Positions 1-64,000 of a stretch of 64,000 nt of DNA are shown one piece after another (the stretch's first letter is position 1; the number at the start of each line of letters is the position of its first letter). Under the pieces are notes generated by a model. That model saw only the letters and a program-made list of their open reading frames with translations. It was not told where the DNA came from and made no database searches. The translations under genes were made by a program, and so were the position numbers. Source of the stretch: an uncultured bacterium (GTDB lineage: Bacteria; Cyanobacteriota; Vampirovibrionia; Gastranaerophilales; Gastranaerophilaceae). Location of the stretch: the NCBI GenBank assembly GCA_947361225.1, contig CANAIK010000002.1:26877-90876 (forward strand), read 5' to 3'.

Positions 1-1498
1 TTAGCCAATTATCAAAATCAAGATTTGCTTTTTGGAATTCATTTTTTGTTTTTATATTACTCAATCCGAATTCGTTATTTTCATCTTCGATAAAATCGTC
101 AAAATCGCCCAAAAGTGCGTGTTTTACACTTTGCAAAAGAACTTTATTGTTTTGGGTCGAATCTAATTGCTGAGAGGTGAATCTTTCAATAGAACCATAA
201 ATTTTATCAACAATTTCTTCGTTTGTGTGATTGTCAAAATCCTTAAAATAATCAACCAAATCGGTTTTTTGTTTAACCAATTCTTCTTTGTGTAAAAACC
301 ATTCATTCAAATATTTGTTTAATACATAATCGAAAGTTTTTTTATCCATTAAACGCATTTGTTGGACAACTTTTTCAAGATTTTTCTTAAAATTTTCATC
401 TTTTTTATCCATAAGAAGTAAATAGGAGAATTCTTTGTTTAATTTTTTATTCTCAGGTAGAATCTCTTTCGCTTGGGTTTCTGTAATCCCTGTTTTTTCA
501 ATAATTCGATTAAACAAACTGTTTTTTAGTTCTTTAATATCAATAACCCCTTTATCCAACGATTGGGTTAATATTTTTTTATCAATTTTCCCTTCTTGAA
601 AAATTAGCACAATTTGCGCCACCTGGATTTTTTCTTTAGCGCTCAATTCTTTATTATTTGGTGTTTTGCATTTAATTAACCCCGATAAAAGCTCGTAATT
701 CTCACAATTCAACTTATCAAGATTCAATAAATAAGTCTCGAAATGTTCTGTTCTTTTATCCATCATTTGATTAATCATATCCGTATCAATGTACTTGAGC
801 GCCCTTAGAATCATTGCAATATTTTTCTTAAAAAACTTTTCAATATCTTTTTGCTCATACAAAAGCTCCATTGTAGAAAGTTTTGGAAGTTTCCCGTCTT
901 TTTTAATGGTGTACTTTACATCAATCCCGCTCAAAAACTGATTTGGAGTGTTCATTGCAATTCTAAAAGTTGATTTGGACAATTTTTCAATCGAAGATAA
1001 ATAATCTTCTTTCGATAATTCGGTTTGAGATAAATCATTCTTTATAGAATAAGGAATTTTATCTTTTAATAAAATATTCTCTAAAACACCTTGGTATTTG
1101 CCTTTTAAAGCTTTTTTAACCTCAACGTCATAAGTAGAATCCAGGAAAAATTCCCCAAGTTCAGTTTCGTTTTGATTTTTGTACATAAAAGCAGAATTAT
1201 AGTAGTCTTTAGATAAATTTATTCCTTTAATAAGATTAAAATCCACCCCTAAATCCAAAAATTCTTTCGCTTTTTTGTAGTCTTCTTCTCCCAAAGTAGC
1301 AATTTTAGAGGCGGTTTTATAATCAACGTTTCGATTGGTCAACTCGCAAATTCTATCGACTTCGATATCGGATAAAAAGTCAATATCAGATCGAATATCC
1401 AAATAAGAAACATCCGATTTTACCAGTTTTATAATATTATCAATTTCATCGGGGTATCTTAAAAAACTGCTTAAATAATCAGGATCAATACCTTCTAA
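1..1498 (-). pseudogene. Downstream part of a helical-repeat protein, out of frame with its start; runs off the left edge
   Basis: I read this frame on the minus strand from about 1498 to base 1 without meeting a stop, so it is a long coding segment (nearly 500 codons) that continues beyond the window. It has no start of its own: it becomes open exactly at a run of eight A on the plus strand (1497-1504, T8 in the coding sense), where the upstream frame (1485-2048) is about to stop. The encoded protein is rich in Leu, Ile, Asp, Glu and Lys. Its first part continues the same 27-residue repeats as the upstream fragment, for example SDIEVDRICELTNRNVD and GEEDYKKAKEFLDLGVDF. It has no recognised catalytic motif, and I do not recognise the family. 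A +1 shift (loss of one T) rejoins the two parts; this could be a sequencing error, phase variation or a true broken gene. Confidence 0.6.
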
Positions 1499-2048
1499 AA
1501 AAAAGTTTTTTTGCTAATTCAATATTGTCGGGTTCAAATTCAACAAAACTGCACGCAACTTCAGGCGGAAATTCTAAATCTATAAGATTTTGCGCTTGTT
1601 GTTGTTCGGATTCGTCCAGATAAGTCAATCTTAAAGCTGTGTAAATATCAATTTTTTGATTCGAATAATACTCGATAAATTTTTGATAATCCCGTTCGTT
1701 TAATTTTACAATTTTAAGACAAATTGCATCTGCTATTCCTTGATTTAAATACTCAAGGGCTAAATCGAATTTTTCTTTATCCAAATTAACAAAATTGATA
1801 ATTTCGGACATTTCAACTTTTTTATTAAGCAGAATTAAAGTTCTTTGGTAGTTTTGCTCGGTTTTTGCAAGTTCTTCCACATAATCCGGATAAATATTTT
1901 TATCTAAAAGTTTTTTTATTCTTTGTTCTTTTGTAGTTTCCTTTTTCTCGAATGTATCGAAATTATTCAAATTAGCACAAAAACAAGGACGATTTAATCT
2001 AATTCGTCTATTTTGATTTTTTATTTGCATAATTCCCTGGAGTTTCAT
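1485..2048 (-). CDS. N-terminal fragment of helical-repeat protein, cut by a frameshift
   Basis: 187 residues as read, ending in a short out-of-frame tail after KLFF. From about residue 65 on it consists of degenerate helical units of 27-28 residues with the pattern of a small residue, a Leu pair, Gly-Ile/Val and a final hydrophobic position (for example LALEYLNQGIADA, then LIDLEFPPEVACSF). These units continue in the other frame to the left. No signal peptide is obvious; two Cys (CFC) lie near residue 24. The start could be the Met at 2048 or the one at 2030, which has AGGGA before it. Without the frameshift the two parts would form one protein of at least 680 residues. Probable role: a protein-binding alpha-solenoid; function unknown. 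Confidence 0.6.
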   Translation of the reverse strand: MKLQGIMQIKNQNRRIRLNRPCFCANLNNFDTFEKKETTKEQRIKKLLDKNIYPDYVEELAKTEQNYQRTLILLNKKVEMSEIINFVNLDKEKFDLALEYLNQGIADAICLKIVKLNERDYQKFIEYYSNQKIDIYTALRLTYLDESEQQQAQNLIDLEFPPEVACSFVEFEPDNIELAKKLFFRRY

Positions 2049-2090
2049 AAATAATTAAAGATTAAAAATTCTAAAAATTGCTTAAAAAAT

Positions 2091-3260
2091 TTAATAATTA
2101 TTTCTTAAATAATCTTCCACTCCCTTAACAATTGCTTTTGACAAATTTTTCTGGAATTTAGGTTCAATAAGCTTATCAACCTCTTGTTTTCGAATAATAT
2201 ACCCGCATTCGACTAAAACACTTAAAAACTCGGTTGGTCGAACGACTGCAAAAGATGCGTGATTAACTTTATCGTCCCTAAATTTGGTTGCAACTAAAAG
2301 ATTCTTTTGAATTGATTGCGCTAAACCTTTTGATTGATTCCGGTAATAATAAGTCCCGACGCCGTATTTTTTATCGATATCTTTTCTGTTGGGAAGGGAG
2401 TTTTGATGAATGCTCAAGAAAATATCTGCGTTTTTTTCTCTTGCAAACTCTATTCTTTTGCTTAATGTAACTTTTTTATCCTTTTTCCTTGTAAGATAAA
2501 CCCTAGCGCCTTTTTTTTGTAATTCTCTTTTTAGTTTTTTTGAAATTTGAAGATTTATATTTTTTTCCTCATAACCAAAAGCGCAAGCGCCTCTTTCGTT
2601 TCCGCCGTGACCGGCATCTACAATTACGGTGATATTTTTTAAAGGTTTTTTCTTGTTAATCTTAGGGGCTTTTTTAATCGATAAAACATAGCCTTTGTTG
2701 AATTTTTCAATTCCATAACCAAACAAAGGTGCGCTATTTGAATACTTTAGTTGGAATTTTGTGTCTATTTTTTTAGGATAAGAAAAATTTTTGTCATTAT
2801 CAAATTTTATGTTTTTAGGGTCAAAATGGTTGTCAAAAAGTGTGAAATTGAGGTTTTTAGTGTCTTCCTTAAATTGCGTTGCAGCTAAAAAAGGGGTTTC
2901 AATAAAAATTTTATAATCTTTTTTAGTTTCGGATTTTGTAATTTTTTCAATCGCATCAAATCTTTTTTCGGGAATTATAGCCTGGACTTCGACATTTTTT
3001 TTGTTAATAAAACCAAAATAATTATTGTCTAAAACCACTCTATAATAATCTTTTGTTTGTTTATCCGCAAAAACAACACTGCCTTTAAGCAAATGGGTCA
3101 TTCTTATAGAATTTTCGCTATTTGTATCTCTTATAGGTGTATTATTATTTACAACCTCTAAAACAGCATACTTTGCAATCCCTACGTTTCGAAGATTGTC
3201 GAGCGCTAAAACCCCTTGTTGCAATAGAATTATTAACAAAAAAATAATAATTTTTTTCAT
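2091..3260 (-). CDS. N-acetylmuramoyl-L-alanine amidase (Amidase_3) with N-terminal SH3-like domain
   Basis: 389 residues. It cuts the amide bond between N-acetylmuramic acid and the stem peptide of peptidoglycan, normally in the periplasm during cell separation. A signal peptide (about 1-20) is followed by a bacterial SH3-like domain (about 30-95), a linker or AMIN-like region, and a zinc amidase domain (about 210-389). Visible zinc and catalytic positions are H218 in DAGHGG, a Glu at 231/232, H285 in SIHQN and E351 in VLVECGY, so the enzyme looks complete. Its start overlaps the end of cdaA by four bases (ATGA), so the two are translationally coupled: a cell-wall and c-di-AMP pair. Confidence 0.9.
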   Translation of the reverse strand: MKKIIIFLLIILLQQGVLALDNLRNVGIAKYAVLEVVNNNTPIRDTNSENSIRMTHLLKGSVVFADKQTKDYYRVVLDNNYFGFINKKNVEVQAIIPEKRFDAIEKITKSETKKDYKIFIETPFLAATQFKEDTKNLNFTLFDNHFDPKNIKFDNDKNFSYPKKIDTKFQLKYSNSAPLFGYGIEKFNKGYVLSIKKAPKINKKKPLKNITVIVDAGHGGNERGACAFGYEEKNINLQISKKLKRELQKKGARVYLTRKKDKKVTLSKRIEFAREKNADIFLSIHQNSLPNRKDIDKKYGVGTYYYRNQSKGLAQSIQKNLLVATKFRDDKVNHASFAVVRPTEFLSVLVECGYIIRKQEVDKLIEPKFQKNLSKAIVKGVEDYLRNNY

Positions 3261-4162
3261 TGATTTTTTCCAAAAATATTATCGAATTTAATAAAATTTT
3301 TCTCAATCGGTCTTTTTTCTTCTTGTTTGTATCCTAAGATTCTTATTAAATCGGTTTTTAGTTTTGCTAAATCTTCGTATTTTTTAAGGGTCCCGTCAAT
3401 TGCGACACTAACGTCCCCTGTTTCTTCGCTTACAACAATACAAGCGCAATCCGGATAAACTTCAGATACCCCGATTGCCGCTCTGTGGCGGGTTCCATAT
3501 CTCCAGGATAACTTTGGATCCTCGGTTAAGGGCAACAAAACCCCCGCTGAAATTATTTTATCGTCTCGAATAACAACAGCTCCGTCGTGAAGGGGAGTTT
3601 TCGGGAAGAAAATTGTTAGTAATAATTCTTGAGAAATATCTGCGTTAAGTTTTACCCCAACATCCGATTGGGCAAGTGAACTTAAGTCTTTTTGAAGAAC
3701 AATAAGCCCTCCGGTTTTTGATTTAGACAAATATTTAATCGTTTCGATAAGTTCTTTTGCTACATCAATCTTTTTATCGTTATCAATTCCTTGATTATTC
3801 ATAAAAAGCTTTTCGAATAAATTCCCCTGTCCGATATAGCCCAAAAAACGCCTCAATTCGGGTTGGAAAATTACAATAAGCGCAAAAGAAACAATAGAAA
3901 CCAGGGTTTTTAAAAATACACCGAAAATATTTAAATTAATTTTAATTAAAAGCTCGGAAATCCCCCACATTACAACCAGAGCCAAAGATCCCCTTACAAG
4001 ATTTTCACTTTGCGTTCCTTTGATAAATCTTTTGTGCAAGTAATAAAGAATAAAAACCAGAACAAAAATTTCGAAAATATTTACCCCAAGGGCGATTCTA
4101 TCCATCCCCTGGAGGAAATTTTGAATTTGAGATAATATAAAAACATCAAAATGAGGGTTCAT
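3257..4162 (-). CDS. cdaA: Diadenylate cyclase, membrane-bound CdaA type
   Basis: 301 residues. It joins two ATP to make cyclic di-AMP, a second messenger tied to cell-wall homeostasis and osmotic balance. Three hydrophobic segments (about 27-42, 60-75, 80-100) anchor it in the inner membrane. The DisA_N catalytic domain follows, with the hallmark DGA (193-195) and RHR (225-227) motifs both present. It lies between lysA (upstream, nine-base gap) and the amidase (downstream, four-base overlap), a context of cell-wall precursor and hydrolysis genes. In Firmicutes the same enzyme is coupled to cell-wall genes such as glmM. Start at the ATG at 4162. Confidence 0.95.
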   Translation of the reverse strand: MNPHFDVFILSQIQNFLQGMDRIALGVNIFEIFVLVFILYYLHKRFIKGTQSENLVRGSLALVVMWGISELLIKINLNIFGVFLKTLVSIVSFALIVIFQPELRRFLGYIGQGNLFEKLFMNNQGIDNDKKIDVAKELIETIKYLSKSKTGGLIVLQKDLSSLAQSDVGVKLNADISQELLLTIFFPKTPLHDGAVVIRDDKIISAGVLLPLTEDPKLSWRYGTRHRAAIGVSEVYPDCACIVVSEETGDVSVAIDGTLKKYEDLAKLKTDLIRILGYKQEEKRPIEKNFIKFDNIFGKNQ

Positions 4163-4171
4163 AACTCTTCC

Positions 4172-5485
4172 TTAATTAACAATATCATTCTGAACCAGCT
4201 GTTCAAGTGTTTGTCTTCTAACAATCAGTTTGTCTTTTCCTTCTTCAATCATAACCATTGCAGGTTTTAGGATATTATTGTAATTAGAAGACATTGAATA
4301 ACAATATGCTCCTGTGTCAAAAACACACAGAATATCCCCGGTTTGAGGATTATCAAGTTCAATATCTTTAATTAGAATATCTCCTGATTCGCAGAATTTT
4401 CCCGCAACCGTTACAATTTCTTTTTTATTATTCTCTTTTTTATTTGCAACTTGAGCGCAATACAAAGCCTGATACATTGAAGGACGTGGATTATCAGCCA
4501 TTCCTCCGTCAACTGTAATATATTTTCTTATTCCTTCGATTTTCTTGGTTGACCCAATGGTATACAAAGTAAAACCTGCGCTGCAAACCAGAGATCGACC
4601 CGGTTCGATATAAAGAATCGGTTTTTTAAGGTCGAATTTTTTAGTATTATCCTCAATTGATTGTATTACAACAGAGGCAATATCATAAACACTTGGAGGA
4701 TTGTCGTTTTCACTATAAGTAATTCCTAAACCGCCCCCAATATTAATTTCCGATAATTCGTAGTTATATTTATCTTTAATTTTTTTAATTTCACCCAATA
4801 AAACCCCGACTAAATCATAATAGGGTTGGGTTTCAAAAATTTGCGATCCGATATGAGCGTGCAAACCCACCAAATTCAAATTTTTATATTGATTAAGAAT
4901 TAAATCGACAACATCGTTAATTTTTTCAATCGGAAACCCGAATTTTGAATCCGTTTGTCCTGTTTTTATATAATCGTGGGTGTGACATTCGATATTGGGT
5001 GTAATTCTTATATGAATTTTTTGGATTTTATTCTTTCTTAAGGCAGCTTCGTTTAGCTGTTTTAGTTCAAAAAAATTATCCACACTAAAGTGATCAATTT
5101 CCTTATCCAGCGCAAATTCAATTTCCTCTATCGATTTATTGTTGCCGTTAAAGGAAGATTTTTTAAGGTCGATTCCAGCGTTTATTAAAGTATACATTTC
5201 ACCAAGTGAAACAACGTCAAATCCTAGTCCCAAAGAGGATAAAACCTTAGCAACGGCTCCTGTCATAAGGGCTTTTGAGGCAAAAAGAATTTTTGTGTTT
5301 TTATAACGAGAAAAAGCGTCAATATAATCTTTAGCCATTTTTTCCAAAGTAGGTTTATCAATAACATATAAAGGGGTTTTGTATTTTTTTGCTAAATCAA
5401 CTAAATCAACTTTCGAAATTTCAAGATTACCCTTGTTATTAATTTTTGTACTAATCGGTTTTACACTTTGATTTGGATATTTCAT
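4172..5485 (-). CDS. lysA: Diaminopimelate decarboxylase
   Basis: 437 residues, a normal length for LysA. It decarboxylates meso-diaminopimelate to L-lysine using pyridoxal phosphate. The PLP lysine is K71 in LFASKAL. Other family motifs are visible: HIGSQI, the Gly-rich INIGGGLG loop, EPGRS and the active-site Cys in GKFCESGD. First gene of the minus-strand run lysA-cdaA-amidase. The AI-2E-type gene starts divergently 75 bases away, so both promoters lie in 5486-5560. Confidence 0.95.
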   Translation of the reverse strand: MKYPNQSVKPISTKINNKGNLEISKVDLVDLAKKYKTPLYVIDKPTLEKMAKDYIDAFSRYKNTKILFASKALMTGAVAKVLSSLGLGFDVVSLGEMYTLINAGIDLKKSSFNGNNKSIEEIEFALDKEIDHFSVDNFFELKQLNEAALRKNKIQKIHIRITPNIECHTHDYIKTGQTDSKFGFPIEKINDVVDLILNQYKNLNLVGLHAHIGSQIFETQPYYDLVGVLLGEIKKIKDKYNYELSEINIGGGLGITYSENDNPPSVYDIASVVIQSIEDNTKKFDLKKPILYIEPGRSLVCSAGFTLYTIGSTKKIEGIRKYITVDGGMADNPRPSMYQALYCAQVANKKENNKKEIVTVAGKFCESGDILIKDIELDNPQTGDILCVFDTGAYCYSMSSNYNNILKPAMVMIEEGKDKLIVRRQTLEQLVQNDIVN

Positions 5486-5560
5486 ATTGTCCTTTTTCTT
5501 GTTGCTAAATTTTCATAATGATTATAACATAAATAAAGATAATTTTAAGGAAAATAAAAA

Positions 5561-6583
5561 ATGGAACAAACTAAAGTTTTGAGCTTAAAGAATATCGTGG
5601 TTTTAATTCTAATTCTTGGAATTGTGACCCTTGGAATTTTTTCTTTAGATATTCTATTAATGCTCTTTGCCTCCTTTGTAATAACTTGTGCGATTACTCC
5701 AATAATTAATAAAATGGAAAAATATATCCCTCGGATTTGGTGCGTAACCCTAATTCTTTTGGGATTAATCCTTGCAAGTTTTTTAATCCTAATTCCTCTT
5801 ATTTCAATTTCAATTAAAGAAGCAACCGTGCTTTTAAATAATTTTATCCCTGCCCTGGACAATTATTTGGACAATTTAGCCCAATTTAGAATTTTTAATA
5901 TAGCGCTGGCGGATTTTATAACCCTGGATTCGATTAAAGAACCCTTAGCGCAAGGAGCGCAGAGTTTAATTCAGAATTCAATTGCAGTAGGAAAGGTTGC
6001 AGCGAATTTTCTTACAACTTTTTTTGCAATTTCAATAATGGTCTTCTATTTTGCCTATGATGAAAAAAGATTGAAAGATAAATTTATTGAATTCTTCCCG
6101 CACAATCAAAAAGACAAAGCAAGAAAAATTTTAGACAACATTGCCTCTAAAGTCGGGAATTATATATTCGCACAAGGAATTGCGATGGTTTTTGTGGGTT
6201 TATTAACAACAATAGGGCTTTTGTTGCTCCACAATTCCCACGCTTTTTTGTTGGGTGTAATTACTTGTGTTCTTGATATTATTCCTGTAATAGGACCAAG
6301 TGTTGCGGTTGGAATCGGTTTAATTACAAGCACAACGGGCGGGTTTTTATATGTAATTTTGACTTTTATAGTTTATATGATTGCGCAATGGGCTCAAAAT
6401 CAGCTTTTAAGACCGATTGTTTTTGGAAAACTACTTAATATGCATCCTTTAATGATAATCGTATCTTTATTAATTTGCGCAAGATTCTTAGGGTTCTGGG
6501 GAGTAATTTTATCACCCGCAATTGCAAGTGCACTGTGCGTTTTGGTTGATGAATTATATTTAGATAGAATAAACAAGGAATAA
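5561..6583 (+). CDS. AI-2E family transporter (PerM/YhhT type)
   Basis: 340 residues with about seven or eight hydrophobic segments. The family signature is the long soluble loop in the middle followed by GVITCVLDIIPVIGPSVAV and the C-terminal stretch LHPLM-like (MHPLMIIVSLLICARFLGF). Members export autoinducer-2, act as Na+/H+ antiporters, or are uncharacterised permeases; the substrate here cannot be told. Its stop codon shares one base with the ATG of the next gene (TAATG at 6581-6585), so the two are coupled. Confidence 0.85.
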   Translation: MEQTKVLSLKNIVVLILILGIVTLGIFSLDILLMLFASFVITCAITPIINKMEKYIPRIWCVTLILLGLILASFLILIPLISISIKEATVLLNNFIPALDNYLDNLAQFRIFNIALADFITLDSIKEPLAQGAQSLIQNSIAVGKVAANFLTTFFAISIMVFYFAYDEKRLKDKFIEFFPHNQKDKARKILDNIASKVGNYIFAQGIAMVFVGLLTTIGLLLLHNSHAFLLGVITCVLDIIPVIGPSVAVGIGLITSTTGGFLYVILTFIVYMIAQWAQNQLLRPIVFGKLLNMHPLMIIVSLLICARFLGFWGVILSPAIASALCVLVDELYLDRINKE

Positions 6584-8115
6584 TGGAAAAATTTTTATAC
6601 AAAAGATTAGAAAAAAAAGACCCGAAAATCAATTTATGGTTCGCTTATCCTGCGATTGAAAGTTTTGCTCTGGCATCTTTAGGATATTTAACGATTTTTA
6701 AAGATTTAGACCTAAACCCCGATTTATTTGTTGAAAGGGTTTATTTGGATTCAAAAACAACCCAAATTCCCTCTAAGGATGTTGATTGCGTTGGTTTTTC
6801 AATTAGTTTTGAACTCGATATTCTTTCTATGCTTAAAATGTTAAAAAAATATGATTTTCCCTTAAAAAGCAAAGATAGAAAAGATTCTCATCCGATTGTT
6901 TTTGCAGGGGGTCCTGTTTTAATGTCTAATCCCTTTCCTTATCAAGATTTTTTTGATTTTATAGCAATCGGGGAAAAAGTTTGTTTAGAACCTTGTTTTA
7001 GAATATTAAAAGATAAAAATAACTTATCAAGATCGGAAATTCTAAAAAAATTATCGGATATTGAAGGAATTTATGTTCCGGGGTACAAAAAAGAAATAAA
7101 AATCACAAAAGACGATTTAAATAAAGAAATTATTTACACCCCAATTCTTTCGGATAAAAGTTTTTTTAACAATACCTTTATTATTGAACTTGAGCGTGGT
7201 TGTCCTAAAATGTGCAATTTTTGTCTTGCAAGCTGGATTAATTTACCAACAAGATTTGTGGATTATAAAAAAATTATCGATTGCATTGACCTAGGGCTTA
7301 TTTACACAAATAAAATCGCTCTTTTAGGGGCATATGTTGCAGGACATCCGGATTTTAAAAAAATTATCGAATATATTACAAAAAAAACAAAAGAAAAAGA
7401 AATTGAGCTCTCGATTTCGTCTTTAAGGGCAGATTTAGCGGATATTGACTTAATTAAAACTCTGGTTCAATGCAATCAAAAAACCGCAACAATAGCTCTT
7501 GAGGCGGGAAGTCAAAGATTAAGGGATTTAATTAAAAAAGATTTAAATAAAAATCAAATCCTATCTTGTGTTGAATCAATTCAAAAAGGAGGGTTAAAAG
7601 GGGTTAAAATATACACTATGATTGGACTTCCCGATGAAACCGAAGACGATATCGAACAATTAGTTGAACTTATTAAAGAAATTAAAGTCCAAACCAAAAA
7701 GAACAAAACCCCTTTTGAAATTACCGTTTCAACTTCGACTTTTATCCCTAAAATCCACACTCCGTTTGAAAATTTTAAAAGAATTGAAAAATCTGTCTTA
7801 AAAAAACGATTGGAATATTTGAAAAAAAATTTCCATAAACTGGGGGTTAACTTTAGATCCTCAAGTGTTGATTGGGATGAAATTCAGGCGTTTTTATCGA
7901 CAACCAAATCCAATTTAAGTGATTTTTTAATCGAAGTTTTGGATAAAGGAGGGAATTTGGGCGCTTTTAAACAAACCTTAAGAAAATTTGATTTAATCGA
8001 CAGCGATTGTCCTCAAATTATAACAGGAGCTGAAAGTTTAAAGAAAAAAAGACTGGATGAATTTATAGAAAATTCGCTTTATTTAAAAGAGCAAGATTGC
8101 TCAATTCCCCGCTAA
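6583..8115 (+). CDS. Radical SAM protein with cobalamin-binding-like N-terminal domain
   Basis: 510 residues. The N-terminal part (about 15-135) resembles a B12-binding Rossmann fold, with VDCVGFSIS and IVFAGGPVLMSNPFPY like other B12-radical SAM enzymes. The radical SAM core follows, with the [4Fe-4S] cysteines C207, C211 and C214 in ERGCPKMCNFC. It probably belongs to the broad TIGR03960-like group of uncharacterised B12/radical-SAM proteins; the substrate is unknown. It is coupled to the upstream transporter by a one-base overlap. Its last 53 bases overlap the end of the convergent gene at 8063-8536. Confidence 0.85.
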   Translation: MEKFLYKRLEKKDPKINLWFAYPAIESFALASLGYLTIFKDLDLNPDLFVERVYLDSKTTQIPSKDVDCVGFSISFELDILSMLKMLKKYDFPLKSKDRKDSHPIVFAGGPVLMSNPFPYQDFFDFIAIGEKVCLEPCFRILKDKNNLSRSEILKKLSDIEGIYVPGYKKEIKITKDDLNKEIIYTPILSDKSFFNNTFIIELERGCPKMCNFCLASWINLPTRFVDYKKIIDCIDLGLIYTNKIALLGAYVAGHPDFKKIIEYITKKTKEKEIELSISSLRADLADIDLIKTLVQCNQKTATIALEAGSQRLRDLIKKDLNKNQILSCVESIQKGGLKGVKIYTMIGLPDETEDDIEQLVELIKEIKVQTKKNKTPFEITVSTSTFIPKIHTPFENFKRIEKSVLKKRLEYLKKNFHKLGVNFRSSSVDWDEIQAFLSTTKSNLSDFLIEVLDKGGNLGAFKQTLRKFDLIDSDCPQIITGAESLKKKRLDEFIENSLYLKEQDCSIPR

Positions 8116-8536
8116 ACGCACCTAAAGACCCGAGGGAATTCTTAGAATAGCTTATATAAAGGCTTTCGACGTAGCTTTCTAAATCGGAAACTTCTTTTCT
8201 GAGTTCCTCGTCTTCAAACCCTTGAATAAGTTCTTTTAATTCTTTTTTAATATCTGATATATCATCCAGCGGATTTTCGTTAAAATCCAAATTGAGTTGA
8301 TACATTAAATCCTTCCAAGGTCTGTCGTTTGGATTTTTTTCAATAGTTTGATCTTGTTCTTTTGCGCTTTTTGCTTTTTTTACTAAAGCAATATTTAAAG
8401 CCTCATTATCAGTAGGATTTAAACCCAGTTCCCTCATTTGCTTTTCAACAACAGACGATTTTTTCTTTTTATCGTCTTTGTCGATATTATAATAATACTC
8501 ATAAATTGAGACTGAATTTATCGCATTGATTGACAT
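8063..8536 (-). CDS. Conserved-looking hypothetical protein, 157 residues
   Basis: I do not recognise this family. The protein is hydrophilic, begins MSINAINSVSIYEYYY, has a lysine-rich stretch (about residues 20-27), then Asp/Glu-rich predicted helices, and ends in a small hydrophobic tail. There is no signal peptide or membrane segment. It is convergent with the radical SAM gene and shares 53 bases with it tail to tail. It could be a flagellar or surface accessory factor, but nothing in the sequence proves that. Confidence 0.6.
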   Translation of the reverse strand: MSINAINSVSIYEYYYNIDKDDKKKKSSVVEKQMRELGLNPTDNEALNIALVKKAKSAKEQDQTIEKNPNDRPWKDLMYQLNLDFNENPLDDISDIKKELKELIQGFEDEELRKEVSDLESYVESLYISYSKNSLGSLGAFSGELSNLALLNKANFL

Positions 8537-8661
8537 AACCTTAAAAATCCTAAAAGCGGGGTAATTAAATAATTAATTCCCTAAAAAGATGGATAATTAA
8601 CACAAAGGGGTTCAATTTGGTAAAATTTCAGCTATAATATAATTTGGAAAAAGGAGAATTA

Positions 8662-9066
8662 ATGGATATTATTTATCAAAATTTAATGAGTGAAGCTAAG
8701 GAAGTAAGCAAAAATGCTTATTGTCCTTATTCTAATTTTCCCGTAGGGGCTTGTGTTCTATATGAAAGCAACAAAACCTATCGAGGATGCAATGTTGAGA
8801 ATGTGAGTTTTGGATTGACTTTGTGCGCTGAAAGAAATGCAATTTCAACAGCTATATCCCTGGGTGAGAAAACAAAAATTAAGGCGATTGCAATTTATTC
8901 TCCAAAACAATCATATTGTTTACCTTGTGGTGCTTGCAGGCAATGGATAAGTGAATTTTGCTCAAATGAAGAAGAAACTAAAATTATTCTTGAGGACAAA
9001 AATAAAAAACTTGTTGTTCTGTCTCAGAAAGAAGTTTTTCCTTTTGGCTTTAAGTTCAACGACTAA
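8662..9066 (+). CDS. cdd: Cytidine deaminase
   Basis: 134 residues, typical for the homotetrameric CDA. It deaminates cytidine and deoxycytidine to uridine forms in pyrimidine salvage. The zinc site is complete: C55 and the catalytic E57 in CAERNA, then C89 and C92 in PCGACRQ. I chose the ATG at 8662 because AAAGGAG lies just upstream (8651-8657); an in-frame TTG at 8644 would include that ribosome site. A TATAAT-like box lies just before it (about 8633). It ends converging on the small gene at 9063-9284 with a four-base overlap. Confidence 0.93.
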   Translation: MDIIYQNLMSEAKEVSKNAYCPYSNFPVGACVLYESNKTYRGCNVENVSFGLTLCAERNAISTAISLGEKTKIKAIAIYSPKQSYCLPCGACRQWISEFCSNEEETKIILEDKNKKLVVLSQKEVFPFGFKFND

Positions 9067-9284
9067 TCGTCAATTATTACCTGTTTAAGTTCGATATCGG
9101 GTTTTCCTAAAACACGAACCAATTCAAGAACAGATGCTTTCATCTGGCATTTTTGGCTTGAGTTGTTAAAGAAATCCGTATAAAAACAACCCTCGCAATT
9201 GCAGCCCCTTTTATAACATTCAATTGCAGTTTGTGTCCATCTTCTTACTGCTGTAGCTCTGCCTAAATCTCTACTTTTAATCAC
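9063..9284 (-). CDS. Small four-cysteine conserved protein, 73 residues
   Basis: A short protein with four cysteines spaced C-x5-C-x-C-x2-C (CYKRGCNCEGC, about residues 23-33) and a further Cys-x-Met (CQM) near residue 46. It is followed by an amphipathic helix, ASVLELVRVLGKP. The layout, a compact Cys cluster then VLELVRxLGxP, recalls small conserved proteins in Firmicutes of unknown function, possibly metal-binding. It has its own promoter upstream (9365-9392). It converges on cdd with a four-base overlap. Confidence 0.7.
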   Translation of the reverse strand: MIKSRDLGRATAVRRWTQTAIECYKRGCNCEGCFYTDFFNNSSQKCQMKASVLELVRVLGKPDIELKQVIIDD

Positions 9285-9364
9285 TTATAAACTCTCCCAA
9301 ATCTGTTGCGCCAAATAACAAAAGCTGTATCGTCGTTTGCTTAGTGCCCCTTGGCTTTAATATA

Positions 9365-9392
9365 ATTATATCGTTTCAGTATCAATTATCAA
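9365..9392 (-). promoter_or_regulatory. Sigma-70 promoter for the small four-cysteine gene
   Basis: On the minus strand TTGATA (9387-9392) and a perfect TATAAT (9365-9370) are separated by 16 bases. Transcription would start near 9358 and give a leader of about 75 bases before the gene that starts at 9284. Confidence 0.6.
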
Positions 9393-9420
9393 GCAGTTTT
9401 TAGCCAATTATTAAGGAAAT

Positions 9421-9620
9421 TTACAATCATGGTATCACGCTTAAAGCTTGTGTTTCAAGGGTCCTGACCCGTCAAAACCATGATGAGTCATGGTTTTTGA
9501 CCTGTTGGTTTTCTCAAAACCATGGCTTGTCTATGATATCGACGAATTTAAAAAAAATTAAAAACGTAAACAATTGTAAATAATACAATAAAATCCATGA
9601 CTTATTGTCATGGATTTTTT
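9421..9620 (+). ncRNA. Candidate structured RNA or palindromic repeat region upstream of pnp, with terminator
   Basis: The 417 bases between 9284 and pnp hold no convincing gene. From about 9422 (a TACAAT -10-like box) the sequence is full of CCATG/CATGG arms. A long hairpin spans 9471-9501 (GTCAAAACCATGA against TCATGGTTTTTGAC), a small one sits in GGGTCCTGACCC, and a canonical terminator lies at 9592-9620. This would suit an RNA of about 190 bases read on the plus strand, or a mosaic of short palindromic repeats. It does not match tRNA, RNase P or tmRNA as far as I can see. Confidence 0.3.
9592..9620 (+). terminator. Intrinsic terminator upstream of pnp
   Basis: AATCCATGAC (9592-9601) pairs with GTCATGGATT (9607-9616) around a five-base loop, followed by six T. 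It ends whatever is transcribed from 9430 onward and so isolates pnp from upstream readthrough. Confidence 0.7.
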
Positions 9621-9701
9621 GCCTTCTTCTTGTTTTCTTGCACTTGAATCACCTTTATTATAAAATTTATATATAAATATGTAAAAGAAAGAAGAAAAAA
9701 A

Positions 9702-11840
9702 ATGAACAAACCAGAAAGTAAAAAAATGGTACTTACGGTTGGTGGGAAAACCGTAGAAATTGAAACAGGAAAATACGCAAAACAAGCAACTTCATCCGTT
9801 ACCGTAAAATGCGGCAATACAATGCTTTTCATCCACGCAACAGTAAGTAAAGAACCAAGAGTCGGAATCGACTTTTTCCCTCTTTTAATAGATTATGAAG
9901 AAAGAATGTCAGCAATCGGGAAAATCCCCGGAGGCTACACAAGAACCGAAGGGCGCTCAAGCGAGAAAGCAATATTAATTTCAAGATTAATCGATAGACC
10001 AATAAGACCCTTGTGGCCCAAAGGATATAGAAACGACGTTCAAATCGTTTCGCAATTATTTGCTTATGATCAAGAAGAACAACCCGATATCTTATCAATA
10101 ATCGGAGCATCGACCGCTCTTATGCTTTCAGGAGCTCCTTTTGAAGGTCCGGTTGGTGCGGTTCGTGTTGGAAGAATCGACGGACAATTTATAATTAACC
10201 CGACCCACAGTCAAGACGAAAAATCCGATATGAATATAGTTATCGCAGGTACCAAAGAATCTGTAATAATGGTTGAGGCGGGCTGTAAATTCGTTAGTGA
10301 AGACGATATTCTATCAGCAGTTGAACTTGCTCAGGTTGAAATTGCAAAACAATGCGAGGCGCAAATTGCTTTTGCAGCTGAGTGCGGGGTTACTAAAGAA
10401 GAATTTGTTAATCCTTATAATACTGAAGAACTTGCTTTAATTATTAAAGAAATCGCTTATGATACCGTGGTTGAGGCTTATCACACTCCCGATAGGGATT
10501 TAAGAAGTGAAAAATTAGACGAAATTAAAAAAGTTGTTAAAGAAAAAATCGAATCCTTAGGAGAAGATCATCCGATAGCTCAAATGATTGAAGAAACAGG
10601 AATTGACTTTGTTGCTGAAGAATTCAAGGCACTTGAGAAAAAAATAATGCGCTCAATGATTAAAAACGAAGGAATTAGAGCAGACGGCAGAAAAACAACC
10701 GAAGTGCGTCCCATTTGGTGTGAAGTTGGAGTTTTGCCCGGAGTTCACGGGAGCGCTGTTTTTACACGTGGTCAAACCCAAATTTTATCAGCTGCAACTT
10801 TAGCCGGTCCCGGAATGGCTCAAGAATTAGACGGGGTTGATCCTATTAAAACAAAAGATTATATGCATAAATATATTTTCCCCGGATTCTCGGTTGGTGA
10901 AGTTAAACCCTTAAGAGGTCCCGGACGTCGTGAAGTGGGTCACGGAAACTTAGCCGAAAGAGCAAATGTTCCTGCACTTCCTTCAAAAGATGATTTTCCT
11001 TATGCAATAAGAGTTACAAGTGATGTTCTTGAATCCAACGGTTCAACTTCTATGGGTTCAACCTGCGCAAGTTCTATGGCGCTAATGGATGCAGGGGTTC
11101 CTGTTAAATGTATGATTGGCGGTGTTGCAATGGGCTTAATCCACGAGGACGATACCGATATCGTATTAACAGATATTCAAGGAATTGAAGATTTCTTAGG
11201 CGATATGGACTTTAAAGTAACAGGAAACGAAACAGGAATTACAGCCCTTCAAATGGATATGAAAATTAAAGGAATTTCAAATCCAACACTAAAAAGAGCG
11301 CTTGAACAAGCCCGTGAAGGCAGATTGCATATAATGGACTGTATGAAAGAGGCAATTAGTGAACCAAGAAAAGAAATTTCACCGAACGCTCCAAGATTAT
11401 TGTCAATGACAATCCCAACAGAAGACATTGGAACAGTAATCGGACCCGGCGGTAAAACAATTCGAGGAATAATTGACGCAACCGGAGCTGAAATCGACAT
11501 TCAAGACGACGGAAAAGTTACGATTACATCTAACGACAAAGAAGGAGCGGAATTGGCTCAAAAAATGATTAAAGATTTAACCTTTAAACCCGAACCCGGT
11601 ATGATTTGCAAGGGTAAAGTCGTAAGAATCATTCCAATCGGAGCTTTTGTTGAACTTGCCCCCGGAAAAGACGGAATGGTACACATTTCACAAATTTGTC
11701 AGGAAAAAATCGAAACAATCGAACCCCACTTAAAAGTCGGTCAACAAGTTATTGTTAAGGTTCAAAAAATCGATGACAAAGGAAGGGTAAACTTAACCAT
11801 TAAAGGTGTAAGTGAAGAAGATAGAGCAAAATTTCAATAA
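9702..11840 (+). CDS. pnp: Polyribonucleotide nucleotidyltransferase (PNPase)
   Basis: 712 residues, full length. It is a 3'-to-5' phosphorolytic exoribonuclease, a core RNA-decay enzyme. Two RNase PH-like domains are visible: GGYTRTEGRSSEKAILISRL in the first and the FPGFSVGEVKPLRGPGRREVGHG region in the second. A KH domain with VIGPGGKTIRGI (about 582-594) and a C-terminal S1 domain (about 625-695) follow. It is transcribed alone, with a bidirectional terminator right after the stop. In many bacteria rpsO precedes pnp; here it does not. Confidence 0.97.
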   Translation: MNKPESKKMVLTVGGKTVEIETGKYAKQATSSVTVKCGNTMLFIHATVSKEPRVGIDFFPLLIDYEERMSAIGKIPGGYTRTEGRSSEKAILISRLIDRPIRPLWPKGYRNDVQIVSQLFAYDQEEQPDILSIIGASTALMLSGAPFEGPVGAVRVGRIDGQFIINPTHSQDEKSDMNIVIAGTKESVIMVEAGCKFVSEDDILSAVELAQVEIAKQCEAQIAFAAECGVTKEEFVNPYNTEELALIIKEIAYDTVVEAYHTPDRDLRSEKLDEIKKVVKEKIESLGEDHPIAQMIEETGIDFVAEEFKALEKKIMRSMIKNEGIRADGRKTTEVRPIWCEVGVLPGVHGSAVFTRGQTQILSAATLAGPGMAQELDGVDPIKTKDYMHKYIFPGFSVGEVKPLRGPGRREVGHGNLAERANVPALPSKDDFPYAIRVTSDVLESNGSTSMGSTCASSMALMDAGVPVKCMIGGVAMGLIHEDDTDIVLTDIQGIEDFLGDMDFKVTGNETGITALQMDMKIKGISNPTLKRALEQAREGRLHIMDCMKEAISEPRKEISPNAPRLLSMTIPTEDIGTVIGPGGKTIRGIIDATGAEIDIQDDGKVTITSNDKEGAELAQKMIKDLTFKPEPGMICKGKVVRIIPIGAFVELAPGKDGMVHISQICQEKIETIEPHLKVGQQVIVKVQKIDDKGRVNLTIKGVSEEDRAKFQ

Positions 11841-11850
11841 AATAAAAATA

Positions 11851-11875
11851 AACCCCTCTTAATTGAGGGGTTTTT
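11851..11875. terminator. Bidirectional intrinsic terminator between pnp and fliE
   Basis: AACCCCTC (11851-11858) pairs with GAGGGGTT (11865-11872). A T tract follows on the plus strand, and a T-rich stretch also follows on the minus strand, so it serves both pnp and the flgB-flgC-fliE transcript. Confidence 0.85.
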
Positions 11876-11877
11876 AA

Positions 11878-12300
11878 TTAAATGGACATATTTTTAAATT
11901 CATTATAAGCATTGAGCATTTGGTTTCTAAGTTGAATCGCCATTTGCATTGCAAGATTTGATTTTTGGGCTGAAATCATAACTTCGTGGACACTAATATC
12001 TCCTCCTGAGGCAAATGTCTCAAAATCAGCCTCAGCTCCCCTTTGAACCTGATTCAATTCTTCAATGCTGTTAGAAAAACCGGTTTTTATATCCTGCGCC
12101 ATTTTTGCAACATCGCTAATTTGGTTTTGATTGTTGGAAACCTCAATCCCTCCTTTAATTGGAGTTTCATTCATTGAATTAAAAATTTCATCGAAATTTT
12201 TGTTAATATTATCCTTGGATTCTTGAAAAACTTTGTTATAGTTGCTTATTGAGTTCTCAAAACCATTTAAGATATTTGTGTTAATTGAAAAATTATTCAT
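11878..12300 (-). CDS. fliE: Flagellar hook-basal body protein FliE
   Basis: 140 residues. FliE joins the MS ring to the rod. The C-terminal half carries the family motif GGDISVHEVMISAQKSNLAM followed by the helix RNQMLNAYNEF. The N-terminal 45 residues are Asn-rich and longer than in typical FliE proteins (about 100 residues). It is the last gene of the run flgB-flgC-fliE. Confidence 0.93.
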   Translation of the reverse strand: MNNFSINTNILNGFENSISNYNKVFQESKDNINKNFDEIFNSMNETPIKGGIEVSNNQNQISDVAKMAQDIKTGFSNSIEELNQVQRGAEADFETFASGGDISVHEVMISAQKSNLAMQMAIQLRNQMLNAYNEFKNMSI

Positions 12301-12312
12301 TTCCTATTTCCT

Positions 12313-12804
12313 TTATATATTAAGCGCACTTTGAATCATAGTTTTTGTGGTTTGCGCTAAAGTAACGTTCGCTTCATAAGCTCTTGAGGCTGAAACCAGA
12401 TTCACCATTTCCTCAACAACATTTATATTGGGAAGTTCAACATATCCATTCTCATCGGCATCAGGATGGTTGGGATCGTATATAATTTTAGTGGGATTTT
12501 GCGCATCCGTTATTGAATCGACCTGAACCCCTTTGGCAATGATATTTTCTGACTGGCTCACCCCGCCTTTTAAATAAGGCTCATTATTTTGGTTGTATTC
12601 AACCTTTGCGTTGCCGTTGGGGAAATTAAAACCGTTTTTAATAGCCATTTCTCTAAAGTTTACCTGTTTTTTATGATAAACCTCTTTTTCACCCTTGGCG
12701 TTTCTTGTTGTGTTAACATTTGCAATGTTTGATGACAAAGTATCCATTTTTATTCTTTGTGCGTGCATTCCACTGGATGCTATATCAAAAATTTCAAAAC
12801 CCAT
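12313..12804 (-). CDS. flgC: Flagellar basal-body rod protein FlgC
   Basis: 163 residues. It is a proximal rod subunit, exported by the flagellar apparatus. The N-terminal flagellar rod motif (SSNIANVNTTR, about 27-37) and the C-terminal motif NVVEEMVNLVSASRAYEANV are both present. It lies between flgB (17-base gap) and fliE (12-base gap). Confidence 0.96.
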   Translation of the reverse strand: MGFEIFDIASSGMHAQRIKMDTLSSNIANVNTTRNAKGEKEVYHKKQVNFREMAIKNGFNFPNGNAKVEYNQNNEPYLKGGVSQSENIIAKGVQVDSITDAQNPTKIIYDPNHPDADENGYVELPNINVVEEMVNLVSASRAYEANVTLAQTTKTMIQSALNI

Positions 12805-12821
12805 ATTTATAAATCCTTATT

Positions 12822-13286
12822 CTAGTTTTGTCCCTTAATTACTTGTTCTAGTTGCGTATATGATTTCGATAGCAAAGAAGCTACGGTTTGGTATTGCATT
12901 GCGGTTTTAGCCTCCCCCATCATTTCTTCTTCAATATTAACGTTATTATTGTCTAAACCAAGAGGATCCGATGTATCAACCTCAATATCAACCGAAAAAC
13001 CGTCTTTTGTGTTGGAATTTAAAAAAGCAAGTCTAGCCGGGTCCTGAGACTTAAGAAGTTGAGTCGGATTCTGTTTATAAAGATTCGAATTCTCAATTTT
13101 AATGTTTTCTTTCTCATTCTCTCTTTCAATAACGTTTCTTAAGTTGGATTCAAACGAAACTTCTTTTCTTTGATAATTAGGAGTTAGAACATTAGCGGTA
13201 TTAGACCCAATCGCCTTTTGACGCTCATAAAGTCCGTCGAGCGCTAAGTGGGCAATATCTTTTGTTCTATTTGAAATAATATCCAT
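12822..13286 (-). CDS. flgB: Flagellar basal-body rod protein FlgB
   Basis: 154 residues. It is a proximal rod subunit. The N-terminal LYERQKAIGSNTANVLTPNYQRKEVSFES and the C-terminal MMGEAKTAMQYQTVASLLSK (cut here to its core) are typical. It starts 9 bases after the histidine kinase stop, which ties the two-component pair to rod assembly in one transcript. Confidence 0.96.
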   Translation of the reverse strand: MDIISNRTKDIAHLALDGLYERQKAIGSNTANVLTPNYQRKEVSFESNLRNVIERENEKENIKIENSNLYKQNPTQLLKSQDPARLAFLNSNTKDGFSVDIEVDTSDPLGLDNNNVNIEEEMMGEAKTAMQYQTVASLLSKSYTQLEQVIKGQN

Positions 13287-13295
13287 AGTTTTTCC

Positions 13296-14513
13296 TTATC
13301 TAACTTTCGCACAAGGTACAAAAAGAGCGAAAATGGTTTCTTTTTCATCGCTTTTTTCTAATTCCAAGACTCCAAATTGGGAATCAATGTATTTTTTGCA
13401 AACGCTCAAACCCACGCCCCATCCGTCTTTTTTGGTTGTAAATCCCTGGTTAAAAATTTTTGCTTGATTGTCTTTTTCAATTGGTTTTCCGTGGTTTATA
13501 ATTGAAATTTTAATCTTAGTGTCAATTTGTTCGATTTTTATAATAATATTGTCATTCTCAGTTGAATCGTGTGCGTTTTTTATAATGTTATTAAGAATAA
13601 TTAAAAATTTCTCACTATCAACAAACCCGTTCGCCTCAATATCGGCAATTTCATCTACAAGAATAATTTTATTGTTTTTTTCCTTAAGAATTAAAGAATA
13701 AGTTTTTATTGATTCTTGAATAATCTCTTTAATATTTTTTTCACAAAGATTAACCAAATCCAAATTTTTAAACAACTCCAATTGCGATTTTATAAGTTGA
13801 ATCGATTTTTTAATCGGTTCAATTGTTTTTGTATCATTTGTTTTTTTCTCAAAAATTCGGCTGTAGATATCCAGTATGCTGAGTTGATTTTTTATCTCGT
13901 GCGCAACCTGTCTTACCCCTTGATAAATTTCGTTTCTCAAATTTTTGTTTGTTTCGTTTATTGTTTCATAGTTTTGTTGAATTTTTAGGTTGTATTCGCT
14001 TTCCTTATAAGATTCATTAAGTTGATTAACAAGATTCAAAACTGCCTCGTTCATAAGGTCGTTTTCCCTTCTTTCAGGGCGATATTCATAAAATTTTTCA
14101 TCATAGTTAACCAAAAACGAACTCTTTAATGTTTCATAGACCTCAAAAACCAACTTGGAGTTAATTTTTAAATAAATTTCGTATTTATCATCGACCCCTC
14201 GAAACAAAAAAGCACAATTGTATCTTCTTGAATTAAGGACAACAAAACCGATTTTTTCAATATCGAATTTTTCGAATTCATAGTCATTAAAAGTTTTTAG
14301 AATGATATTCTTAGAATATTCAATCCGTCTTATTAAACTATCAATTCCAACGATTTTTTCGAAATATGAAAAAACAACCGAAGGAGTGTTATTTTTTGCA
14401 ATCGGCTCTAAAACACTTCTTATTAGTGCTTTTACAGATTCAAAAGAATATAATTCTACTTGAATTAAATCGTTTCTGCTAAAATATTTACTAAAACGTT
14501 GTTTTTGTTTCAT
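13296..14513 (-). CDS. Cytoplasmic sensor histidine kinase, linked to rod genes
   Basis: 405 residues. No membrane segment is seen, so it senses something in the cytoplasm or is driven by a partner. The N-terminal 190 residues have no recognised domain. The phosphoacceptor is H205 in the H-box RQVAHEIKNQLS; a HATPase_c domain follows, with an N-box (LNNIIKNAHDS) and G-boxes (KDGWGVGLSVCKKY). Its partner is probably the response regulator just upstream (14666-15376). Co-transcription with flgB-flgC-fliE suggests control of, or by, flagellar assembly, in the manner of the FlrB/FlgS kinases. Confidence 0.85.
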   Translation of the reverse strand: MKQKQRFSKYFSRNDLIQVELYSFESVKALIRSVLEPIAKNNTPSVVFSYFEKIVGIDSLIRRIEYSKNIILKTFNDYEFEKFDIEKIGFVVLNSRRYNCAFLFRGVDDKYEIYLKINSKLVFEVYETLKSSFLVNYDEKFYEYRPERRENDLMNEAVLNLVNQLNESYKESEYNLKIQQNYETINETNKNLRNEIYQGVRQVAHEIKNQLSILDIYSRIFEKKTNDTKTIEPIKKSIQLIKSQLELFKNLDLVNLCEKNIKEIIQESIKTYSLILKEKNNKIILVDEIADIEANGFVDSEKFLIILNNIIKNAHDSTENDNIIIKIEQIDTKIKISIINHGKPIEKDNQAKIFNQGFTTKKDGWGVGLSVCKKYIDSQFGVLELEKSDEKETIFALFVPCAKVR

Positions 14514-14533
14514 TGTCCTTGAATCCGATTATT

Positions 14534-14592
14534 ACAAGTGTTGAATAAAACAGAAAAGCGTTTTTTTTGCCTTACTGTTTTATTCAACTTGT
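14534..14592. other. Long inverted repeat between response regulator and kinase genes
   Basis: The arms ACAAG-tg-TTGAATAAAACAG (14534-14553) and CTGTTTTATTCAACTTGT (14575-14592) pair over 18 bases with a two-base bulge. No U-tract follows in either direction, so it is not a standard terminator. It could attenuate transcription into the kinase or protect the kinase mRNA. A second, shorter perfect hairpin (14640-14662) lies just after the regulator stop. Confidence 0.55.
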
Positions 14593-14665
14593 AGAATGTG
14601 ATGTAACAAAGGAGACTTTTTTACTTACCATTGATTTTTAAGGGTTCAAGTATTGAACCCTTAAA

Positions 14666-15376
14666 TTATACAGCAATTTTTTTCGCTTTTGGTTTAAAGC
14701 CTTTATTAATAGCATAAAGAACGGCTTGGGTTTTTTCCTTAACTTGAAGTTTTTGGAAAATATTGTTAACGTGGGTTTTAACCGTGGTTTCAGATATAAA
14801 TAAATCACGGGCAACGTCTTTGTAGGTTGCTCCTTCCAATAAAAGTGAAAGAACTTCTTCTTCTCTATTGGTTAAGTAATGAAGTAAGTTTTCCTCGTCG
14901 TCGTCTGCGTTATTAAGTGCGTTGTTCTCAAAATCTTGGAAATATTCAAAGAATTTAGAACATAGAACATTGGGAAGATAGATTTTGCCCATTGAAACTT
15001 CATCCAATGCTTTTATTAGCTGCGCTGAAACCATAGTTTTTAAGACATAACCCGCAGCCCCTACTTTCATAGCTCGATAAATCAAATCAGCATCATCATA
15101 AGCAGTTAAAACAACCACTCTTGTCTTAACGTTCAATTTTTGAATTTCACTAATTGCGTTAATTCCATCCATTTCTGGCATATTAATATCCATTAAAACG
15201 ATATCGGGTTGGTATTTTTTAATTAAAGAAATTGCAACAGACGCATTTCCTGCATTTGCAATAACTTCATAGTCATTCTCAAGATTAACCAATTCTCGAA
15301 CCCCGGAAGCGTGTTCGTATTTGTCATCTACAACAATGACTTTTTGCTTTCTTTTAAAATCCATTGTTCTTCTCAT
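14666..15376 (-). CDS. NarL/LuxR-family response regulator
   Basis: 236 residues. A receiver domain (about 8-125) has the acidic pocket VVDD and the phosphoacceptor aspartate at about 63 (VLMDINMPEMDG). A LuxR-type helix-turn-helix domain (about 165-225) contains LTNREEEVLSLLLEG and TTVKTHVNNIFQKL. The start is the ATG at 15376: a GGAGG lies at 15382-15386, while the further in-frame TTG at 15388 overlaps that site. It probably pairs with the downstream kinase. The leader carries a 12-bp inverted repeat ending at the ribosome site. Confidence 0.92.
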   Translation of the reverse strand: MRRTMDFKRKQKVIVVDDKYEHASGVRELVNLENDYEVIANAGNASVAISLIKKYQPDIVLMDINMPEMDGINAISEIQKLNVKTRVVVLTAYDDADLIYRAMKVGAAGYVLKTMVSAQLIKALDEVSMGKIYLPNVLCSKFFEYFQDFENNALNNADDDEENLLHYLTNREEEVLSLLLEGATYKDVARDLFISETTVKTHVNNIFQKLQVKEKTQAVLYAINKGFKPKAKKIAV

Positions 15377-15387
15377 TAAATCCTCCA

Positions 15388-15445
15388 AAGTATATTTTTT
15401 ATAAATTCTAATTCAATTAATGTAACCAACAATAAAAATATACTT
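15388..15445 (-). promoter_or_regulatory. Leader hairpin in front of the response regulator
   Basis: A perfect 12-bp inverted repeat (AAGTATATTTTT at 15388-15399, AAAAATATACTT at 15434-15445) ends two bases from the GGAGG ribosome site of the regulator. In the mRNA it would form a stem with a loop of about 34 bases abutting that site, which might modulate translation. It might instead be a DNA operator. Confidence 0.4.
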
Positions 15446-15530
15446 CTTTTGGGCGGTTTAATCATCAATATTAGGGTCGAATTTTAACCTATATAACTTG
15501 GAACTTTGTATCTAGTTCTTGAGATTGAGA

Positions 15531-15569
15531 AAATAAAAAAAGAGCCGGTATTAACTCAATAATACCGGC
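15531..15569 (-). terminator. Intrinsic terminator after nusA
   Basis: GCCGGTATT (15544-15552) pairs with AATACCGGC (15561-15569). On the minus strand a T-rich run follows (A-run at about 15532-15540 on the plus strand). It ends the rimP-nusA transcript. Confidence 0.9.
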
Positions 15570-15589
15570 AATGGATTATATTTGTAAAT

Positions 15590-16816
15590 TTATTCTTGGA
15601 CTTCTTCTTGAGTTTCAATCTCATCTTCTTCGTCTAGTCCGGTTTGATTAGTTTCTTCAATTGCCTCTTGCGCAATTTCATCAACTGTTTCTTCTTCTTC
15701 GATATAATCTTCTTTTGCATCTTCTTGATAATAAGAATTATCAGCGTTGTTCTCGATTTCTCTTGCTTGACTTTGAGATTTAATATCAATCTTCCATCCG
15801 GTCAATCTGTGCGCTAAACGAACATTCTGACCCTCTCTTCCGATTGCAAGAGAAAGTTGATCGTCAGGAACAATAACAAACGCCTCTTTTCTATCGTCTT
15901 CGTCCGCCAGGATATCAACAGAAATAATTCTAGCGGGAGATAAAGCGTTAACAATATATTCAACAGGATCCTCACTGTATCTTACGATATCGATTTTTTC
16001 ATTTTTTAGTTCACCAACAATGGTTTGGATTCTTGTTCCTCTTGGTCCAATGCAGGCTCCAACCGAATCAACCGAAGGATCATTCGACCAAACGGCAAGT
16101 TTGGTTCTAAATCCTGCCTCTCTTGAAATAGATTTAATTTCAACGATTCCATCTTCAATTTCGGGAACTTCAAGTTCAAATAATTCTCGAACGATTTCGG
16201 CGTGCGCTTGAGAAACGATTACCTGAGGAAGTTTAGAGGTTTCTTTAACATCCAATACAAATACTCTTATTCTATTTCCGGGTTTATAATATTCCCCCGG
16301 AATTTGTTCTCTTGTGGGCATTATAGCGTCAGTTTTTCCGATATTTACAATAACCGCCCTGTCTGTTCTTCTTTGGATAATTCCTGTAATTAAAGTGCCT
16401 TTTTTGGATAAGAATTCATCAAGAACCATTTTTCTTTCAGCCTCACGAATTCTTTGGGTAATAACTTGTTTAGCGCTTTGAGCTGCGATTCTTCCAAAGT
16501 CTTGAGGGGTTACTTCGATTTTTACTTCGTCGCCTATTTCAACGTCTTCGTCCATTTCTTTAGCTGCCTCAAGAGAAATTTCCGTATTTTCATCCTCAAC
16601 TACTTCAACCACCGATTTTGTTCTAAAAACGCCAATTTCACCCGCTTGATCGTCCAAAATTGCCTCAACGTTTTGAGCGTCTTTATCTTTAATATGTTTT
16701 TTATATGCTGCAACCAAAGCATCACACAAAGAACTTACAAGAATTTCTTTGGAAATTCCTTTTTCACGTTCGAATTGTTCAGCTGCTTCAAATAGTGCAG
16801 TTCCTATTTTAATCAT
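15590..16816 (-). CDS. nusA: Transcription termination/antitermination protein NusA
   Basis: 408 residues. NusA binds RNA polymerase and nascent RNA, affecting pausing, termination and antitermination. An N-terminal polymerase-binding domain (about 1-125), an S1 domain (about 132-200) and two KH domains (about 225-345) with CIGPRGTRIQTIVGEL and AIGREGQNVRLAHRL are visible. The C-terminal tail (about 350-408) is acidic and low-complexity and has no helix-hairpin-helix repeats. It overlaps the rimP end by eight bases, the usual rimP-nusA arrangement. Confidence 0.97.
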   Translation of the reverse strand: MIKIGTALFEAAEQFEREKGISKEILVSSLCDALVAAYKKHIKDKDAQNVEAILDDQAGEIGVFRTKSVVEVVEDENTEISLEAAKEMDEDVEIGDEVKIEVTPQDFGRIAAQSAKQVITQRIREAERKMVLDEFLSKKGTLITGIIQRRTDRAVIVNIGKTDAIMPTREQIPGEYYKPGNRIRVFVLDVKETSKLPQVIVSQAHAEIVRELFELEVPEIEDGIVEIKSISREAGFRTKLAVWSNDPSVDSVGACIGPRGTRIQTIVGELKNEKIDIVRYSEDPVEYIVNALSPARIISVDILADEDDRKEAFVIVPDDQLSLAIGREGQNVRLAHRLTGWKIDIKSQSQAREIENNADNSYYQEDAKEDYIEEEETVDEIAQEAIEETNQTGLDEEDEIETQEEVQE

Positions 16817-17321
16817 TATTTTCTCCTTTATTTTTATTAATTTCGATTTTATCGTTTAGTCTTGTATATTGAATTTTATCCAATGGAATAAAAATTTCGC
16901 AATTTTCGAATAAAACCACAATTCCTTTGTTTTCTTGATAATCCAAAAGCTTTACTTCGAGGGTTTTTTGAGCAGTTTCGTCAATTTGGTTTTTTAGTTT
17001 AACAATAACATCGTGATTTTTAAAAATTATATATTCTTTATTGGATTTGAATTTTCTATCAAGCCCGGGACTTGAAACTTCAAGAAAATATTTGTATGGA
17101 ATAAGTTCGTCTAATAAATCCCCCAAACTTCTTGAAATTTTCTCACAATCAAGATGAGTTACTTTATGCGTTGTTGAATAGATAAAAATTCTTAAATAAT
17201 AACGATTATTTTCTTTCTCAAAAGCAATTTCAATGGGAATCAGCCCCAATCTCATTGCAGTATTGTCAATAACAGGAGTTATTGTTTCTATAAGTTCTTT
17301 TTTTGAAAAATGCTCTTTCAT
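16809..17321 (-). CDS. rimP: Ribosome maturation factor RimP
   Basis: 170 residues. It is needed for 30S subunit maturation. The family motif LEVSSPGLDRKF lies at about 78-89, with the N-terminal alpha/beta domain before it and an SH3-like C-terminal domain after. It is first in the rimP-nusA operon and overlaps nusA by eight bases. Confidence 0.95.
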   Translation of the reverse strand: MKEHFSKKELIETITPVIDNTAMRLGLIPIEIAFEKENNRYYLRIFIYSTTHKVTHLDCEKISRSLGDLLDELIPYKYFLEVSSPGLDRKFKSNKEYIIFKNHDVIVKLKNQIDETAQKTLEVKLLDYQENKGIVVLFENCEIFIPLDKIQYTRLNDKIEINKNKGENND

Positions 17322-17455
17322 AATCTTTTTTCTTTAAACGTTTATAAAAAAGAAGAACGCAACGATTGGTTCGAGGCGCTCCAGTTTAAGTTATAAACCA
17401 GTATGTTCTTATTCTACCATATTTTTTTCAAAAAGAAACTTTTTGTTAACAATAA

Positions 17456-18367
17456 TTAAGAATATATTGTTTTGAGCATAACCGCAACGCCGACTTGTTC
17501 GTCTTTTAAGTCTTTTTGGAATCCTTCGTCCGTGTATTTCCCGACCTTGTACTTTTCAGTCCCTGCCCAGATATAAGGACTTTCCATATTGTGATAAACC
17601 TTGTAACCTGTGCCGTTATAGGCTTCAGCGAAATCCAAATATGTTTGATAATCACCCAAAACGATTTTAGGAGCGTGTTTTTTAACGTCTTCAAGAGCAG
17701 CTATTGCAGATTCTTCCCAACTTCTAAATTCGTCCAAATCCCCTCCGTCGTGGAGTCTTTTGTTAAAATTAGCACCGCTTTCCCGACAATGAATTGCGCA
17801 AATAAGTTCCGCCGGAACATTTGTAGCTTGTTCAACGGATTTATATTTATCTTTGTGTTTTTCCCAGTTTCTTAAAAATTTCTTAATTTCTTTCTCTTGA
17901 GAAACCGATAAATCAATTTCAACATCAAATGGTTCAAGAGCCTTTTCACGCAAGTATTTTTCATATTCAAGTTTTGCGTCAAGTTCTCTTGCTTGAATTA
18001 ATTTTTCAAATTCAGCCTCTTGTTTTTTTCTTTTTATTTCTTCAACTTGATCTAAATTTGTTATTGGATTTTTTTCATAAATATCTTCAAAACTAATTGC
18101 TTGAACTTCTTTTGGTTTTGTTATTTCCTTTAAACCAAAAATCGATCCGAGTCCAAGGGTGTTTATCAAGGTAAACAGAGCAATTCTTTGCTTTAATAAA
18201 CTTTTTTTCTTTTTGCATTTTTTTACAGGTTGAATTGGTTTTTCATTCTTTAAAACAAAATCAAAAACTTCGATTTGGGTTTTTTTTGGCTTAAAAGGAA
18301 CAATATTATTTTTTCTATAAGCTAAATTGTATCCGTTATTATAATTTATTGTATTAATCGTATCCAT
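17456..18367 (-). CDS. Membrane-anchored lysozyme-like peptidoglycan hydrolase
   Basis: 303 residues. A basic N-terminal cytoplasmic part (Lys-rich at about 50-60) is followed by one membrane segment (about 60-80), a charged coiled-coil region (about 105-145) and a C-terminal lysozyme/SLT-like domain (about 155-303). The likely catalytic glutamate is E196 in IHCRESG. The stretch AEAYNGTGYKVYHNMESPY, then WAGTEKYKVGKY, is typical of these phage-like muramidases. It may locally open peptidoglycan for an envelope machine such as the flagellum or pili. There is no prophage context. Confidence 0.75.
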   Translation of the reverse strand: MDTINTINYNNGYNLAYRKNNIVPFKPKKTQIEVFDFVLKNEKPIQPVKKCKKKKSLLKQRIALFTLINTLGLGSIFGLKEITKPKEVQAISFEDIYEKNPITNLDQVEEIKRKKQEAEFEKLIQARELDAKLEYEKYLREKALEPFDVEIDLSVSQEKEIKKFLRNWEKHKDKYKSVEQATNVPAELICAIHCRESGANFNKRLHDGGDLDEFRSWEESAIAALEDVKKHAPKIVLGDYQTYLDFAEAYNGTGYKVYHNMESPYIWAGTEKYKVGKYTDEGFQKDLKDEQVGVAVMLKTIYS

Positions 18368-18519
18368 AATTCCAACCTTTTAATTTTATTAAAATAAATT
18401 AGAAAAATAAAATAAATTGATTAAAAACCGATTAATTTTTTACAAATTTTAATATTCTTTAGGAACAAAAAATTTTCTTTGTCGTCTTTCAAGATAAGAA
18501 TTAGTTGAGGAGTAAAAAA

Positions 18520-19440
18520 ATGAGCGAATTTGATTTTATCTATTCTTCTGTAGACGATAATCAAAAGGAAGACGAGGAAATAAAAACTTTTAATATTATC
18601 GCTAATAAAGATGAAATTCTGCAAATGTATTTAAAGGATATTAGCAAAGTTAAACTCTTAAAAAAAGAGGATGAGATTGAACTTGGGAAAAAAATTAAAG
18701 AAGGGGCAAAAAAAGAGGCAATAATTGCCAAAAAGAAACTAATTCAAGCAAATTTAAGACTTGTAATTTCAATTGCCAAAAGATACACGGGTCAAGGAAT
18801 TCTTTTTATGGATTTGGTTCAAGAAGGTTCCTTGGGATTAATTAAAGCAGCGGACAGGTTCGATTACAAGAAAGGTTTTAAATTCTCAACCTATGCAACC
18901 TGGTGGATTAAACAGACAATAATAAGAGCAATTGCAAACGATTCAAGATCAATAAGAATCCCTGTTCATATGGGGGATAAAATAAGAAATTTGAAAAAAG
19001 CTCTTGTTAAGTTGAGTGTAGATTTGGGTCGAGAACCTACAAACGATGAACTGGCGGATTATTTAAAAACAACTCCTAAAAAAATCAAATTGATTAAAGA
19101 ATCGATAATTAAAGAACCCGTTAGTTTTGACACCCCCGTAGCGCAAGACCTTTCTCTAGAGGATTATATTGCGGATAATATTGAGAACGCACCAAGTCAA
19201 AGGATTGAAAAAATCGATTTTAAAAAAGATATTAAATGTGCGCTTAATTTGCTTAATAACAAAGAAAGATTCGTAATTCTTAATCGTTTCGGACTTGATA
19301 ACAGAAATACAAAAACTTTAGAGGAGTTGGGGAAAATTTTAGGATTCTCAAAAGAAAGAATAAGACAAATTGAAATGGAGGGATTGAAAAAATTAAGAAA
19401 ATCTGAAGAAACTCAATATTTAAAAGAATATTTGGTATAA
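18520..19440 (+). CDS. rpoD: RNA polymerase sigma-70 factor, RpoD/SigA type
   Basis: 306 residues. Region 1.2 ([20 protein letters not shown]), region 2 ([44 protein letters not shown]), region 3 and region 4.2 ([20 protein letters not shown]) are all visible. Region 1.1 is missing, so it is a short primary factor or a group 2 factor. Start at the ATG at 18520, preceded by GAGGAG; an upstream in-frame TTG (18505) overlaps that site. The OppF-like gene follows after seven bases. Confidence 0.9.
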
Positions 19441-19447
19441 TATAGAA

Positions 19448-20242
19448 ATGGAACAACTAATTTCAATTAAAAACTTAGAAATGACATATAAAACCGATTC
19501 TTCCTTTTTATCTCCTAAAAAGGAAGAATCAAGGGTTTTAAAAAATATTAATCTTGATATAAACAAAGGTGAAATTGTTTCTTTAGTGGGTGAATCAGGC
19601 TGCGGTAAATCAACTTTAGCTAATTGTATTCTAAAGTTAATAACACCTCAAAAAGGGGAGATTTTTTTCGAAGGGGAAAATATTCTAAGGTTCAACAAAA
19701 AAGAAACTTTCGAATATCGAAAAAAAATTCAAATGATTTTCCAGAATCCATATTCAAGTTTGAATCCTAAAATGAGAATCGAACAAACCCTATTAGAGCC
19801 TTTGTTAATCCATAAAATTATGCCCAAAAAAGAGGCATTATCAAGGGTGGAAGAAATTATCGAGTTAACAGGGATATCAAAATCCGACTTAAAAAAATAT
19901 CCCCACGAATTCTCAGGCGGACAAAGACAAAGAATTGCAATTGCAAGATCTTTGATTCTAAAACCCTGTTTTATTGTTGCGGACGAACCCGTAAGTGCGC
20001 TTGATGTGAGCATTTGCGCTTCTATTATTAATTTGCTTTTAGATTTGAGGGAAAAATTGAACCTTACAATTCTTTTTATTTCCCACGACCTTAATTTGGT
20101 TCGATATCTTAGTGATAAAATTGCAGTTATGAATAAAGGTGAAATTGTTGAATACAACAACACTAAAGAACTTTTTTCAAACCCCGGGGATTGTTATACA
20201 AAATTTTTGTTATCATCAATGAGAGAGGTTAAAATTTTTTAA
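19448..20242 (+). CDS. ABC transporter ATP-binding protein, OppF/DppF-like, orphan
   Basis: 264 residues. Walker A is GESGCGKST, the Q-loop is in MIFQNPYSSLNPKMRI, the signature FSGGQRQRIAIARSL, and Walker B IVADEPVSALDVS, all as in dipeptide/oligopeptide importer ATPases. The Opp-type C-terminal part is short and lacks the usual cysteine-containing extension. No permease or binding-protein gene is nearby, so it must work with subunits encoded elsewhere. Confidence 0.85.
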   Translation: MEQLISIKNLEMTYKTDSSFLSPKKEESRVLKNINLDINKGEIVSLVGESGCGKSTLANCILKLITPQKGEIFFEGENILRFNKKETFEYRKKIQMIFQNPYSSLNPKMRIEQTLLEPLLIHKIMPKKEALSRVEEIIELTGISKSDLKKYPHEFSGGQRQRIAIARSLILKPCFIVADEPVSALDVSICASIINLLLDLREKLNLTILFISHDLNLVRYLSDKIAVMNKGEIVEYNNTKELFSNPGDCYTKFLLSSMREVKIF

Positions 20243-20251
20243 ATTTTCATC

Positions 20252-20569
20252 TTATAGACTTTTGATAAATTTATAAACATAATCCAAATCTGTGCTATTT
20301 AAAGAATTCAGCTTTTTTATAATTGCATCTGTTTTGTCAAAATCGTTGTTTATATTAATAGAGTCAAATTTGAAAAAATAATCAGGTTCAACCCGATAAA
20401 AAATACAAAGTTTTTCAAGTAAATTGGGTGAAATGAAATTTAATCCTCTTTCAATAAGACTAATGGCATTTGGCGTAATATCAATTTTTTCAGCGAGCAT
20501 TTCTTGGGTTAAATTGCGAGATTCTCTTATTAGTTTTAATCTTTTTCCTAAAAGTTCTTTTATGTTCAT
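20252..20569 (-). CDS. XRE-family helix-turn-helix regulator with short C-terminal domain
   Basis: 105 residues. An N-terminal lambda-repressor-like domain (about 5-60) has LIRESRNLTQEMLAEKIDI and NAISLIERG. A C-terminal helical part (about 75-105) ends in LDYVYKFIKSL. The protein at 63072-63392 has the same layout (C-terminal [11 protein letters not shown]), so the two are paralogues. Target unknown. Confidence 0.85.
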   Translation of the reverse strand: MNIKELLGKRLKLIRESRNLTQEMLAEKIDITPNAISLIERGLNFISPNLLEKLCIFYRVEPDYFFKFDSININNDFDKTDAIIKKLNSLNSTDLDYVYKFIKSL

Positions 20570-20607
20570 TTTAATTTTTTCAATACTCTAAATCATTCTA
20601 TATTATA

Positions 20608-20829
20608 TCAGGTTTTATCAAAATCGAGAATATCAACCAATTTTATTTTCATAGCTCTTGCAATTTTAAACATTAAAATAAGCGAAGGATTATTTTTCCC
20701 GGCCTCGAGTTTTCCAACATAAGTTGGATGAATCCCCACAATTTGCGCTAAATTTTTTTGCGTCAAATTAGCGTTAATTCTATGTTTTTTTATATTTTTA
20801 CCTAAGTTATGAATGAATTCTTTGCACAT
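20608..20829 (-). CDS. Small XRE-family regulator (paralogue 1)
   Basis: 73 residues, essentially only a helix-turn-helix domain. NLGKNIKKHRINANLTQKNL, then GIHPTYVGKLEAGKNNPS, make it closely similar to the proteins at 27145-27360 and 27461-27682. The region upstream carries direct repeats: GTAACTATT (20851-20859 and 20866-20874) and AACCCAAAACA (20875-20885 and 20896-20906, 21 bases apart). These are likely operator half-sites for autoregulation. Element A starts divergently just beyond. Confidence 0.88.
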   Translation of the reverse strand: MCKEFIHNLGKNIKKHRINANLTQKNLAQIVGIHPTYVGKLEAGKNNPSLILMFKIARAMKIKLVDILDFDKT

Positions 20830-21061
20830 AACTACAATTTAGCGTTAATTGTAACTATTTACAACGTAACTATTAACCCAAAACACTATAAATATAACCC
20901 AAAACAGTTTAAAATCCCCCTGGAATTTAGCTTAATTCAATGTTTTTCTTTATAAATTAACCTTTATTTGTTATAATAAATAAATGGGTAAGCTCCCGCT
21001 TATCACCCTCGCCCGCAGGCTTGTTAAGTAGAAATTTGAGCGGAGGGGTGGTGATGAAAAA

Positions 21062-21136
21062 GTGAAATTCTGTATAACAGAAAAAGCGCTATGGCTTATC
21101 TTAATGATAATCATAGCACTTCTTTTACTTAAATAG
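21062..21136 (+). CDS. Element A 24-residue hydrophobic peptide
   Basis: It starts with GTG at 21062, aligned base for base with the ATG of the element B copy, and ends in TAG at 21134-21136. The peptide begins MKFCITEKALWLILMIII, is almost entirely hydrophobic after EKAL, and ends in Lys: a single membrane helix. A strong purine-rich ribosome site (GGAGGGGTGGTGA, 21042-21054) precedes it. The leader segment ATCACCCTC (21002-21010) can pair with that site. The stop codon lies in the outer stem of the downstream hairpin. Function unknown; the layout recalls type I toxins. Confidence 0.55.
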   Translation: MKFCITEKALWLILMIIIALLLLK

Positions 21137-21192
21137 GGAGTTAAGAAGAACCTTAAAAGATTGGAGCTTTTAGGGTTCTTTCCCTATTTTTA
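21131..21192 (+). terminator. Two-tier terminator hairpin of element A
   Basis: The outer stem ATAGGGA...TCCCTAT encloses the inner stem AAGAACC-TTAAAAG / CTTTTA-GGGTTCTT, followed by a T-rich stretch. The TAG stop codon of the peptide is part of the outer stem. Confidence 0.75.
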
Positions 21193-21234
21193 TTATAACT
21201 TATTTTAAAAAAACTTCAAGCCTGATTAATTGAT

Positions 21235-21261
21235 TTGACAAGTTATAAATTGTGCTATAAT
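21235..21261 (+). promoter_or_regulatory. Promoter of the UvrD-like helicase, probably leaderless
   Basis: TTGACA (21235-21240), a 15-base spacer, then an extended -10 TGC-TATAAT (-10 at 21256-21261). The start codon at 21269 lies seven bases after the -10, where transcription itself should begin, so the mRNA would have almost no leader. Confidence 0.65.
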
Positions 21262-21268
21262 TTTTTTT

Positions 21269-23227
21269 ATGGCGGAAATTGTTCGAAAAAAATTTGTCTT
21301 AAAAAAAAGAGTTCATAAAAAAAACTACAAAATTGATTATCAAAAAGAATTAAACGAGAATCAACTTGAAGTTGCAAAAACAACCGAGGGTCCGATTCTT
21401 GTTATAGCGGGAGCGGGTTCAGGGAAAACAAAAACCCTTGTTTATCGTTGCGCAAGACTAATTGAAGATGGGATTAATCCGAATAATATCCTGCTTTTAA
21501 CCTTTACAAAAAAAGCAGCGCAAGAAATGCTTAAAAGAGCGACATCTATTCTTGATGAAAGATGCGAACAAGTTCAAGGCGGAACTTTCCACAGTTTTTC
21601 GAATTTAGTTCTTCGAAAGTATTCAAGTTTTTTGGGTTTAAAAAACAACTTTACAATTATTGATTCTCCTGACGCACAGGATATTATTTCTCATTGGACA
21701 AATATTCTGTATCCTAAAAAAGAAAAAAGATTCCCCAAAAAAAGCACAATTCTTGAAATTTATTCTAAAAGCGTTAATAAAAAAATTCCTGTAGCGCAAA
21801 TTATCGAACAAGAATATTATAACTTTATTTCTGTAACCGATAAAATTATAAAAATTCAAAAAGCTTATGTTGATTATAAAAGAGAGAAATCTTTGTTGGA
21901 TTATGACGATTTGCTCTTGTATTTAAAGTTTTTATTGGAAGATAACGAACAAATAAGGAAAAAATTGTCGAATCAATATAAATATATTCAAGTGGACGAA
22001 TATCAAGACACAAACAGTTTACAAGCCGATATTATTAAGCTTTTAGCGTCCGAGCACAATAATGTTCTTGCGGTTGGAGACGACAAACAAAGCATTTATG
22101 GGTTTCGAGGGGCAAATTATAAAAATATTCTTGAATTCGATTCAATTTTTCCTAACACAAAAATTATTAAACTTGAAAAAAACTACAGAAGTAACCAGAA
22201 TATCCTCAATTTGACCAACGAAATCGTAAAACAAGCAAAAACAGGATATGAAAAAAATCTTTACAGCGATATTGTTTCGATTAACAAACCGGGGTTAATT
22301 AAAGCAAAAAATTCCCAAATGGAATCCGAGTTCGTTTGTCAAAAAATATTGGAATTATTAGACGAGGGACTTGAGCTTAAAGATATTTGCGTTTTAATTA
22401 GAAACTCAAGAATGAGCTATAATTTAGAAATTGAATTATCAAAATATAATATTCCTTATCAAAAATTTGGTGGATTAAAGTTTATTGATTCAGCCCATAT
22501 TAAAGATTTAATCGCTCATTTAAGGGTAATTCTAAACCCGGACGATGAAATTAGTTTAAATAGAATTCTGCTTTTGTTACAAGGAATCGGACCCAAGGCG
22601 GTTTCAACAATAATTCCTTTAATAACTCAAAAAAACTATGCAACTAAACTTTTGCCCTCGAAAATTTCAGTTTCGGTTGAACCCTTGTTTTCTTTACTGT
22701 CAAAAGCAGGAAAGCTTGAATTAGATAGAATTATAGAAGAAATTATTAATTATTACAAACCGATTCTTAAGGAAAAATACGAAGATTATCAAAAACGGGA
22801 AAAGGATTTGGATCATTTTTTGTATTTATCTAAAAACTATAAAAAACTGGATTCTTTTTTGTCGGATTTAGCGCTCGAACCCCCGGAAGGCTCGGTTGAA
22901 GGGGTTTATAAGAAAAATGTTAAAGACGATTGTTTGACAATTTCAACAATTCACAGCGCTAAGGGTTTGGAGTGGAACAGTGTTTTTATAATAGGTGCGG
23001 TCGAAGGAAGATTCCCGAGCGTTTATTCTTATAATTCAACTGAGGAAATGGAAGAAGAACTTAGACTTATGTATGTTGCAACAACAAGGGCTAAATCCAA
23101 TTTATTTATAAGTTATCCAATTGATATGTACGATTATTCAACTCAAATGATTCTATCCAAACCATCAAGATTCCTGGATAAAATTGGGGATGATTTACTT
23201 GAAATTTGGGATATTGAGGAAGAATGA
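21269..23227 (+). CDS. UvrD/PcrA-like superfamily 1 DNA helicase
   Basis: 652 residues. It is a 3'-to-5' DNA helicase acting in repair or replication restart. Motif I is AGAGSGKTKT (about 48-57), motif II QVDEYQDTN, motif III AVGDDKQSIYGFRGAN, motif IV LEKNYRSNQNIL, motif V TISTIHSAKGLEW and motif VI LRLMYVATTRAK. The Tudor-like PcrA C-terminal domain is missing, so it is shorter than E. coli UvrD (about 720 residues). It could equally be called Rep- or PcrA-like. No Shine-Dalgarno is seen before the ATG. Confidence 0.92.
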   Translation: MAEIVRKKFVLKKRVHKKNYKIDYQKELNENQLEVAKTTEGPILVIAGAGSGKTKTLVYRCARLIEDGINPNNILLLTFTKKAAQEMLKRATSILDERCEQVQGGTFHSFSNLVLRKYSSFLGLKNNFTIIDSPDAQDIISHWTNILYPKKEKRFPKKSTILEIYSKSVNKKIPVAQIIEQEYYNFISVTDKIIKIQKAYVDYKREKSLLDYDDLLLYLKFLLEDNEQIRKKLSNQYKYIQVDEYQDTNSLQADIIKLLASEHNNVLAVGDDKQSIYGFRGANYKNILEFDSIFPNTKIIKLEKNYRSNQNILNLTNEIVKQAKTGYEKNLYSDIVSINKPGLIKAKNSQMESEFVCQKILELLDEGLELKDICVLIRNSRMSYNLEIELSKYNIPYQKFGGLKFIDSAHIKDLIAHLRVILNPDDEISLNRILLLLQGIGPKAVSTIIPLITQKNYATKLLPSKISVSVEPLFSLLSKAGKLELDRIIEEIINYYKPILKEKYEDYQKREKDLDHFLYLSKNYKKLDSFLSDLALEPPEGSVEGVYKKNVKDDCLTISTIHSAKGLEWNSVFIIGAVEGRFPSVYSYNSTEEMEEELRLMYVATTRAKSNLFISYPIDMYDYSTQMILSKPSRFLDKIGDDLLEIWDIEEE

Positions 23228-23262
23228 AAAAAGTCCTAAAGTTTTTTTTAAACCTTAGGACT
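23226..23262 (-). terminator. Intrinsic terminator after rpsU
   Basis: AGTCCTAA (23232-23239) pairs with TTAGGACT (23255-23262). A T run follows on the minus strand (the A run at 23227-23232). It overlaps the stop codon of the convergent helicase gene. Confidence 0.8.
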
Positions 23263-23272
23263 ATTATGATAC

Positions 23273-23446
23273 TTATACTTTTCTTTTTCTTGCAGCTTCT
23301 GATTTTCTTTTTCTTTTAACAGATGGTTTTTCGTATCTTTCTCTGCGTTTGATTTCAGATAGGATTCCTGCTTTTTGTATTTTTTTCTTGAATCTTTTAA
23401 GTGCGGATTCAATGCTTTCATTATCACGAACTCTTACTTCTGGCAT
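23273..23446 (-). CDS. rpsU: 30S ribosomal protein S21
   Basis: 57 residues, very basic. It begins [20 protein letters not shown] and contains [20 protein letters not shown], typical of bS21, with an Arg/Lys-rich tail. A perfect AGGAGGTG ribosome site lies 8-15 bases before the ATG at 23446; this also shows that the organism uses a classic anti-Shine-Dalgarno. It is followed by a terminator and transcribed alone. Confidence 0.95.
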
Positions 23447-23524
23447 ATTTTTTTCACCTCCTTCTTTGGAGTTATCTACTTATATATAAAATCCTAACAT
23501 ATAAAAAAATTGCGTCAATATTTA

Positions 23525-24058
23525 TTAAAGATTTAAAATTTCTAAAATTATATGGATAATTGAAGTGTGCATTTCTTGAATTTGGGCTGTAATTGCGCTT
23601 GGAGCGTTGATTTGAAGTGTGGAATCGACTTCGATTTTTTCTTTTCCTACTAAAAAAATCGTAATTAATCCCATTTTATTAGCCGTTTTAATTGCTTTTA
23701 TTACATTCTCGCTTTTTCCTGAAGTCGATAGCGCAATAAGTACATCGTTTTTTTTACCTAATCCTTCGATTTGTCTTGTAAAAATATTATTATAAGAATA
23801 ATCGTTTGCAATAGCAGTTATAGTTGAATTATTAGCGCAAAGTGAAATTGCACTTAAGGATTTTCTTTCTTTTTGGAATTTTCCAACAAATTCAGCTGCA
23901 TAATGATTGGAATCAGACGCCGAACCTCCGTTTCCACAAAACAGAATTTTATTATCCAAAAAAAGTGCTTGTTTTATTAAATCCGCTGCTTTTTGGATTT
24001 TTTCTTTTTCCAATAACAAAAATTTATAATTCTCAATCCTTTGATTAATATTATCCAT
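23525..24058 (-). CDS. gmhA: Phosphoheptose isomerase (SIS domain)
   Basis: 177 residues. It converts sedoheptulose 7-phosphate to D-glycero-manno-heptose 7-phosphate, the first step to the heptose of the LPS core. The SIS-domain motif FCGNGGSASDSNHYAAEFVG (about 40-59) and the C-terminal QEMHTSIIH are present. It overlaps the rRNA methyltransferase stop by one base (TAATG). Confidence 0.93.
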   Translation of the reverse strand: MDNINQRIENYKFLLLEKEKIQKAADLIKQALFLDNKILFCGNGGSASDSNHYAAEFVGKFQKERKSLSAISLCANNSTITAIANDYSYNNIFTRQIEGLGKKNDVLIALSTSGKSENVIKAIKTANKMGLITIFLVGKEKIEVDSTLQINAPSAITAQIQEMHTSIIHIILEILNL

Positions 24059-25407
24059 TATTTTTCCTTAACTAATTTGCAAACACATTCAATGTGGTGT
24101 GTGTAAGGGAATAAATCAACGCTTTTTATAAATTCGACCTTATAATTCAATTCTGTTAAATAAATAATATCTCTTTTTAGGGTTTGAGGGTTGCAGGAAA
24201 CATAAATTATATTATTAGATAAATCTTTAATTGAATCGATTGTTTTTTTATCACAACCCTTCCTTGGAGGGTCTAGAATTACATAATCAAAGGTTTTTCC
24301 CTCGTTTTTAAAGTTATCCAAATGATTAAGTGCGTCACCCGAAAAAATTTCATAATTTTTTATTTTGTTGAGCCCATAATTTTCTTTTGCAAGCTTACAA
24401 GCCTCATTATTAACTTCAACAAGGGTAATTTTTTTTGCTTTATCCCCTAAATAAATTCCAATTGCCCCAACCCCGCCATAAGCATCAAGAATTGTTGAGT
24501 TATCTTTAATTGCGTCTTTTACAATCCTAAATAATTGCGAAGCGGCACTTGTGTTGACTTGAAAAAAGCTTAAAGGTCCAATTTTATAATAGAATTTGTC
24601 CAATTGTTCAACAATTGCGTCCTTCCCCAGGATTTTTAAGGTAAATTCCCCTAAAATTACATTTGTTTGATTAGGATTCAAATTTACAAAAATCCCTTTA
24701 ATTGAGGGGAATTTTTGGGCTAAATTTTTGCAGAAAAGTTCAAAATCCTTGTTTTTAAATTTATTATCGTTAAAAACAAAGGTCAAAATTAATTCGTCTT
24801 TTTGATTAAACCTTGCAATAACGTGTTTTAAGAGCCCTTTTTTCGTTTTTTCAACAAAACAAGAAACTGGACAGTTGTTTCTTATAAACTCATTAATTTC
24901 ATTCATTATTGTTGGAACAATAGGACAGAATTTAATATTAACTAAATCGTGGGAATTTTTTTTGTAATATCCGATTAGGATTCTTTTGGAGTTTTTCGTT
25001 TGACTACAGGGCATTTGAACTTTTTTTCGATATTGTTCAATATTAGGACTTTTAATAGTTGGAAAAATTTTATTTTCATCGACTAAAGAAGAAAAAATTT
25101 TTTTAATAATGTTGTTTTTTAGTAAAATTGAATAATTATAGTCAATATTCTGAACCTCGCAACCTCCGCAAGCGTTGTATAGAGCGCATTTTGGTTTAAT
25201 TCTAAATTTAGAGGGTTCTATAATTTCAATGATTTTTCCTTTTAAATAATTCTTGTTTTTTTGAATAATTTCGACCTTGAGCTTTTCCCCGGGCAATCCT
25301 TGCGGTACAAAAACCACCAATTTATCTTCCGTTATTCTTGCAACGCCTTCGAATAAAGAACTTATATCTTCAATTGCAACTTCAACAATATCGCCCAAAT
25401 TAATCAT
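24058..25407 (-). CDS. 23S rRNA (uracil-5-)-methyltransferase, RumA/RlmD family
   Basis: 449 residues from the ATG at 25407. An N-terminal TRAM domain (about 5-55) is followed by an iron-sulfur cluster with C74, C80 and C83 in CALYNACGGC plus C162, and then a SAM methyltransferase domain with DPPRKGC and VSCNPQTLKRD holding the catalytic Cys. The longer open frame (to 25476) would add a hydrophobic leader that lies inside the preceding gene. The chosen start overlaps that gene's stop by eight bases and gives the normal TRAM start. Confidence 0.9.
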   Translation of the reverse strand: MINLGDIVEVAIEDISSLFEGVARITEDKLVVFVPQGLPGEKLKVEIIQKNKNYLKGKIIEIIEPSKFRIKPKCALYNACGGCEVQNIDYNYSILLKNNIIKKIFSSLVDENKIFPTIKSPNIEQYRKKVQMPCSQTKNSKRILIGYYKKNSHDLVNIKFCPIVPTIMNEINEFIRNNCPVSCFVEKTKKGLLKHVIARFNQKDELILTFVFNDNKFKNKDFELFCKNLAQKFPSIKGIFVNLNPNQTNVILGEFTLKILGKDAIVEQLDKFYYKIGPLSFFQVNTSAASQLFRIVKDAIKDNSTILDAYGGVGAIGIYLGDKAKKITLVEVNNEACKLAKENYGLNKIKNYEIFSGDALNHLDNFKNEGKTFDYVILDPPRKGCDKKTIDSIKDLSNNIIYVSCNPQTLKRDIIYLTELNYKVEFIKSVDLFPYTHHIECVCKLVKEK

Positions 25408-25726
25408 ATTTAAAGTACCTATCGAAATCAATGTCGTCAAAAGAACACAAAAGTTGATAAATTTCGTCTTCTTCATTCAATCTTTGATATTTATATTCAT
25501 CAAAAAGCCAGTATTTGGGATTCAACCCCGAACATCTTATAATATCGTGCTCATAGAGGATTTTTAGCTTTTTTTTAACAATATCCAAACTCAAATTCAC
25601 TCTTTTAGCAAGTTCAACTGCGGTAATTCCCTTAGGATTGGAATATTTCTCGGGAGTTAAGAACATAAGTTCTAAACCAACGAGTTTGAGTTCTTTATCT
25701 TCGTTTTCATAATCGTATTCAAACAT
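25400..25726 (-). CDS. Small winged-helix-like hypothetical protein
   Basis: 108 residues. The middle (about 30-75) looks like a winged helix: KGITAVELAKRVNLSLDIVK then KLKILYEHDIIRCSG. The ends are acidic (DYENEDKE; DDIDFDRYF). It is coupled to the rRNA methyltransferase by an eight-base overlap. It may be a regulator or a protein-binding module; I do not recognise the family. Confidence 0.65.
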   Translation of the reverse strand: MFEYDYENEDKELKLVGLELMFLTPEKYSNPKGITAVELAKRVNLSLDIVKKKLKILYEHDIIRCSGLNPKYWLFDEYKYQRLNEEDEIYQLLCSFDDIDFDRYFKYD

Positions 25727-25764
25727 TACTTTTATAATACCCTAAATTATGATAAAATTTAAGT

Positions 25765-26043
25765 ATGAAAAAAATTTTTTTGTTAACAATGTTTTTAATT
25801 TTGTCCGCAATGCCAATTTTTGCAGTTAGCGTTGGGTCTTATAAAACCGAAACCGATTATGGATTAATCGACGGGTTTAAGTGGAACTTTTTTAATCGTG
25901 ATAAAAATACTCCTTTGGTTCAAATAAAATCTGAAACAAAAGAGGAACAAGAAAGAATCGAGAAAGAAAAAAACAGACCAAAAGAACAACAAGACGACGT
26001 CCAGCTTTATCGTTTTATGCTTGACGACGTTGTTGCGTTCTAG
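25765..26043 (+). CDS. Small secreted hypothetical protein
   Basis: 92 residues. A signal peptide (about 1-20; MKKIFLLTMFLILSAMPIFA) is followed by a highly charged Glu/Lys/Gln segment (about 55-80) and a short C-terminal helix ending in DDVVAF. Family unknown. It is divergent from the winged-helix gene, with a 38-base gap. Element E follows about 115 bases downstream and might be read from the same promoter. Confidence 0.6.
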   Translation: MKKIFLLTMFLILSAMPIFAVSVGSYKTETDYGLIDGFKWNFFNRDKNTPLVQIKSETKEEQERIEKEKNRPKEQQDDVQLYRFMLDDVVAF

Positions 26044-26065
26044 GTTTTTGATTGAAAATAGAATA

Positions 26066-26300
26066 TCAATGGGGCTAGCCTGCATCTTTTTTTAAAACTA
26101 CAAGAACAACAAAATCTTCGGTTTAAGAACTGATAGTTTATAAGAAAGGAGGCTGGAATTATGGAAAATATCAATTTGACTTTAATATTAATCTTATTGA
26201 TTATATACATAATAAAAAATGGCACCTATCTAAATAGATAAGCACCACTTCAGTCTTATGCAGTTGACGGTAGTTGGAGCTACCGCCCCTGATATCTATA
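26066..26300 (+). repeat. Element E: leader, tiny hydrophobic ORF and downstream hairpins
   Basis: It has the same plan as elements A-D but a different sequence. A leader has a long A/T stem: AAACTA (about 26095-26100) can pair with TAGTTT, and CTTTTTTTA and AGCCT can pair with the ribosome site AAAGGAGGCT. A 26-codon ORF (26161-26241) and downstream hairpins follow, such as CGGTAG/CTACCG around 26268-26285. I see no clear own promoter. Confidence 0.45.
26161..26241 (+). CDS. Element E 26-residue hydrophobic peptide
   Basis: The ATG at 26161 is preceded by AAAGGAGG with good spacing. The peptide starts MENINLTLILILLIIYIIKN, is a single predicted membrane helix, and has a short polar tail ending in Arg. 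It ends with TAA at 26239-26241. Too short to assign; kept because of its ribosome site and the four similar elements nearby. Confidence 0.5.
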   Translation: MENINLTLILILLIIYIIKNGTYLNR

Positions 26301-26400
26301 TTATAACCCGCTTTTTTAAAATTTCAAGGGTGGAAATAAAAAAGTGGTTTATAATTGTTTCTATTTTTTAAGTCTTGAATTTTGTAATAAATAAGTTATA

Positions 26401-26462
26401 ATAAAAATAGGGAAAGAACCTCAAGAGGTGTCAGCTCTCAAGGTTCTTCTTAACTCCCTATT
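26401..26462 (-). terminator. Two-tier terminator hairpin of element B
   Basis: On the minus strand the stop codon is followed by AAGAACCTTGAGAG and CTCTTGAGGTTCTT inside an outer TAGGGA/TCCCTA stem, then a T-rich stretch. The loop sequence differs from element A but the pairing is kept. Confidence 0.7.
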
Positions 26463-26532
26463 TTGCAAATGCGAGCGCTATTATTATCAATAAGATAAGA
26501 AGTAGCGCTTTTTCAGATACGCTAAATTGCAT
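26458..26532 (-). CDS. Element B 24-residue hydrophobic peptide
   Basis: ATG at 26532, TAG at 26458-26460. The peptide begins MQFSVSEKALLLILLIII and ends in ALAFAK. It differs from the element A peptide mostly by conservative changes and keeps EKAL, the Ile-rich core and the final Lys, which suggests selection on the peptide. The ribosome site GGTGGTGATGA can pair with ATCACC in the leader. Confidence 0.55.
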   Translation of the reverse strand: MQFSVSEKALLLILLIIIALAFAK

Positions 26533-26654
26533 TTCATCACCACCTTTCCGCTCAATTTCTACTTAACAAGCCTGCGGGCGAGGGTGATAAGCGGGAGCTT
26601 ACCCATTTATTTATTATAACAAATAAAGGTTAGTTTATAAAGAAAAACATTGAA

Positions 26655-27059
26655 TTAAGCTAAATTCTCGGGTTTTTTCTTTCTTCCTCTTTTTAAACTA
26701 TTAACAATATTTTGTTCTTGGATAGTTTCATCCATATTTAAATCTTTAGCTATTTTATTAATATAATCAATGTAGTTTTTTGATTCAACTCCGCTTTTTT
26801 CTAACAAAGAAAGAATAACTTTAACCCCGACCAAATTTAAAGACAGATTTCTTGTCAAAAACTGTATAAATTTACCTTTTTCAATATCATAAACTGTATA
26901 ATAGCGTCTATTTTTGGGAGTTCTTTTCGGGATTAACAACCCTTCTTCATCATAAATTCTCAATGTTCTTTGATGAACTTTAAGAATATCTGCCATATTA
27001 CTTATTGATATTGCGATTTCATAAAAATTTTCTTTATTTAATTGCAAAATGACCTCCAA
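26655..27059 (-). CDS. MerR-family regulator (HspR-like)
   Basis: 134 residues. The N-terminal winged helix (about 15-85) has ISNMADILKVHQRTLRIYDEEG and RRYYTVYDIEKGKFIQFL. A helical C-terminal part ends in a basic KRGRKKK tail. Such proteins bind long-spacer promoters, and HspR-like ones answer to stress. It is divergent from the XRE gene at 27145, and the shared upstream region contains two AAGCGT-N5-TCTATA sites. Element B begins at its stop codon. Confidence 0.85.
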   Translation of the reverse strand: MEVILQLNKENFYEIAISISNMADILKVHQRTLRIYDEEGLLIPKRTPKNRRYYTVYDIEKGKFIQFLTRNLSLNLVGVKVILSLLEKSGVESKNYIDYINKIAKDLNMDETIQEQNIVNSLKRGRKKKPENLA

Positions 27060-27093
27060 AGTTCTTTGTTTATCTATATTTTAGTTAGTAAAT

Positions 27094-27135
27094 AAGCGTA
27101 GTTTTCTATAGAAATAATAAGCGTGTCAGTCTATA
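27094..27135. promoter_or_regulatory. Operator pair upstream of XRE paralogue 2 and the merR-like gene
   Basis: A degenerate 17-base site (27094-27110) and a full copy of AAGCGTGTCAGTCTATA (27119-27135), both of the form AAGCGT-N5-TCTATA, start exactly 25 bases apart. The same pair with the same spacing recurs at 27410 and 27435. Confidence 0.65.
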
Positions 27136-27144
27136 TTGTCAAGT

Positions 27145-27360
27145 ATGAACACTAAAGTTTTAAAAAAATTAGGCAAAAACATAAAACGCTACAGACTTGA
27201 TTCAGGTCTAACACAAGAAGCACTTGCGCAAAAAGTTCGAAAACATCAAACTTACATTGGAAAACTGGAAACCGGCAAATGCAGTCCTTCAATAAAAACC
27301 CTTTTTGCAATTTCCAGAGCACTTCGAATTAAACTTTCAAATGTTTTTGATTTCGACTAA
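27145..27360 (+). CDS. Small XRE-family regulator (paralogue 2)
   Basis: 71 residues: LGKNIKRYRLDSGLTQEALA, then KHQTYIGKLETGKCSPS, a helix-turn-helix domain and little else. Start at the ATG at 27145; a TTG nine bases upstream is in frame but unlikely. It is a close paralogue of the next gene and of 20608-20829. Operators sit immediately upstream, consistent with autoregulation. Confidence 0.88.
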   Translation: MNTKVLKKLGKNIKRYRLDSGLTQEALAQKVRKHQTYIGKLETGKCSPSIKTLFAISRALRIKLSNVFDFD

Positions 27361-27409
27361 AGCAAAAAAAATTTTAAACTCTTTATTGATGTTCATTTTA
27401 CCAATAAAA

Positions 27410-27451
27410 AAGCGTGTCAGTCTATACAAATAGTAAGCGTGTCAGTCTATA
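27410..27451. promoter_or_regulatory. Operator pair upstream of XRE paralogue 3
   Basis: Two identical copies of AAGCGTGTCAGTCTATA (27410-27426 and 27435-27451), 25 bases apart, ending 10 bases before the start codon. Confidence 0.75.
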
Positions 27452-27460
27452 TTGTAAACT

Positions 27461-27682
27461 ATGAACACTAAAATCCTGGAAAATTTAGGGAAAAATATAA
27501 AAAAATACAGAATAGATTCCAGCCTAACCCAAGAACAACTGGCTGAAAAGGTTGGGGTTCATCCTACCTATATCGGGAAACTTGAGGGTGGTAAAAACAA
27601 CCCCTCAACAACAATGGTGTTTAAAATTACAAGAGCTCTAAAAATAACATTACCTCAAATTTTTGATTTTGATAAAAAATAA
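27461..27682 (+). CDS. Small XRE-family regulator (paralogue 3)
   Basis: 73 residues. LGKNIKKYRIDSSLTQEQLA, then GVHPTYIGKLEGGKNNPS. The first codons and about 40 upstream bases resemble those of paralogue 2, so the cassette (operator plus gene) was tandemly duplicated. It probably regulates itself and its neighbour. Confidence 0.88.
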   Translation: MNTKILENLGKNIKKYRIDSSLTQEQLAEKVGVHPTYIGKLEGGKNNPSTTMVFKITRALKITLPQIFDFDKK

Positions 27683-27732
27683 AGGATTTATATACAACTT
27701 TACACTAAATACTCCTAAAAACTAATCATAAT

Positions 27733-27790
27733 GTCATTCCGAACTTGTTTCGGAATCTGATAATTGGTAGGATGCTGAAACGAGTTCACC
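27733..27790. repeat. REP-like palindromic repeat remnant
   Basis: ATTCCGA (27736-27742) and TCGGAAT (27750-27756) form a hairpin inside the motif CATTCCGAACTTGTTTCGGA. A partial mirror (GCTGAAACGAGTTCA) follows at about 27774-27788. This resembles short palindromic intergenic repeats known from many bacteria; the second arm is degenerate. Confidence 0.5.
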
Positions 27791-27845
27791 TTGGCAGTTT
27801 TAACTATTTTTAGTGCAATCTGCTCTTAAGCCTCAAAAAATAAAT

Positions 27846-28091
27846 ATGACAAACCAAAAATTTAACAGTATTATTGCAAAAAGAATTAAAAAACTGCGAG
27901 AATCCAGCAATTTGACCCTTGAACAACTCGCTTATCAAAGCGGGATATCCAAAGGCGGATTGAGTGAAATTGAGCGAAATCTTAAAGAACCAAGAATGTA
28001 TACAATTGTCAAAATCTGCGCAGGGCTTGGAATAAGCGCAAAAGACTTTTTTAGTTTTGATGAAATAGATAGATTTATAAACGAATTATAA
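27846..28091 (+). CDS. XRE-family regulator
   Basis: 81 residues from the ATG at 27846 (an upstream GTG at 27813 is less likely because it falls in the repeat-like leader). The domain is RIKKLRESSNLTLEQLAYQS, then GISKGGLSEIERNLKEP, as in SinR-like regulators. It is not closely related to paralogues 1-3. Confidence 0.85.
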   Translation: MTNQKFNSIIAKRIKKLRESSNLTLEQLAYQSGISKGGLSEIERNLKEPRMYTIVKICAGLGISAKDFFSFDEIDRFINEL

Positions 28092-28206
28092 TTCCCCAAC
28101 CATTAACAGTAATTAGAAATTTGATATAATAATTCTAAGGATAAATACCTTACTTCCTCCAACACATACAATTTAATGAAGAATTGGTTGGAAAGGAGGT
28201 GAAAAT

Positions 28207-28281
28207 ATGACTGAAAAGATAATAAAAACCGCCATAGCGGCAACTATAGCGGTTTTAAAAATTTTATCAATTTGGTTATAG
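28207..28281 (+). CDS. Element C 24-residue hydrophobic peptide
   Basis: The ATG at 28207 is preceded by AAAGGAGGTG. The peptide begins MTEKIIKTAIAATIAVLKIL and ends in SIWL: an amphipathic-to-hydrophobic helix with three early lysines. It ends in TAG inside the TATAGGG arm of the next hairpin. It aligns with elements A, B and D by an acidic/basic pair near the N-terminus, an Ile-Ala core and an identical length. Confidence 0.55.
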   Translation: MTEKIIKTAIAATIAVLKILSIWL

Positions 28282-28362
28282 GGTATGAAGTGAAACCTCG
28301 AAGAAGTTAGATTTCTTTGGGGTTTCCCCCTATATTTCTTGCAAATTATGCAAGAAGGAAGA
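28278..28362 (+). terminator. Tandem hairpins after the element C ORF
   Basis: An outer TATAGGG/CCCTATA stem encloses GAAACCTC.../...GGGGTTTC. A second hairpin, TTCTTGCA/TGCAAGAA, follows. The second is not followed by a strong T tract, so termination may occur at the first. Confidence 0.6.
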
Positions 28363-28530
28363 CATTGGTCTTCATATTATATTATAAACCGTTTTTATAA
28401 AAATTCAAGTTTCATTCTTACAAATCATTAACGGCAATTAAAAATTTGATATAATAATTCTAAGGGTAAACACCTTGTTTTCTCCTCTAGCACAGACATT
28501 TGTGAAGAATTAGCTAGAAAGGAGGAAAAA

Positions 28531-28605
28531 ATGACAAAAGAACAAATAAAAATTGCTATAAAGGCAATTATAGCAATTTTAACATTTATTTATTCTATGT
28601 TATAG
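28531..28605 (+). CDS. Element D 24-residue hydrophobic peptide
   Basis: ATG at 28531 after AAAGGAGG. The peptide begins MTKEQIKIAIKAIIAILTFI and ends in YSML. Its length of 24 equals that of elements A, B and C. The codon region for Ile-Ala in the middle reads as an extended -10 box on the other strand. Confidence 0.55.
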   Translation: MTKEQIKIAIKAIIAILTFIYSML

Positions 28606-28682
28606 GGTGTGAAGTGAAACCTCAAGGAAGTTAGATTTCTTTGGGGTTTCCCCCTATATTTCTTGCAAATTATGCAAGAAAG
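28602..28682 (+). terminator. Tandem hairpins after the element D ORF
   Basis: The same pair as in element C: TATAGGG.../...CCCTATA enclosing GAAACCTC/GGGGTTTC, then TTCTTGCA/TGCAAGAA. Confidence 0.6.
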
Positions 28683-28749
28683 TCTTCATATTATTTATTA
28701 TAAACCGTTTTTATAAAAATTCAAGGGTTGAAAATTATTTGTATTTTCT

Positions 28750-30033
<1,284 letters not shown>

Positions 30034-30146
30034 TCAAGTATAATTAAATTCTAACACAAAAATAAAATGTAATATCAACACTTGTAACAAACTTTTTTTT
30101 GGTATAGAATTAATGTGATTATGACTTTTATAAGGAGTAAATTTTT

Positions 30147-31802
30147 ATGTCAACTAAAGAATTTTTCACTAATTCAGAAGAATTGAAAGAAATGATGAGC
30201 GCAGCTCGTGCTACAATTACAGCGCCATTCTTTGGAAACAACGTTGAAGAAGTTAAAAGTGTTTCCGAAGCTTATAAATTAGCTAAAGATTCCTCAGGAA
30301 CAATCGAACTTACAGGAATGCCCGTTTTTGAACCTGAAAAAATCGGTTTGCCTAAAGGAGCTAATCAACTACTTTTTAACGACGGTACAGTTGTTGGTCG
30401 TTGCGCTGCAGCAAGAAAAATCGTTGGGGAGCCAAATTGCGACCTAGCTTATTTATTGCCGATTATAAGAGAAGCAATCTATGGAACCCGTGATAAATTA
30501 ATGTATAAAACAGAAGCGGTTGTTGGTTTGGATAAAGACTTTATGATTAAAGCTCATTTAATGATTCCAGCCGGTTTTGAGAATATTATGTATTCTTGGA
30601 TGTTAAATTTCCAATATATTAACGAAGAATACGCTAGAATGTATGGCGAATCCAGATTAATTAACGAAGGCGATATTTACGTATTCTCAGATCCTGATTG
30701 GACTCATCCTGATTTCCCATATGGTTTAACTTTCTTTGATCCTGTTCACAATTGCGCTTGTATTCTTGGTATGAGATACTTTGGCGAACACAAAAAAGGC
30801 ACTTTAACTCTTGCTTGGGGTTCAGCTGCTCGTAACGGATATGCGTCTTGTCACGGTGGTATGAAACGCTATAACTTAGACAACGGTTCATTCCAAGTTG
30901 CAGTATTTGGTTTATCAGGATCCGGAAAATCTACAATTACACACGCAAAACACGGTGGAAAATACGATATTACGGTTCTTCACGACGATGCGTTTATTAT
31001 TAACGTTGATAAAAAATACACAATCGCACTAGAACCCGCTTATTTTGACAAAACAGCCGATTATCCAATCGGATGCGACGATAACAAATATATCCTTACT
31101 CAACAAAACGCAGGGGCTATTGCGCTAGCTGACGGCAAAGTTGTTTCAGTAACAGAAGACATTAGAAACGGCAACGGTCGTGCTGTTAAATCAAAATTAT
31201 GGTCACCCAATAGAGTTGATAGAATCGACCAACCCATTAACGCAATTTTCTGGTTAATGAAAGATCCTACAATTCCTCCTGTATTAAAACTTTCAGGCGC
31301 ATCATTGGGTAGCGCTATGGGTGCAACTTTAGCCACTAAACGCTCAAGCGCTGAAAGATTAGCTAAAGGAGTTGATCCTAACGCATTGGTTGTTGAACCT
31401 TATGCAAATCCTTTTAGAGTTTATCCTCTATCTATTGACTACACAAGATTTAAACAATTAATCGAAGACGGAGTTGATTGTTATATCTTAAATACAGGTG
31501 AATTTATGGGAACAAAAGTTCAACCTAAACACACTTTAGGAATTATTGAAGCAATTGTTTCAAAAACAGCTCAATTCCACAAATGGGAAAACTTTACAGA
31601 TATCGAAATAATGGATATTGAAGGATTTGACGCAAGTTTCTCTAATAAAGAATATGCAGATCAATTTAGAGCTCGTATGCAAGATAGAATCAACTTTGTT
31701 CAATCAAGAGAAACTGAAAAAGCAGGAATCGATAAACTTCCTGCTGATGCATTGGAAGCATTGCAAAAAGTTATTAAACAAACTGAAACTGCAAACGTTT
31801 AA
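30147..31802 (+). CDS. pckA: Phosphoenolpyruvate carboxykinase (ATP-type family)
   Basis: 551 residues. It interconverts oxaloacetate plus ATP and PEP plus CO2. The kinase-1a loop is FGLSGSGKSTITHA (about 250-263) and kinase-2 is the DDAFI stretch. CHGGMKRYNL and the C-terminal YILNTGEFMGTKVQ are family-like. Codon use is cleaner than in its neighbours and the ribosome site is AAGGAG, as expected for a highly expressed metabolic gene. It may run in the PEP-forming or the fermentative direction. Confidence 0.93.
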   Translation: MSTKEFFTNSEELKEMMSAARATITAPFFGNNVEEVKSVSEAYKLAKDSSGTIELTGMPVFEPEKIGLPKGANQLLFNDGTVVGRCAAARKIVGEPNCDLAYLLPIIREAIYGTRDKLMYKTEAVVGLDKDFMIKAHLMIPAGFENIMYSWMLNFQYINEEYARMYGESRLINEGDIYVFSDPDWTHPDFPYGLTFFDPVHNCACILGMRYFGEHKKGTLTLAWGSAARNGYASCHGGMKRYNLDNGSFQVAVFGLSGSGKSTITHAKHGGKYDITVLHDDAFIINVDKKYTIALEPAYFDKTADYPIGCDDNKYILTQQNAGAIALADGKVVSVTEDIRNGNGRAVKSKLWSPNRVDRIDQPINAIFWLMKDPTIPPVLKLSGASLGSAMGATLATKRSSAERLAKGVDPNALVVEPYANPFRVYPLSIDYTRFKQLIEDGVDCYILNTGEFMGTKVQPKHTLGIIEAIVSKTAQFHKWENFTDIEIMDIEGFDASFSNKEYADQFRARMQDRINFVQSRETEKAGIDKLPADALEALQKVIKQTETANV

Positions 31803-31824
31803 GCTTGTTTAAACAAAAAATAAA

Positions 31825-31856
31825 AATGAATGGATTAGTTTCCATTCATTTTTTTT
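31825..31856 (+). terminator. Intrinsic terminator after pckA
   Basis: AATGAATGGA (31825-31834) pairs with TCCATTCATT (31841-31850), followed by a run of T. Confidence 0.9.
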
Positions 31857-31943
31857 ATTAAAAAATTTTAATAAATTGCCTTTATAAAAAATAAAATTAT
31901 ATAATATTTGTGGGGATTCTACAGCTTAAAAACGGATGTTTTA

Positions 31944-33119
31944 GTGCTTAAGAAAAAGAAAAATATTTTCTATAATTTAAATTTTGACGCATTTTTTCCT
32001 CAACTTAGAGAAACTGTAAAAAATGCGGTTGAAAAATACTGGGAGCTTGAATCTAGCGTCTACATTCAAGCTATAAATGACTTTCGAGAAATAAGACAAG
32101 AATCCCTGGTTAAAAATTTGGACTTTTTTTCAAGCCAAATTAAGGTTGATAAACACAAACCCGTTATAATAAGACTTGGGAAAAATTTTGTTGAACAATA
32201 CCTAAACTCAACTCTTGAGGATTCACCCCCCGATTTTAAGCTTTCCTCCTTAACTCCTTTAGAAATAAAAATTCTCAATAATTTTGCCGAGTTTTTATAC
32301 AAAAAAATAAATGAAATTATCCTATCTCCAAAAGTAGCTAAAATTAGTGAAAAAAGCGAAAAAAACCTTAACTTAATATTAGGAATCTCCTCCAGAAGTG
32401 ATTTTTTAGCTCAAGTTGTCCTATCAATCCCCATTGATAGAATCCCTTTGGAAGAAATTGAATTTGCAACAAACTTTAACGACGAAGATTTTGCAGCTTC
32501 CAATGTCACAACAAGAATTAGAATCGGACGATCAAAAATCACGGTTGAGGATTTAAAAAATCTTCAAAAAGAAGATATTGTGCTCTTAGAGGATAGTTCT
32601 GCCGTCAATTTAGTCCTTGTTTCAGGAGCTTTAGAACAAAAATTCAAAGTCAAGGTTAATCCTGATTTGATAATGAACTTTGATAACGAAGAAGAAGAGA
32701 ATGATATACAACAACAAATTAACAACGAGGTAGCAATGGAAAAAAATCTTTGGGATGATATCCAAATTGAAATAAGTGCGGAATTTGATAAAGTCAAAAT
32801 GACGCTTGGAGAGCTTAAACAAATTACAAAAGGACAAATTGTCGATTTGGGCTCTGTTTTTAACAACGAAATTTCTCTTTATGTTGAGAATAAAAAAGTT
32901 GCTAAAGGGGAGCTGCTTATTATTAATGATAAATATGCAATTAAGTTGAATGAAGTTCTATCGAGTTCGAAAAGCGAAACTCAAGAAACGAAAGAGGTTG
33001 AGAATCCTCAAAAAGAACCTCAACCCCAGCCTCAAGAGCAAGAACAACAGCCCCAAGCGCCAAATGAAACTCAAGAGGTTGAAGACGAGGAATTTGACTA
33101 TTCGGATTTTGAAAAATAA
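31944..33119 (+). CDS. Flagellar motor switch protein with two SpoA domains (FliN/FliY-like)
   Basis: 391 residues from the GTG at 31944. A TTG at 31908 is in frame but lies just after a TATAAT box (31900-31905), so it would be near the transcription start. The N-terminal 170 residues are unassigned. The first SpoA domain (about 190-250) has TRIRIGRSKITVEDLKNLQK; the second (about 265-335) has MTLGELKQITKGQIVDLGS, the FliN signature. A Gln/Pro/Glu-rich disordered tail follows. It forms part of the C ring that sets rotation and export. It is first in the fliN-O-P-Q-R run. Confidence 0.8.
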   Translation: MLKKKKNIFYNLNFDAFFPQLRETVKNAVEKYWELESSVYIQAINDFREIRQESLVKNLDFFSSQIKVDKHKPVIIRLGKNFVEQYLNSTLEDSPPDFKLSSLTPLEIKILNNFAEFLYKKINEIILSPKVAKISEKSEKNLNLILGISSRSDFLAQVVLSIPIDRIPLEEIEFATNFNDEDFAASNVTTRIRIGRSKITVEDLKNLQKEDIVLLEDSSAVNLVLVSGALEQKFKVKVNPDLIMNFDNEEEENDIQQQINNEVAMEKNLWDDIQIEISAEFDKVKMTLGELKQITKGQIVDLGSVFNNEISLYVENKKVAKGELLIINDKYAIKLNEVLSSSKSETQETKEVENPQKEPQPQPQEQEQQPQAPNETQEVEDEEFDYSDFEK

Positions 33120-33143
33120 AGGAAAAAATAAAGGAAAAAGCAA

Positions 33144-33590
33144 ATGCTAACATATATTACAGCTTTTATATTCTACACCCTTGCAATGGTCGGGGTTTTA
33201 TTGGTCGGTTTTGTAGTTTACAAAAAAACTTTTCTTATAACAAGAAACGACAACAAAGGTTCAATAAAAATTGTCGATAGTTTAAATATTGCGCCTAAAA
33301 AAATGCTTTTTGTTGTAAAAGTCAAAAACGAAAAATTTTTAATCGCCTCAGGAGCTGAACACACAACGTTTTTAGCGAAATTAGAGGATAGTGAAGAAAT
33401 AGTTCAACAAGAAATTGTGGATGAAAAAAAAGCAAAACTCGATAAAATTGAACAACAATTTAGAGACCTTTATTTGTCCCCTGAACCTGATATGTTAAAA
33501 TCAAAAATTCAATCAATGGACAAAAAAGAAATTGTTAAAAAGTTATTAAAGGACCTAAATCAAACTTCAACAATAGAAAGTGCATTCTAA
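33144..33590 (+). CDS. fliO: Flagellar biosynthesis protein FliO-like
   Basis: 148 residues. One membrane segment (about 5-27) is followed by a FliO domain, with IKIVDSLNIAPKKMLFVVKV and FLIASGAEHTTFLAKL. The C-terminal half is charged. It chaperones FliP assembly in the export gate. Ribosome site AAAGGAAAAAG. Its stop directly abuts the fliP ATG. Confidence 0.85.
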   Translation: MLTYITAFIFYTLAMVGVLLVGFVVYKKTFLITRNDNKGSIKIVDSLNIAPKKMLFVVKVKNEKFLIASGAEHTTFLAKLEDSEEIVQQEIVDEKKAKLDKIEQQFRDLYLSPEPDMLKSKIQSMDKKEIVKKLLKDLNQTSTIESAF

Positions 33591-34232
33591 ATGGATAATA
33601 TTCTAAAAGACATTAACCCTGTAATACAACTTCTTATTACAATGGCGGCTTTTTCGCTATTGCCTTTTATTTTTGTTTCAATGACACCTTTTTTGAGGTT
33701 CACAATTGTTTTTTCAATGTTAAAAACCGCAATGGGTACAAACTCAGTCCCTCCTGCTATTACTTTAATCGGATTATCGCTAATTTTGACCCTTTACACA
33801 ATGGCTCCTGTTTTCGATGATATGTACAAAGCTTATCAGGTTCCATATCAAAAAAATCAAAATGTTATTGAGGCGCTGGACGCTGGTTCTAAACCTTTAA
33901 AAGAATATATGTTAAAACAAACAAGACAATCGGATTTGGCGTTTTTTGTCGAGAAAACAAAAAATACAATCCCAAAATCACCCGATGATTTGACTTTATG
34001 GGAAGTTGCGCCGGCTTATATAATTTCAGAACTTAAAACATCTTTTGAAATCGGATTTATCATATACGTTCCTTTTATTGTTCTGGATTTAGTTGTGGCA
34101 AATGTTCTTCTGGCTTTAGGGATGTTTATGTTATCCCCCCAAATCGTCTCAACCCCTTTTAAACTGCTTATTTTCATTGCGGTTGACGGGTGGAGTTTAA
34201 TCGTCAAAGGAGTTGTGGAGAGTTTTAATTAA
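33591..34232 (+). CDS. fliP: Flagellar export gate protein FliP
   Basis: 213 residues with four membrane segments. Family motifs: MTPFLRFTIVFSMLKTAMGTN (cut to 20 here: TPFLRFTIVFSMLKTAMGTN) and FIIYVPFIVLDLVVANVLLA. No cleavable signal peptide is evident. It forms the FliP5-FliQ4-FliR1 export gate with the next two genes. Confidence 0.96.
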   Translation: MDNILKDINPVIQLLITMAAFSLLPFIFVSMTPFLRFTIVFSMLKTAMGTNSVPPAITLIGLSLILTLYTMAPVFDDMYKAYQVPYQKNQNVIEALDAGSKPLKEYMLKQTRQSDLAFFVEKTKNTIPKSPDDLTLWEVAPAYIISELKTSFEIGFIIYVPFIVLDLVVANVLLALGMFMLSPQIVSTPFKLLIFIAVDGWSLIVKGVVESFN

Positions 34233-34723
34233 TGGAAATTTTGGTAGAATTTTTAGCAAAAGGTTTTATGGTAATGCTCTCAATTTCAATGCCCTGCGTA
34301 TTAATGGCAGCGCTCGTAGGACTTGTTGTCGGGATAATGCAAGCCGTAACGCAAGTTCAAGAACAAACAATTGCAGCAGCCCCCAAGGTTTGTATTGTTT
34401 TTTTAACAATTGTAATGTTGGGTGGATATTTTATCAAAATTCTTACAAACTATATTTATGAAGGAATTAACATAGCTTTTCAAGTTGTTCCAAAAAACGA
34501 TTCTTTTGTATTGCCTGACAATTATTATAAATACACAAGACCTTTTAATGCTGAAATGAAAGATGAAATTAAAAACGATTCAACAAGAAACAGAGCGCTA
34601 TTGGACGAAAACATTCCCTGGGACAAAAAGGCAATTAATCAGCCAATTTACGTTAAAGCAAAACAAACTCCCAACGCTGAAGCTAATTTTATTGAAAAAT
34701 TGAGAATTCAAAGAGGATATTAA
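34232..34723 (+). CDS. fliQ: Flagellar export gate protein FliQ with unusual C-terminal extension
   Basis: 163 residues, against about 90 in typical FliQ. The N-terminal 88 residues are ordinary FliQ: two membrane helices with LVVGIMQAVTQVQEQTI and the loop APKV. Residues about 89-163 are a soluble Asn/Lys/Asp-rich tail with no recognised domain. The tail is in the normal frame, with no sign of a fusion or frameshift. It overlaps fliP by one base (TAATG). Confidence 0.92.
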   Translation: MEILVEFLAKGFMVMLSISMPCVLMAALVGLVVGIMQAVTQVQEQTIAAAPKVCIVFLTIVMLGGYFIKILTNYIYEGINIAFQVVPKNDSFVLPDNYYKYTRPFNAEMKDEIKNDSTRNRALLDENIPWDKKAINQPIYVKAKQTPNAEANFIEKLRIQRGY

Positions 34724-34726
34724 TTT

Positions 34727-35506
34727 TTGGATGAATTTTTAAAACAATTTGCACAACTTTTTCCCGAGCTCAACAACGGATTGGGCGCAGGGATAATGGT
34801 TTTTTTAAGATTTGTCGGATTGTTTCGATTGGCTCCTGTTTTTTCTAAAAGTGAAATCCCGTCTTTGGTTCGAATTTCCTTAGCTGTTGTTTTTACGGTT
34901 ATTGTGGTTGGAATTATAAAACCAGCGCCACCTGAACCCAATACGCCGATTTTTCTTTGCATGATTCTCAATTTTCTTTTCGGTTTGTTGATTGGATATG
35001 TTGCAAATTGCGTTTTAGCTGCAATTTCAGCCGGCGGGGATATGATTAACACCCAAATGGGGATGTCAAGTGCTATGGTAATGGATCCAAGCACCAAAGG
35101 ACAAGTGAGCATTATGTCCAATTATTTTTCAATCCTTGCACTTCTAATTTTTATTTATTCGGGCGGGGTTTATTGGCTTATCAATGCTTTTATTAAAAGT
35201 TTTACTTTATATCCAATGTATAGTGTTAATTTTCATTTCGAGAATCTTGTCAATATTCAATATTTGAGCGATATAACAGCGAACATTCTTTTTATGGGAC
35301 TTCATATCGCAGGACCCGTGTTATTGGCGACCCTGGGACAAGATATTATCCTTGGAATAATATCTAAAACCGCCCCTCAAATTAATGTGTTTTCTTTAAG
35401 TTTTCTATTCAAACCCGTTATGGGCGCTTTTATTCTAATTGTAATATTGCCTATGCTCATTAATATTATCACGGATTATCTTGTTTCTTTTGCTAATATT
35501 TTTTAA
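34727..35506 (+). CDS. fliR: Flagellar export gate protein FliR
   Basis: 259 residues with six or more membrane helices, including FLRFVGLFRLAPVFSKSEIP and GGDMINTQMGMSSAMVMDPS. The start is TTG at 34727 (no nearby in-frame ATG fits), with AGAGGA upstream. Its last 72 bases overlap the end of the convergent BioY-like gene. No flhB follows, unlike in many genomes. Confidence 0.95.
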   Translation: MDEFLKQFAQLFPELNNGLGAGIMVFLRFVGLFRLAPVFSKSEIPSLVRISLAVVFTVIVVGIIKPAPPEPNTPIFLCMILNFLFGLLIGYVANCVLAAISAGGDMINTQMGMSSAMVMDPSTKGQVSIMSNYFSILALLIFIYSGGVYWLINAFIKSFTLYPMYSVNFHFENLVNIQYLSDITANILFMGLHIAGPVLLATLGQDIILGIISKTAPQINVFSLSFLFKPVMGAFILIVILPMLINIITDYLVSFANIF

Positions 35507-36157
35507 TCTGTCGGCTTTAGGTTTCATACAAATCCAGAGAATATTCTTAACAAAAGGCGCAAACGCAACAACAACCAAACTAAATAGAATATCATAAACA
35601 ATTTTATCAAAACTTATAATTGAAACAATCGGAAGAACCAAATTAAAATCAATTACCTTAAACATTGCAAGAACAACGCAATACAAAAATCCGCAGGTGT
35701 GAATCGCTAAAACTCCAAACAAAGCAGCGCTCAATCTTGTTTTTAAGCCTTGATTAATATTAAGAATGGTTCCTGAGATTATAATTGCAAAAACAAAACC
35801 GATAAAATATCCGAAAATATAATTCTGGACATATTCCAAACCCCCGCCGTACACAAAAATCGGCCAGACAAAAAATCCTGTTAGAAGATAAACTACAAAT
35901 ACCAACATTGAATAATGAGCACCCAGAACATAGATTATAAAAATCATACAAGGAATAATCGGGTTGTACATAACTTCCTTGCTGTCAATAGCAGAATCCA
36001 CAAACCAGAGGTGGGAAAAATTAATTTGAGTGAAAGTTGAAACAAGCAAAATTAAAAAACACAGACCACAAACTACCAACGTGCCTATTGTAAGGGGCGT
36101 TGGTTCGCCTCTGTGGACATATCTATCAAAAATATCTTTATATCTTTTGCCTATCAT
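35435..36157 (-). CDS. BioY-like membrane protein (putative vitamin transporter S component)
   Basis: 240 residues with about six hydrophobic segments. LLTGFFVWPIFVYGGGLEYV then IFGYFIGFVFAIIISG match the BioY signature of glycine-rich loop and membrane helix. BioY proteins bind biotin and work alone or with an ECF module. The soluble C-terminal tail (KPKADRLKNISKRNK) is basic. It overlaps fliR by 72 bases tail to tail and is followed, in gene order, by rimI upstream with a 20-base overlap. Confidence 0.75.
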   Translation of the reverse strand: MIGKRYKDIFDRYVHRGEPTPLTIGTLVVCGLCFLILLVSTFTQINFSHLWFVDSAIDSKEVMYNPIIPCMIFIIYVLGAHYSMLVFVVYLLTGFFVWPIFVYGGGLEYVQNYIFGYFIGFVFAIIISGTILNINQGLKTRLSAALFGVLAIHTCGFLYCVVLAMFKVIDFNLVLPIVSIISFDKIVYDILFSLVVVAFAPFVKNILWICMKPKADRLKNISKRNKIIRDNINEHRQYYN

Positions 36158-36653
36158 TTACTTCACTATTTATTTTATCATAAAAAATTCTATATTTTTC
36201 ATCAAAAATATTGTTGCTCCACATAATTAAAGCGTCTTCGTTATTATCCTGGTAATATTTTTTTCGATATCCCAGGGAATTAAAACCGAATTTTTCGTAT
36301 AAATGAATTGCTTTTTTATTGGAAATCCGCACTTCTAAAGTGATATATTTGATTTTTTCCTCGTAACATTCCTTAATTGCATCCAACAAAAGCCTGTGAG
36401 CCAATTTTTTGTTCTGATACTCAGGATGAATCGATAAATTGGTAACGTGGGCTTCGTCTACAATCTTCCAAATCCCTAAATAACCAACGGGTTTATCAAG
36501 TACACAAATTGTTCGATAAGAAGATATTTTATTATTTAATTCGGATAAAAAAGATTCATAAGACCAATGATGAGAACCATAGCACAATTCTTCAATTTGA
36601 AGAATTTCATCAATATCTTTATAATCCATTTTTCGAATTCTGTATTCTTCCAT
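36138..36653 (-). CDS. rimI: Ribosomal-protein-alanine N-acetyltransferase, RimI-like (GNAT)
   Basis: 171 residues. The GNAT fold has the acetyl-CoA loop HPEYQNKKLAHRLLLDAI and the C-terminal NKKAIHLYEKFGFNSLGYRK. The N-terminus IRKMDYKDIDEILQIEELCY is RimI-like. It may acetylate ribosomal protein S18 or another N-terminus. It overlaps the BioY-like gene by 20 bases and follows speD with a three-base gap. Confidence 0.85.
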   Translation of the reverse strand: MEEYRIRKMDYKDIDEILQIEELCYGSHHWSYESFLSELNNKISSYRTICVLDKPVGYLGIWKIVDEAHVTNLSIHPEYQNKKLAHRLLLDAIKECYEEKIKYITLEVRISNKKAIHLYEKFGFNSLGYRKKYYQDNNEDALIMWSNNIFDEKYRIFYDKINSEVNDRQKI

Positions 36654-36656
36654 CTT

Positions 36657-37109
36657 CTAGAATGATTCGGACACTAAGAATGGTTTGTGTTGTAAATGTG
36701 AATCAAAATCCATTAAGCCTCGATTCAATTGAGAATATTTTGTATCCTTGGAGTTAAATTTTCTTTTCAAGAACTCATAAGAAACTTTAGGATCACATTT
36801 TTCCCCGCAAGTAAATAAATCAACTGCGGCATAACCAAACTCAGGCCAAGTGTGAATTGCAAGGTGGCTTTCCGAAATTATAACAACACCCGAAACTCCG
36901 TGGGGCGCAAAAAGATGAAAACACTTATTAACAATCGTTGCTCCACATTCAAGAGCAGCCTCTAACATATATTTTTCTACCAACTCGGGATTATTAAGAA
37001 CATTTGGATCACATTCGAAAAATTCCGCTAAGATATGTCTTCCTAAATATTGTTGTCTTTTTTCGCATTTTTCACTCACGGTAGCAGCGATAGGTGTCAT
37101 TATTGCCAA
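36657..37109 (-). CDS. speD: S-adenosylmethionine decarboxylase proenzyme
   Basis: 150 residues. It makes decarboxylated SAM for spermidine synthesis. The self-cleavage site is in VIISESHLAIHTWPEFGYAA: the Ser before His becomes the pyruvoyl group, and the His and the Cys of DLFTCGEKCDP are the family's other active residues. The start is probably TTG at 37109, because AAGGGGGA lies about seven bases before it; a methionine three codons later has no such site. Confidence 0.93.
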   Translation of the reverse strand: MAIMTPIAATVSEKCEKRQQYLGRHILAEFFECDPNVLNNPELVEKYMLEAALECGATIVNKCFHLFAPHGVSGVVIISESHLAIHTWPEFGYAAVDLFTCGEKCDPKVSYEFLKRKFNSKDTKYSQLNRGLMDFDSHLQHKPFLVSESF

Positions 37110-37336
37110 TTCATATTCCCCCTTTTTTTAACTAAATTTTACTATGCAAAATAATATACACTATAACAATAAAACACACAAGCGTCTATTTTTACTATTT
37201 TTTCTAACAAAAATTAACAAAAATTAATATTTTTATCCCAAAAGCCGTATTATATACACTTTTTAGAATTATTTCATTTTGTAACACAATTATCATTTTT
37301 TTATACAATATTTAAATTTTCGATTATTATTAAGAT

Positions 37337-38050
37337 ATGAATAAAATATTAATTATAGATGACGATAGTGCAATTTGTGAACTTATAAAAATCAATCTTG
37401 AACTTTGCGGATATAATTGTATTTATTCAACTGACCCGATTCGTGGGTTTGCCCTTATAAAACAAGAATTGCCATCGCTGGTTATACTAGATGTTATGAT
37501 GGGGGATATTAACGGTTATGAAATCGCCCAGAAAATAAGACAAACAAAAGACATCTCAAAAACCCCGATTATTATGCTAACAGCACTTTCCGAGCTCAAC
37601 AACAAACTGGAAGGCTTTAATTGCGGGATTGATGATTATATTACAAAACCATTTGAACTTGAAGAACTAAAAGCCAGAGTTCTGGCGCTTTTAAATCGTT
37701 CGGGAAATGAAATAAATTCTCTTCGGATTAAAGAAATTTTATCCAAGGGAGATATTACCTTGATTCCTGAAAGTTACAGCGTTCAAATTAATGATAAAAA
37801 AACCCAGCTGACTCCGATTGAATTCGATATTCTCAATGTTCTTATGCAAAAAGAAGGATCTATGGTTTCGTCTAAAGAACTGTTAAAAGAAGTCTGGGGC
37901 TATGACGACGACAACGATATTGACACAATAAGGGTCCATATTACACACTTAAGAGCAAAAATCGATAAAATTTCATCTCAAAAAAATAAATATATTAAGA
38001 CAATATATGGTGGGGGTTACAGACTTCTAGCTTCCGGTGTAGAAAAATAG
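37337..38050 (+). CDS. OmpR-family response regulator
   Basis: 237 residues. The receiver domain has the acidic residues IDDDSA and the phosphoacceptor D52 (VILDVMMGDINGYE), and the switch Lys in DYITKPFELEEL. A winged-helix DNA-binding domain (about 135-235) contains LTPIEFDILNVLMQKEGSMV and TIRVHITHLRAKI. No kinase is adjacent. Three bases separate it from the protease gene. Confidence 0.93.
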   Translation: MNKILIIDDDSAICELIKINLELCGYNCIYSTDPIRGFALIKQELPSLVILDVMMGDINGYEIAQKIRQTKDISKTPIIMLTALSELNNKLEGFNCGIDDYITKPFELEELKARVLALLNRSGNEINSLRIKEILSKGDITLIPESYSVQINDKKTQLTPIEFDILNVLMQKEGSMVSSKELLKEVWGYDDDNDIDTIRVHITHLRAKIDKISSQKNKYIKTIYGGGYRLLASGVEK

Positions 38051-38053
38051 AAG

Positions 38054-39331
38054 ATGAAAAAAAAGTTTAATAAAAAACAAATATTAATTTTTATACTGCT
38101 TTTTTTGAATGTTGTTTTTCTTTTTTTAATAAGCTGTAATAATTCACAACTAGAAGATATTGAGCGCATTCAAAAAAACGGCTATATAAACGAAAAGGAA
38201 CTAAGTCCCAGGGAACTTTTCCTTGATTGTTATTCAACAATTAAACACAACTATTATTCCAGGGATTTAAATAAACAAGACTGGTCAAGATGGAAAAAAA
38301 GATACTTAAATCAAATCCAAACCAAAGAAGACGCTTATGTTGCGATTAATTCAATGATTCAATCTTTAAACGACCCTTATTCTAAGTTTTTATCCAAAGA
38401 AGAATTTTTAGCTCAAAACAACGCAATAAACTCAAAATTCAAAGGAATCGGGATTAATATCGCCTCGGTTTCAGGAAAAATTTATATTGTTAATGTAATT
38501 GAGAATACTCCTGCCTATAATAACAACATAAAACCCGGGGATATTATTCTAAAAATCAATAATACGGATATTTCCGGTCAATCGATTTATCAAATCACCC
38601 AATTAATTCGAGGGGATAAAAATCAGAATGTTGAACTTGAAATACTAAGAGAAGGAGAAAAATTTAAGAAAAATTTAAGATTGGAAGAAATAAAAATTAA
38701 AACCGTTGAATATAAAAAACTCGATAATGAGCTCGGATACATTAAAATTTCAAGTTTTATAGGGGTAAACACCCCTAAAGAATTTATTATTGCGCTTAAT
38801 CGATTATCGGATACAAATGCTTTAATTATTGATTTAAGAGGAAACTCAGGCGGGCTTTTCCAGAATGCAATTGCGATTTCGAATCTTTTTATAAAAAAAG
38901 GAACGATTGTTCAAGTAATTGCAAGAAACGGTAAGAAAAACACCTATTTAGCAAAAGAAGAAGGATGTATTTACAATAAACCCTTAGCGCTTTTAGTGGA
39001 CGAGGATTCAGCGTCGGCTTCTGAAATTATGTCATCAGCGCTCAAAGACAACAAAAGAGCGGTTTTAATCGGAACAAAAACTTATGGCAAGGGTTTAGTT
39101 CAACAAATTTATCCAATGCCCAACAGTTCGGGTTTAAACTTAACAATTGCAAAATACCTTACTCCTAAAGGGGTTGATATTAATAAAAAAGGAATTAATC
39201 CTAATTATCAGGTTAATTATTCAATTAGTGATTATACAAACAAAACCGATTCACAACTTGATTATGCAAAAAAATACTTAAGAGAGACACTAAAAAAAGG
39301 AGAGAACAACAATGTTATCGGATTTAATTAA
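38054..39331 (+). CDS. C-terminal processing peptidase (S41), lipoprotein-like
   Basis: 425 residues. The N-terminal membrane segment (about 8-27) ends in a lipobox-like LISC, so it may be a lipoprotein on the periplasmic side. A PDZ domain (about 125-205) carries GIGINIASVSGKIYIVNVI and an S41 catalytic domain follows. The Ser is in DEDSASASEIMSSAL and the Lys in GTKTYGKGLVQ, giving the CtpA-type Ser/Lys dyad. It trims photosystem-like or envelope substrates; the substrate here is unknown. It overlaps the nitroreductase by 20 bases. Confidence 0.9.
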   Translation: MKKKFNKKQILIFILLFLNVVFLFLISCNNSQLEDIERIQKNGYINEKELSPRELFLDCYSTIKHNYYSRDLNKQDWSRWKKRYLNQIQTKEDAYVAINSMIQSLNDPYSKFLSKEEFLAQNNAINSKFKGIGINIASVSGKIYIVNVIENTPAYNNNIKPGDIILKINNTDISGQSIYQITQLIRGDKNQNVELEILREGEKFKKNLRLEEIKIKTVEYKKLDNELGYIKISSFIGVNTPKEFIIALNRLSDTNALIIDLRGNSGGLFQNAIAISNLFIKKGTIVQVIARNGKKNTYLAKEEGCIYNKPLALLVDEDSASASEIMSSALKDNKRAVLIGTKTYGKGLVQQIYPMPNSSGLNLTIAKYLTPKGVDINKKGINPNYQVNYSISDYTNKTDSQLDYAKKYLRETLKKGENNNVIGFN

Positions 39332-39953
39332 GAATAGAAAAAGTGTTAGAAAATATCTTAATAAACCAATCCCCAGAGAAGATTTAAAAACAATTCTTGA
39401 CGCCGGGTATTTAGCGCCCTCCTGGATGAACAGCCAGCCTTGGAAATTTATCGCAGTTGAGAATCAAGCAACAAAAGATATTCTTTTTGAATTATCAAAC
39501 AATCAACCACAGGTTAAAAACGCTGCTGCTCTTATTGTTTGCGTTGGGGATAAAAACGCTTGGTCTAAAGAAGAATTCTCTCAGGTTTTATTGAATAAAG
39601 GAATAAAAAAAGAAGGGGTGGAAAAAATTTTCTCAATTCCTTTATTATATCCTCCCTTACAAGGAGACAATATGACCCTTTTAAGAACGGTTGAACAAGT
39701 GACTTACGGGGTTTCTTATATGATGTTACAAGCATATGACTTGGGAATCGATTCTTGTATTATAGGAGCGTTGTTTAATGAAATGACAACTAAAAACCCC
39801 GAAGTTGAACAAAAAGCAAAAGAAGTTCTAAATCTTAAAGAAAACGATGTAATAACTACAATTATCGCTCTTGGATACGCAAAAGACAAAGAAAAAACAG
39901 AAAAACAAAGAAAAGATTACAACAAAGTTGTGTTTTTCGAAAAAATTGATTGA
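39312..39953 (+). CDS. Nitroreductase family protein (FMN-dependent)
   Basis: 213 residues. The FMN-binding N-terminus is NRKSVRKYLNKPIPREDL, then GYLAPSWMNSQPWKF; a C-terminal IIALGYAKDKEK is typical. It reduces nitro or quinone-like compounds with NAD(P)H; the true substrate is unclear. It begins inside the protease gene's last 20 bases and the ribosome site AAAGGAG is within that gene. Confidence 0.88.
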   Translation: MLSDLIKNRKSVRKYLNKPIPREDLKTILDAGYLAPSWMNSQPWKFIAVENQATKDILFELSNNQPQVKNAAALIVCVGDKNAWSKEEFSQVLLNKGIKKEGVEKIFSIPLLYPPLQGDNMTLLRTVEQVTYGVSYMMLQAYDLGIDSCIIGALFNEMTTKNPEVEQKAKEVLNLKENDVITTIIALGYAKDKEKTEKQRKDYNKVVFFEKID

Positions 39954-40074
39954 CAAATAAATTTTTTTAGTATAATATATAACAATAGAATTTATATAAA
40001 TAGTATAAAAACTTTGTTATATATTAATAAACCAAAAACATTTTTAGAGCACGTTCTTGAGTGCTCTTTTTATT
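39950..40074 (+). ncRNA. Candidate small RNA with own promoter and terminator
   Basis: TTGACA (39950-39955) and TATAAT (39971-39976), 15 bases apart, lie at the end of the nitroreductase gene. About 65 bases after the expected start, a strong intrinsic terminator (40046-40074) follows. No gene on this strand is served by it. An 11-bp perfect inverted repeat (39975-39985 with 40014-40024) overlaps the expected start, so it could be a 5' stem or an operator. Confidence 0.4.
40046..40074 (+). terminator. Intrinsic terminator after the nitroreductase and candidate small RNA
   Basis: AGAGCAC (40046-40052) pairs with GTGCTCT (40061-40067), followed by five T. Confidence 0.85.
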
Positions 40075-40969
40075 ATGCAATTGTCGGATCGTTAAAAATT
40101 ATCTTCGTACTTTTAAAAAGGCTTTCGTCCTTTATTTGTCTGTAATAATCTTTAGCCAGGATTTCACTGCTTGAAACAAATTCAAAAGAATTCTCCTTAA
40201 GAATTGCAATTAGTTCTTTGGAATTCAAAAAATAATCCTTAACTTTAATATAAAGATTAAATTTTTTATTTTTTTGCTTAAGCTTTAAATAAATGAATTT
40301 GAGCGCATCAAGAAGGTAGATATTGTAGGAAAAATCGATTGAAAAATTAATGTAATAATCGAAATTATTCTTGGTTGCAACTTCAAAATACCCTAGTATC
40401 TTATCTTTGGAGTCATTAAGGAAAATATACTTTCGACACTTATTTCTAAATTGATAAGTTTCTCTTGAGAACAAAAAACGATTAAAAGAGTTGATATTGT
40501 CGTTGTAGAAAGAACAAACTTCTTTAATATTCTCTTTTTTTAGGGGTTTTAGAAACAAACTAAACTCGCCTTTTAAGGAATTAAGTTTGTACAAATGTTC
40601 TTGAGCGCAGTTTCTAAAATTAAGTTCGTTTTTAAAAACATTCAACAAATCCTGCTGTTTATTATCCACAACCGCATAAAAAGACGTTGCCCCCATTGCT
40701 CGATAACGAGAAATTACATAATTCGTAAGTTCATATGCTAAAGAATAAGAATTCTCCTCAAGAATTAGTTTTGTAATTTTAAATCTTGTGTTACTCATAG
40801 AATCTTTGTCCAGGGTTATTAATCCTTTAATTTTTTTGTCTTTTAGAATAACAAAAGTCTCATTTGCAAATTTTAACCTCAAAGGCAATAAATAATTAAC
40901 AAAACAGAAAAAACATCGAAGAAAATTTAAGTTATTATTGGCAAAAATAATATTTTTAATTTCAATCAT
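40073..40969 (-). CDS. GNAT-like hypothetical protein
   Basis: 298 residues. Two halves each look GNAT-like: about 15-140 with LKDKKIKGLITLDKD and MGATSFYAVVDNKQQDLLNV, and about 150-298 with NDSKDKILGYFEVATKN. The acetyl-CoA loop is poorly conserved, so activity is uncertain. It follows folE2 with a nine-base gap on the minus strand. Lineage-specific function unknown. Confidence 0.65.
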   Translation of the reverse strand: MIEIKNIIFANNNLNFLRCFFCFVNYLLPLRLKFANETFVILKDKKIKGLITLDKDSMSNTRFKITKLILEENSYSLAYELTNYVISRYRAMGATSFYAVVDNKQQDLLNVFKNELNFRNCAQEHLYKLNSLKGEFSLFLKPLKKENIKEVCSFYNDNINSFNRFLFSRETYQFRNKCRKYIFLNDSKDKILGYFEVATKNNFDYYINFSIDFSYNIYLLDALKFIYLKLKQKNKKFNLYIKVKDYFLNSKELIAILKENSFEFVSSSEILAKDYYRQIKDESLFKSTKIIFNDPTIA

Positions 40970-40978
40970 TAAAAAATC

Positions 40979-41770
40979 CTACTTAAGACATTTTTGATAA
41001 GCAAAAGCGTTGTGGTTGTGGATTGATTCAAATGCCTCAACTTCAACTTCATAAAAGTTAATAATTTGATTATTATCCAACTTGGAAACTATATCTCGAA
41101 TAACATCCTCAACAAACTTTGGATTATTGTAAGCCGTTTCGGTAACGAATTTCTCATCCTCACGTTTTAATAAAGAATAAATTTCACAAGAAGAACAAGA
41201 TTCGCCCAATTTGATTAAATCTTCAAGCCAGATATGATTGTTGTTGTCATAACTTACTTTTATTTTTAAAATCGCCCTTTGATTGTGCGCTCCGTATTCT
41301 GAAATTTCACGAGAACAAGGACAAAGCGTTGTAATTGGGACACGAACAGCTAAATAGAACTTAAAATTGCAGTCGTCATCGACTTCGCCTTCAAAAGAAC
41401 AATCATAACACATATTTGATTGATAACCGCTCACAGGAGCTTGTTTTTCGATAAAATATTTAAAATCGAGTTTTAAATAAGCACTTTTCGCCTCAAGTTT
41501 ATTCTTAATATCAAATAGGATTTTTTCAACATCACTCGCTAGAAGAGCTTTTTTTTGATATTTATTTAAAACTTCAATAAATCGAGACATATGCGTCCCT
41601 CGAAAACAAGAGGGCAAAGAAACGCTGACTGTTGCACGAGAATAGACAATAAGCCCTTCTTTATCGTCTTTTTTCTCAATTTTTAGGGGAATTTCAACTT
41701 CTTTTACCCCAACCCGTTGAATCGGAATATTTCTTTTATCTTTTTGATTCTGAACATCTATCATAATCAT
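40979..41770 (-). CDS. folE2: GTP cyclohydrolase FolE2 (type IB)
   Basis: 263 residues. It makes 7,8-dihydroneopterin triphosphate for folate (or queuosine) synthesis and can use metals other than zinc. Family motifs: VSLPSCFRGTHMSRFIEVLN and the Cys motif LCPCSREISEYGAHNQRA. It pairs logically with folD further right. Start chosen at 41770; the Met two codons on is equally possible. Confidence 0.95.
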   Translation of the reverse strand: MIMIDVQNQKDKRNIPIQRVGVKEVEIPLKIEKKDDKEGLIVYSRATVSVSLPSCFRGTHMSRFIEVLNKYQKKALLASDVEKILFDIKNKLEAKSAYLKLDFKYFIEKQAPVSGYQSNMCYDCSFEGEVDDDCNFKFYLAVRVPITTLCPCSREISEYGAHNQRAILKIKVSYDNNNHIWLEDLIKLGESCSSCEIYSLLKREDEKFVTETAYNNPKFVEDVIRDIVSKLDNNQIINFYEVEVEAFESIHNHNAFAYQKCLK

Positions 41771-41785
41771 TTATTCTACTACAAA

Positions 41786-42637
41786 TTAAAGAATTAACGC
41801 AAGAATCATAAGAATTATTGAACCGATTTGAACCCCTGTTGAAGCATATTTTTGGAATTTATTGGCTTCATATAACTTAGCACTTTGAGTAGCATTCGCT
41901 GCCGCCTGGAGTCTTTGGAGCCTTAAATATTCATCGTCTGAGGAAAAATCACGCTGGAATATTTTCCTTTCCAATCGATTGAGTCTCAAACCTACAGGAT
42001 CCTGAGAATAGGTTTTAGAAAACAAAGTTGTCTCCAGTCCTGCAATCTGAATGTAAATATCCGAGTTTTCATATTTATTCTGAGAACCCATATAAGGTTC
42101 AATGTCATTTGTAGGTGAATAAGGCTGTTGAGTATGATAAGAAGGGTTTTTATCCTGTTTTGCAACAACATCTTTTCTAATATATGCTTTTAATCTGTCG
42201 GTTCTAAAGGCTAAATCCCCCTGTTGGGTTGAACCGAAAATTTTCTTCTCTAATCTTTCTAATCGTTTGTAAATATTCTCTTTTTCATAAGTTGATTGAA
42301 ACATTTGATATTCAAGAGCATCGATTTGAGGATAATCAACATCCCCGACTTCACTTTGGGCAATTTCATAAGATTGTTTTTGACTATCCTCAAAATCCTC
42401 GAAACCAAGCGCTTCGTTTAATTTTTTAATTCTTTCTTTTTCGGATAACTTGGAATTGACCGATCCGAAAACGTTGTTTTCTATTCTTGATAATCTTTTT
42501 GAAATATCGTCTTTTGAGTATTCAAAACCCCAAATTGAATTCTCCATTTTTGAAATCTGTGCAATTTCAGCGTTATTTGCCCCGAAAGACAAATTAAAAC
42601 TCATTAATATAAAAACTATGGTTATTATTTTTTTCAT
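41786..42637 (-). CDS. Secreted protein with three RLxRLExKIFG repeats
   Basis: 283 residues. A signal peptide (about 1-19) is followed by three related segments: SKRLSRIENNVFGSVN (about 44-59), YKRLERLEKKIFGSTQ and GLRLNRLERKIFQRDF, each preceded by an aromatic-rich start (MENSIWGFEY, LEYQMFQSTY, LETTLFSKTY). A C-terminal membrane segment (about 263-282) ends the protein. Similar repeats occur in cyanobacterial relatives, to my recollection, but no function is known. It may be a periplasmic coiled-coil anchor. Confidence 0.7.
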   Translation of the reverse strand: MKKIITIVFILMSFNLSFGANNAEIAQISKMENSIWGFEYSKDDISKRLSRIENNVFGSVNSKLSEKERIKKLNEALGFEDFEDSQKQSYEIAQSEVGDVDYPQIDALEYQMFQSTYEKENIYKRLERLEKKIFGSTQQGDLAFRTDRLKAYIRKDVVAKQDKNPSYHTQQPYSPTNDIEPYMGSQNKYENSDIYIQIAGLETTLFSKTYSQDPVGLRLNRLERKIFQRDFSSDDEYLRLQRLQAAANATQSAKLYEANKFQKYASTGVQIGSIILMILALIL

Positions 42638-42696
42638 ACTAAATATTATATCAATACATTTACTTTTTTTTCTTAGAATTTAGTATTATATCCTAT

Positions 42697-44193
42697 CTAA
42701 ACTGTAGTATATTCTTTAGTTAATTCTATAACCAAATCGCAAAGTGCTTTTTTGTATTGTTCGCACTTTTCTTTTGTTGTAGCTTCGAATCTCAAGGTAA
42801 AAACAGGTTCTGTGTTGCTTTGTCGAATTAGCGCAAAACCGTCATTAAAAATTATTCGAAGTCCGTCAATCGTTATTGTTTCTTTAATTTTGGAGTTAAA
42901 GAACTCATCGTTAATTGTTGTTTCGATTTTTTCCAAAACCTCTTTTTTATATTCATTAGGACAGCTTAATCTTACTTCGTCCGATAAAAAAACCAAATCG
43001 AAGGGTTTTAATAAGGAATTAAGCTTAAAATTAGAATCCTTTATCTTATTCTTAGCAACAATCTCAATTAATCGACATCCGGCATAAATTGCGTCGTCGT
43101 ATCCAAAGTATCTGTCTTTAAAGAATGTATGACCGCTCATTTCGCCTGCCAGGAGCGCTTTTGTTTCTCTCATTTTCGATTTTATATACCCGTGGCCGGT
43201 TTTTGTCATAACTGCATTTGCTCCTAAAGATTCAATTGTGTCGTATAGAACCTGGGAACATTTAACTTCGGATACAATTGTTGGTTTTTCATCGTGGATT
43301 TTTAAAGATTCAATTAAATCGGTTGCATAAATTAATAAAAGTTTATCGCCTGAAATTATTGACCCGTCGGGCGCAATCGCTCCTATTCTATCGGAATCAC
43401 CATCGAAAGCAATCCCTAAATCAGCTTTAGTTTCTACAACTTTTTTTCGAATATCGTCCAGCGTTTTAATATCGGAAGGATTTGGGTGATGATTAGGGAA
43501 GGATCCGTCCGGATTAGAATAAAGTTCAATAACTTGACATCCTAAACTGCGATAAAGTTCGGGCGCTACTATTCCACCTGTTGCATTAGCACTATCGACC
43601 ACAACTTTAATGTTTTTCCCGATTAAACCGAAACTATCGGCGATTTTGCTTTGATAATTGGATATAATATCATATTTTTTACAAAAACCGCTCTTTATTT
43701 GTCTGTAACCTGTGCTATTGTTATAAATATCATTTGTAATTTCTTTAATTTCTTTAATTTGGGTTTCACTTAAACTATGACGTTTAAAAGTCATTTTTAA
43801 TCCGTTATACTGACTTGGATTGTGCGACGCTGTTACAATCAGCGCTCCTTGCACGGTTTTACCTTCCGTAATTTCGGTTTCAATTCTTGCAAATTCACTG
43901 TAATATCCTAGCGGAGTAGGAGCCAATCCAAGGTCGATAATATTTGCCCCTGTGCTTGTAACTCCTTGAATAATTGCTCTTTTTAGCTCCTCGGAATGGG
44001 TCCTTGCATCAGCGCAAACACTAAAAAGCAAACTTTCGGGTTTTATATTCTCATTTGTTTTTTTTAGCTCCCTAAGCGCAAAATTGACATATGCTTTCCC
44101 TACCTGGAAAAAAAGTTCGGAGTTAACTTCGCTTGGAAAAATTCCTCTAATATCGTTTTTTCCAAATGCCCCTAAATTTAAGCTTTTAATCAT
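42697..44193 (-). CDS. Phosphomannomutase/phosphoglucomutase
   Basis: 498 residues. The phosphoserine loop is VTASHNPSQYNGLKM, the magnesium loop AFDGDSDRIGA, the sugar loop LAGEMSGHTFF, and the phosphate loop RQSNTEPVFTLRFEA. It interconverts hexose 1- and 6-phosphates for surface sugars. The gene ends far from its nearest same-strand neighbour and is probably a single-gene unit. Confidence 0.92.
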   Translation of the reverse strand: MIKSLNLGAFGKNDIRGIFPSEVNSELFFQVGKAYVNFALRELKKTNENIKPESLLFSVCADARTHSEELKRAIIQGVTSTGANIIDLGLAPTPLGYYSEFARIETEITEGKTVQGALIVTASHNPSQYNGLKMTFKRHSLSETQIKEIKEITNDIYNNSTGYRQIKSGFCKKYDIISNYQSKIADSFGLIGKNIKVVVDSANATGGIVAPELYRSLGCQVIELYSNPDGSFPNHHPNPSDIKTLDDIRKKVVETKADLGIAFDGDSDRIGAIAPDGSIISGDKLLLIYATDLIESLKIHDEKPTIVSEVKCSQVLYDTIESLGANAVMTKTGHGYIKSKMRETKALLAGEMSGHTFFKDRYFGYDDAIYAGCRLIEIVAKNKIKDSNFKLNSLLKPFDLVFLSDEVRLSCPNEYKKEVLEKIETTINDEFFNSKIKETITIDGLRIIFNDGFALIRQSNTEPVFTLRFEATTKEKCEQYKKALCDLVIELTKEYTTV

Positions 44194-44287
44194 AAATCCC
44201 CTTTTAGTTTTGTTAATTATTACAAATAATTATATAATAAAAAATAAATTCTGGCATTTTTTGATAATTAATTGTATAATTAACTAT

Positions 44288-45199
44288 ATGGAAAATGAAA
44301 TTTTAATAACAAAACAACAATTCGATAATTTAATCAAATTATCAGGAATCGAAAAATCGAATTCTAAAGAAAACGAACAAGAACTTGTTTCCAAAGCATT
44401 AATTGCCCTGGAGCGCAAATTGAACTATTTTGTCTCCACCAAAAGTTTTTCCAACTCGGATGACACAAATGTTCTTATTGTAGACGACACCGAACTCTCA
44501 ATTTTTCAACTTTCCGTGCTGCTTGAAAAAATCGGGCTTAATGTTTATGTTGCAAGAAACAAAGAGGAAGCTTTAGCTGAATACAAAAAGAAAAATTTTG
44601 ACTTTTTGATTCTTGATCTTTATATGCCTGATTATATCGACGGTTTCGATTTAATTAAAGAGGCAAACAGATTGAGGAATGAAGAAAATAGAGATTTCAA
44701 AATTTGTGTAATTTCAGGAACTGATAATCCAAATATCATTCAAGAGGCATATAAAATGCAAATTGATGATTTTATTCCAAAGGCTCCTCAATGGCACGAA
44801 GATGTTCTTAAATTCATCACTAATTGCAAAAACAAAATTACAAATGACGAATTTAAAAAATATTTCGTTAATGAAAACATTTGTTCTTTGACTTTGTATA
44901 AAATCAACAACGAAAAATATGTTGATAAAATTATCAAAGAGGTTAACTCCAATGTTCTAACCGGAAAACCAAATATAATCTTTAATTTAGAACATATTAA
45001 AATTTTCTCTGATAATTTTGCTAATATTTTTTCGGAAGTTTACAAAGCAACAAGTCAAAAAAACGGGATTTTTGTTCTTGTGAAACCTCCTGAGGATGTT
45101 ATTAAAGCGCTTAATTACGTATTTTTGTCAGACAGCATCAAAATTTTCGATTCTGTTGAAGACGCTGTTGAATACATAGAAATTAATTCAGCGGTTTAA
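44288..45199 (+). CDS. Response regulator with C-terminal STAS-like domain
   Basis: 303 residues from the ATG at 44288. The receiver domain (about 60-180) has IVDDTE, the phosphoacceptor D110 (FLILDLYMPD) and a switch Lys in DDFIPKAP. The last 100 residues (about 200-300) resemble a STAS fold with NIIFNLEHIKIFSDNFANIF, then KNGIFVLVKPPEDV. A short helical N-terminus (1-55) precedes. It may couple phosphorylation to a partner-switching pathway (anti-sigma or cyclase). It overlaps lpxK by 17 bases tail to tail. Confidence 0.7.
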   Translation: MENEILITKQQFDNLIKLSGIEKSNSKENEQELVSKALIALERKLNYFVSTKSFSNSDDTNVLIVDDTELSIFQLSVLLEKIGLNVYVARNKEEALAEYKKKNFDFLILDLYMPDYIDGFDLIKEANRLRNEENRDFKICVISGTDNPNIIQEAYKMQIDDFIPKAPQWHEDVLKFITNCKNKITNDEFKKYFVNENICSLTLYKINNEKYVDKIIKEVNSNVLTGKPNIIFNLEHIKIFSDNFANIFSEVYKATSQKNGIFVLVKPPEDVIKALNYVFLSDSIKIFDSVEDAVEYIEINSAV

Positions 45200-46214
45200 T
45201 AATTGTTTCAAGTTCTAAGACATTAAAGGAAAATTTTGGATAATTCTTAATAATTGGACAAAGTTTTCCTTCGTCTTTTTGAGTTGTTATAAAAGTATTA
45301 ATTTTGTGTTGTTGTGCGATTCTAATTAAGTTCTCAACATCTTTTTTTGTGTATTTATGATGGTCTTCAAATTCCACAACACAGGGCAGTTTGTAGAATT
45401 GTCCCGCATAATCGAAAAACTGTTGACTTTGACCAATTGCGCAAAAAGCAATTGCCTTATTAGTGTTTACAACTTGAGCTTTAGTTAGGGCGTTGTATAT
45501 TTTTTTGGGTTTTATTAAAACAATTTTTTCAATCGGTCTATCGAATTTTTTTATCCAATTAAGAGCGTCTAAAAAGTTGTTATCGTTCTTATTAATTAAA
45601 ACAACTTCATCCGCACGCTCAAGTTCTGAAACAGGCTCTCTTAAAGGACCTTTGGGTAATAAATGATTATTTCCAAAACGCATTTTAGAATCAACAAGAA
45701 TAAAAGTTTTGTCTTTTTTTATGGTTCTGTTCGAAAACCCGTCGTCTAGAATAATTGTATCAACTTGAAATTTTTCAATAGCATAACTAGAGGCTTTTAT
45801 TTTGGATTTGCAAATAATTATCGGACAATCGACTTTTTTTGCAAGCTGAAAAGGCTCATCCCCGCACAACAATCCGTTATCGAAATAAATTTTATTATAA
45901 TCTCGAATTAAAACAGGGTTTTTAGTTGAAACCTTAGCGCCATAGCCCCTTGAAACTATTGCGATTTTTTTTCCTTGTAAACTTCGAGCAAGTTCCGACA
46001 CAAAAGGGGTTTTTCCAACTCCGCCCGTTGTTAAGTTCCCAACGCAAATAACATAAGCGTTAACTTTTTTTTCTTTCAATATTTTTTTTCGATATAAAAA
46101 ATTTTTTAAGTTAATTATATTCTTATAAAAAAATTCAGCCCCTAAAAGCCCCAAATTTAGTAATATTGGAGCTTTTTTTCTGTTATAGTTGATATCATTA
46201 ATTAAGTTTATCAT
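45183..46214 (-). CDS. lpxK: Tetraacyldisaccharide 4'-kinase
   Basis: 343 residues. It phosphorylates the lipid A precursor. The P-loop is VGNLTTGGVGKTPFV (about 58-72), followed by DEPFQLA and the catalytic region LDDGFSNRTIKKD and LLPKGPLREPVSEL. Acts at the inner face of the cytoplasmic membrane. It follows the MCE gene with a nine-base gap, so lipid A synthesis is tied to lipid transport. Confidence 0.95.
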   Translation of the reverse strand: MINLINDINYNRKKAPILLNLGLLGAEFFYKNIINLKNFLYRKKILKEKKVNAYVICVGNLTTGGVGKTPFVSELARSLQGKKIAIVSRGYGAKVSTKNPVLIRDYNKIYFDNGLLCGDEPFQLAKKVDCPIIICKSKIKASSYAIEKFQVDTIILDDGFSNRTIKKDKTFILVDSKMRFGNNHLLPKGPLREPVSELERADEVVLINKNDNNFLDALNWIKKFDRPIEKIVLIKPKKIYNALTKAQVVNTNKAIAFCAIGQSQQFFDYAGQFYKLPCVVEFEDHHKYTKKDVENLIRIAQQHKINTFITTQKDEGKLCPIIKNYPKFSFNVLELETIIKPLN

Positions 46215-46223
46215 AATTTTTTC

Positions 46224-47588
46224 TTAGAACATTAATCTAAACAACAAGAATCTTTTGTTTAGTTTTTCTGAGAATTTTTTAACGTTTTTCGTAATAATAT
46301 TAATATCCTTAACCGTGGATTTTAATTTTAGTTTTTCATTCTCATCCAATTTGTTGTAATCGTCCATTATTTTTGAAATATTGCAAGTGATATTAGACAA
46401 ATTAGAAACAGTTGACGTAATATCCTCTTTAAGTTTTTCATCTTTTGTATATTCATTAACATAAGATGAAATTTCATTTAAGTTTCTTACGGTTTCATTA
46501 ATATTATAGATAATTTCATCGGTTTGATCATCAGATAGAATTTTATTAATATTCGCTGACATTTCCCCGATTTGTTTAATACTTCCAACAACATCGTTCT
46601 TTAGGGTTTCATCGGTTATAATTTTATTTAAATTATTCGATAGAATTGTTAGGCTGTTAATTAAATCTTCCGATTGATTAATTAAACCTTCAAGTTCGGT
46701 TTTGCTTGAATCAATTAAAGCTGAGGCTTTATCAAGAGTGGTATTTGCGCTTTTGGTTAGAACCCTTATATTATCAACAGAACTTTTAATGTTTCCGATA
46801 AACTCATCAGATAGAATTTCTGTCACTTTATCGTTCGTTTCAAGCATTGCTTTGGTCGCACGGAAACCTAAGTCCATAAAATCTGACAATCTTATTGGTT
46901 CAACAACCGTGTATTTTAAATCCTCTCTAGGTGTTTGAGGGATTTCCCCGTCTTGCAAACTAAAAATTATTTTGTCGTTCTTAATCTTGAATTGAATAGC
47001 GTCTTTATCCAGAATTAAACCCGGTAAAGTAATAACATAGGATAATTTAACGACATTTTTTGTTTTAATTTTTTGTCTTAGTTCATAAGGCAGCTGGGAT
47101 TTATTTATAACTTCAAAATCAACAACCCTGCCGATTTCCGCTAAACCTTTGGATAATTCCATAAAAATCGGTTGTTCTTTTTGAATATTTACAGTGGAAG
47201 TTGCACTTGGAGAATAAATTATCTCGGTTTTAGGGGGAGTAACTTCTAAGAATTGTTCTCCGATTATTCCTGATTGCTGGATGGAAATTGTTGACGCAAG
47301 AGGAATCTTAACCCCTTTTTCAACCACAACAAAACGAACTTTGACGTAGCTGTCTTTCCCTTGAATTACGGGTGTAATATCTTCAATTTGTCCGATTCTA
47401 AGCCCCATCATTTGGACTTGAGAACCCGCCCTTATCCCGTTAACATCACGAAACGCTAAATCAATACGTTCCCCTGAGGATAAACTTCGACCTTTTACCC
47501 ATAAAACCGTAAAAATTAGAATAGATATGGCGCTTAGGGTCAAAATTCCCACTTTTATTGTTGATGCGTATTTTCCTTTTTTATCCAT
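46224..47588 (-). CDS. mlaD: MCE-family lipid transport protein (MlaD-like)
   Basis: 454 residues. An N-terminal membrane anchor (about 12-30) precedes an MCE domain (about 40-130) with VQMMGLRIGQIEDI and SGIIGEQFLEVTPP. A region of intermediate fold and long coiled-coil segments (about 260-440; repeated SLxxxxNxNKIxxD patterns) follow. It binds the MlaE/MlaF complex and passes lipids across the periplasm. It is last in the order mlaE-mlaF-mlaD on the minus strand. Confidence 0.9.
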   Translation of the reverse strand: MDKKGKYASTIKVGILTLSAISILIFTVLWVKGRSLSSGERIDLAFRDVNGIRAGSQVQMMGLRIGQIEDITPVIQGKDSYVKVRFVVVEKGVKIPLASTISIQQSGIIGEQFLEVTPPKTEIIYSPSATSTVNIQKEQPIFMELSKGLAEIGRVVDFEVINKSQLPYELRQKIKTKNVVKLSYVITLPGLILDKDAIQFKIKNDKIIFSLQDGEIPQTPREDLKYTVVEPIRLSDFMDLGFRATKAMLETNDKVTEILSDEFIGNIKSSVDNIRVLTKSANTTLDKASALIDSSKTELEGLINQSEDLINSLTILSNNLNKIITDETLKNDVVGSIKQIGEMSANINKILSDDQTDEIIYNINETVRNLNEISSYVNEYTKDEKLKEDITSTVSNLSNITCNISKIMDDYNKLDENEKLKLKSTVKDINIITKNVKKFSEKLNKRFLLFRLMF

Positions 47589-47603
47589 TTATTTATCCCT
47601 TAA

Positions 47604-48329
47604 CTACCTGGATGCTATATTCATCGGTCCTTGTATTGAAGCACTCACAAATTGTCTTGCGTATTCGTTTTCTCCCGATAAAAGCTCCTCAACACTGCCT
47701 GAAAAAACAATGTCTCCTTGATATAGCATTATAACAGAATCCACCGCTCTTTTGATAGTTGATAATTGATGAGTTACAACTATGCAAGCGGCGTTTAGTT
47801 CTTTTTTCAATCTTACAATATAATCTTCAATCATTGTACTTGTTACAGGGTCTAAACCCGCAGTTGGTTCATCGAAAAGAATTATATTAGGATTTGTAAC
47901 GATTGCACGGGCAAACCCGACCCTTTTTTGCATTCCTCCCGATAATTCGCTTGGAAATTTGTCCTCAATCCCTTCTAAACCAACCATTCTCAACTTATCC
48001 CCAACAATTTTTGCAATTTCTTCCTTGGAATATTTTCCCCTAAATTCTTTTCTTTCAACTAAAGGAAAAGCAATATTATCGAAAACATTCAAAAAATCAA
48101 ACAGCGCACTATATTGAAAAGCCATTGCAACTTCTGATTCTTTAGGATAAATTATTTCCCCTTGATTGGAAGATAAGATTCCTGAAATTATTTTTAATAA
48201 AGTTGATTTTCCGCTCCCTGAAAACCCTACAACACCAAGAGTTTTGCCGTTTTCAATTTCAAAAGAAATATTATCTAAAACTTTTTTTCCATCGAATATT
48301 TTAACTAAATTCTTAACAGTTAATGCCAT
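47604..48329 (-). CDS. mlaF: ABC transporter ATPase for MCE system (MlaF-like)
   Basis: 241 residues from the ATG at 48329. Walker A is GFSGSGKSTLL, the signature LSGGMQKRVGFARAI and Walker B IILFDEPTAGLDPVTST. The MQKRV signature is typical of MlaF. A longer open frame would extend into mlaE; the chosen start, with AAGGG before it, agrees with other members. It sits between the permease and the MCE protein. Confidence 0.93.
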   Translation of the reverse strand: MALTVKNLVKIFDGKKVLDNISFEIENGKTLGVVGFSGSGKSTLLKIISGILSSNQGEIIYPKESEVAMAFQYSALFDFLNVFDNIAFPLVERKEFRGKYSKEEIAKIVGDKLRMVGLEGIEDKFPSELSGGMQKRVGFARAIVTNPNIILFDEPTAGLDPVTSTMIEDYIVRLKKELNAACIVVTHQLSTIKRAVDSVIMLYQGDIVFSGSVEELLSGENEYARQFVSASIQGPMNIASR

Positions 48330-48342
48330 AAAAAACCCTTTT

Positions 48343-49140
48343 TTATAAATAAAATAAAGATGCAAAAATAAAATCCCACAGCGCAATCGCTAAAAACGAC
48401 CAAACAACAGCCTTTGTAGTTGCAAGACCGACTTCTTTTGCTCCACCCGTTGTATTATAACCGCAAGAGGAGGAAATTAGCGCTATTGTGCCTCCAAAAA
48501 ACGAAGATTTTAGAATTGCAATAAAAATATCTCTCACAAAAAGCCCGTGCCACAAGGAAGTTGCGTAGTTCAATAAACTTAAATCAGAACACCAATTGGA
48601 AACCAGCCCTGCGCAAATTAAACCGAAAGTTGCAGCGATTATAAAGACAACAGGCATAAAAAGAACCCCTGCGATAAATCTTGGAACGATTAAATATTCA
48701 ATCGGATCAACTTTTAATACTTCCATTGCTGAAATTTGTTCTGTAACTGACATTGAGGCGATTTCTGACGCAAAAGAAGAACCGACCATAGAAATTATTG
48801 CAAACCCGCTCATAACAACCGCCAATTCCCGAACCATGACCAGAGCGGACAAAGTTCCCGTGTAATCGGAAAGTCCTTGTTTAGCTAATTCAGGAGCCAA
48901 TTGCATTGCAATAATGGTTGATGTCATTCCGACAATTGCAAGACTAATCGGCAAACTGTCGAATGCAAAGCGTTTTGCTTGTTCCACCACTTCTTTTATT
49001 TTAATTTTAAATCGACAAAGATATTTTAAAACACTCAAAAAATCATACCCTATTTTGCCTAAGGTATCTAAAAAATCTGCAATTTGCTCCAAAACAAGAA
49101 CAAATCCTTGATAGGTGAGTGTTTTATTGAGTTCGAACAT
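48343..49140 (-). CDS. mlaE: MlaE-family ABC permease
   Basis: 265 residues, five to six membrane segments. The MlaE family signature region is MVRELAVVMSGFAIISMVGS, then EIASMSVTEQISAMEVLKVD and LIVPRFIAGVLFMPVV. It is the inner-membrane core of the lipid transporter and first of the three genes. Confidence 0.94.
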   Translation of the reverse strand: MFELNKTLTYQGFVLVLEQIADFLDTLGKIGYDFLSVLKYLCRFKIKIKEVVEQAKRFAFDSLPISLAIVGMTSTIIAMQLAPELAKQGLSDYTGTLSALVMVRELAVVMSGFAIISMVGSSFASEIASMSVTEQISAMEVLKVDPIEYLIVPRFIAGVLFMPVVFIIAATFGLICAGLVSNWCSDLSLLNYATSLWHGLFVRDIFIAILKSSFFGGTIALISSSCGYNTTGGAKEVGLATTKAVVWSFLAIALWDFIFASLFYL

Positions 49141-49298
49141 ATTATGTATTGTATATTAAAAGATATTTTTTAGATAGTTGCAAATTAAATTTTTAAACTA
49201 AATATATTAGATTCACATTTCTTAACATCCTTGAAAATCACCCAAAGTAATATATTATATTATTGGGAATACTTATACCTAGAACTTGGGATAAAACG

Positions 49299-51062
49299 GT
49301 GGAAGAACACGTTAAATTATTAATTGAAGATATTAAAAAACTTTGGTTAAAACTGGATATTAACCAAAAATTTATGATAGGCGCACTTTTGGTTGCAATG
49401 GTGGTTATCGGGGTGTTTTTTATTTTTAAAGCAACCGAACCCAACTGGAGTGTTCTATATTCGGATTTAACAAAAGACGATGTTGTTGCAATTACTGAAA
49501 GTCTCAAAAAAAGCGGTCATCCCTATAAATTATCCGATGATAAAACAACAATTCTTGTTCGCAATCAAGATAAAGAAGATTTAAGGCTTTTTATTGCGGA
49601 AAACGACTTAATTAAAGATACCACGGGCGGTTTTGAACTTTTGGATGATTTGCAGTTCGGATCAACCGATTTTAAGAATAAACTTACAAAACAAAGGATT
49701 TTTCAAGGCGAACTTACTCGATCAATTGAAAAAATCCACGGGGTTAAAAAAGCAAGGGTTCAACTGGCTGAACCGGAACGATCCATCTTTTCAGACGAAG
49801 ACGAAACCCCCTCAGCGAGCGTTGTTTTAATTCTTGAACCCGGGGTTAATCTAAAACCCGCTCAAGTTTTAGCAATTAAGAATCTTGTTGCTTATTCTGT
49901 TCCAAGATTGACAAACGATAGAGTTTTCTTAGCCGACCAATTCGGAAATGCGCTATCCGAGGACGTTTCTAAGAATTCTTCCGATATGCAGACTTATAGG
50001 GTTAATTTCGAAAAAGAGGCGGCAAAAAAAATCAAAGATACACTTGAAACAATAATGGGTAAAGACAACGTTTCAGTTCAAGTTACAACCGTTATGGATT
50101 TTAACCAAACAAGAGCAACGATTGAAAGCTACAGACCAAACCAGGATTCAGACACCGGTGTGGTTTTAACCCAACAAGGAGAAAAAGAAGTTTATTCTAA
50201 TCCTAAGGATTTACCAAGCAAAATTCAAGAGGAAACTCCTAAAAACCCTGAACAAAGTCAAGCGCAGATAATTGCTCAAGAACAAATGGATAATATTAAT
50301 CAAGAACAAAGTCAAAATCCGAATTTATCTCAACAAGAGGCCGCAAGTCAAGCGCAGAATGTTTCTAATCTTCCTTTAAATCAAACACCCGCTAAAACAA
50401 CGAATTATTATGACAACGAGAACCTTAAAAACGAAGATGTTAGAAAACTAAGCTATGAAAAAGAAAAATCCGCAACAACTTATGCTGTTACAAAAGAAGT
50501 TAAACAGGTGGTTTATGCGCCAGGATCCGTTGTTCGAATGAGTGTTGCGGTTGCTGTTAATAAAATTTTAACGGATGCAGAAAAAGAAGAAATTAAGAAT
50601 CTTGTTCAAGCAGCAGCCGGAGTGGATTATCAAAGGGGTGATGTAATCAATGTTTCAAGCCTTAAATTTACAGGAATTGATAAAGAAGAGGCTTTAAAAC
50701 AGGATAAAAAAGAACAACAAGAATTTACAATGGAAATTTTAGCGTTTATCTTTAAAAACGTTGCTCCGATTCTTGTAATTCTAATCTTGGGATTAATGGC
50801 GTTCTATAACTTGTCCAATCTCTTTAAAACTCCAAAACCCCAAGAACAGCTGCCTGTTGAGGACGAACAAGAAGACAATACACTTCCTTCTTTTGATCCT
50901 TATTTAGCGCTCAGTCAAAACCAGACAAACGAAGAAGATTTTTATCAACAAGATGTCCAATACACTTCCTCAATTGATAAAAAGAAAAGCGAAATTATTA
51001 ATTCTGTTCTTGGGAACCCTGAAGAAGCAGCAAGAATAATAACTTCATACATTAAAGAATAA
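49299..51062 (+). CDS. fliF: Flagellar MS-ring protein FliF
   Basis: 587 residues from the GTG at 49299, which has GGGA eight bases before it. An in-frame TTG at 49263 sits where transcription from the TTGAAA-16-TATTAT box (49231-49258) would start. Two membrane segments (about 27-47 and 488-508) flank a periplasmic region with ring-building domains: NWSVLYSDLTKDD, GGFELLDDLQFGSTDF and EKIHGVKKARVQLAEPERS. The C-terminal cytoplasmic end binds FliG. First gene of fliF-G-H-I. Confidence 0.95.
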   Translation: MEEHVKLLIEDIKKLWLKLDINQKFMIGALLVAMVVIGVFFIFKATEPNWSVLYSDLTKDDVVAITESLKKSGHPYKLSDDKTTILVRNQDKEDLRLFIAENDLIKDTTGGFELLDDLQFGSTDFKNKLTKQRIFQGELTRSIEKIHGVKKARVQLAEPERSIFSDEDETPSASVVLILEPGVNLKPAQVLAIKNLVAYSVPRLTNDRVFLADQFGNALSEDVSKNSSDMQTYRVNFEKEAAKKIKDTLETIMGKDNVSVQVTTVMDFNQTRATIESYRPNQDSDTGVVLTQQGEKEVYSNPKDLPSKIQEETPKNPEQSQAQIIAQEQMDNINQEQSQNPNLSQQEAASQAQNVSNLPLNQTPAKTTNYYDNENLKNEDVRKLSYEKEKSATTYAVTKEVKQVVYAPGSVVRMSVAVAVNKILTDAEKEEIKNLVQAAAGVDYQRGDVINVSSLKFTGIDKEEALKQDKKEQQEFTMEILAFIFKNVAPILVILILGLMAFYNLSNLFKTPKPQEQLPVEDEQEDNTLPSFDPYLALSQNQTNEEDFYQQDVQYTSSIDKKKSEIINSVLGNPEEAARIITSYIKE

Positions 51063-51073
51063 GAAAGAAAAAA

Positions 51074-52096
51074 ATGGCAAATATTCGCTCGGAACAAATG
51101 ACACCAATACAAAAAGTTGCAGCCCTTTTAATAACCCTGGGTCCAAGTGCTGCATCTGAAATTATGAAAAATATTGAAGACGATAACGCACTTGAACAAA
51201 TAACAATTGAAATCGCAGGAATTTCAAGACTTCCTCAGGATGTAATAGAATCAATCGTAGATGAATTCCACGCAGTTTTTCAAGCCTCCTCAATGCTTGC
51301 AGCAGGCGGCATGGCTTATGCTCGAGAACTTTTAGAAAAAGCTTATGGCGAAGCAGAAGCAAACGATATTCTTAATCGACTTGTTACTATTCTTAATTCC
51401 AATCCTTTCCAATTTTTTAATGAGGCGGATCCCGTGCAGCTTGCAACGAGTTTTCAGAATGAGAATCCTCAACTTATTGCTCTTATTCTTGCTTATTTAA
51501 AACCCGAACAATCAGCCAAGGTTCTCAATTGTCTTGCGCCTAATATTCAACATAAAGTTGCGCTTAAAATCGCTCAAATGGAAACAACCAACCCCGAAGT
51601 TATTTCAGAAGTTGAAAAAATTGTTGAATCGAGATTCTCAAATGTTGTTGCAAGTGATTTTTCTAAAGCCGGAGGAACAAAAACACTTGCTAATATCTTA
51701 AACAGCACTGATAGAGCAACTGAAAAAAATGTCATTGAAATGATGGAAATTGAAACTCCGGAATTAGCCGAAGACGTTAGAAGTTTAATGTTTGTATTCG
51801 AAGATATTATCCAACTCGATGATTCCTCGATTCAAAGGGTGTTACGAGAAATTGATTCAAGAGATCTTGCAACAAGTTTAAAAGGAGCCAAAGAAGAAGT
51901 TAAACAAAAGATACTAAAGAATATGTCAGAACGTGCCCAGAGCGTATTGTTAGAAGATATCGAATATATGGGTCCGATTCGATCAAAAGAAGTTCAAAAA
52001 GCACAATCCAAGGTTGTTGGTGTAATTAAAGCACTCGAGGCGGTTGGTGAAGTTACAATTTATCGAGGCAGCTCGGAGGATGAGTTAATTGAATAA
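51074..52096 (+). CDS. fliG: Flagellar motor switch protein FliG
   Basis: 340 residues. Three domains: FliGN (QKVAALLITLGPSAASEIMK), FliGM (FFNEADPVQLATSFQNENPQ) and FliGC with the torque helix residues in LMFVFEDIIQLDDSSIQRVL. It links the MS ring to the C ring and contacts the stator. The next gene starts inside its last eight bases. Confidence 0.97.
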   Translation: MANIRSEQMTPIQKVAALLITLGPSAASEIMKNIEDDNALEQITIEIAGISRLPQDVIESIVDEFHAVFQASSMLAAGGMAYARELLEKAYGEAEANDILNRLVTILNSNPFQFFNEADPVQLATSFQNENPQLIALILAYLKPEQSAKVLNCLAPNIQHKVALKIAQMETTNPEVISEVEKIVESRFSNVVASDFSKAGGTKTLANILNSTDRATEKNVIEMMEIETPELAEDVRSLMFVFEDIIQLDDSSIQRVLREIDSRDLATSLKGAKEEVKQKILKNMSERAQSVLLEDIEYMGPIRSKEVQKAQSKVVGVIKALEAVGEVTIYRGSSEDELIE

Positions 52097-52991
52097 ACTT
52101 CGCTATAGTAAAATTAACTTCGAAAACGAGGATTTTCTTGTTGAAATTGATTCTAAAGAAGAAGAAATTGTTCCAATTGAACAAAACGAAGTAATAGAAG
52201 AAGAAAAAGAGGAAATTAAACAAGAAATTGAAGAATCCGAACTTATTCTCAATCGTGCAAGAGCGCAAGCGGATGAAATTGTCGAAAAAGCCAATCTTAA
52301 AGCTAGAAAACTTATAGAACAAACAAAACTCGAAATTGAGAAACAAAAAGAAGAAAGCTTAAAGGAAACAGAAAAAAAAGCTAAAGAAATTATAGATAAC
52401 GCAACAAACGAGGCTCAAAAGAAAAATGACGAGGCAAAAGAAACTATAAAAAACGCTCAGCAGGAACTTGAGGACCTAAGAGCGCAAAAAGCCCGTGAAG
52501 GCTACGAAGACGGATATAAAGACGGGTTGGAAAAAGGAATAATCGAACAAAACGAAAAATTCCAGGATTTTGACAATTTTTGCGAAATTCAAAAAGAAAT
52601 TGAAAAAAAAGTCTTAAAAAAAGCGTCGAATGATATTATAAACGTAATTCAATCAATCGCAAGGAAAGTTTTGTTAAAGAATATCGATTGCGGGACTTTA
52701 GGAAAAATTATTGATAAAACAGTAGAACTTTTCGACAAACAAGAGAATTTCGAAATCCTGTTAAGTGAAAAATATTATAATATCCTATTAGAACTCGAAG
52801 TTCCTAAAAACTACAATATTATCTCTAACAAAGAACTAAAAGACGATACAATTATTGTATTAGGAGAAACTGAAAGCTACAGCGCTTCAATAGGAGATTC
52901 AATCGAATCGATTATTGAAGAAATATACAAAAGCGCAAAAGGTGAAATTGAAATAGAGAATTATTTAGACGATGAAATTAGCGGAACTTAA
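52089..52991 (+). CDS. fliH: Flagellar export ATPase regulator FliH
   Basis: 300 residues. The start is TTG (52089), overlapping the fliG stop by eight bases. A long charged coiled coil (about 20-150; repeated EEIKQEIEES-type patterns) is followed by a YEDGYKDGLEKG Gly-Tyr motif (about 140-151) typical of FliH/YscL and a C-terminal FliI-binding domain. It holds the ATPase FliI at the C ring. Confidence 0.88.
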   Translation: MNKLRYSKINFENEDFLVEIDSKEEEIVPIEQNEVIEEEKEEIKQEIEESELILNRARAQADEIVEKANLKARKLIEQTKLEIEKQKEESLKETEKKAKEIIDNATNEAQKKNDEAKETIKNAQQELEDLRAQKAREGYEDGYKDGLEKGIIEQNEKFQDFDNFCEIQKEIEKKVLKKASNDIINVIQSIARKVLLKNIDCGTLGKIIDKTVELFDKQENFEILLSEKYYNILLELEVPKNYNIISNKELKDDTIIVLGETESYSASIGDSIESIIEEIYKSAKGEIEIENYLDDEISGT

Positions 52992-54279
52992 TAATATTAT
53001 TAATAATTCAAAAACAATATTTAGAATAGGAAGAATAACGGAAATAATCGGATTAACAATCGTAGCCGAGGGAATTAAAGGATCAATCGGGGATTTATGT
53101 TATATTATTCAGGAAGGTTTGGGTAGAATTAGTGCTGAAATCGTGGGATTTAAAAAAGAGGGAATTCTATTAATGCCCTTAGGGTCTCAAGACGGACTTC
53201 AAAAAGGGGCAATCGTACTAAATACCGAAAAAAAAATGGAAGTTAAGGTTTCAAGCGCACTTTTAGGTAGAGTTTTAGATGGTCTTGGAAATCCGATTGA
53301 TGGCGGGGGAGAAATTTTAGCGCACGATTATTATCCTACAAACGCACAAATTATTAACCCTTTGGATAGAAAACCCATAAACGAGCCTCTTTGTCTTGGT
53401 TTAAGAGCGATTGACGGGTTAAATACCGTTGGAAAAGGACAAAGAATCGGGATTTTTGCAGGGAGCGGAGTCGGAAAATCCACAACGTTAGCAATGATTG
53501 CAAAAAACACACAGGCAGATATCAACGTCATTGCCTTAATTGGAGAAAGAGGAAGGGAAGTTAGAGAATTTATCGAGAACACACTTAGTGAACAAAGCAG
53601 GAAAAAATCCGTCGTAGTTTGCGCAACCAGCGAACAACCGGCGTTGGTAAAAATCAAAGCGGCGTTTGTTGCTTGTGCAATTGCAGAATATTTTAGAGAT
53701 CAAGGAAAAGACGTTCTTTTTATGCTTGATAGCGTTACAAGAATCGCTCTTGCGCAAAGAGAAGTTGGTTTAGCAGTCGGAGAACCGCCCGCAACAAGGG
53801 GTTACACTCCTTCTGTTTTTGCGCTTTTACCAAAATTTTTAGAAAGAGCCGGTGCTAATAAATTCGGGACAATAACAGGTTTATACACAGTCCTTGTTGA
53901 AGGGGACGATATGAACGAACCCATAGCAGATGCTACAAGAAGTATTCTAGATGGACACATCGTCTTATCTCGAGCATTGGCGCATAAAAACCATTATCCA
54001 AGTATTGATATTCTATCGAGTATTTCTCGTGTTATGAATAATATTGCAAGTGAGGAACACAAAAAAGCTGCGGGAAAAATTAGAAATTTAATGGCAACTT
54101 ACAATAAAAACGAGGATTTAATTAACATTGGAGCATATATTAAAGGAAGTGACCTAAACGTTGATAAAGCAATTGCCTTAAAGGAAAAAATCGATTCTTA
54201 TTTAATTCAAGACGAAAGCGAAAAACCCGATTTTGAAATAACCGTAAACGAACTTATAAATTTAGCCTCCAAGGCATAA
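52972..54279 (+). CDS. fliI: Flagellum-specific ATPase FliI
   Basis: 435 residues. It powers unfolding and delivery of flagellar export substrates. Walker A is FAGSGVGKSTTLAM (about 162-175), Walker B VLFMLDSVTRIAL, and GEPPATRGYTPSVFALLPK is characteristic of type III export ATPases. It overlaps fliH by 20 bases and the convergent gcvPA by 18. No fliJ is visible after it. Confidence 0.96.
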   Translation: MKLAELNNIINNSKTIFRIGRITEIIGLTIVAEGIKGSIGDLCYIIQEGLGRISAEIVGFKKEGILLMPLGSQDGLQKGAIVLNTEKKMEVKVSSALLGRVLDGLGNPIDGGGEILAHDYYPTNAQIINPLDRKPINEPLCLGLRAIDGLNTVGKGQRIGIFAGSGVGKSTTLAMIAKNTQADINVIALIGERGREVREFIENTLSEQSRKKSVVVCATSEQPALVKIKAAFVACAIAEYFRDQGKDVLFMLDSVTRIALAQREVGLAVGEPPATRGYTPSVFALLPKFLERAGANKFGTITGLYTVLVEGDDMNEPIADATRSILDGHIVLSRALAHKNHYPSIDILSSISRVMNNIASEEHKKAAGKIRNLMATYNKNEDLINIGAYIKGSDLNVDKAIALKEKIDSYLIQDESEKPDFEITVNELINLASKA

Positions 54280-55524
54280 TTTATTGGGTGAAAAGGGTTT
54301 TGAGGCTTTAATATAACATTCAATATCATTATCGTTAACTAACTCGGTTGCACAAACAAGAATCCTTTGATTATCCAGCTTTACTCCCCCCAGAATTCCA
54401 CATTCTTTTAAATGGGCTAAAAAATTATCCGAGGATAGGACATTTAAAGTAAATTCATCAAAAAAATCTTTATTCTCAACCACAAATCCGATTTGTTCCA
54501 GTTTTTTTGCCAGTTTATGAGCATTGTTGTAGGATTTTTGAGCGATTTCAACAAAGCCCTTTTTACCCGTTTTTTTAAGATAAACCCCCGCAATGAGCGC
54601 AAAAAGCGCCTGATTAGAGCAAATATTGGAAGTTGCTTTGTTTCTTCTAATATGTTGCTCTCGAGCCTGCAAAGTTAGACAATAAGCGGTTTTTCCTGTT
54701 TTATCAATCGTTTTTCCCACAATTCGACCCGGAAGTTGTCTTTTGTATTTATCCTTAGTGCAAATAACCCCGCAACCCGCACCAAAATTGAGCCCCAACC
54801 CTAAAGATTGGGTATCTGCTACGGTAATATCTGCTTTTGGGGGTTCAAATAAAGCTAAACTAACAATATCAACAAAAGAAATTATAAGTTCGTTGTTGGT
54901 TTTAGGCGGAATTTCGACAAATTCTCCGAATTTGTTAATCATTTGATAAACCTTAGCGCAAAGTTCATTGTCTTGTTCGTTATCGACAATTTCAATGTCA
55001 CTTGCAAAAAGATAGGTTCTAATTACTTCAAGATAGTTGTTATTAATGTTTTTATCAATATAAACCTTTTTTTTATTTGTAATACGCTCCGCCGTGCGAA
55101 TCGCCTCGGCTAAAGCACTTGCGCCGTCATAAACAGAGGCGTTCGAAACGTCCTGATTGACTAAATCGCACATTAAGGATTGAAATTCATACATAATTTG
55201 AAGTGAACCTTGAGAAATTTCAGCCTGATAAGGAGTGTAGCAGGTTAAAAATTCACATCTTGATGCAATTTCTATAACACAAGGGGGAATAAATCTTTTT
55301 TTAGCGCCGGCTCCTAAAAAACACAAATAATCGGTTTTATTTTTTTTGGATAAATCCCTTAAGTGTCTTTGTGCGTCAATTTCATCATAACCGGCGCCAA
55401 GATCAAAATTTGGATTTCTAGCTTCAATTGGAATCGAATCAAATAAATTGTCTAATGATTTGATTCCAATTGCTTTTAGCATTTCTTTTTTGTCTAATTC
55501 GCTTAATGATTGATAATGATGCAT
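54262..55524 (-). CDS. gcvPA: Glycine dehydrogenase (decarboxylating) subunit 1
   Basis: 420 residues. N-terminal half of the P protein of the glycine cleavage system (split type). Motifs: FLGAGAKKRFIPPCVIEIAS, FLTCYTPYQAEISQGSLQ and QSLGLGLNFGAGCGVICTKD. Subunit 2, with the PLP lysine, is not in the window, so gcvPB must lie elsewhere. Immediately follows gcvH with no gap. Confidence 0.93.
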   Translation of the reverse strand: MHHYQSLSELDKKEMLKAIGIKSLDNLFDSIPIEARNPNFDLGAGYDEIDAQRHLRDLSKKNKTDYLCFLGAGAKKRFIPPCVIEIASRCEFLTCYTPYQAEISQGSLQIMYEFQSLMCDLVNQDVSNASVYDGASALAEAIRTAERITNKKKVYIDKNINNNYLEVIRTYLFASDIEIVDNEQDNELCAKVYQMINKFGEFVEIPPKTNNELIISFVDIVSLALFEPPKADITVADTQSLGLGLNFGAGCGVICTKDKYKRQLPGRIVGKTIDKTGKTAYCLTLQAREQHIRRNKATSNICSNQALFALIAGVYLKKTGKKGFVEIAQKSYNNAHKLAKKLEQIGFVVENKDFFDEFTLNVLSSDNFLAHLKECGILGGVKLDNQRILVCATELVNDNDIECYIKASKPFSPNKLCLGG

Positions 55525-55902
55525 TTATTCAACTTCGTCTTTATAATCGCTATATTCCATTAATCCTTGAGAATCATTTAAGAAATCATCGGGATTAACC
55601 TTAACAAGCCAGTTTGAAAAAGAATCTTCGTTTAATAATTCAGGGGAATTAATTAAAGATTCGTTAATTTCAACAATTGTTCCTGCTACGGGCAAATAGA
55701 TTTCACTTGCCGCTTTAACCGATTCAATTGTTGCAAAAGCCTCGTCTTTGGAATAATTCGTCCCAACCTCGGGCAATTCAACAAAAACAATATCGCCCAA
55801 TTGTTCAACTGCCCAATCGGTTAATCCAACAACAACATTGTCGTTTTCTTCAAGCACCCATTCGTGGGTTTTAGAACACAAAATTCCATCAGGTATATTC
55901 AC
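55525..55902 (-). CDS. gcvH: Glycine cleavage system H protein
   Basis: 125 residues, the lipoyl carrier. The lipoylated lysine is K63 in TIESVKAASEIYLPVAG. HEWVLEENDNVVVGLTDWAV and NEDSFSNWLVKV (approximate) match the family. Lies between gcvT and gcvPA, a usual order. Confidence 0.95.
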   Translation of the reverse strand: MNIPDGILCSKTHEWVLEENDNVVVGLTDWAVEQLGDIVFVELPEVGTNYSKDEAFATIESVKAASEIYLPVAGTIVEINESLINSPELLNEDSFSNWLVKVNPDDFLNDSQGLMEYSDYKDEVE

Positions 55903-55914
55903 TCTTTTTTTCTC

Positions 55915-57069
55915 CTATTTTTCATATTTTTTAGAAACAAAAGGTTTTTTTACAATTTTTGCTTTGTATAATTTATTTCTTACCATGATTTCCAGGTCAA
56001 TATCAACATTTTCTTTATTATTGTTAAGTTTTGCTACTAAATTAGGTTCAAGATTAGAATAATCAATAAAACAAAACCCGATTGATTTCCCTAGAGTAGG
56101 GCTCATTGTTCCGGAGGTCACAAATCCGACTTCTTGATTGTTAATATAAACAGGATAATGAGATCTTGCAATTTGTCTATCAACCATAACAAACGGAAAA
56201 AGTTTTTTCCTTAGCGGCGCTTTTTTGGTTTTTTGCGCTAGAATTAATTCTTTTCCTAAATAATCTTCCTTTTTATCTATAGGAATAAAAAACCCTAAAG
56301 AGGATTCAAGGGGGGTTGAATTAGAATCAAGTTCTAAACCGTACAAGGGTAAACCCGCCTCAAGTCTTAATGTGTCCCTTGCGCCCAAACCAACAGGGGT
56401 TGCACCTAAAGACAAAATTCTATCCCACAAAGAAACGACAAATTCATTATTGCAAATAATTTCAAACCCGTCTTCTCCTGTGTATCCTGTTCTTGATAAT
56501 AAAACAGGGATTTTATCAAGGGTTGTATTAATAAAACTAAAAAATTTCGGTTGATTAAATAATTCCAAACCCATTTTTTCAATAATAAACCTGGAGTTTG
56601 GTCCCTGAAGAGCTAACATTGAATAACAATCGGATTTATTAATAATTTCAACATCAAAATTCTTAGAATTATCAACTAAAAATTTATAATCCTTATCAAC
56701 GCAAGAGGCATTTGCAATAATAAAATAATCACTATCTAAAACTACGTTTTTAGAATTGTAAATTATTAAATCGTCCTCAACCCCGCCTTTTTCATTCGTT
56801 AAATGACAATAAAGAGCACTTTGAGGCGCAATTGAAGAAATTTTTTGAGGCACGATTGACTCAAGAAAACTAATCGAATCCTTTCCTTTAATTATAATTT
56901 GACCCATATGAGAAACATCAAAAAGCCCTGCTTTTTCCCTTGTTGCTTTGTGTTCTTTAATAATTCCCTCATATTGCAAGGGCATTAACCAACCCCCAAA
57001 AGGGACCATTTTAGCGTTTAGTTTTTGGTGGCTATCGAAAAGCCAGGTTTTTTTATTATCTTCAATCAT
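55915..57069 (-). CDS. gcvT: Glycine cleavage system T protein (aminomethyltransferase)
   Basis: 384 residues from the ATG at 57069, whose bases overlap the alr stop by four (ATGA). Motifs: FDSHQKLNAKMVPFGGWLMP, FDVSHMGQI and RTGYTGEDGFEII, and the folate region GLGARDTLRLEAGLPLYG. It transfers the aminomethyl group to tetrahydrofolate. A longer frame to 57108 exists but lies inside alr. Confidence 0.95.
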   Translation of the reverse strand: MIEDNKKTWLFDSHQKLNAKMVPFGGWLMPLQYEGIIKEHKATREKAGLFDVSHMGQIIIKGKDSISFLESIVPQKISSIAPQSALYCHLTNEKGGVEDDLIIYNSKNVVLDSDYFIIANASCVDKDYKFLVDNSKNFDVEIINKSDCYSMLALQGPNSRFIIEKMGLELFNQPKFFSFINTTLDKIPVLLSRTGYTGEDGFEIICNNEFVVSLWDRILSLGATPVGLGARDTLRLEAGLPLYGLELDSNSTPLESSLGFFIPIDKKEDYLGKELILAQKTKKAPLRKKLFPFVMVDRQIARSHYPVYINNQEVGFVTSGTMSPTLGKSIGFCFIDYSNLEPNLVAKLNNNKENVDIDLEIMVRNKLYKAKIVKKPFVSKKYEK

Positions 57070-58208
57070 CTTACATAAATCCTCGGTAATCTCATTTTCA
57101 ATCGACAAGTAAGTTCATAGTTAATCGTATCGAGCTTTTTTGCCCAGCTGTCAATTGAATCCGCTTTGTTTTCTTCCCCTAAAAGAACAATAATATCCCC
57201 CGTTGAACAATCAACGTTGGAAACATCAAACATCATTTGATCCATAGTAATTCGACCGATTTGTTTTATTGTTTTCCCGTTTAAATAAGCGCTAATTTTA
57301 CCTGACAATCCCCTTGCAACACCATCAGCGTATCCAATTGGAATTGTTGCAACTTTTGTATCCTTTTTAGCAATAAAACAATGTCCGTAGCTAATTCCAT
57401 CGCCTTTTTTAAGGGTGTGGATATTTGTAATCCTTGCTTTTAACCCTAAAACAGGATTAAGATCAACTTTTTTATTGCAATAAGGACTCAAACCCCACAT
57501 TGTAATTCCCATTCGAACCATATTATAAGAATAATCGTGTTCTAAAAAAATTCCCAATGAATTAAGACAATGAATCTTAACCCCACGGTTTTTAAATTCT
57601 TCCAAATAAGGATTGATAGCGTTTTTAAATTCCTCGATTTGACGATTAAAAAGATTTTTGTTCTCAACATCCGCAAAATGGGTAAAAATCCCTTTTAAAT
57701 CTAAATAAGGGGCATCCAGAACTTTTTTTATAAAACTTTTAGTATCATTGGAGCTAATTCCGATTCGATTCATTCCCGTATCGACTTTTATTTGAACTTT
57801 CAATTTTTTGTTAAGCCTTTTATATAGTTGTTGTGCTGCAACCAAATGTTCCTCATTAAAAATCGAAACTTCAATGTCGTGTTTGATTGCGTTCTCAAAC
57901 GCCCAAAAAGGACTTGCACCTAAAACAAGAATCGGAATATCTATTTTATTATCCCGAAGTTCTATTCCTTCATCAATACTTGCAACCCCAAAATACTTAA
58001 CCCCGCTGGCGCTTAGCGTTGGAGCACACATAATTGACCCGTGACCGTAGCCGTCCGCTTTAATAACCGCAAAAAGCTCGGGAGGGTTTTTTGTGTTTTT
58101 TTCTAAAAATTCTTTAATTTTAATAACATTTTTTTCCAAATTGGACAAATTTATTTCAACCCACCCGTCTCGATTTTTATTTATCGAAGTTCCTCTATAA
58201 TTCTTCAT
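57066..58208 (-). CDS. alr: Alanine racemase
   Basis: 380 residues. It makes D-alanine for peptidoglycan. The PLP lysine is K50 in FAVIKADGYGHG. Other motifs: KVDTGMNRIGI, ISYGHCF (catalytic Tyr) and GRITMDQMMFDVS. It overlaps folD by four bases (ATGA) and gcvT by four. Confidence 0.95.
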   Translation of the reverse strand: MKNYRGTSINKNRDGWVEINLSNLEKNVIKIKEFLEKNTKNPPELFAVIKADGYGHGSIMCAPTLSASGVKYFGVASIDEGIELRDNKIDIPILVLGASPFWAFENAIKHDIEVSIFNEEHLVAAQQLYKRLNKKLKVQIKVDTGMNRIGISSNDTKSFIKKVLDAPYLDLKGIFTHFADVENKNLFNRQIEEFKNAINPYLEEFKNRGVKIHCLNSLGIFLEHDYSYNMVRMGITMWGLSPYCNKKVDLNPVLGLKARITNIHTLKKGDGISYGHCFIAKKDTKVATIPIGYADGVARGLSGKISAYLNGKTIKQIGRITMDQMMFDVSNVDCSTGDIIVLLGEENKADSIDSWAKKLDTINYELTCRLKMRLPRIYVR

Positions 58209-59047
58209 TCTAAAGACCTCAAATAAAGCTCCAATGTATTATCCAATAAACTTGCAATTGTCATTGGTCCGACTCCTCCGGGGGTTGGAGTAATATAGGA
58301 GGCTTTTTTTGAAACCTCACTAAAATCAACATCCCCAATGATTTTCCCCTCTTTATTTTTAATAATTCCAACATCCACAACAATAGCTCCAGTTTGGACA
58401 AAATTTTCCTTAATTAAATGAGGAATTCCTGTTGCGCTAATTATAATATCGGCTTTTTTTGTAATTATAGGTAAATCTTTAGTCTTCGAATGCGCAATAG
58501 TAACAGTTGCGCTCTCTTTTAGCAAAAGAGCCGCCATTGGTTTTCCAACGATATTAGATCTTCCTATTACAACTGCGTTTTTCCCTTCTAAAGAAATTTG
58601 ATAATCCTTTAATAGTCGAATTATTCCCTTAGGAGTGCAGGGAATTGGACAAAAATCCAACCCCAGGTTGAGTTTTCCAACGTTTATCGGATGGAATCCG
58701 TCCACATCTTTTTTTGGGTCAATTGATTCAATAATTTTTGATTCGCTTAAGTGAGAAAACAAAGGAAGTTGAACCAGAATCCCTTGAACCTTAGAATCCT
58801 CGTTCAATTTTTTTATTAATTCAATAATTTGTTCGTTTCCTGTATTCTCGTCGAATTTATAAACATAAGAGTTAAATCCGACCTCTTTTGCTTTTTTTTC
58901 TTTCGTTCCGACATAAATCCTGCTTGCAGGATTATTATTAGCTAAAATCACCGCTAAACCCGGCTTTTCTTTAAGATTTGCGGTTTTTTTCTTAATATTT
59001 TCTATAATTAAATGAGCACTTTTTTTCCCATCAAGAATTATTGTCAT
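58205..59047 (-). CDS. folD: Bifunctional methylenetetrahydrofolate dehydrogenase/cyclohydrolase
   Basis: 280 residues. It interconverts 5,10-methylene-THF and 10-formyl-THF, following the glycine cleavage reaction. GILVQLPLF, PKKDVDGFHPINVGKLN (approximate) and VIGRSNIVGKPMAALLL are present. It lies between the ATPase gene and alr; the operon links one-carbon and cell-wall metabolism. Confidence 0.95.
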   Translation of the reverse strand: MTIILDGKKSAHLIIENIKKKTANLKEKPGLAVILANNNPASRIYVGTKEKKAKEVGFNSYVYKFDENTGNEQIIELIKKLNEDSKVQGILVQLPLFSHLSESKIIESIDPKKDVDGFHPINVGKLNLGLDFCPIPCTPKGIIRLLKDYQISLEGKNAVVIGRSNIVGKPMAALLLKESATVTIAHSKTKDLPIITKKADIIISATGIPHLIKENFVQTGAIVVDVGIIKNKEGKIIGDVDFSEVSKKASYITPTPGGVGPMTIASLLDNTLELYLRSLE

Positions 59048-59058
59048 AAATTATCCTT

Positions 59059-59784
59059 TTAACTGTTCCTCTGGGGCAAATTAAGCCTTGAATAAAGCCC
59101 TTTTAGAGAATTTATAATATCATTTGTATTATCAGTTTCAAGAATCGTCCCAATCAAATCGAGTTCCAATTCTGACACTAAATTTGCGCTTTTTGTCAGT
59201 TCTTCTTTTTTTATTTTATTTAGAATAACGCCCATTTGCCCTCCGGTTGCGTGTTTTTTGGAACTTGAGGCAATTTTTGAACTAAGCGCAATGTTGTCTT
59301 TTCCCCCTAAACTCACAATAATCGTCTCGTCAATCGGATAATCAACAAGCAAATTAAGATATTTTAAGTCATATTCGCAATCGAAAACAACAAAATCGTA
59401 TCGTTCAATAAGTTTAACCAAAGAATCACGCATTAATTTAGAAACCAAACAAAGACAATCTTTAGGAGTCACAAACCACGACGCAATCAAATCAACATTG
59501 TCATCTAAGGAAATAATTATATCCTCAAGCGCCCAATCAAGGTATTCTTGTTTGGACATTCCCTCGGGAATTCCTGTTTTGTATTCGTGTTTTCCCGATT
59601 TTATGCCATAAATTGTGTTTTTTGTTTGAATACCAAAACTATCGGATAATTCAAGTGTCAAATCATTATCAACAACAAGAACGGTTGCTTGGGGGAAATT
59701 CTCTTTAAGAATCCTTACAAAAGAACGGGTCAAAGTTGTTTTACCCGAGCCTGATTTTCCAATAAAAGCAATGGTTGAGGTCAT
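59059..59784 (-). CDS. CooC/MinD-like P-loop ATPase
   Basis: 241 residues. Walker A (IAFIGKSGSGKTTLTRSF, about 5-22) has the deviant Lys of MinD/ParA/CooC ATPases. The switch region DNDLTLELSDSFG and a Walker B-like stretch FVVFDCEYDLKYLN follow. CooC-like proteins insert metals or activate enzymes; the target here is unknown. It is first in the folD-alr-gcvT-gcvH-gcvPA run. Confidence 0.75.
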   Translation of the reverse strand: MTSTIAFIGKSGSGKTTLTRSFVRILKENFPQATVLVVDNDLTLELSDSFGIQTKNTIYGIKSGKHEYKTGIPEGMSKQEYLDWALEDIIISLDDNVDLIASWFVTPKDCLCLVSKLMRDSLVKLIERYDFVVFDCEYDLKYLNLLVDYPIDETIIVSLGGKDNIALSSKIASSSKKHATGGQMGVILNKIKKEELTKSANLVSELELDLIGTILETDNTNDIINSLKGLYSRLNLPQRNS

Positions 59785-59865
59785 AATTTTCCTTTTTATT
59801 GTGAGCTTATAAAAATTGTATTATAAAAAAAGGAAAAAGCCAATTTTTAAAGGAATTTAACAACT

Positions 59866-59890
59866 AAAAAACGGGCATAAGCCCGTTTTT
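59866..59890. terminator. Symmetric terminator hairpin after the 53-residue gene
   Basis: AAAAACGGGC (59867-59876) pairs with GCCCGTTTTT (59881-59890) around ATAA. It works in both directions and ends the transcript of the small gene at 59899-60060. Confidence 0.85.
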
Positions 59891-59898
59891 AATCTTTG

Positions 59899-60060
59899 TT
59901 AAACCAACCCCAAAACTTTTTTGTACCAACTGAATGTTTCAAGTTCTAAACCGTTAAATGTGGTTTTCAAACATTGTTTTTTCAAATAATGTTGAAACTC
60001 ATCATTGAATTTAGATTTGATTGACCCTTGCGCCTGTGGCGATTGAATAGAAAGTGACAT
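59899..60060 (-). CDS. 53-residue protein of unknown function
   Basis: Too short for most gene finders but well supported: a perfect AGGAGG lies just before the ATG at 60060, and a terminator follows the stop. It begins MSLSIQSPQAQGSIKSKF, contains a predicted helix DEFQHYLKKQCLKT, and ends in SWYKKVLGLV. There are no membrane segments. Family unknown. Confidence 0.75.
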   Translation of the reverse strand: MSLSIQSPQAQGSIKSKFNDEFQHYLKKQCLKTTFNGLELETFSWYKKVLGLV

Positions 60061-60247
60061 AAGCAGAACCTCCTAGCAAATATTACAACTAACAACTGAA
60101 CTTTGGCTTTATTATACCATATAAAAATAATATTAAAAGTGTTTATTTTAAAAAATTAAACACCCGAACTAGCAAACCCGTCCAGGATAAGAGTTTTCTT
60201 ACATTTGTAGTAAAAAACTCAACTTAACTTTTCTTAATATTTTAAAC

Positions 60248-61117
60248 TTACAAGCTCAAAGCCACTTTTTCTAAGTATTTTCCGTATCCGTTCTGCTTAT
60301 ATTTTTTCGATAACTCAATTAGCTGATTGGGGGTAATATTCCCCATTCGACAAGCAACTTCCTCAATTGCGGCAATTTTCATCCCGGTATTTATTTCCAT
60401 TGATTGAACAAAATTGCCCGCTTGCAATAAACTTTCAAAAGTCCCCGTATCCAACCACGCAAAACCCCTGCCCAATATTTCAACAGTAAGCTTATTTTTC
60501 TCTAAGTATATTTTATTTAAATCCGTTATTTCCAATTCGCCTCTTTGAGAGGGTTTTAAGGTTTTAGCGTAATCAACAACGCAATTATCATAAAAATACA
60601 ATCCTGTTATTGCATAATTAGATTTTGGTTCTTTTGGTTTTTCCTCAATTGATATCGCATTGTTATTTTTATCAAATTCCACAACCCCGAATCTCTCTGG
60701 ATCCTGAACCTGATAACCAAAAACGGTTGCCCCTTGTTTTCTTTTCGAAACTTCCTTAAGCATTGAAGAAAACCCGAATCCGTGGAAAATATTATCCCCT
60801 AAAATAAGCGCAACAGAAGAATCTTCGATAAAATCCTCGCCAATAATAAAACTATCGGCAATTCCTTTGGGGGTTTCTTGAATTGCATAGGAAAACTTAA
60901 CCCCGAGTTGACTTCCGTCTCCAAGGAGTCTTTTAAAATTATCCAAATCATAAGGACCGCTGATAACTAGAATATCTTTAATCCCCGCCAACAAAAGGGT
61001 TGTAATCGGATAATAAATCATTGGTTTATCGTACACGGGAAGTAATATTTTAGATATCGGAAGACTCGCAGGGTAAAGCCTTGAGCCGTTTCCAGCCGCT
61101 AGAATTATCCCTTTCAT
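60248..61117 (-). CDS. rmlA: Glucose-1-phosphate thymidylyltransferase
   Basis: 289 residues. First step of dTDP-L-rhamnose synthesis. The nucleotide loop is [19 protein letters not shown], and then [21 protein letters not shown] and [17 protein letters not shown] are present. It overlaps the recA stop by one base (TAATG). The remaining rml genes are not in the window. Confidence 0.95.
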
Positions 61118-62184
61118 TATTTTTGTTCTTCTTCTTGTTTTTCTTGTTTATCTTTTTTCGAAATCTTTTCTCTTACCTGAGATTCGATTTTTTCTAAGAT
61201 TTCAGGGTTCTCTTGCAAAAATTCTTTTGCTTTCTCTCTTCCCTGACCCAGTTTTTCATCGTTGTAGCTAAACCAGGCGCCCGCTTTTTTAATTATATTA
61301 AAATTAACTGCAACGTCAATAATATTACCTAAAGCGCAGATTCCTTTTCCGTAAATTATATCGAATTCGGCAATTTTAAAGGGCGGAGCAACTTTGTTTT
61401 TAACAACTTTAACCTTAACTCTATTCCCAATATCTTCGTTCTCTTTGTTTTTAACCCCCTCAATTCTTCTAATATCAAGACGAACAGAAGAATAATACTT
61501 GAGAGCTTGTCCACCTGTTGTTGTTTCGGGGTTTCCAAACATTATTCCGATTTTTTGTCTCAATTGGTTAATAAAAATTATTGTTGTGTTGGTTTTAGCA
61601 ACAATTGCAGTCAATTTTCTTAAACCCTTAGACATTAACCTTGCTTGAAGTCCCATTTGTTGTTCATCCATTGCTTTTTCAATTTCAGCCTTAGGAACTA
61701 ACGCTGCAACCGAATCCACAACAACAACGTCAATTGCACCGGATCGAACCAATTCTTCCGCAATTTCCAGTGCTTGTTCTCCTGTGTCGGGTTGTGAAAT
61801 AAGAAGTTGATCGATATCAACCCCCAAATTTCTTGCATATTCAGGGTCAAGTGCGTGTTCTGCGTCAATATATGCTGCAATTCCGCCTTTTTTTTGCGCA
61901 TTGGCAACAATATGCTGCGCTAAGGTTGTTTTCCCGGAAGCTTCAGGACCATAAATTTCAATTATTCTTCCTCTTGGAACTCCTCCGATTCCAAGGGCTA
62001 TATCAAGAGCCAAAGACCCTGTTGGAATGCATTCGCAATCAACATTTGCCTTATCTCCAAGGCGCATTATTGATCCTTTTCCAAAATCCTTTTCAATTTT
62101 ATCAAGCGCAAGTTTTAAAGCTTTGTTTTTGCCTTCTTGAAGGGCTTTTTGCTCTTTATCGTCAACTTCTTTTGTTGCTGCCAT
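61117..62184 (-). CDS. recA: Recombinase RecA
   Basis: 355 residues from the ATG at 62184 (AGGGA before it); an in-frame GTG at 62202 is possible. Walker A is GPEASGKTT, and [14 protein letters not shown], the loop [19 protein letters not shown] and a charged [12 protein letters not shown] tail are typical. It acts in recombination, repair and the SOS response. It is upstream of rmlA and coupled by one base. Confidence 0.97.
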
Positions 62185-62267
62185 TTTTCTTTTTTCCCTC
62201 ACTTCCCTAAATTTAATTATTATTATATAATAAAAATGATAATTATCAAACTTGGTGTTAATAAAAA

Positions 62268-63080
62268 ATGAGAACTGTTAAACTTAATGATTTTATAATT
62301 GGAGAAGATAAGCTAACAATCCTTGCGGGTCCTTGCGCCACTGAAAGCAGGGAGGTTTCTTTTACAACAGCTAAAAAACTAAAAGAAATTTGCGCTAAGT
62401 TAGATATTAACTTTGTTTTTAAAACTTCCTTCGATAAAGCGAACAGATCCTCTCTTAATTCTTATCGGGGTTTAGGAATCGATGAGGGACTTAAAATTCT
62501 AAAAGATATTAAGCAGGAATTATCCATTCCTATTGTAACCGATATCCACGAACCCAACCAAGCTCAAATCGCAGCCGAAGTTGCAGATATTATCCAAATC
62601 CCCGCTTTTTTGTGTCGTCAAACCGATTTACTTGTGGCGGCAGCCAATACGGGAAAAATCGTGAATATTAAAAAAGGGCAGTTTTTATCCCCTTATCAAA
62701 TGGAATCCATTGCAAAAAAAATTATTGATTCTAATAACGATAAAATCCTAATAACCGATAGAGGAACGAGTTTTGGCTATAATAATCTTGTAGTCGATTT
62801 TAGGGGTGTTAAAATAATTCAGGAAGAATTGGGATATCCTCTTATTTTTGACGCAACCCACAGCGTTCAAATCCCCGGCGGACACGGAGGAAGCTCCGCA
62901 GGTGAGAAAAAATTCGTTTCCCTATTAGCGAAAGCTGCCGTTGCAGCAGGAGCAAAGGGGTTGTTTTTTGAGGTTCATCCAAATCCTGCTCAAGCACTTT
63001 GTGATGGGGATAATATGTTATCACTTAATGAATGCGAGGAAGTTTTTAATATTTGCAATAAAATATTTAAATTACAATAA
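62268..63080 (+). CDS. kdsA: 3-deoxy-8-phosphooctulonate synthase
   Basis: 270 residues. It condenses PEP and arabinose 5-phosphate into KDO-8-phosphate for LPS. Motifs: [41 protein letters not shown] and [12 protein letters not shown]. With lpxK and gmhA it shows an LPS-bearing envelope. It overlaps the convergent XRE gene by nine bases. Confidence 0.96.
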
Positions 63081-63392
63081 AAAAGTTCGAATGTATTTAT
63101 AAGCAAGTGTTAATTCTTCTTTTTTTAAGGTTTCAATCATTCCTATAATATCTTTTTTTAAATTCTCACTATCCTCCAAATAGTGAAACTCAAACAATTC
63201 TTTAATTTCAACGCAAAACGCATTAGATAAACGCTCAATTAAATCAGACGAAGGAAAATTTTTACCGCTTTCAATACAACTTATATGTTTATCGTCAACA
63301 TTTGTAAGTTCAGCCAGTTTTGCCTGGGTGAGGTTCCTTTTTTTTCTTAATTCTCGAATTTTTCGTCCAAATAATATTTTAATATTATTCAT
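63072..63392 (-). CDS. XRE-family regulator with short C-terminal domain
   Basis: 106 residues. The helix-turn-helix is IRELRKKRNLTQAKLAELT, then DKHISCIESGKNFPSS; the C-terminal helix is [17 protein letters not shown]. Paralogue of 20252-20569. It is divergent from the pilin-like gene, and the 200-base gap holds repeated AGGTAAA sites over a promoter. It may control the pilin-like gene. A five-codon ORF with its own AAAGGAGG precedes it. Confidence 0.85.
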   Translation of the reverse strand: MNNIKILFGRKIRELRKKRNLTQAKLAELTNVDDKHISCIESGKNFPSSDLIERLSNAFCVEIKELFEFHYLEDSENLKKDIIGMIETLKKEELTLAYKYIRTFLL

Positions 63393-63463
63393 TATAAACC
63401 TTTCTTGCTAAAAAGTTATATTCATATTCTAAGCCTCCTTTAAAGTTTTAAAAATGGTATATT

Positions 63464-63521
63464 AGGTAAAAATTTGACAATAATTTACCTATGATATAGA
63501 ATTAATTACAAATAAGGTAAA
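63464..63521 (+). promoter_or_regulatory. Promoter with three AGGTAAA sites, ahead of the pilin-like gene
   Basis: TTGACA (63474-63479), 17 bases, TAGAAT (63497-63502). AGGTAAA at 63464-63470 and TTTACCT at 63484-63490 form an inverted pair around the -35, and AGGTAAA recurs at 63515-63521 after the start. Likely operators for the adjacent XRE regulator. Confidence 0.65.
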
Positions 63522-63591
63522 TTTTATCTAAATTTTTACTTAATTTATAGAATTTATACCGCACAAAAATATAATTAATAAGGAAAAAAGT

Positions 63592-64000
63592 ATGAAAAAA
63601 GCTTTCTCTTTGATTGAGCTACTTATAAGCTTAATCACAATTTCAGTAATCCTAGCTAGTCTAGCGCCTGTGGTAACGCACAAGCTTAAGCACGGTGGGG
63701 TTTCGATTGGGACGAAGAAATTAAGTATGAAATGTCCTAATACGGTTGGGGCGGATTGTACATTGTGTTTAGGGAACCAATGTATTGCTTGTCCGATAAG
63801 CTGCGGGAACCAATTTAAGAACACTTTAACGTGCAAGTGTGAAAGCTGTGTGCAAAGCAATTGTGGGAACTGCAATTCGGATAGGAACAAGTGCGATAGG
63901 TGCAATGATGGGTATGGGTTACAATCGAATGGGTCTTGCAGTGCGTGCAATGCTCCCTATGTATCGAACGGAGGGAGTTCGGGGTGTATTAAGTGTGATA
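63592..64000 (+). CDS. Pilin-like protein with cysteine-rich ectodomain; runs off the right edge
   Basis: At least 136 residues, cut by the window end. The N-terminus MKKAFSLIELLISLITISVI is a class III/type IV-like prepilin signal: a short basic lead, then the FSLIELL motif with the Glu at position 9 after the expected cleavage region. From residue 45 it has 17 cysteines in 90 residues, many as C-x2-C (CIAC, CESC, CGNC, CDRC, CSAC), like furin/EGF-type repeats. The base composition is richer in G+C than its neighbours. A ribosome site AAGGAAAAAAG lies before the ATG. It may be a surface-exposed, disulfide-bonded pseudopilin. Confidence 0.85.
   Translation, partial: MKKAFSLIELLISLITISVILASLAPVVTHKLKHGGVSIGTKKLSMKCPNTVGADCTLCLGNQCIACPISCGNQFKNTLTCKCESCVQSNCGNCNSDRNKCDRCNDGYGLQSNGSCSACNAPYVSNGGSSGCIKCD

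Follow-up and report, generated by a model that had tools for sequence, protein, structure and literature searches.

The tandem XRE genes and their paired 17-mers

The stretch of DNA analysed here (the window, 64,000 nt in its full length) comes from a 1.9-Mb Gastranaerophilales MAG representing an uncultured gut bacterium, and carries on its plus strand two tandem genes for small XRE proteins, XRE1 (27145-27360, 71 aa, helix 3 HQTYIGK) and XRE2 (27461-27682, 73 aa, helix 3 HPTYIGK). Both match Pfam HTH_3, and XRE1, like XRE2, resembles the controller (C) proteins of restriction-modification (R-M) systems. A PDB sequence search returned C.BclI as the best match (E=1.2e-6), with C.BclI and C.Esp1396I as the closest solved relatives; the predicted structure of XRE2 (pLDDT 94) found C.BclI and C.AhdI at the top of the Foldseek matches with TM-scores of 0.83-0.92, and XRE2 matches the PADLOC Control_protein model with E=1.2e-12. 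On the minus strand, divergent from XRE1, lies a gene for a MerR/HspR-like regulator (26655-27047), with a TTG start at 27047 and GGAGG upstream. This gene matches MerR_1, and with the model of the HspR heat-shock repressor, NF047375, it scores 63.8 bits, below the curated cut-off of 105.

The 17-mer AAGCGTGTCAGTCTATA occurs on the plus strand at 27119-27135, 27410-27426 and 27435-27451 without a mismatch, and a degenerate copy, AAGCGTAGTTTTCTATA, lacking the AG of the otherwise conserved AGTCTATA, is present at 27094-27110. These sites bear out the preliminary description of this DNA, as does the start-to-start offset, which is exactly 25 in both promoter regions (27094/27119 and 27410/27435). 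In the dinucleotide-shuffle control of the search, 0.02 matches were obtained at up to three mismatches, and none of the 100 shuffles contained three matches. From sequence match and position we assign a putative distal operator centred at -43 from the ATG and a putative proximal operator centred at -18 to each gene: 27094-27110 and 27119-27135 for XRE1, and 27410-27426 and 27435-27451 for XRE2. The degenerate copy stands where the distal site is conserved in the 30 other pairs described below. The suggestion that the sites lie on one face with a slight twist has to be given up, because 25 bp at 10.5 bp per turn amounts to 2.38 turns and sets them about 137 degrees apart. A genome-wide search for a regulon had also been proposed, and none was found: no further place in the 1.9-Mb genome matches the 17-mer with one mismatch, the one match with two mismatches and the one with three have neither an XRE gene behind them nor a second site, and the looser core TAAGCNNNNNAGTCTATA, at up to two mismatches, gave 34 matches genome-wide versus 54 for the reversed-pattern control.

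The genome contains 51 XRE-like matches, very many for its size. Within the window, a third XRE gene in the plus-strand array (27846-28091, 81 aa) belongs to a different subfamily and has no such operator, and a third close paralogue of XRE2 (64% identical) lies on the minus strand at 20608-20829. The latter has the same apparently leaderless layout and the same spacing from -10 to ATG as XRE1 and XRE2, with other repeats upstream (20830-20910), namely nested direct repeats of GTTTTGGGTTA at 21 bp and AATAGTTAC at 15 bp. A module composed of regulators only, with a MerR/HspR-like gene divergent from at least one small XRE gene, recurs in the genus (L281, L282, L284, L285, L286, L288 and the window at 26655-28091); it is inserted between housekeeping genes, and another short XRE-like gene, with ...LDEELG... 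at its end, often follows. A different sort of paired site stands before further XRE genes of the module in L284 (near 5573) and L288 (near 4666), namely ACCAAATAGGTGGT-like palindromes that are spaced by 35 bp and reach as far as a GTG start.

Conservation of the pair and its genomic surroundings

The 25-bp pair was detected in 30 of 383 genomes of the family (about 8%), distributed over 10 of 41 genera, and the reversed-pattern control gave no matches. Because the first pattern had a fixed spacing, we repeated the search with the gap free at 0-30, and all 17 exact pairs again showed the same gap, i.e. 25 bp. Each of the 31 pairs (the window's two included), a count over related loci and hence not of independent cases, is followed by TATATT and then by the ATG of an XRE gene of 71-75 aa. 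Counted from the A of the ATG (+1), the distal site occupies -51 to -35 and the proximal site -26 to -10 throughout, and at all 31 pairs the two operators, judged by position, overlap the promoter of the XRE gene itself. The consensus operator is AAGCGTnnCAGTCTATA, present twice at 25 bp, and the conserved stretch extends from -54 to -3 (about 52 bp), including the 8-base gap and the GTCAA that follows the -10. The pair is single in nearly every genome, the window with its two being exceptional. Since it always precedes an XRE gene, and mostly occurs once per genome, we regard it as the control region of one gene family and not as the signature of a regulon.

The preliminary description had read the pairs as operators shared by the tandem XRE paralogues. 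The comparison supports this reading, in that every conserved pair precedes an XRE gene of the family and the same operator appears in both XRE subclades; taken alone, the function of the pairs as operators of XRE genes is, as judged from this conservation, close to certain. Tandem XRE genes occur in three genera (the window, G391 and G247), and the distal site stays in place where a good proximal site is absent, at L150 and before the second gene at L147, of G391. No centre stood out when a palindrome was sought inside the 17-mer, which is unusual for a dimeric XRE protein. We also looked for a constantly stronger site: the distal site scores better at 15 loci and the proximal site at 14, with one tie, and thus the site scores do not show the ranking of affinities that a C-type switch should have.

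To describe the surroundings, the identities of neighbours within 6 kb of 30 loci were read by eye and a methylase-motif scan was added. The XRE genes lie between different, mostly housekeeping genes, and no R-M genes adjoining them were found among the neighbours so read; the scan gave one rRNA-methylase-like ORF (L171) and one C5-methylase-like ORF 3.4 kb away (L167). At 23 of 29 loci, the closest gene on the upstream side is a divergent one. Recurrent neighbours are a HAD-like gene (divergent, about nine loci), a small helical protein (about four loci) and a secreted protein of unknown function (three loci), and PADLOC gave no match for the HAD-like or the secreted protein. A single conserved divergent cargo was rejected, as the neighbours vary between genomes.

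The window also contains ORFs for hydrophobic peptides of 24-26 aa, for example MTEKIIKTAIAATIAVLKILSIWL and MQFSVSEKALLLILLIIIALAFAK, at 26161-26241, 28207-28281, 28531-28605 and about 21064-21140 on the plus strand and at 26458-26532 on the minus strand. Several stand behind strong ribosome sites and are followed by conserved, structured-looking sequence; by their appearance, they look like type I toxin-antitoxin loci, and an Rfam search at these loci found no family at gathering score. An inverted repeat (20918-21223 and 26371-26672), complementary over 119 nt at 97% and over 174 nt at 76%, flanks about 5.2 kb and holds one such ORF in each arm, and at 28098-28409 and 28423-28725 the peptide-gene unit is duplicated in tandem with a period of about 325 nt (82-86% identical).

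Predicted promoters overlapping the operators

The predicted -10 hexamer of XRE1 (TATATT, 27132-27137, plus strand), overlapped by the proximal operator, was assigned by its spacing, 7 nt before the ATG; the predicted -10 of XRE2 is the TATATT at 27448-27453 (plus strand). At 31 of 31 pairs, 6-7 nt separate TATATT from the ATG and there is no Shine-Dalgarno sequence; because the -10 is so close to the start codon and this sequence is missing, the XRE mRNA is probably leaderless. The XRE promoter has a good -10 and a poor -35.

On the opposite strand, a consensus scan independently found a predicted sigma-70 promoter at 27142-27114 (TTGACA-N17-TATTAT, a match of 11 of 12), which faces the MerR-like gene, is conserved at other pairs and accommodates the proximal operator in its spacer. 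Across the 31 pairs, the minus strand reads TTGACA at -8 to -3 in 28 and TATTAT or TATAAT at -31 to -26 in 26, with a spacer of 17, and the mean match of this divergent promoter is 11.0 of 12, versus 7.9 for the XRE promoter (17-bp spacer). Many of the divergent genes have an ordinary ribosome-binding site 35-95 nt downstream of the divergent promoter, and at a few loci (L146, L153) its hexamers are present although no divergent gene is obvious. At the XRE2 pair, with nothing divergent upstream, the match has fallen to 9 of 12 (TTTACA-N17-TACTAT, 27430-27458, minus strand, antisense to XRE1). L150, where the proximal operator is gone, retains both divergent hexamers, and a sister clade of XRE genes in the same bacterial family has the same ATG spacing and is apparently leaderless, without a conserved GTCAA. 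L150 and the sister clade thus indicate that neither the operator nor leaderlessness accounts for conservation of the GTCAA, and together with the decayed match at XRE2 they argue that the divergent promoter is not a coincidence.

The position of the 27094/27119 pair in front of the MerR-like gene, pointed out earlier, gains weight from this result, as the pair overlies the near-consensus minus-strand promoter predicted to face that gene. Shared control of the MerR-like gene, which had been proposed along with it, is supported in the window by the comparison; as a general rule it does not hold, since the divergent neighbours vary between genomes.

Relation to controller proteins and a proposed bidirectional switch

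As a class, C proteins form a cooperative tetramer, activating at low concentration and repressing at high. They are made from leaderless mRNA; the upstream site, OL, serves to activate their own promoter, with contact to sigma made by an SQE patch, and the downstream site, OR, serves to repress it (PMC4824078). The main base contacts of C.Esp1396I are R35, T36 and R46 (PMC4041747), and the C-box consists of GACTnnnAGTC pairs around a central GT (PMC3115060). The XRE proteins of the pairs resemble C.BclI, C.AhdI, C.Esp1396I and C.Csp231I in size, in the XRE fold, in the [ST]QE patch on helix 2 (TQ is invariant at 23-24, usually with E next, T replacing the S of SQE) and in having two putative operators over their own promoter; their mRNA, if leaderless as predicted, would be a further resemblance. 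They differ from these proteins in that no R-M genes were found beside them, their operator is an asymmetric 17-mer direct repeat at 25 bp instead of GACTnnnAGTC boxes, and a predicted strong divergent promoter would serve various genes. T36 is invariant, whereas R35 and R46 are replaced, position 35 being P or Q and position 46 not R. As no R-M linkage was found at the loci read, and the C-box and two of the contact residues are lacking, we do not class them as C proteins. The literature searched yielded nothing about solitary C proteins or about leaderless genes in Gastranaerophilales.

The sister clade, in contrast, reads HRTYMSFIERGxR, i.e. R35, T36 and R46 are kept, and has a C-box-like operator, TGTTACTnnnAGTATGTGTAACTnnnAGT, at 15 of 17 loci with the same close spacing from -10 to ATG. 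Hence, recognition residues and operator differ together; because the tree needs few changes, this match represents a correlation between two clades. A C-like protein with a direct-repeat operator in place of a C-box is also known from Mollicutes, where the HsdC controller uses (GTGTTAN5)2 (PMC5282649), but that repeat has an 11-bp period and an unrelated sequence, and lies within the hsd operon.

From the conservation, spacing and positions of the sites, the promoter matches, the protein family and the predicted fold, we infer binding, transcription starts, activation and repression as follows. About 52 bp in front of each XRE gene would hold a strong divergent promoter that is active by default and, overlapping it in antiparallel orientation, a weak XRE promoter, with the XRE start codon at the presumed transcription start. 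The XRE protein should switch off the divergent promoter, since its start lies under the distal site (centre -43) and its spacer holds the proximal site (centre -18). Bound to the distal site, it would repress the divergent gene by covering the start of its transcript, and may touch sigma at the XRE promoter and so activate its own gene; on the proximal site it would obstruct the two promoters and limit its own level. Activation and repression in the manner of a C protein are suggested by where the sites lie, by the weak -35 and by conservation of the TQ(E) patch. Of the window's two pairs, the first would couple XRE1 to the MerR/HspR-like gene and the second would control XRE2, and both proteins probably bind both pairs. 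The proposed logic resembles that of the Esp1396I R-M circuit, with a strong default promoter repressed by a protein that tunes its own weaker promoter. The C protein of that circuit also represses a separate methyltransferase promoter; here the cargo is not a methyltransferase, and the promoters overlap antiparallel within about 50 bp. Counting against this model, the degenerate site of XRE1 is the distal one, which is supposed to activate.

A simpler arrangement would be negative autoregulation, in which both sites repress only the XRE promoter and the divergent TTGACA and TATTAT are a by-product of operator conservation. This would agree with the cover of the -10 by the proximal site, with the absence of a constant affinity order and with the persistence of divergent hexamers where no divergent gene is evident. 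We nevertheless consider it rather unlikely, as the hexamers fall outside the 17-mer itself, are near-perfect and 17 bp apart in 28 of 31 pairs, persist in L150 in spite of the lost proximal operator and, at XRE2 with nothing divergent upstream of it, have decayed; moreover, the -35 of the XRE promoter is poor, and -43, where the distal site is centred, is a position typical of activators.

A phage origin, with the XRE protein as a prophage-derived immunity repressor and the pair as a phage operator, is brought to mind by the layout of lambda OR. There, 17-bp operators about 23-25 bp apart serve PR and PRM, one near -42 of the self-promoter and one over its -10, opposite a strong promoter, with three operators in all and the promoters back to back. 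Operator length, spacing and positions and the strong opposing promoter are alike, whereas the XRE proteins have no C-terminal domain, the operators are two in number and of other sequence, and the promoters overlap. Two loci (L149, L151) belong to a prophage, with genes for phage heads, connectors and tails around them, and distant XRE relatives occur in phage records. These relatives are less than 60% identical, however, the other loci (all but 2 of 30) are mostly beside housekeeping genes, and none of 2.9 million viral contigs contains the 25-bp pair; we therefore rejected the class of phage CI/Cro-type immunity repressors, and hold a phage or mobile-element repressor to be very improbable. 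That the 17-mer might be a common repeat unrelated to promoters had been named beforehand as the refuting case, and the similar control regions of the tandem paralogues XRE1 and XRE2 would fit a recent duplication, or a dispersed repeat, that plays no part in regulation. Such an origin is scarcely conceivable and already contradicted by the confinement of the pair to the promoter position of XRE genes across 10 genera, at fixed spacing and in different surroundings, and by its retention while the XRE proteins differ by up to about 45%. An autoregulatory XRE protein that acts like a C protein, has no R-M partner and switches two antiparallel promoters is, as a whole picture, the reading we consider reasonably probable.

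More tentatively, and less likely than not in our view, the XRE gene and its bidirectional 52-bp switch may form a portable cassette. It would descend from R-M controller proteins, would have moved between members of Gastranaerophilales, and would keep a range of divergent genes (for a HAD-like phosphatase, a MerR/HspR-like regulator, a small helical protein and surface proteins) on by default and repressed by XRE, the operator having diverged from the C-box together with the changes at residues 35 and 46. The two sister clades, with their matched differences in residues and operator, offer a natural test of a change in DNA specificity. The overlapping antiparallel promoters, as proposed, would constitute a compact default-on switch beside many different genes, and the XRE genes provide a testable example of controller-like proteins without R-M genes, from an uncultured lineage of the gut in which small XRE regulators abound.
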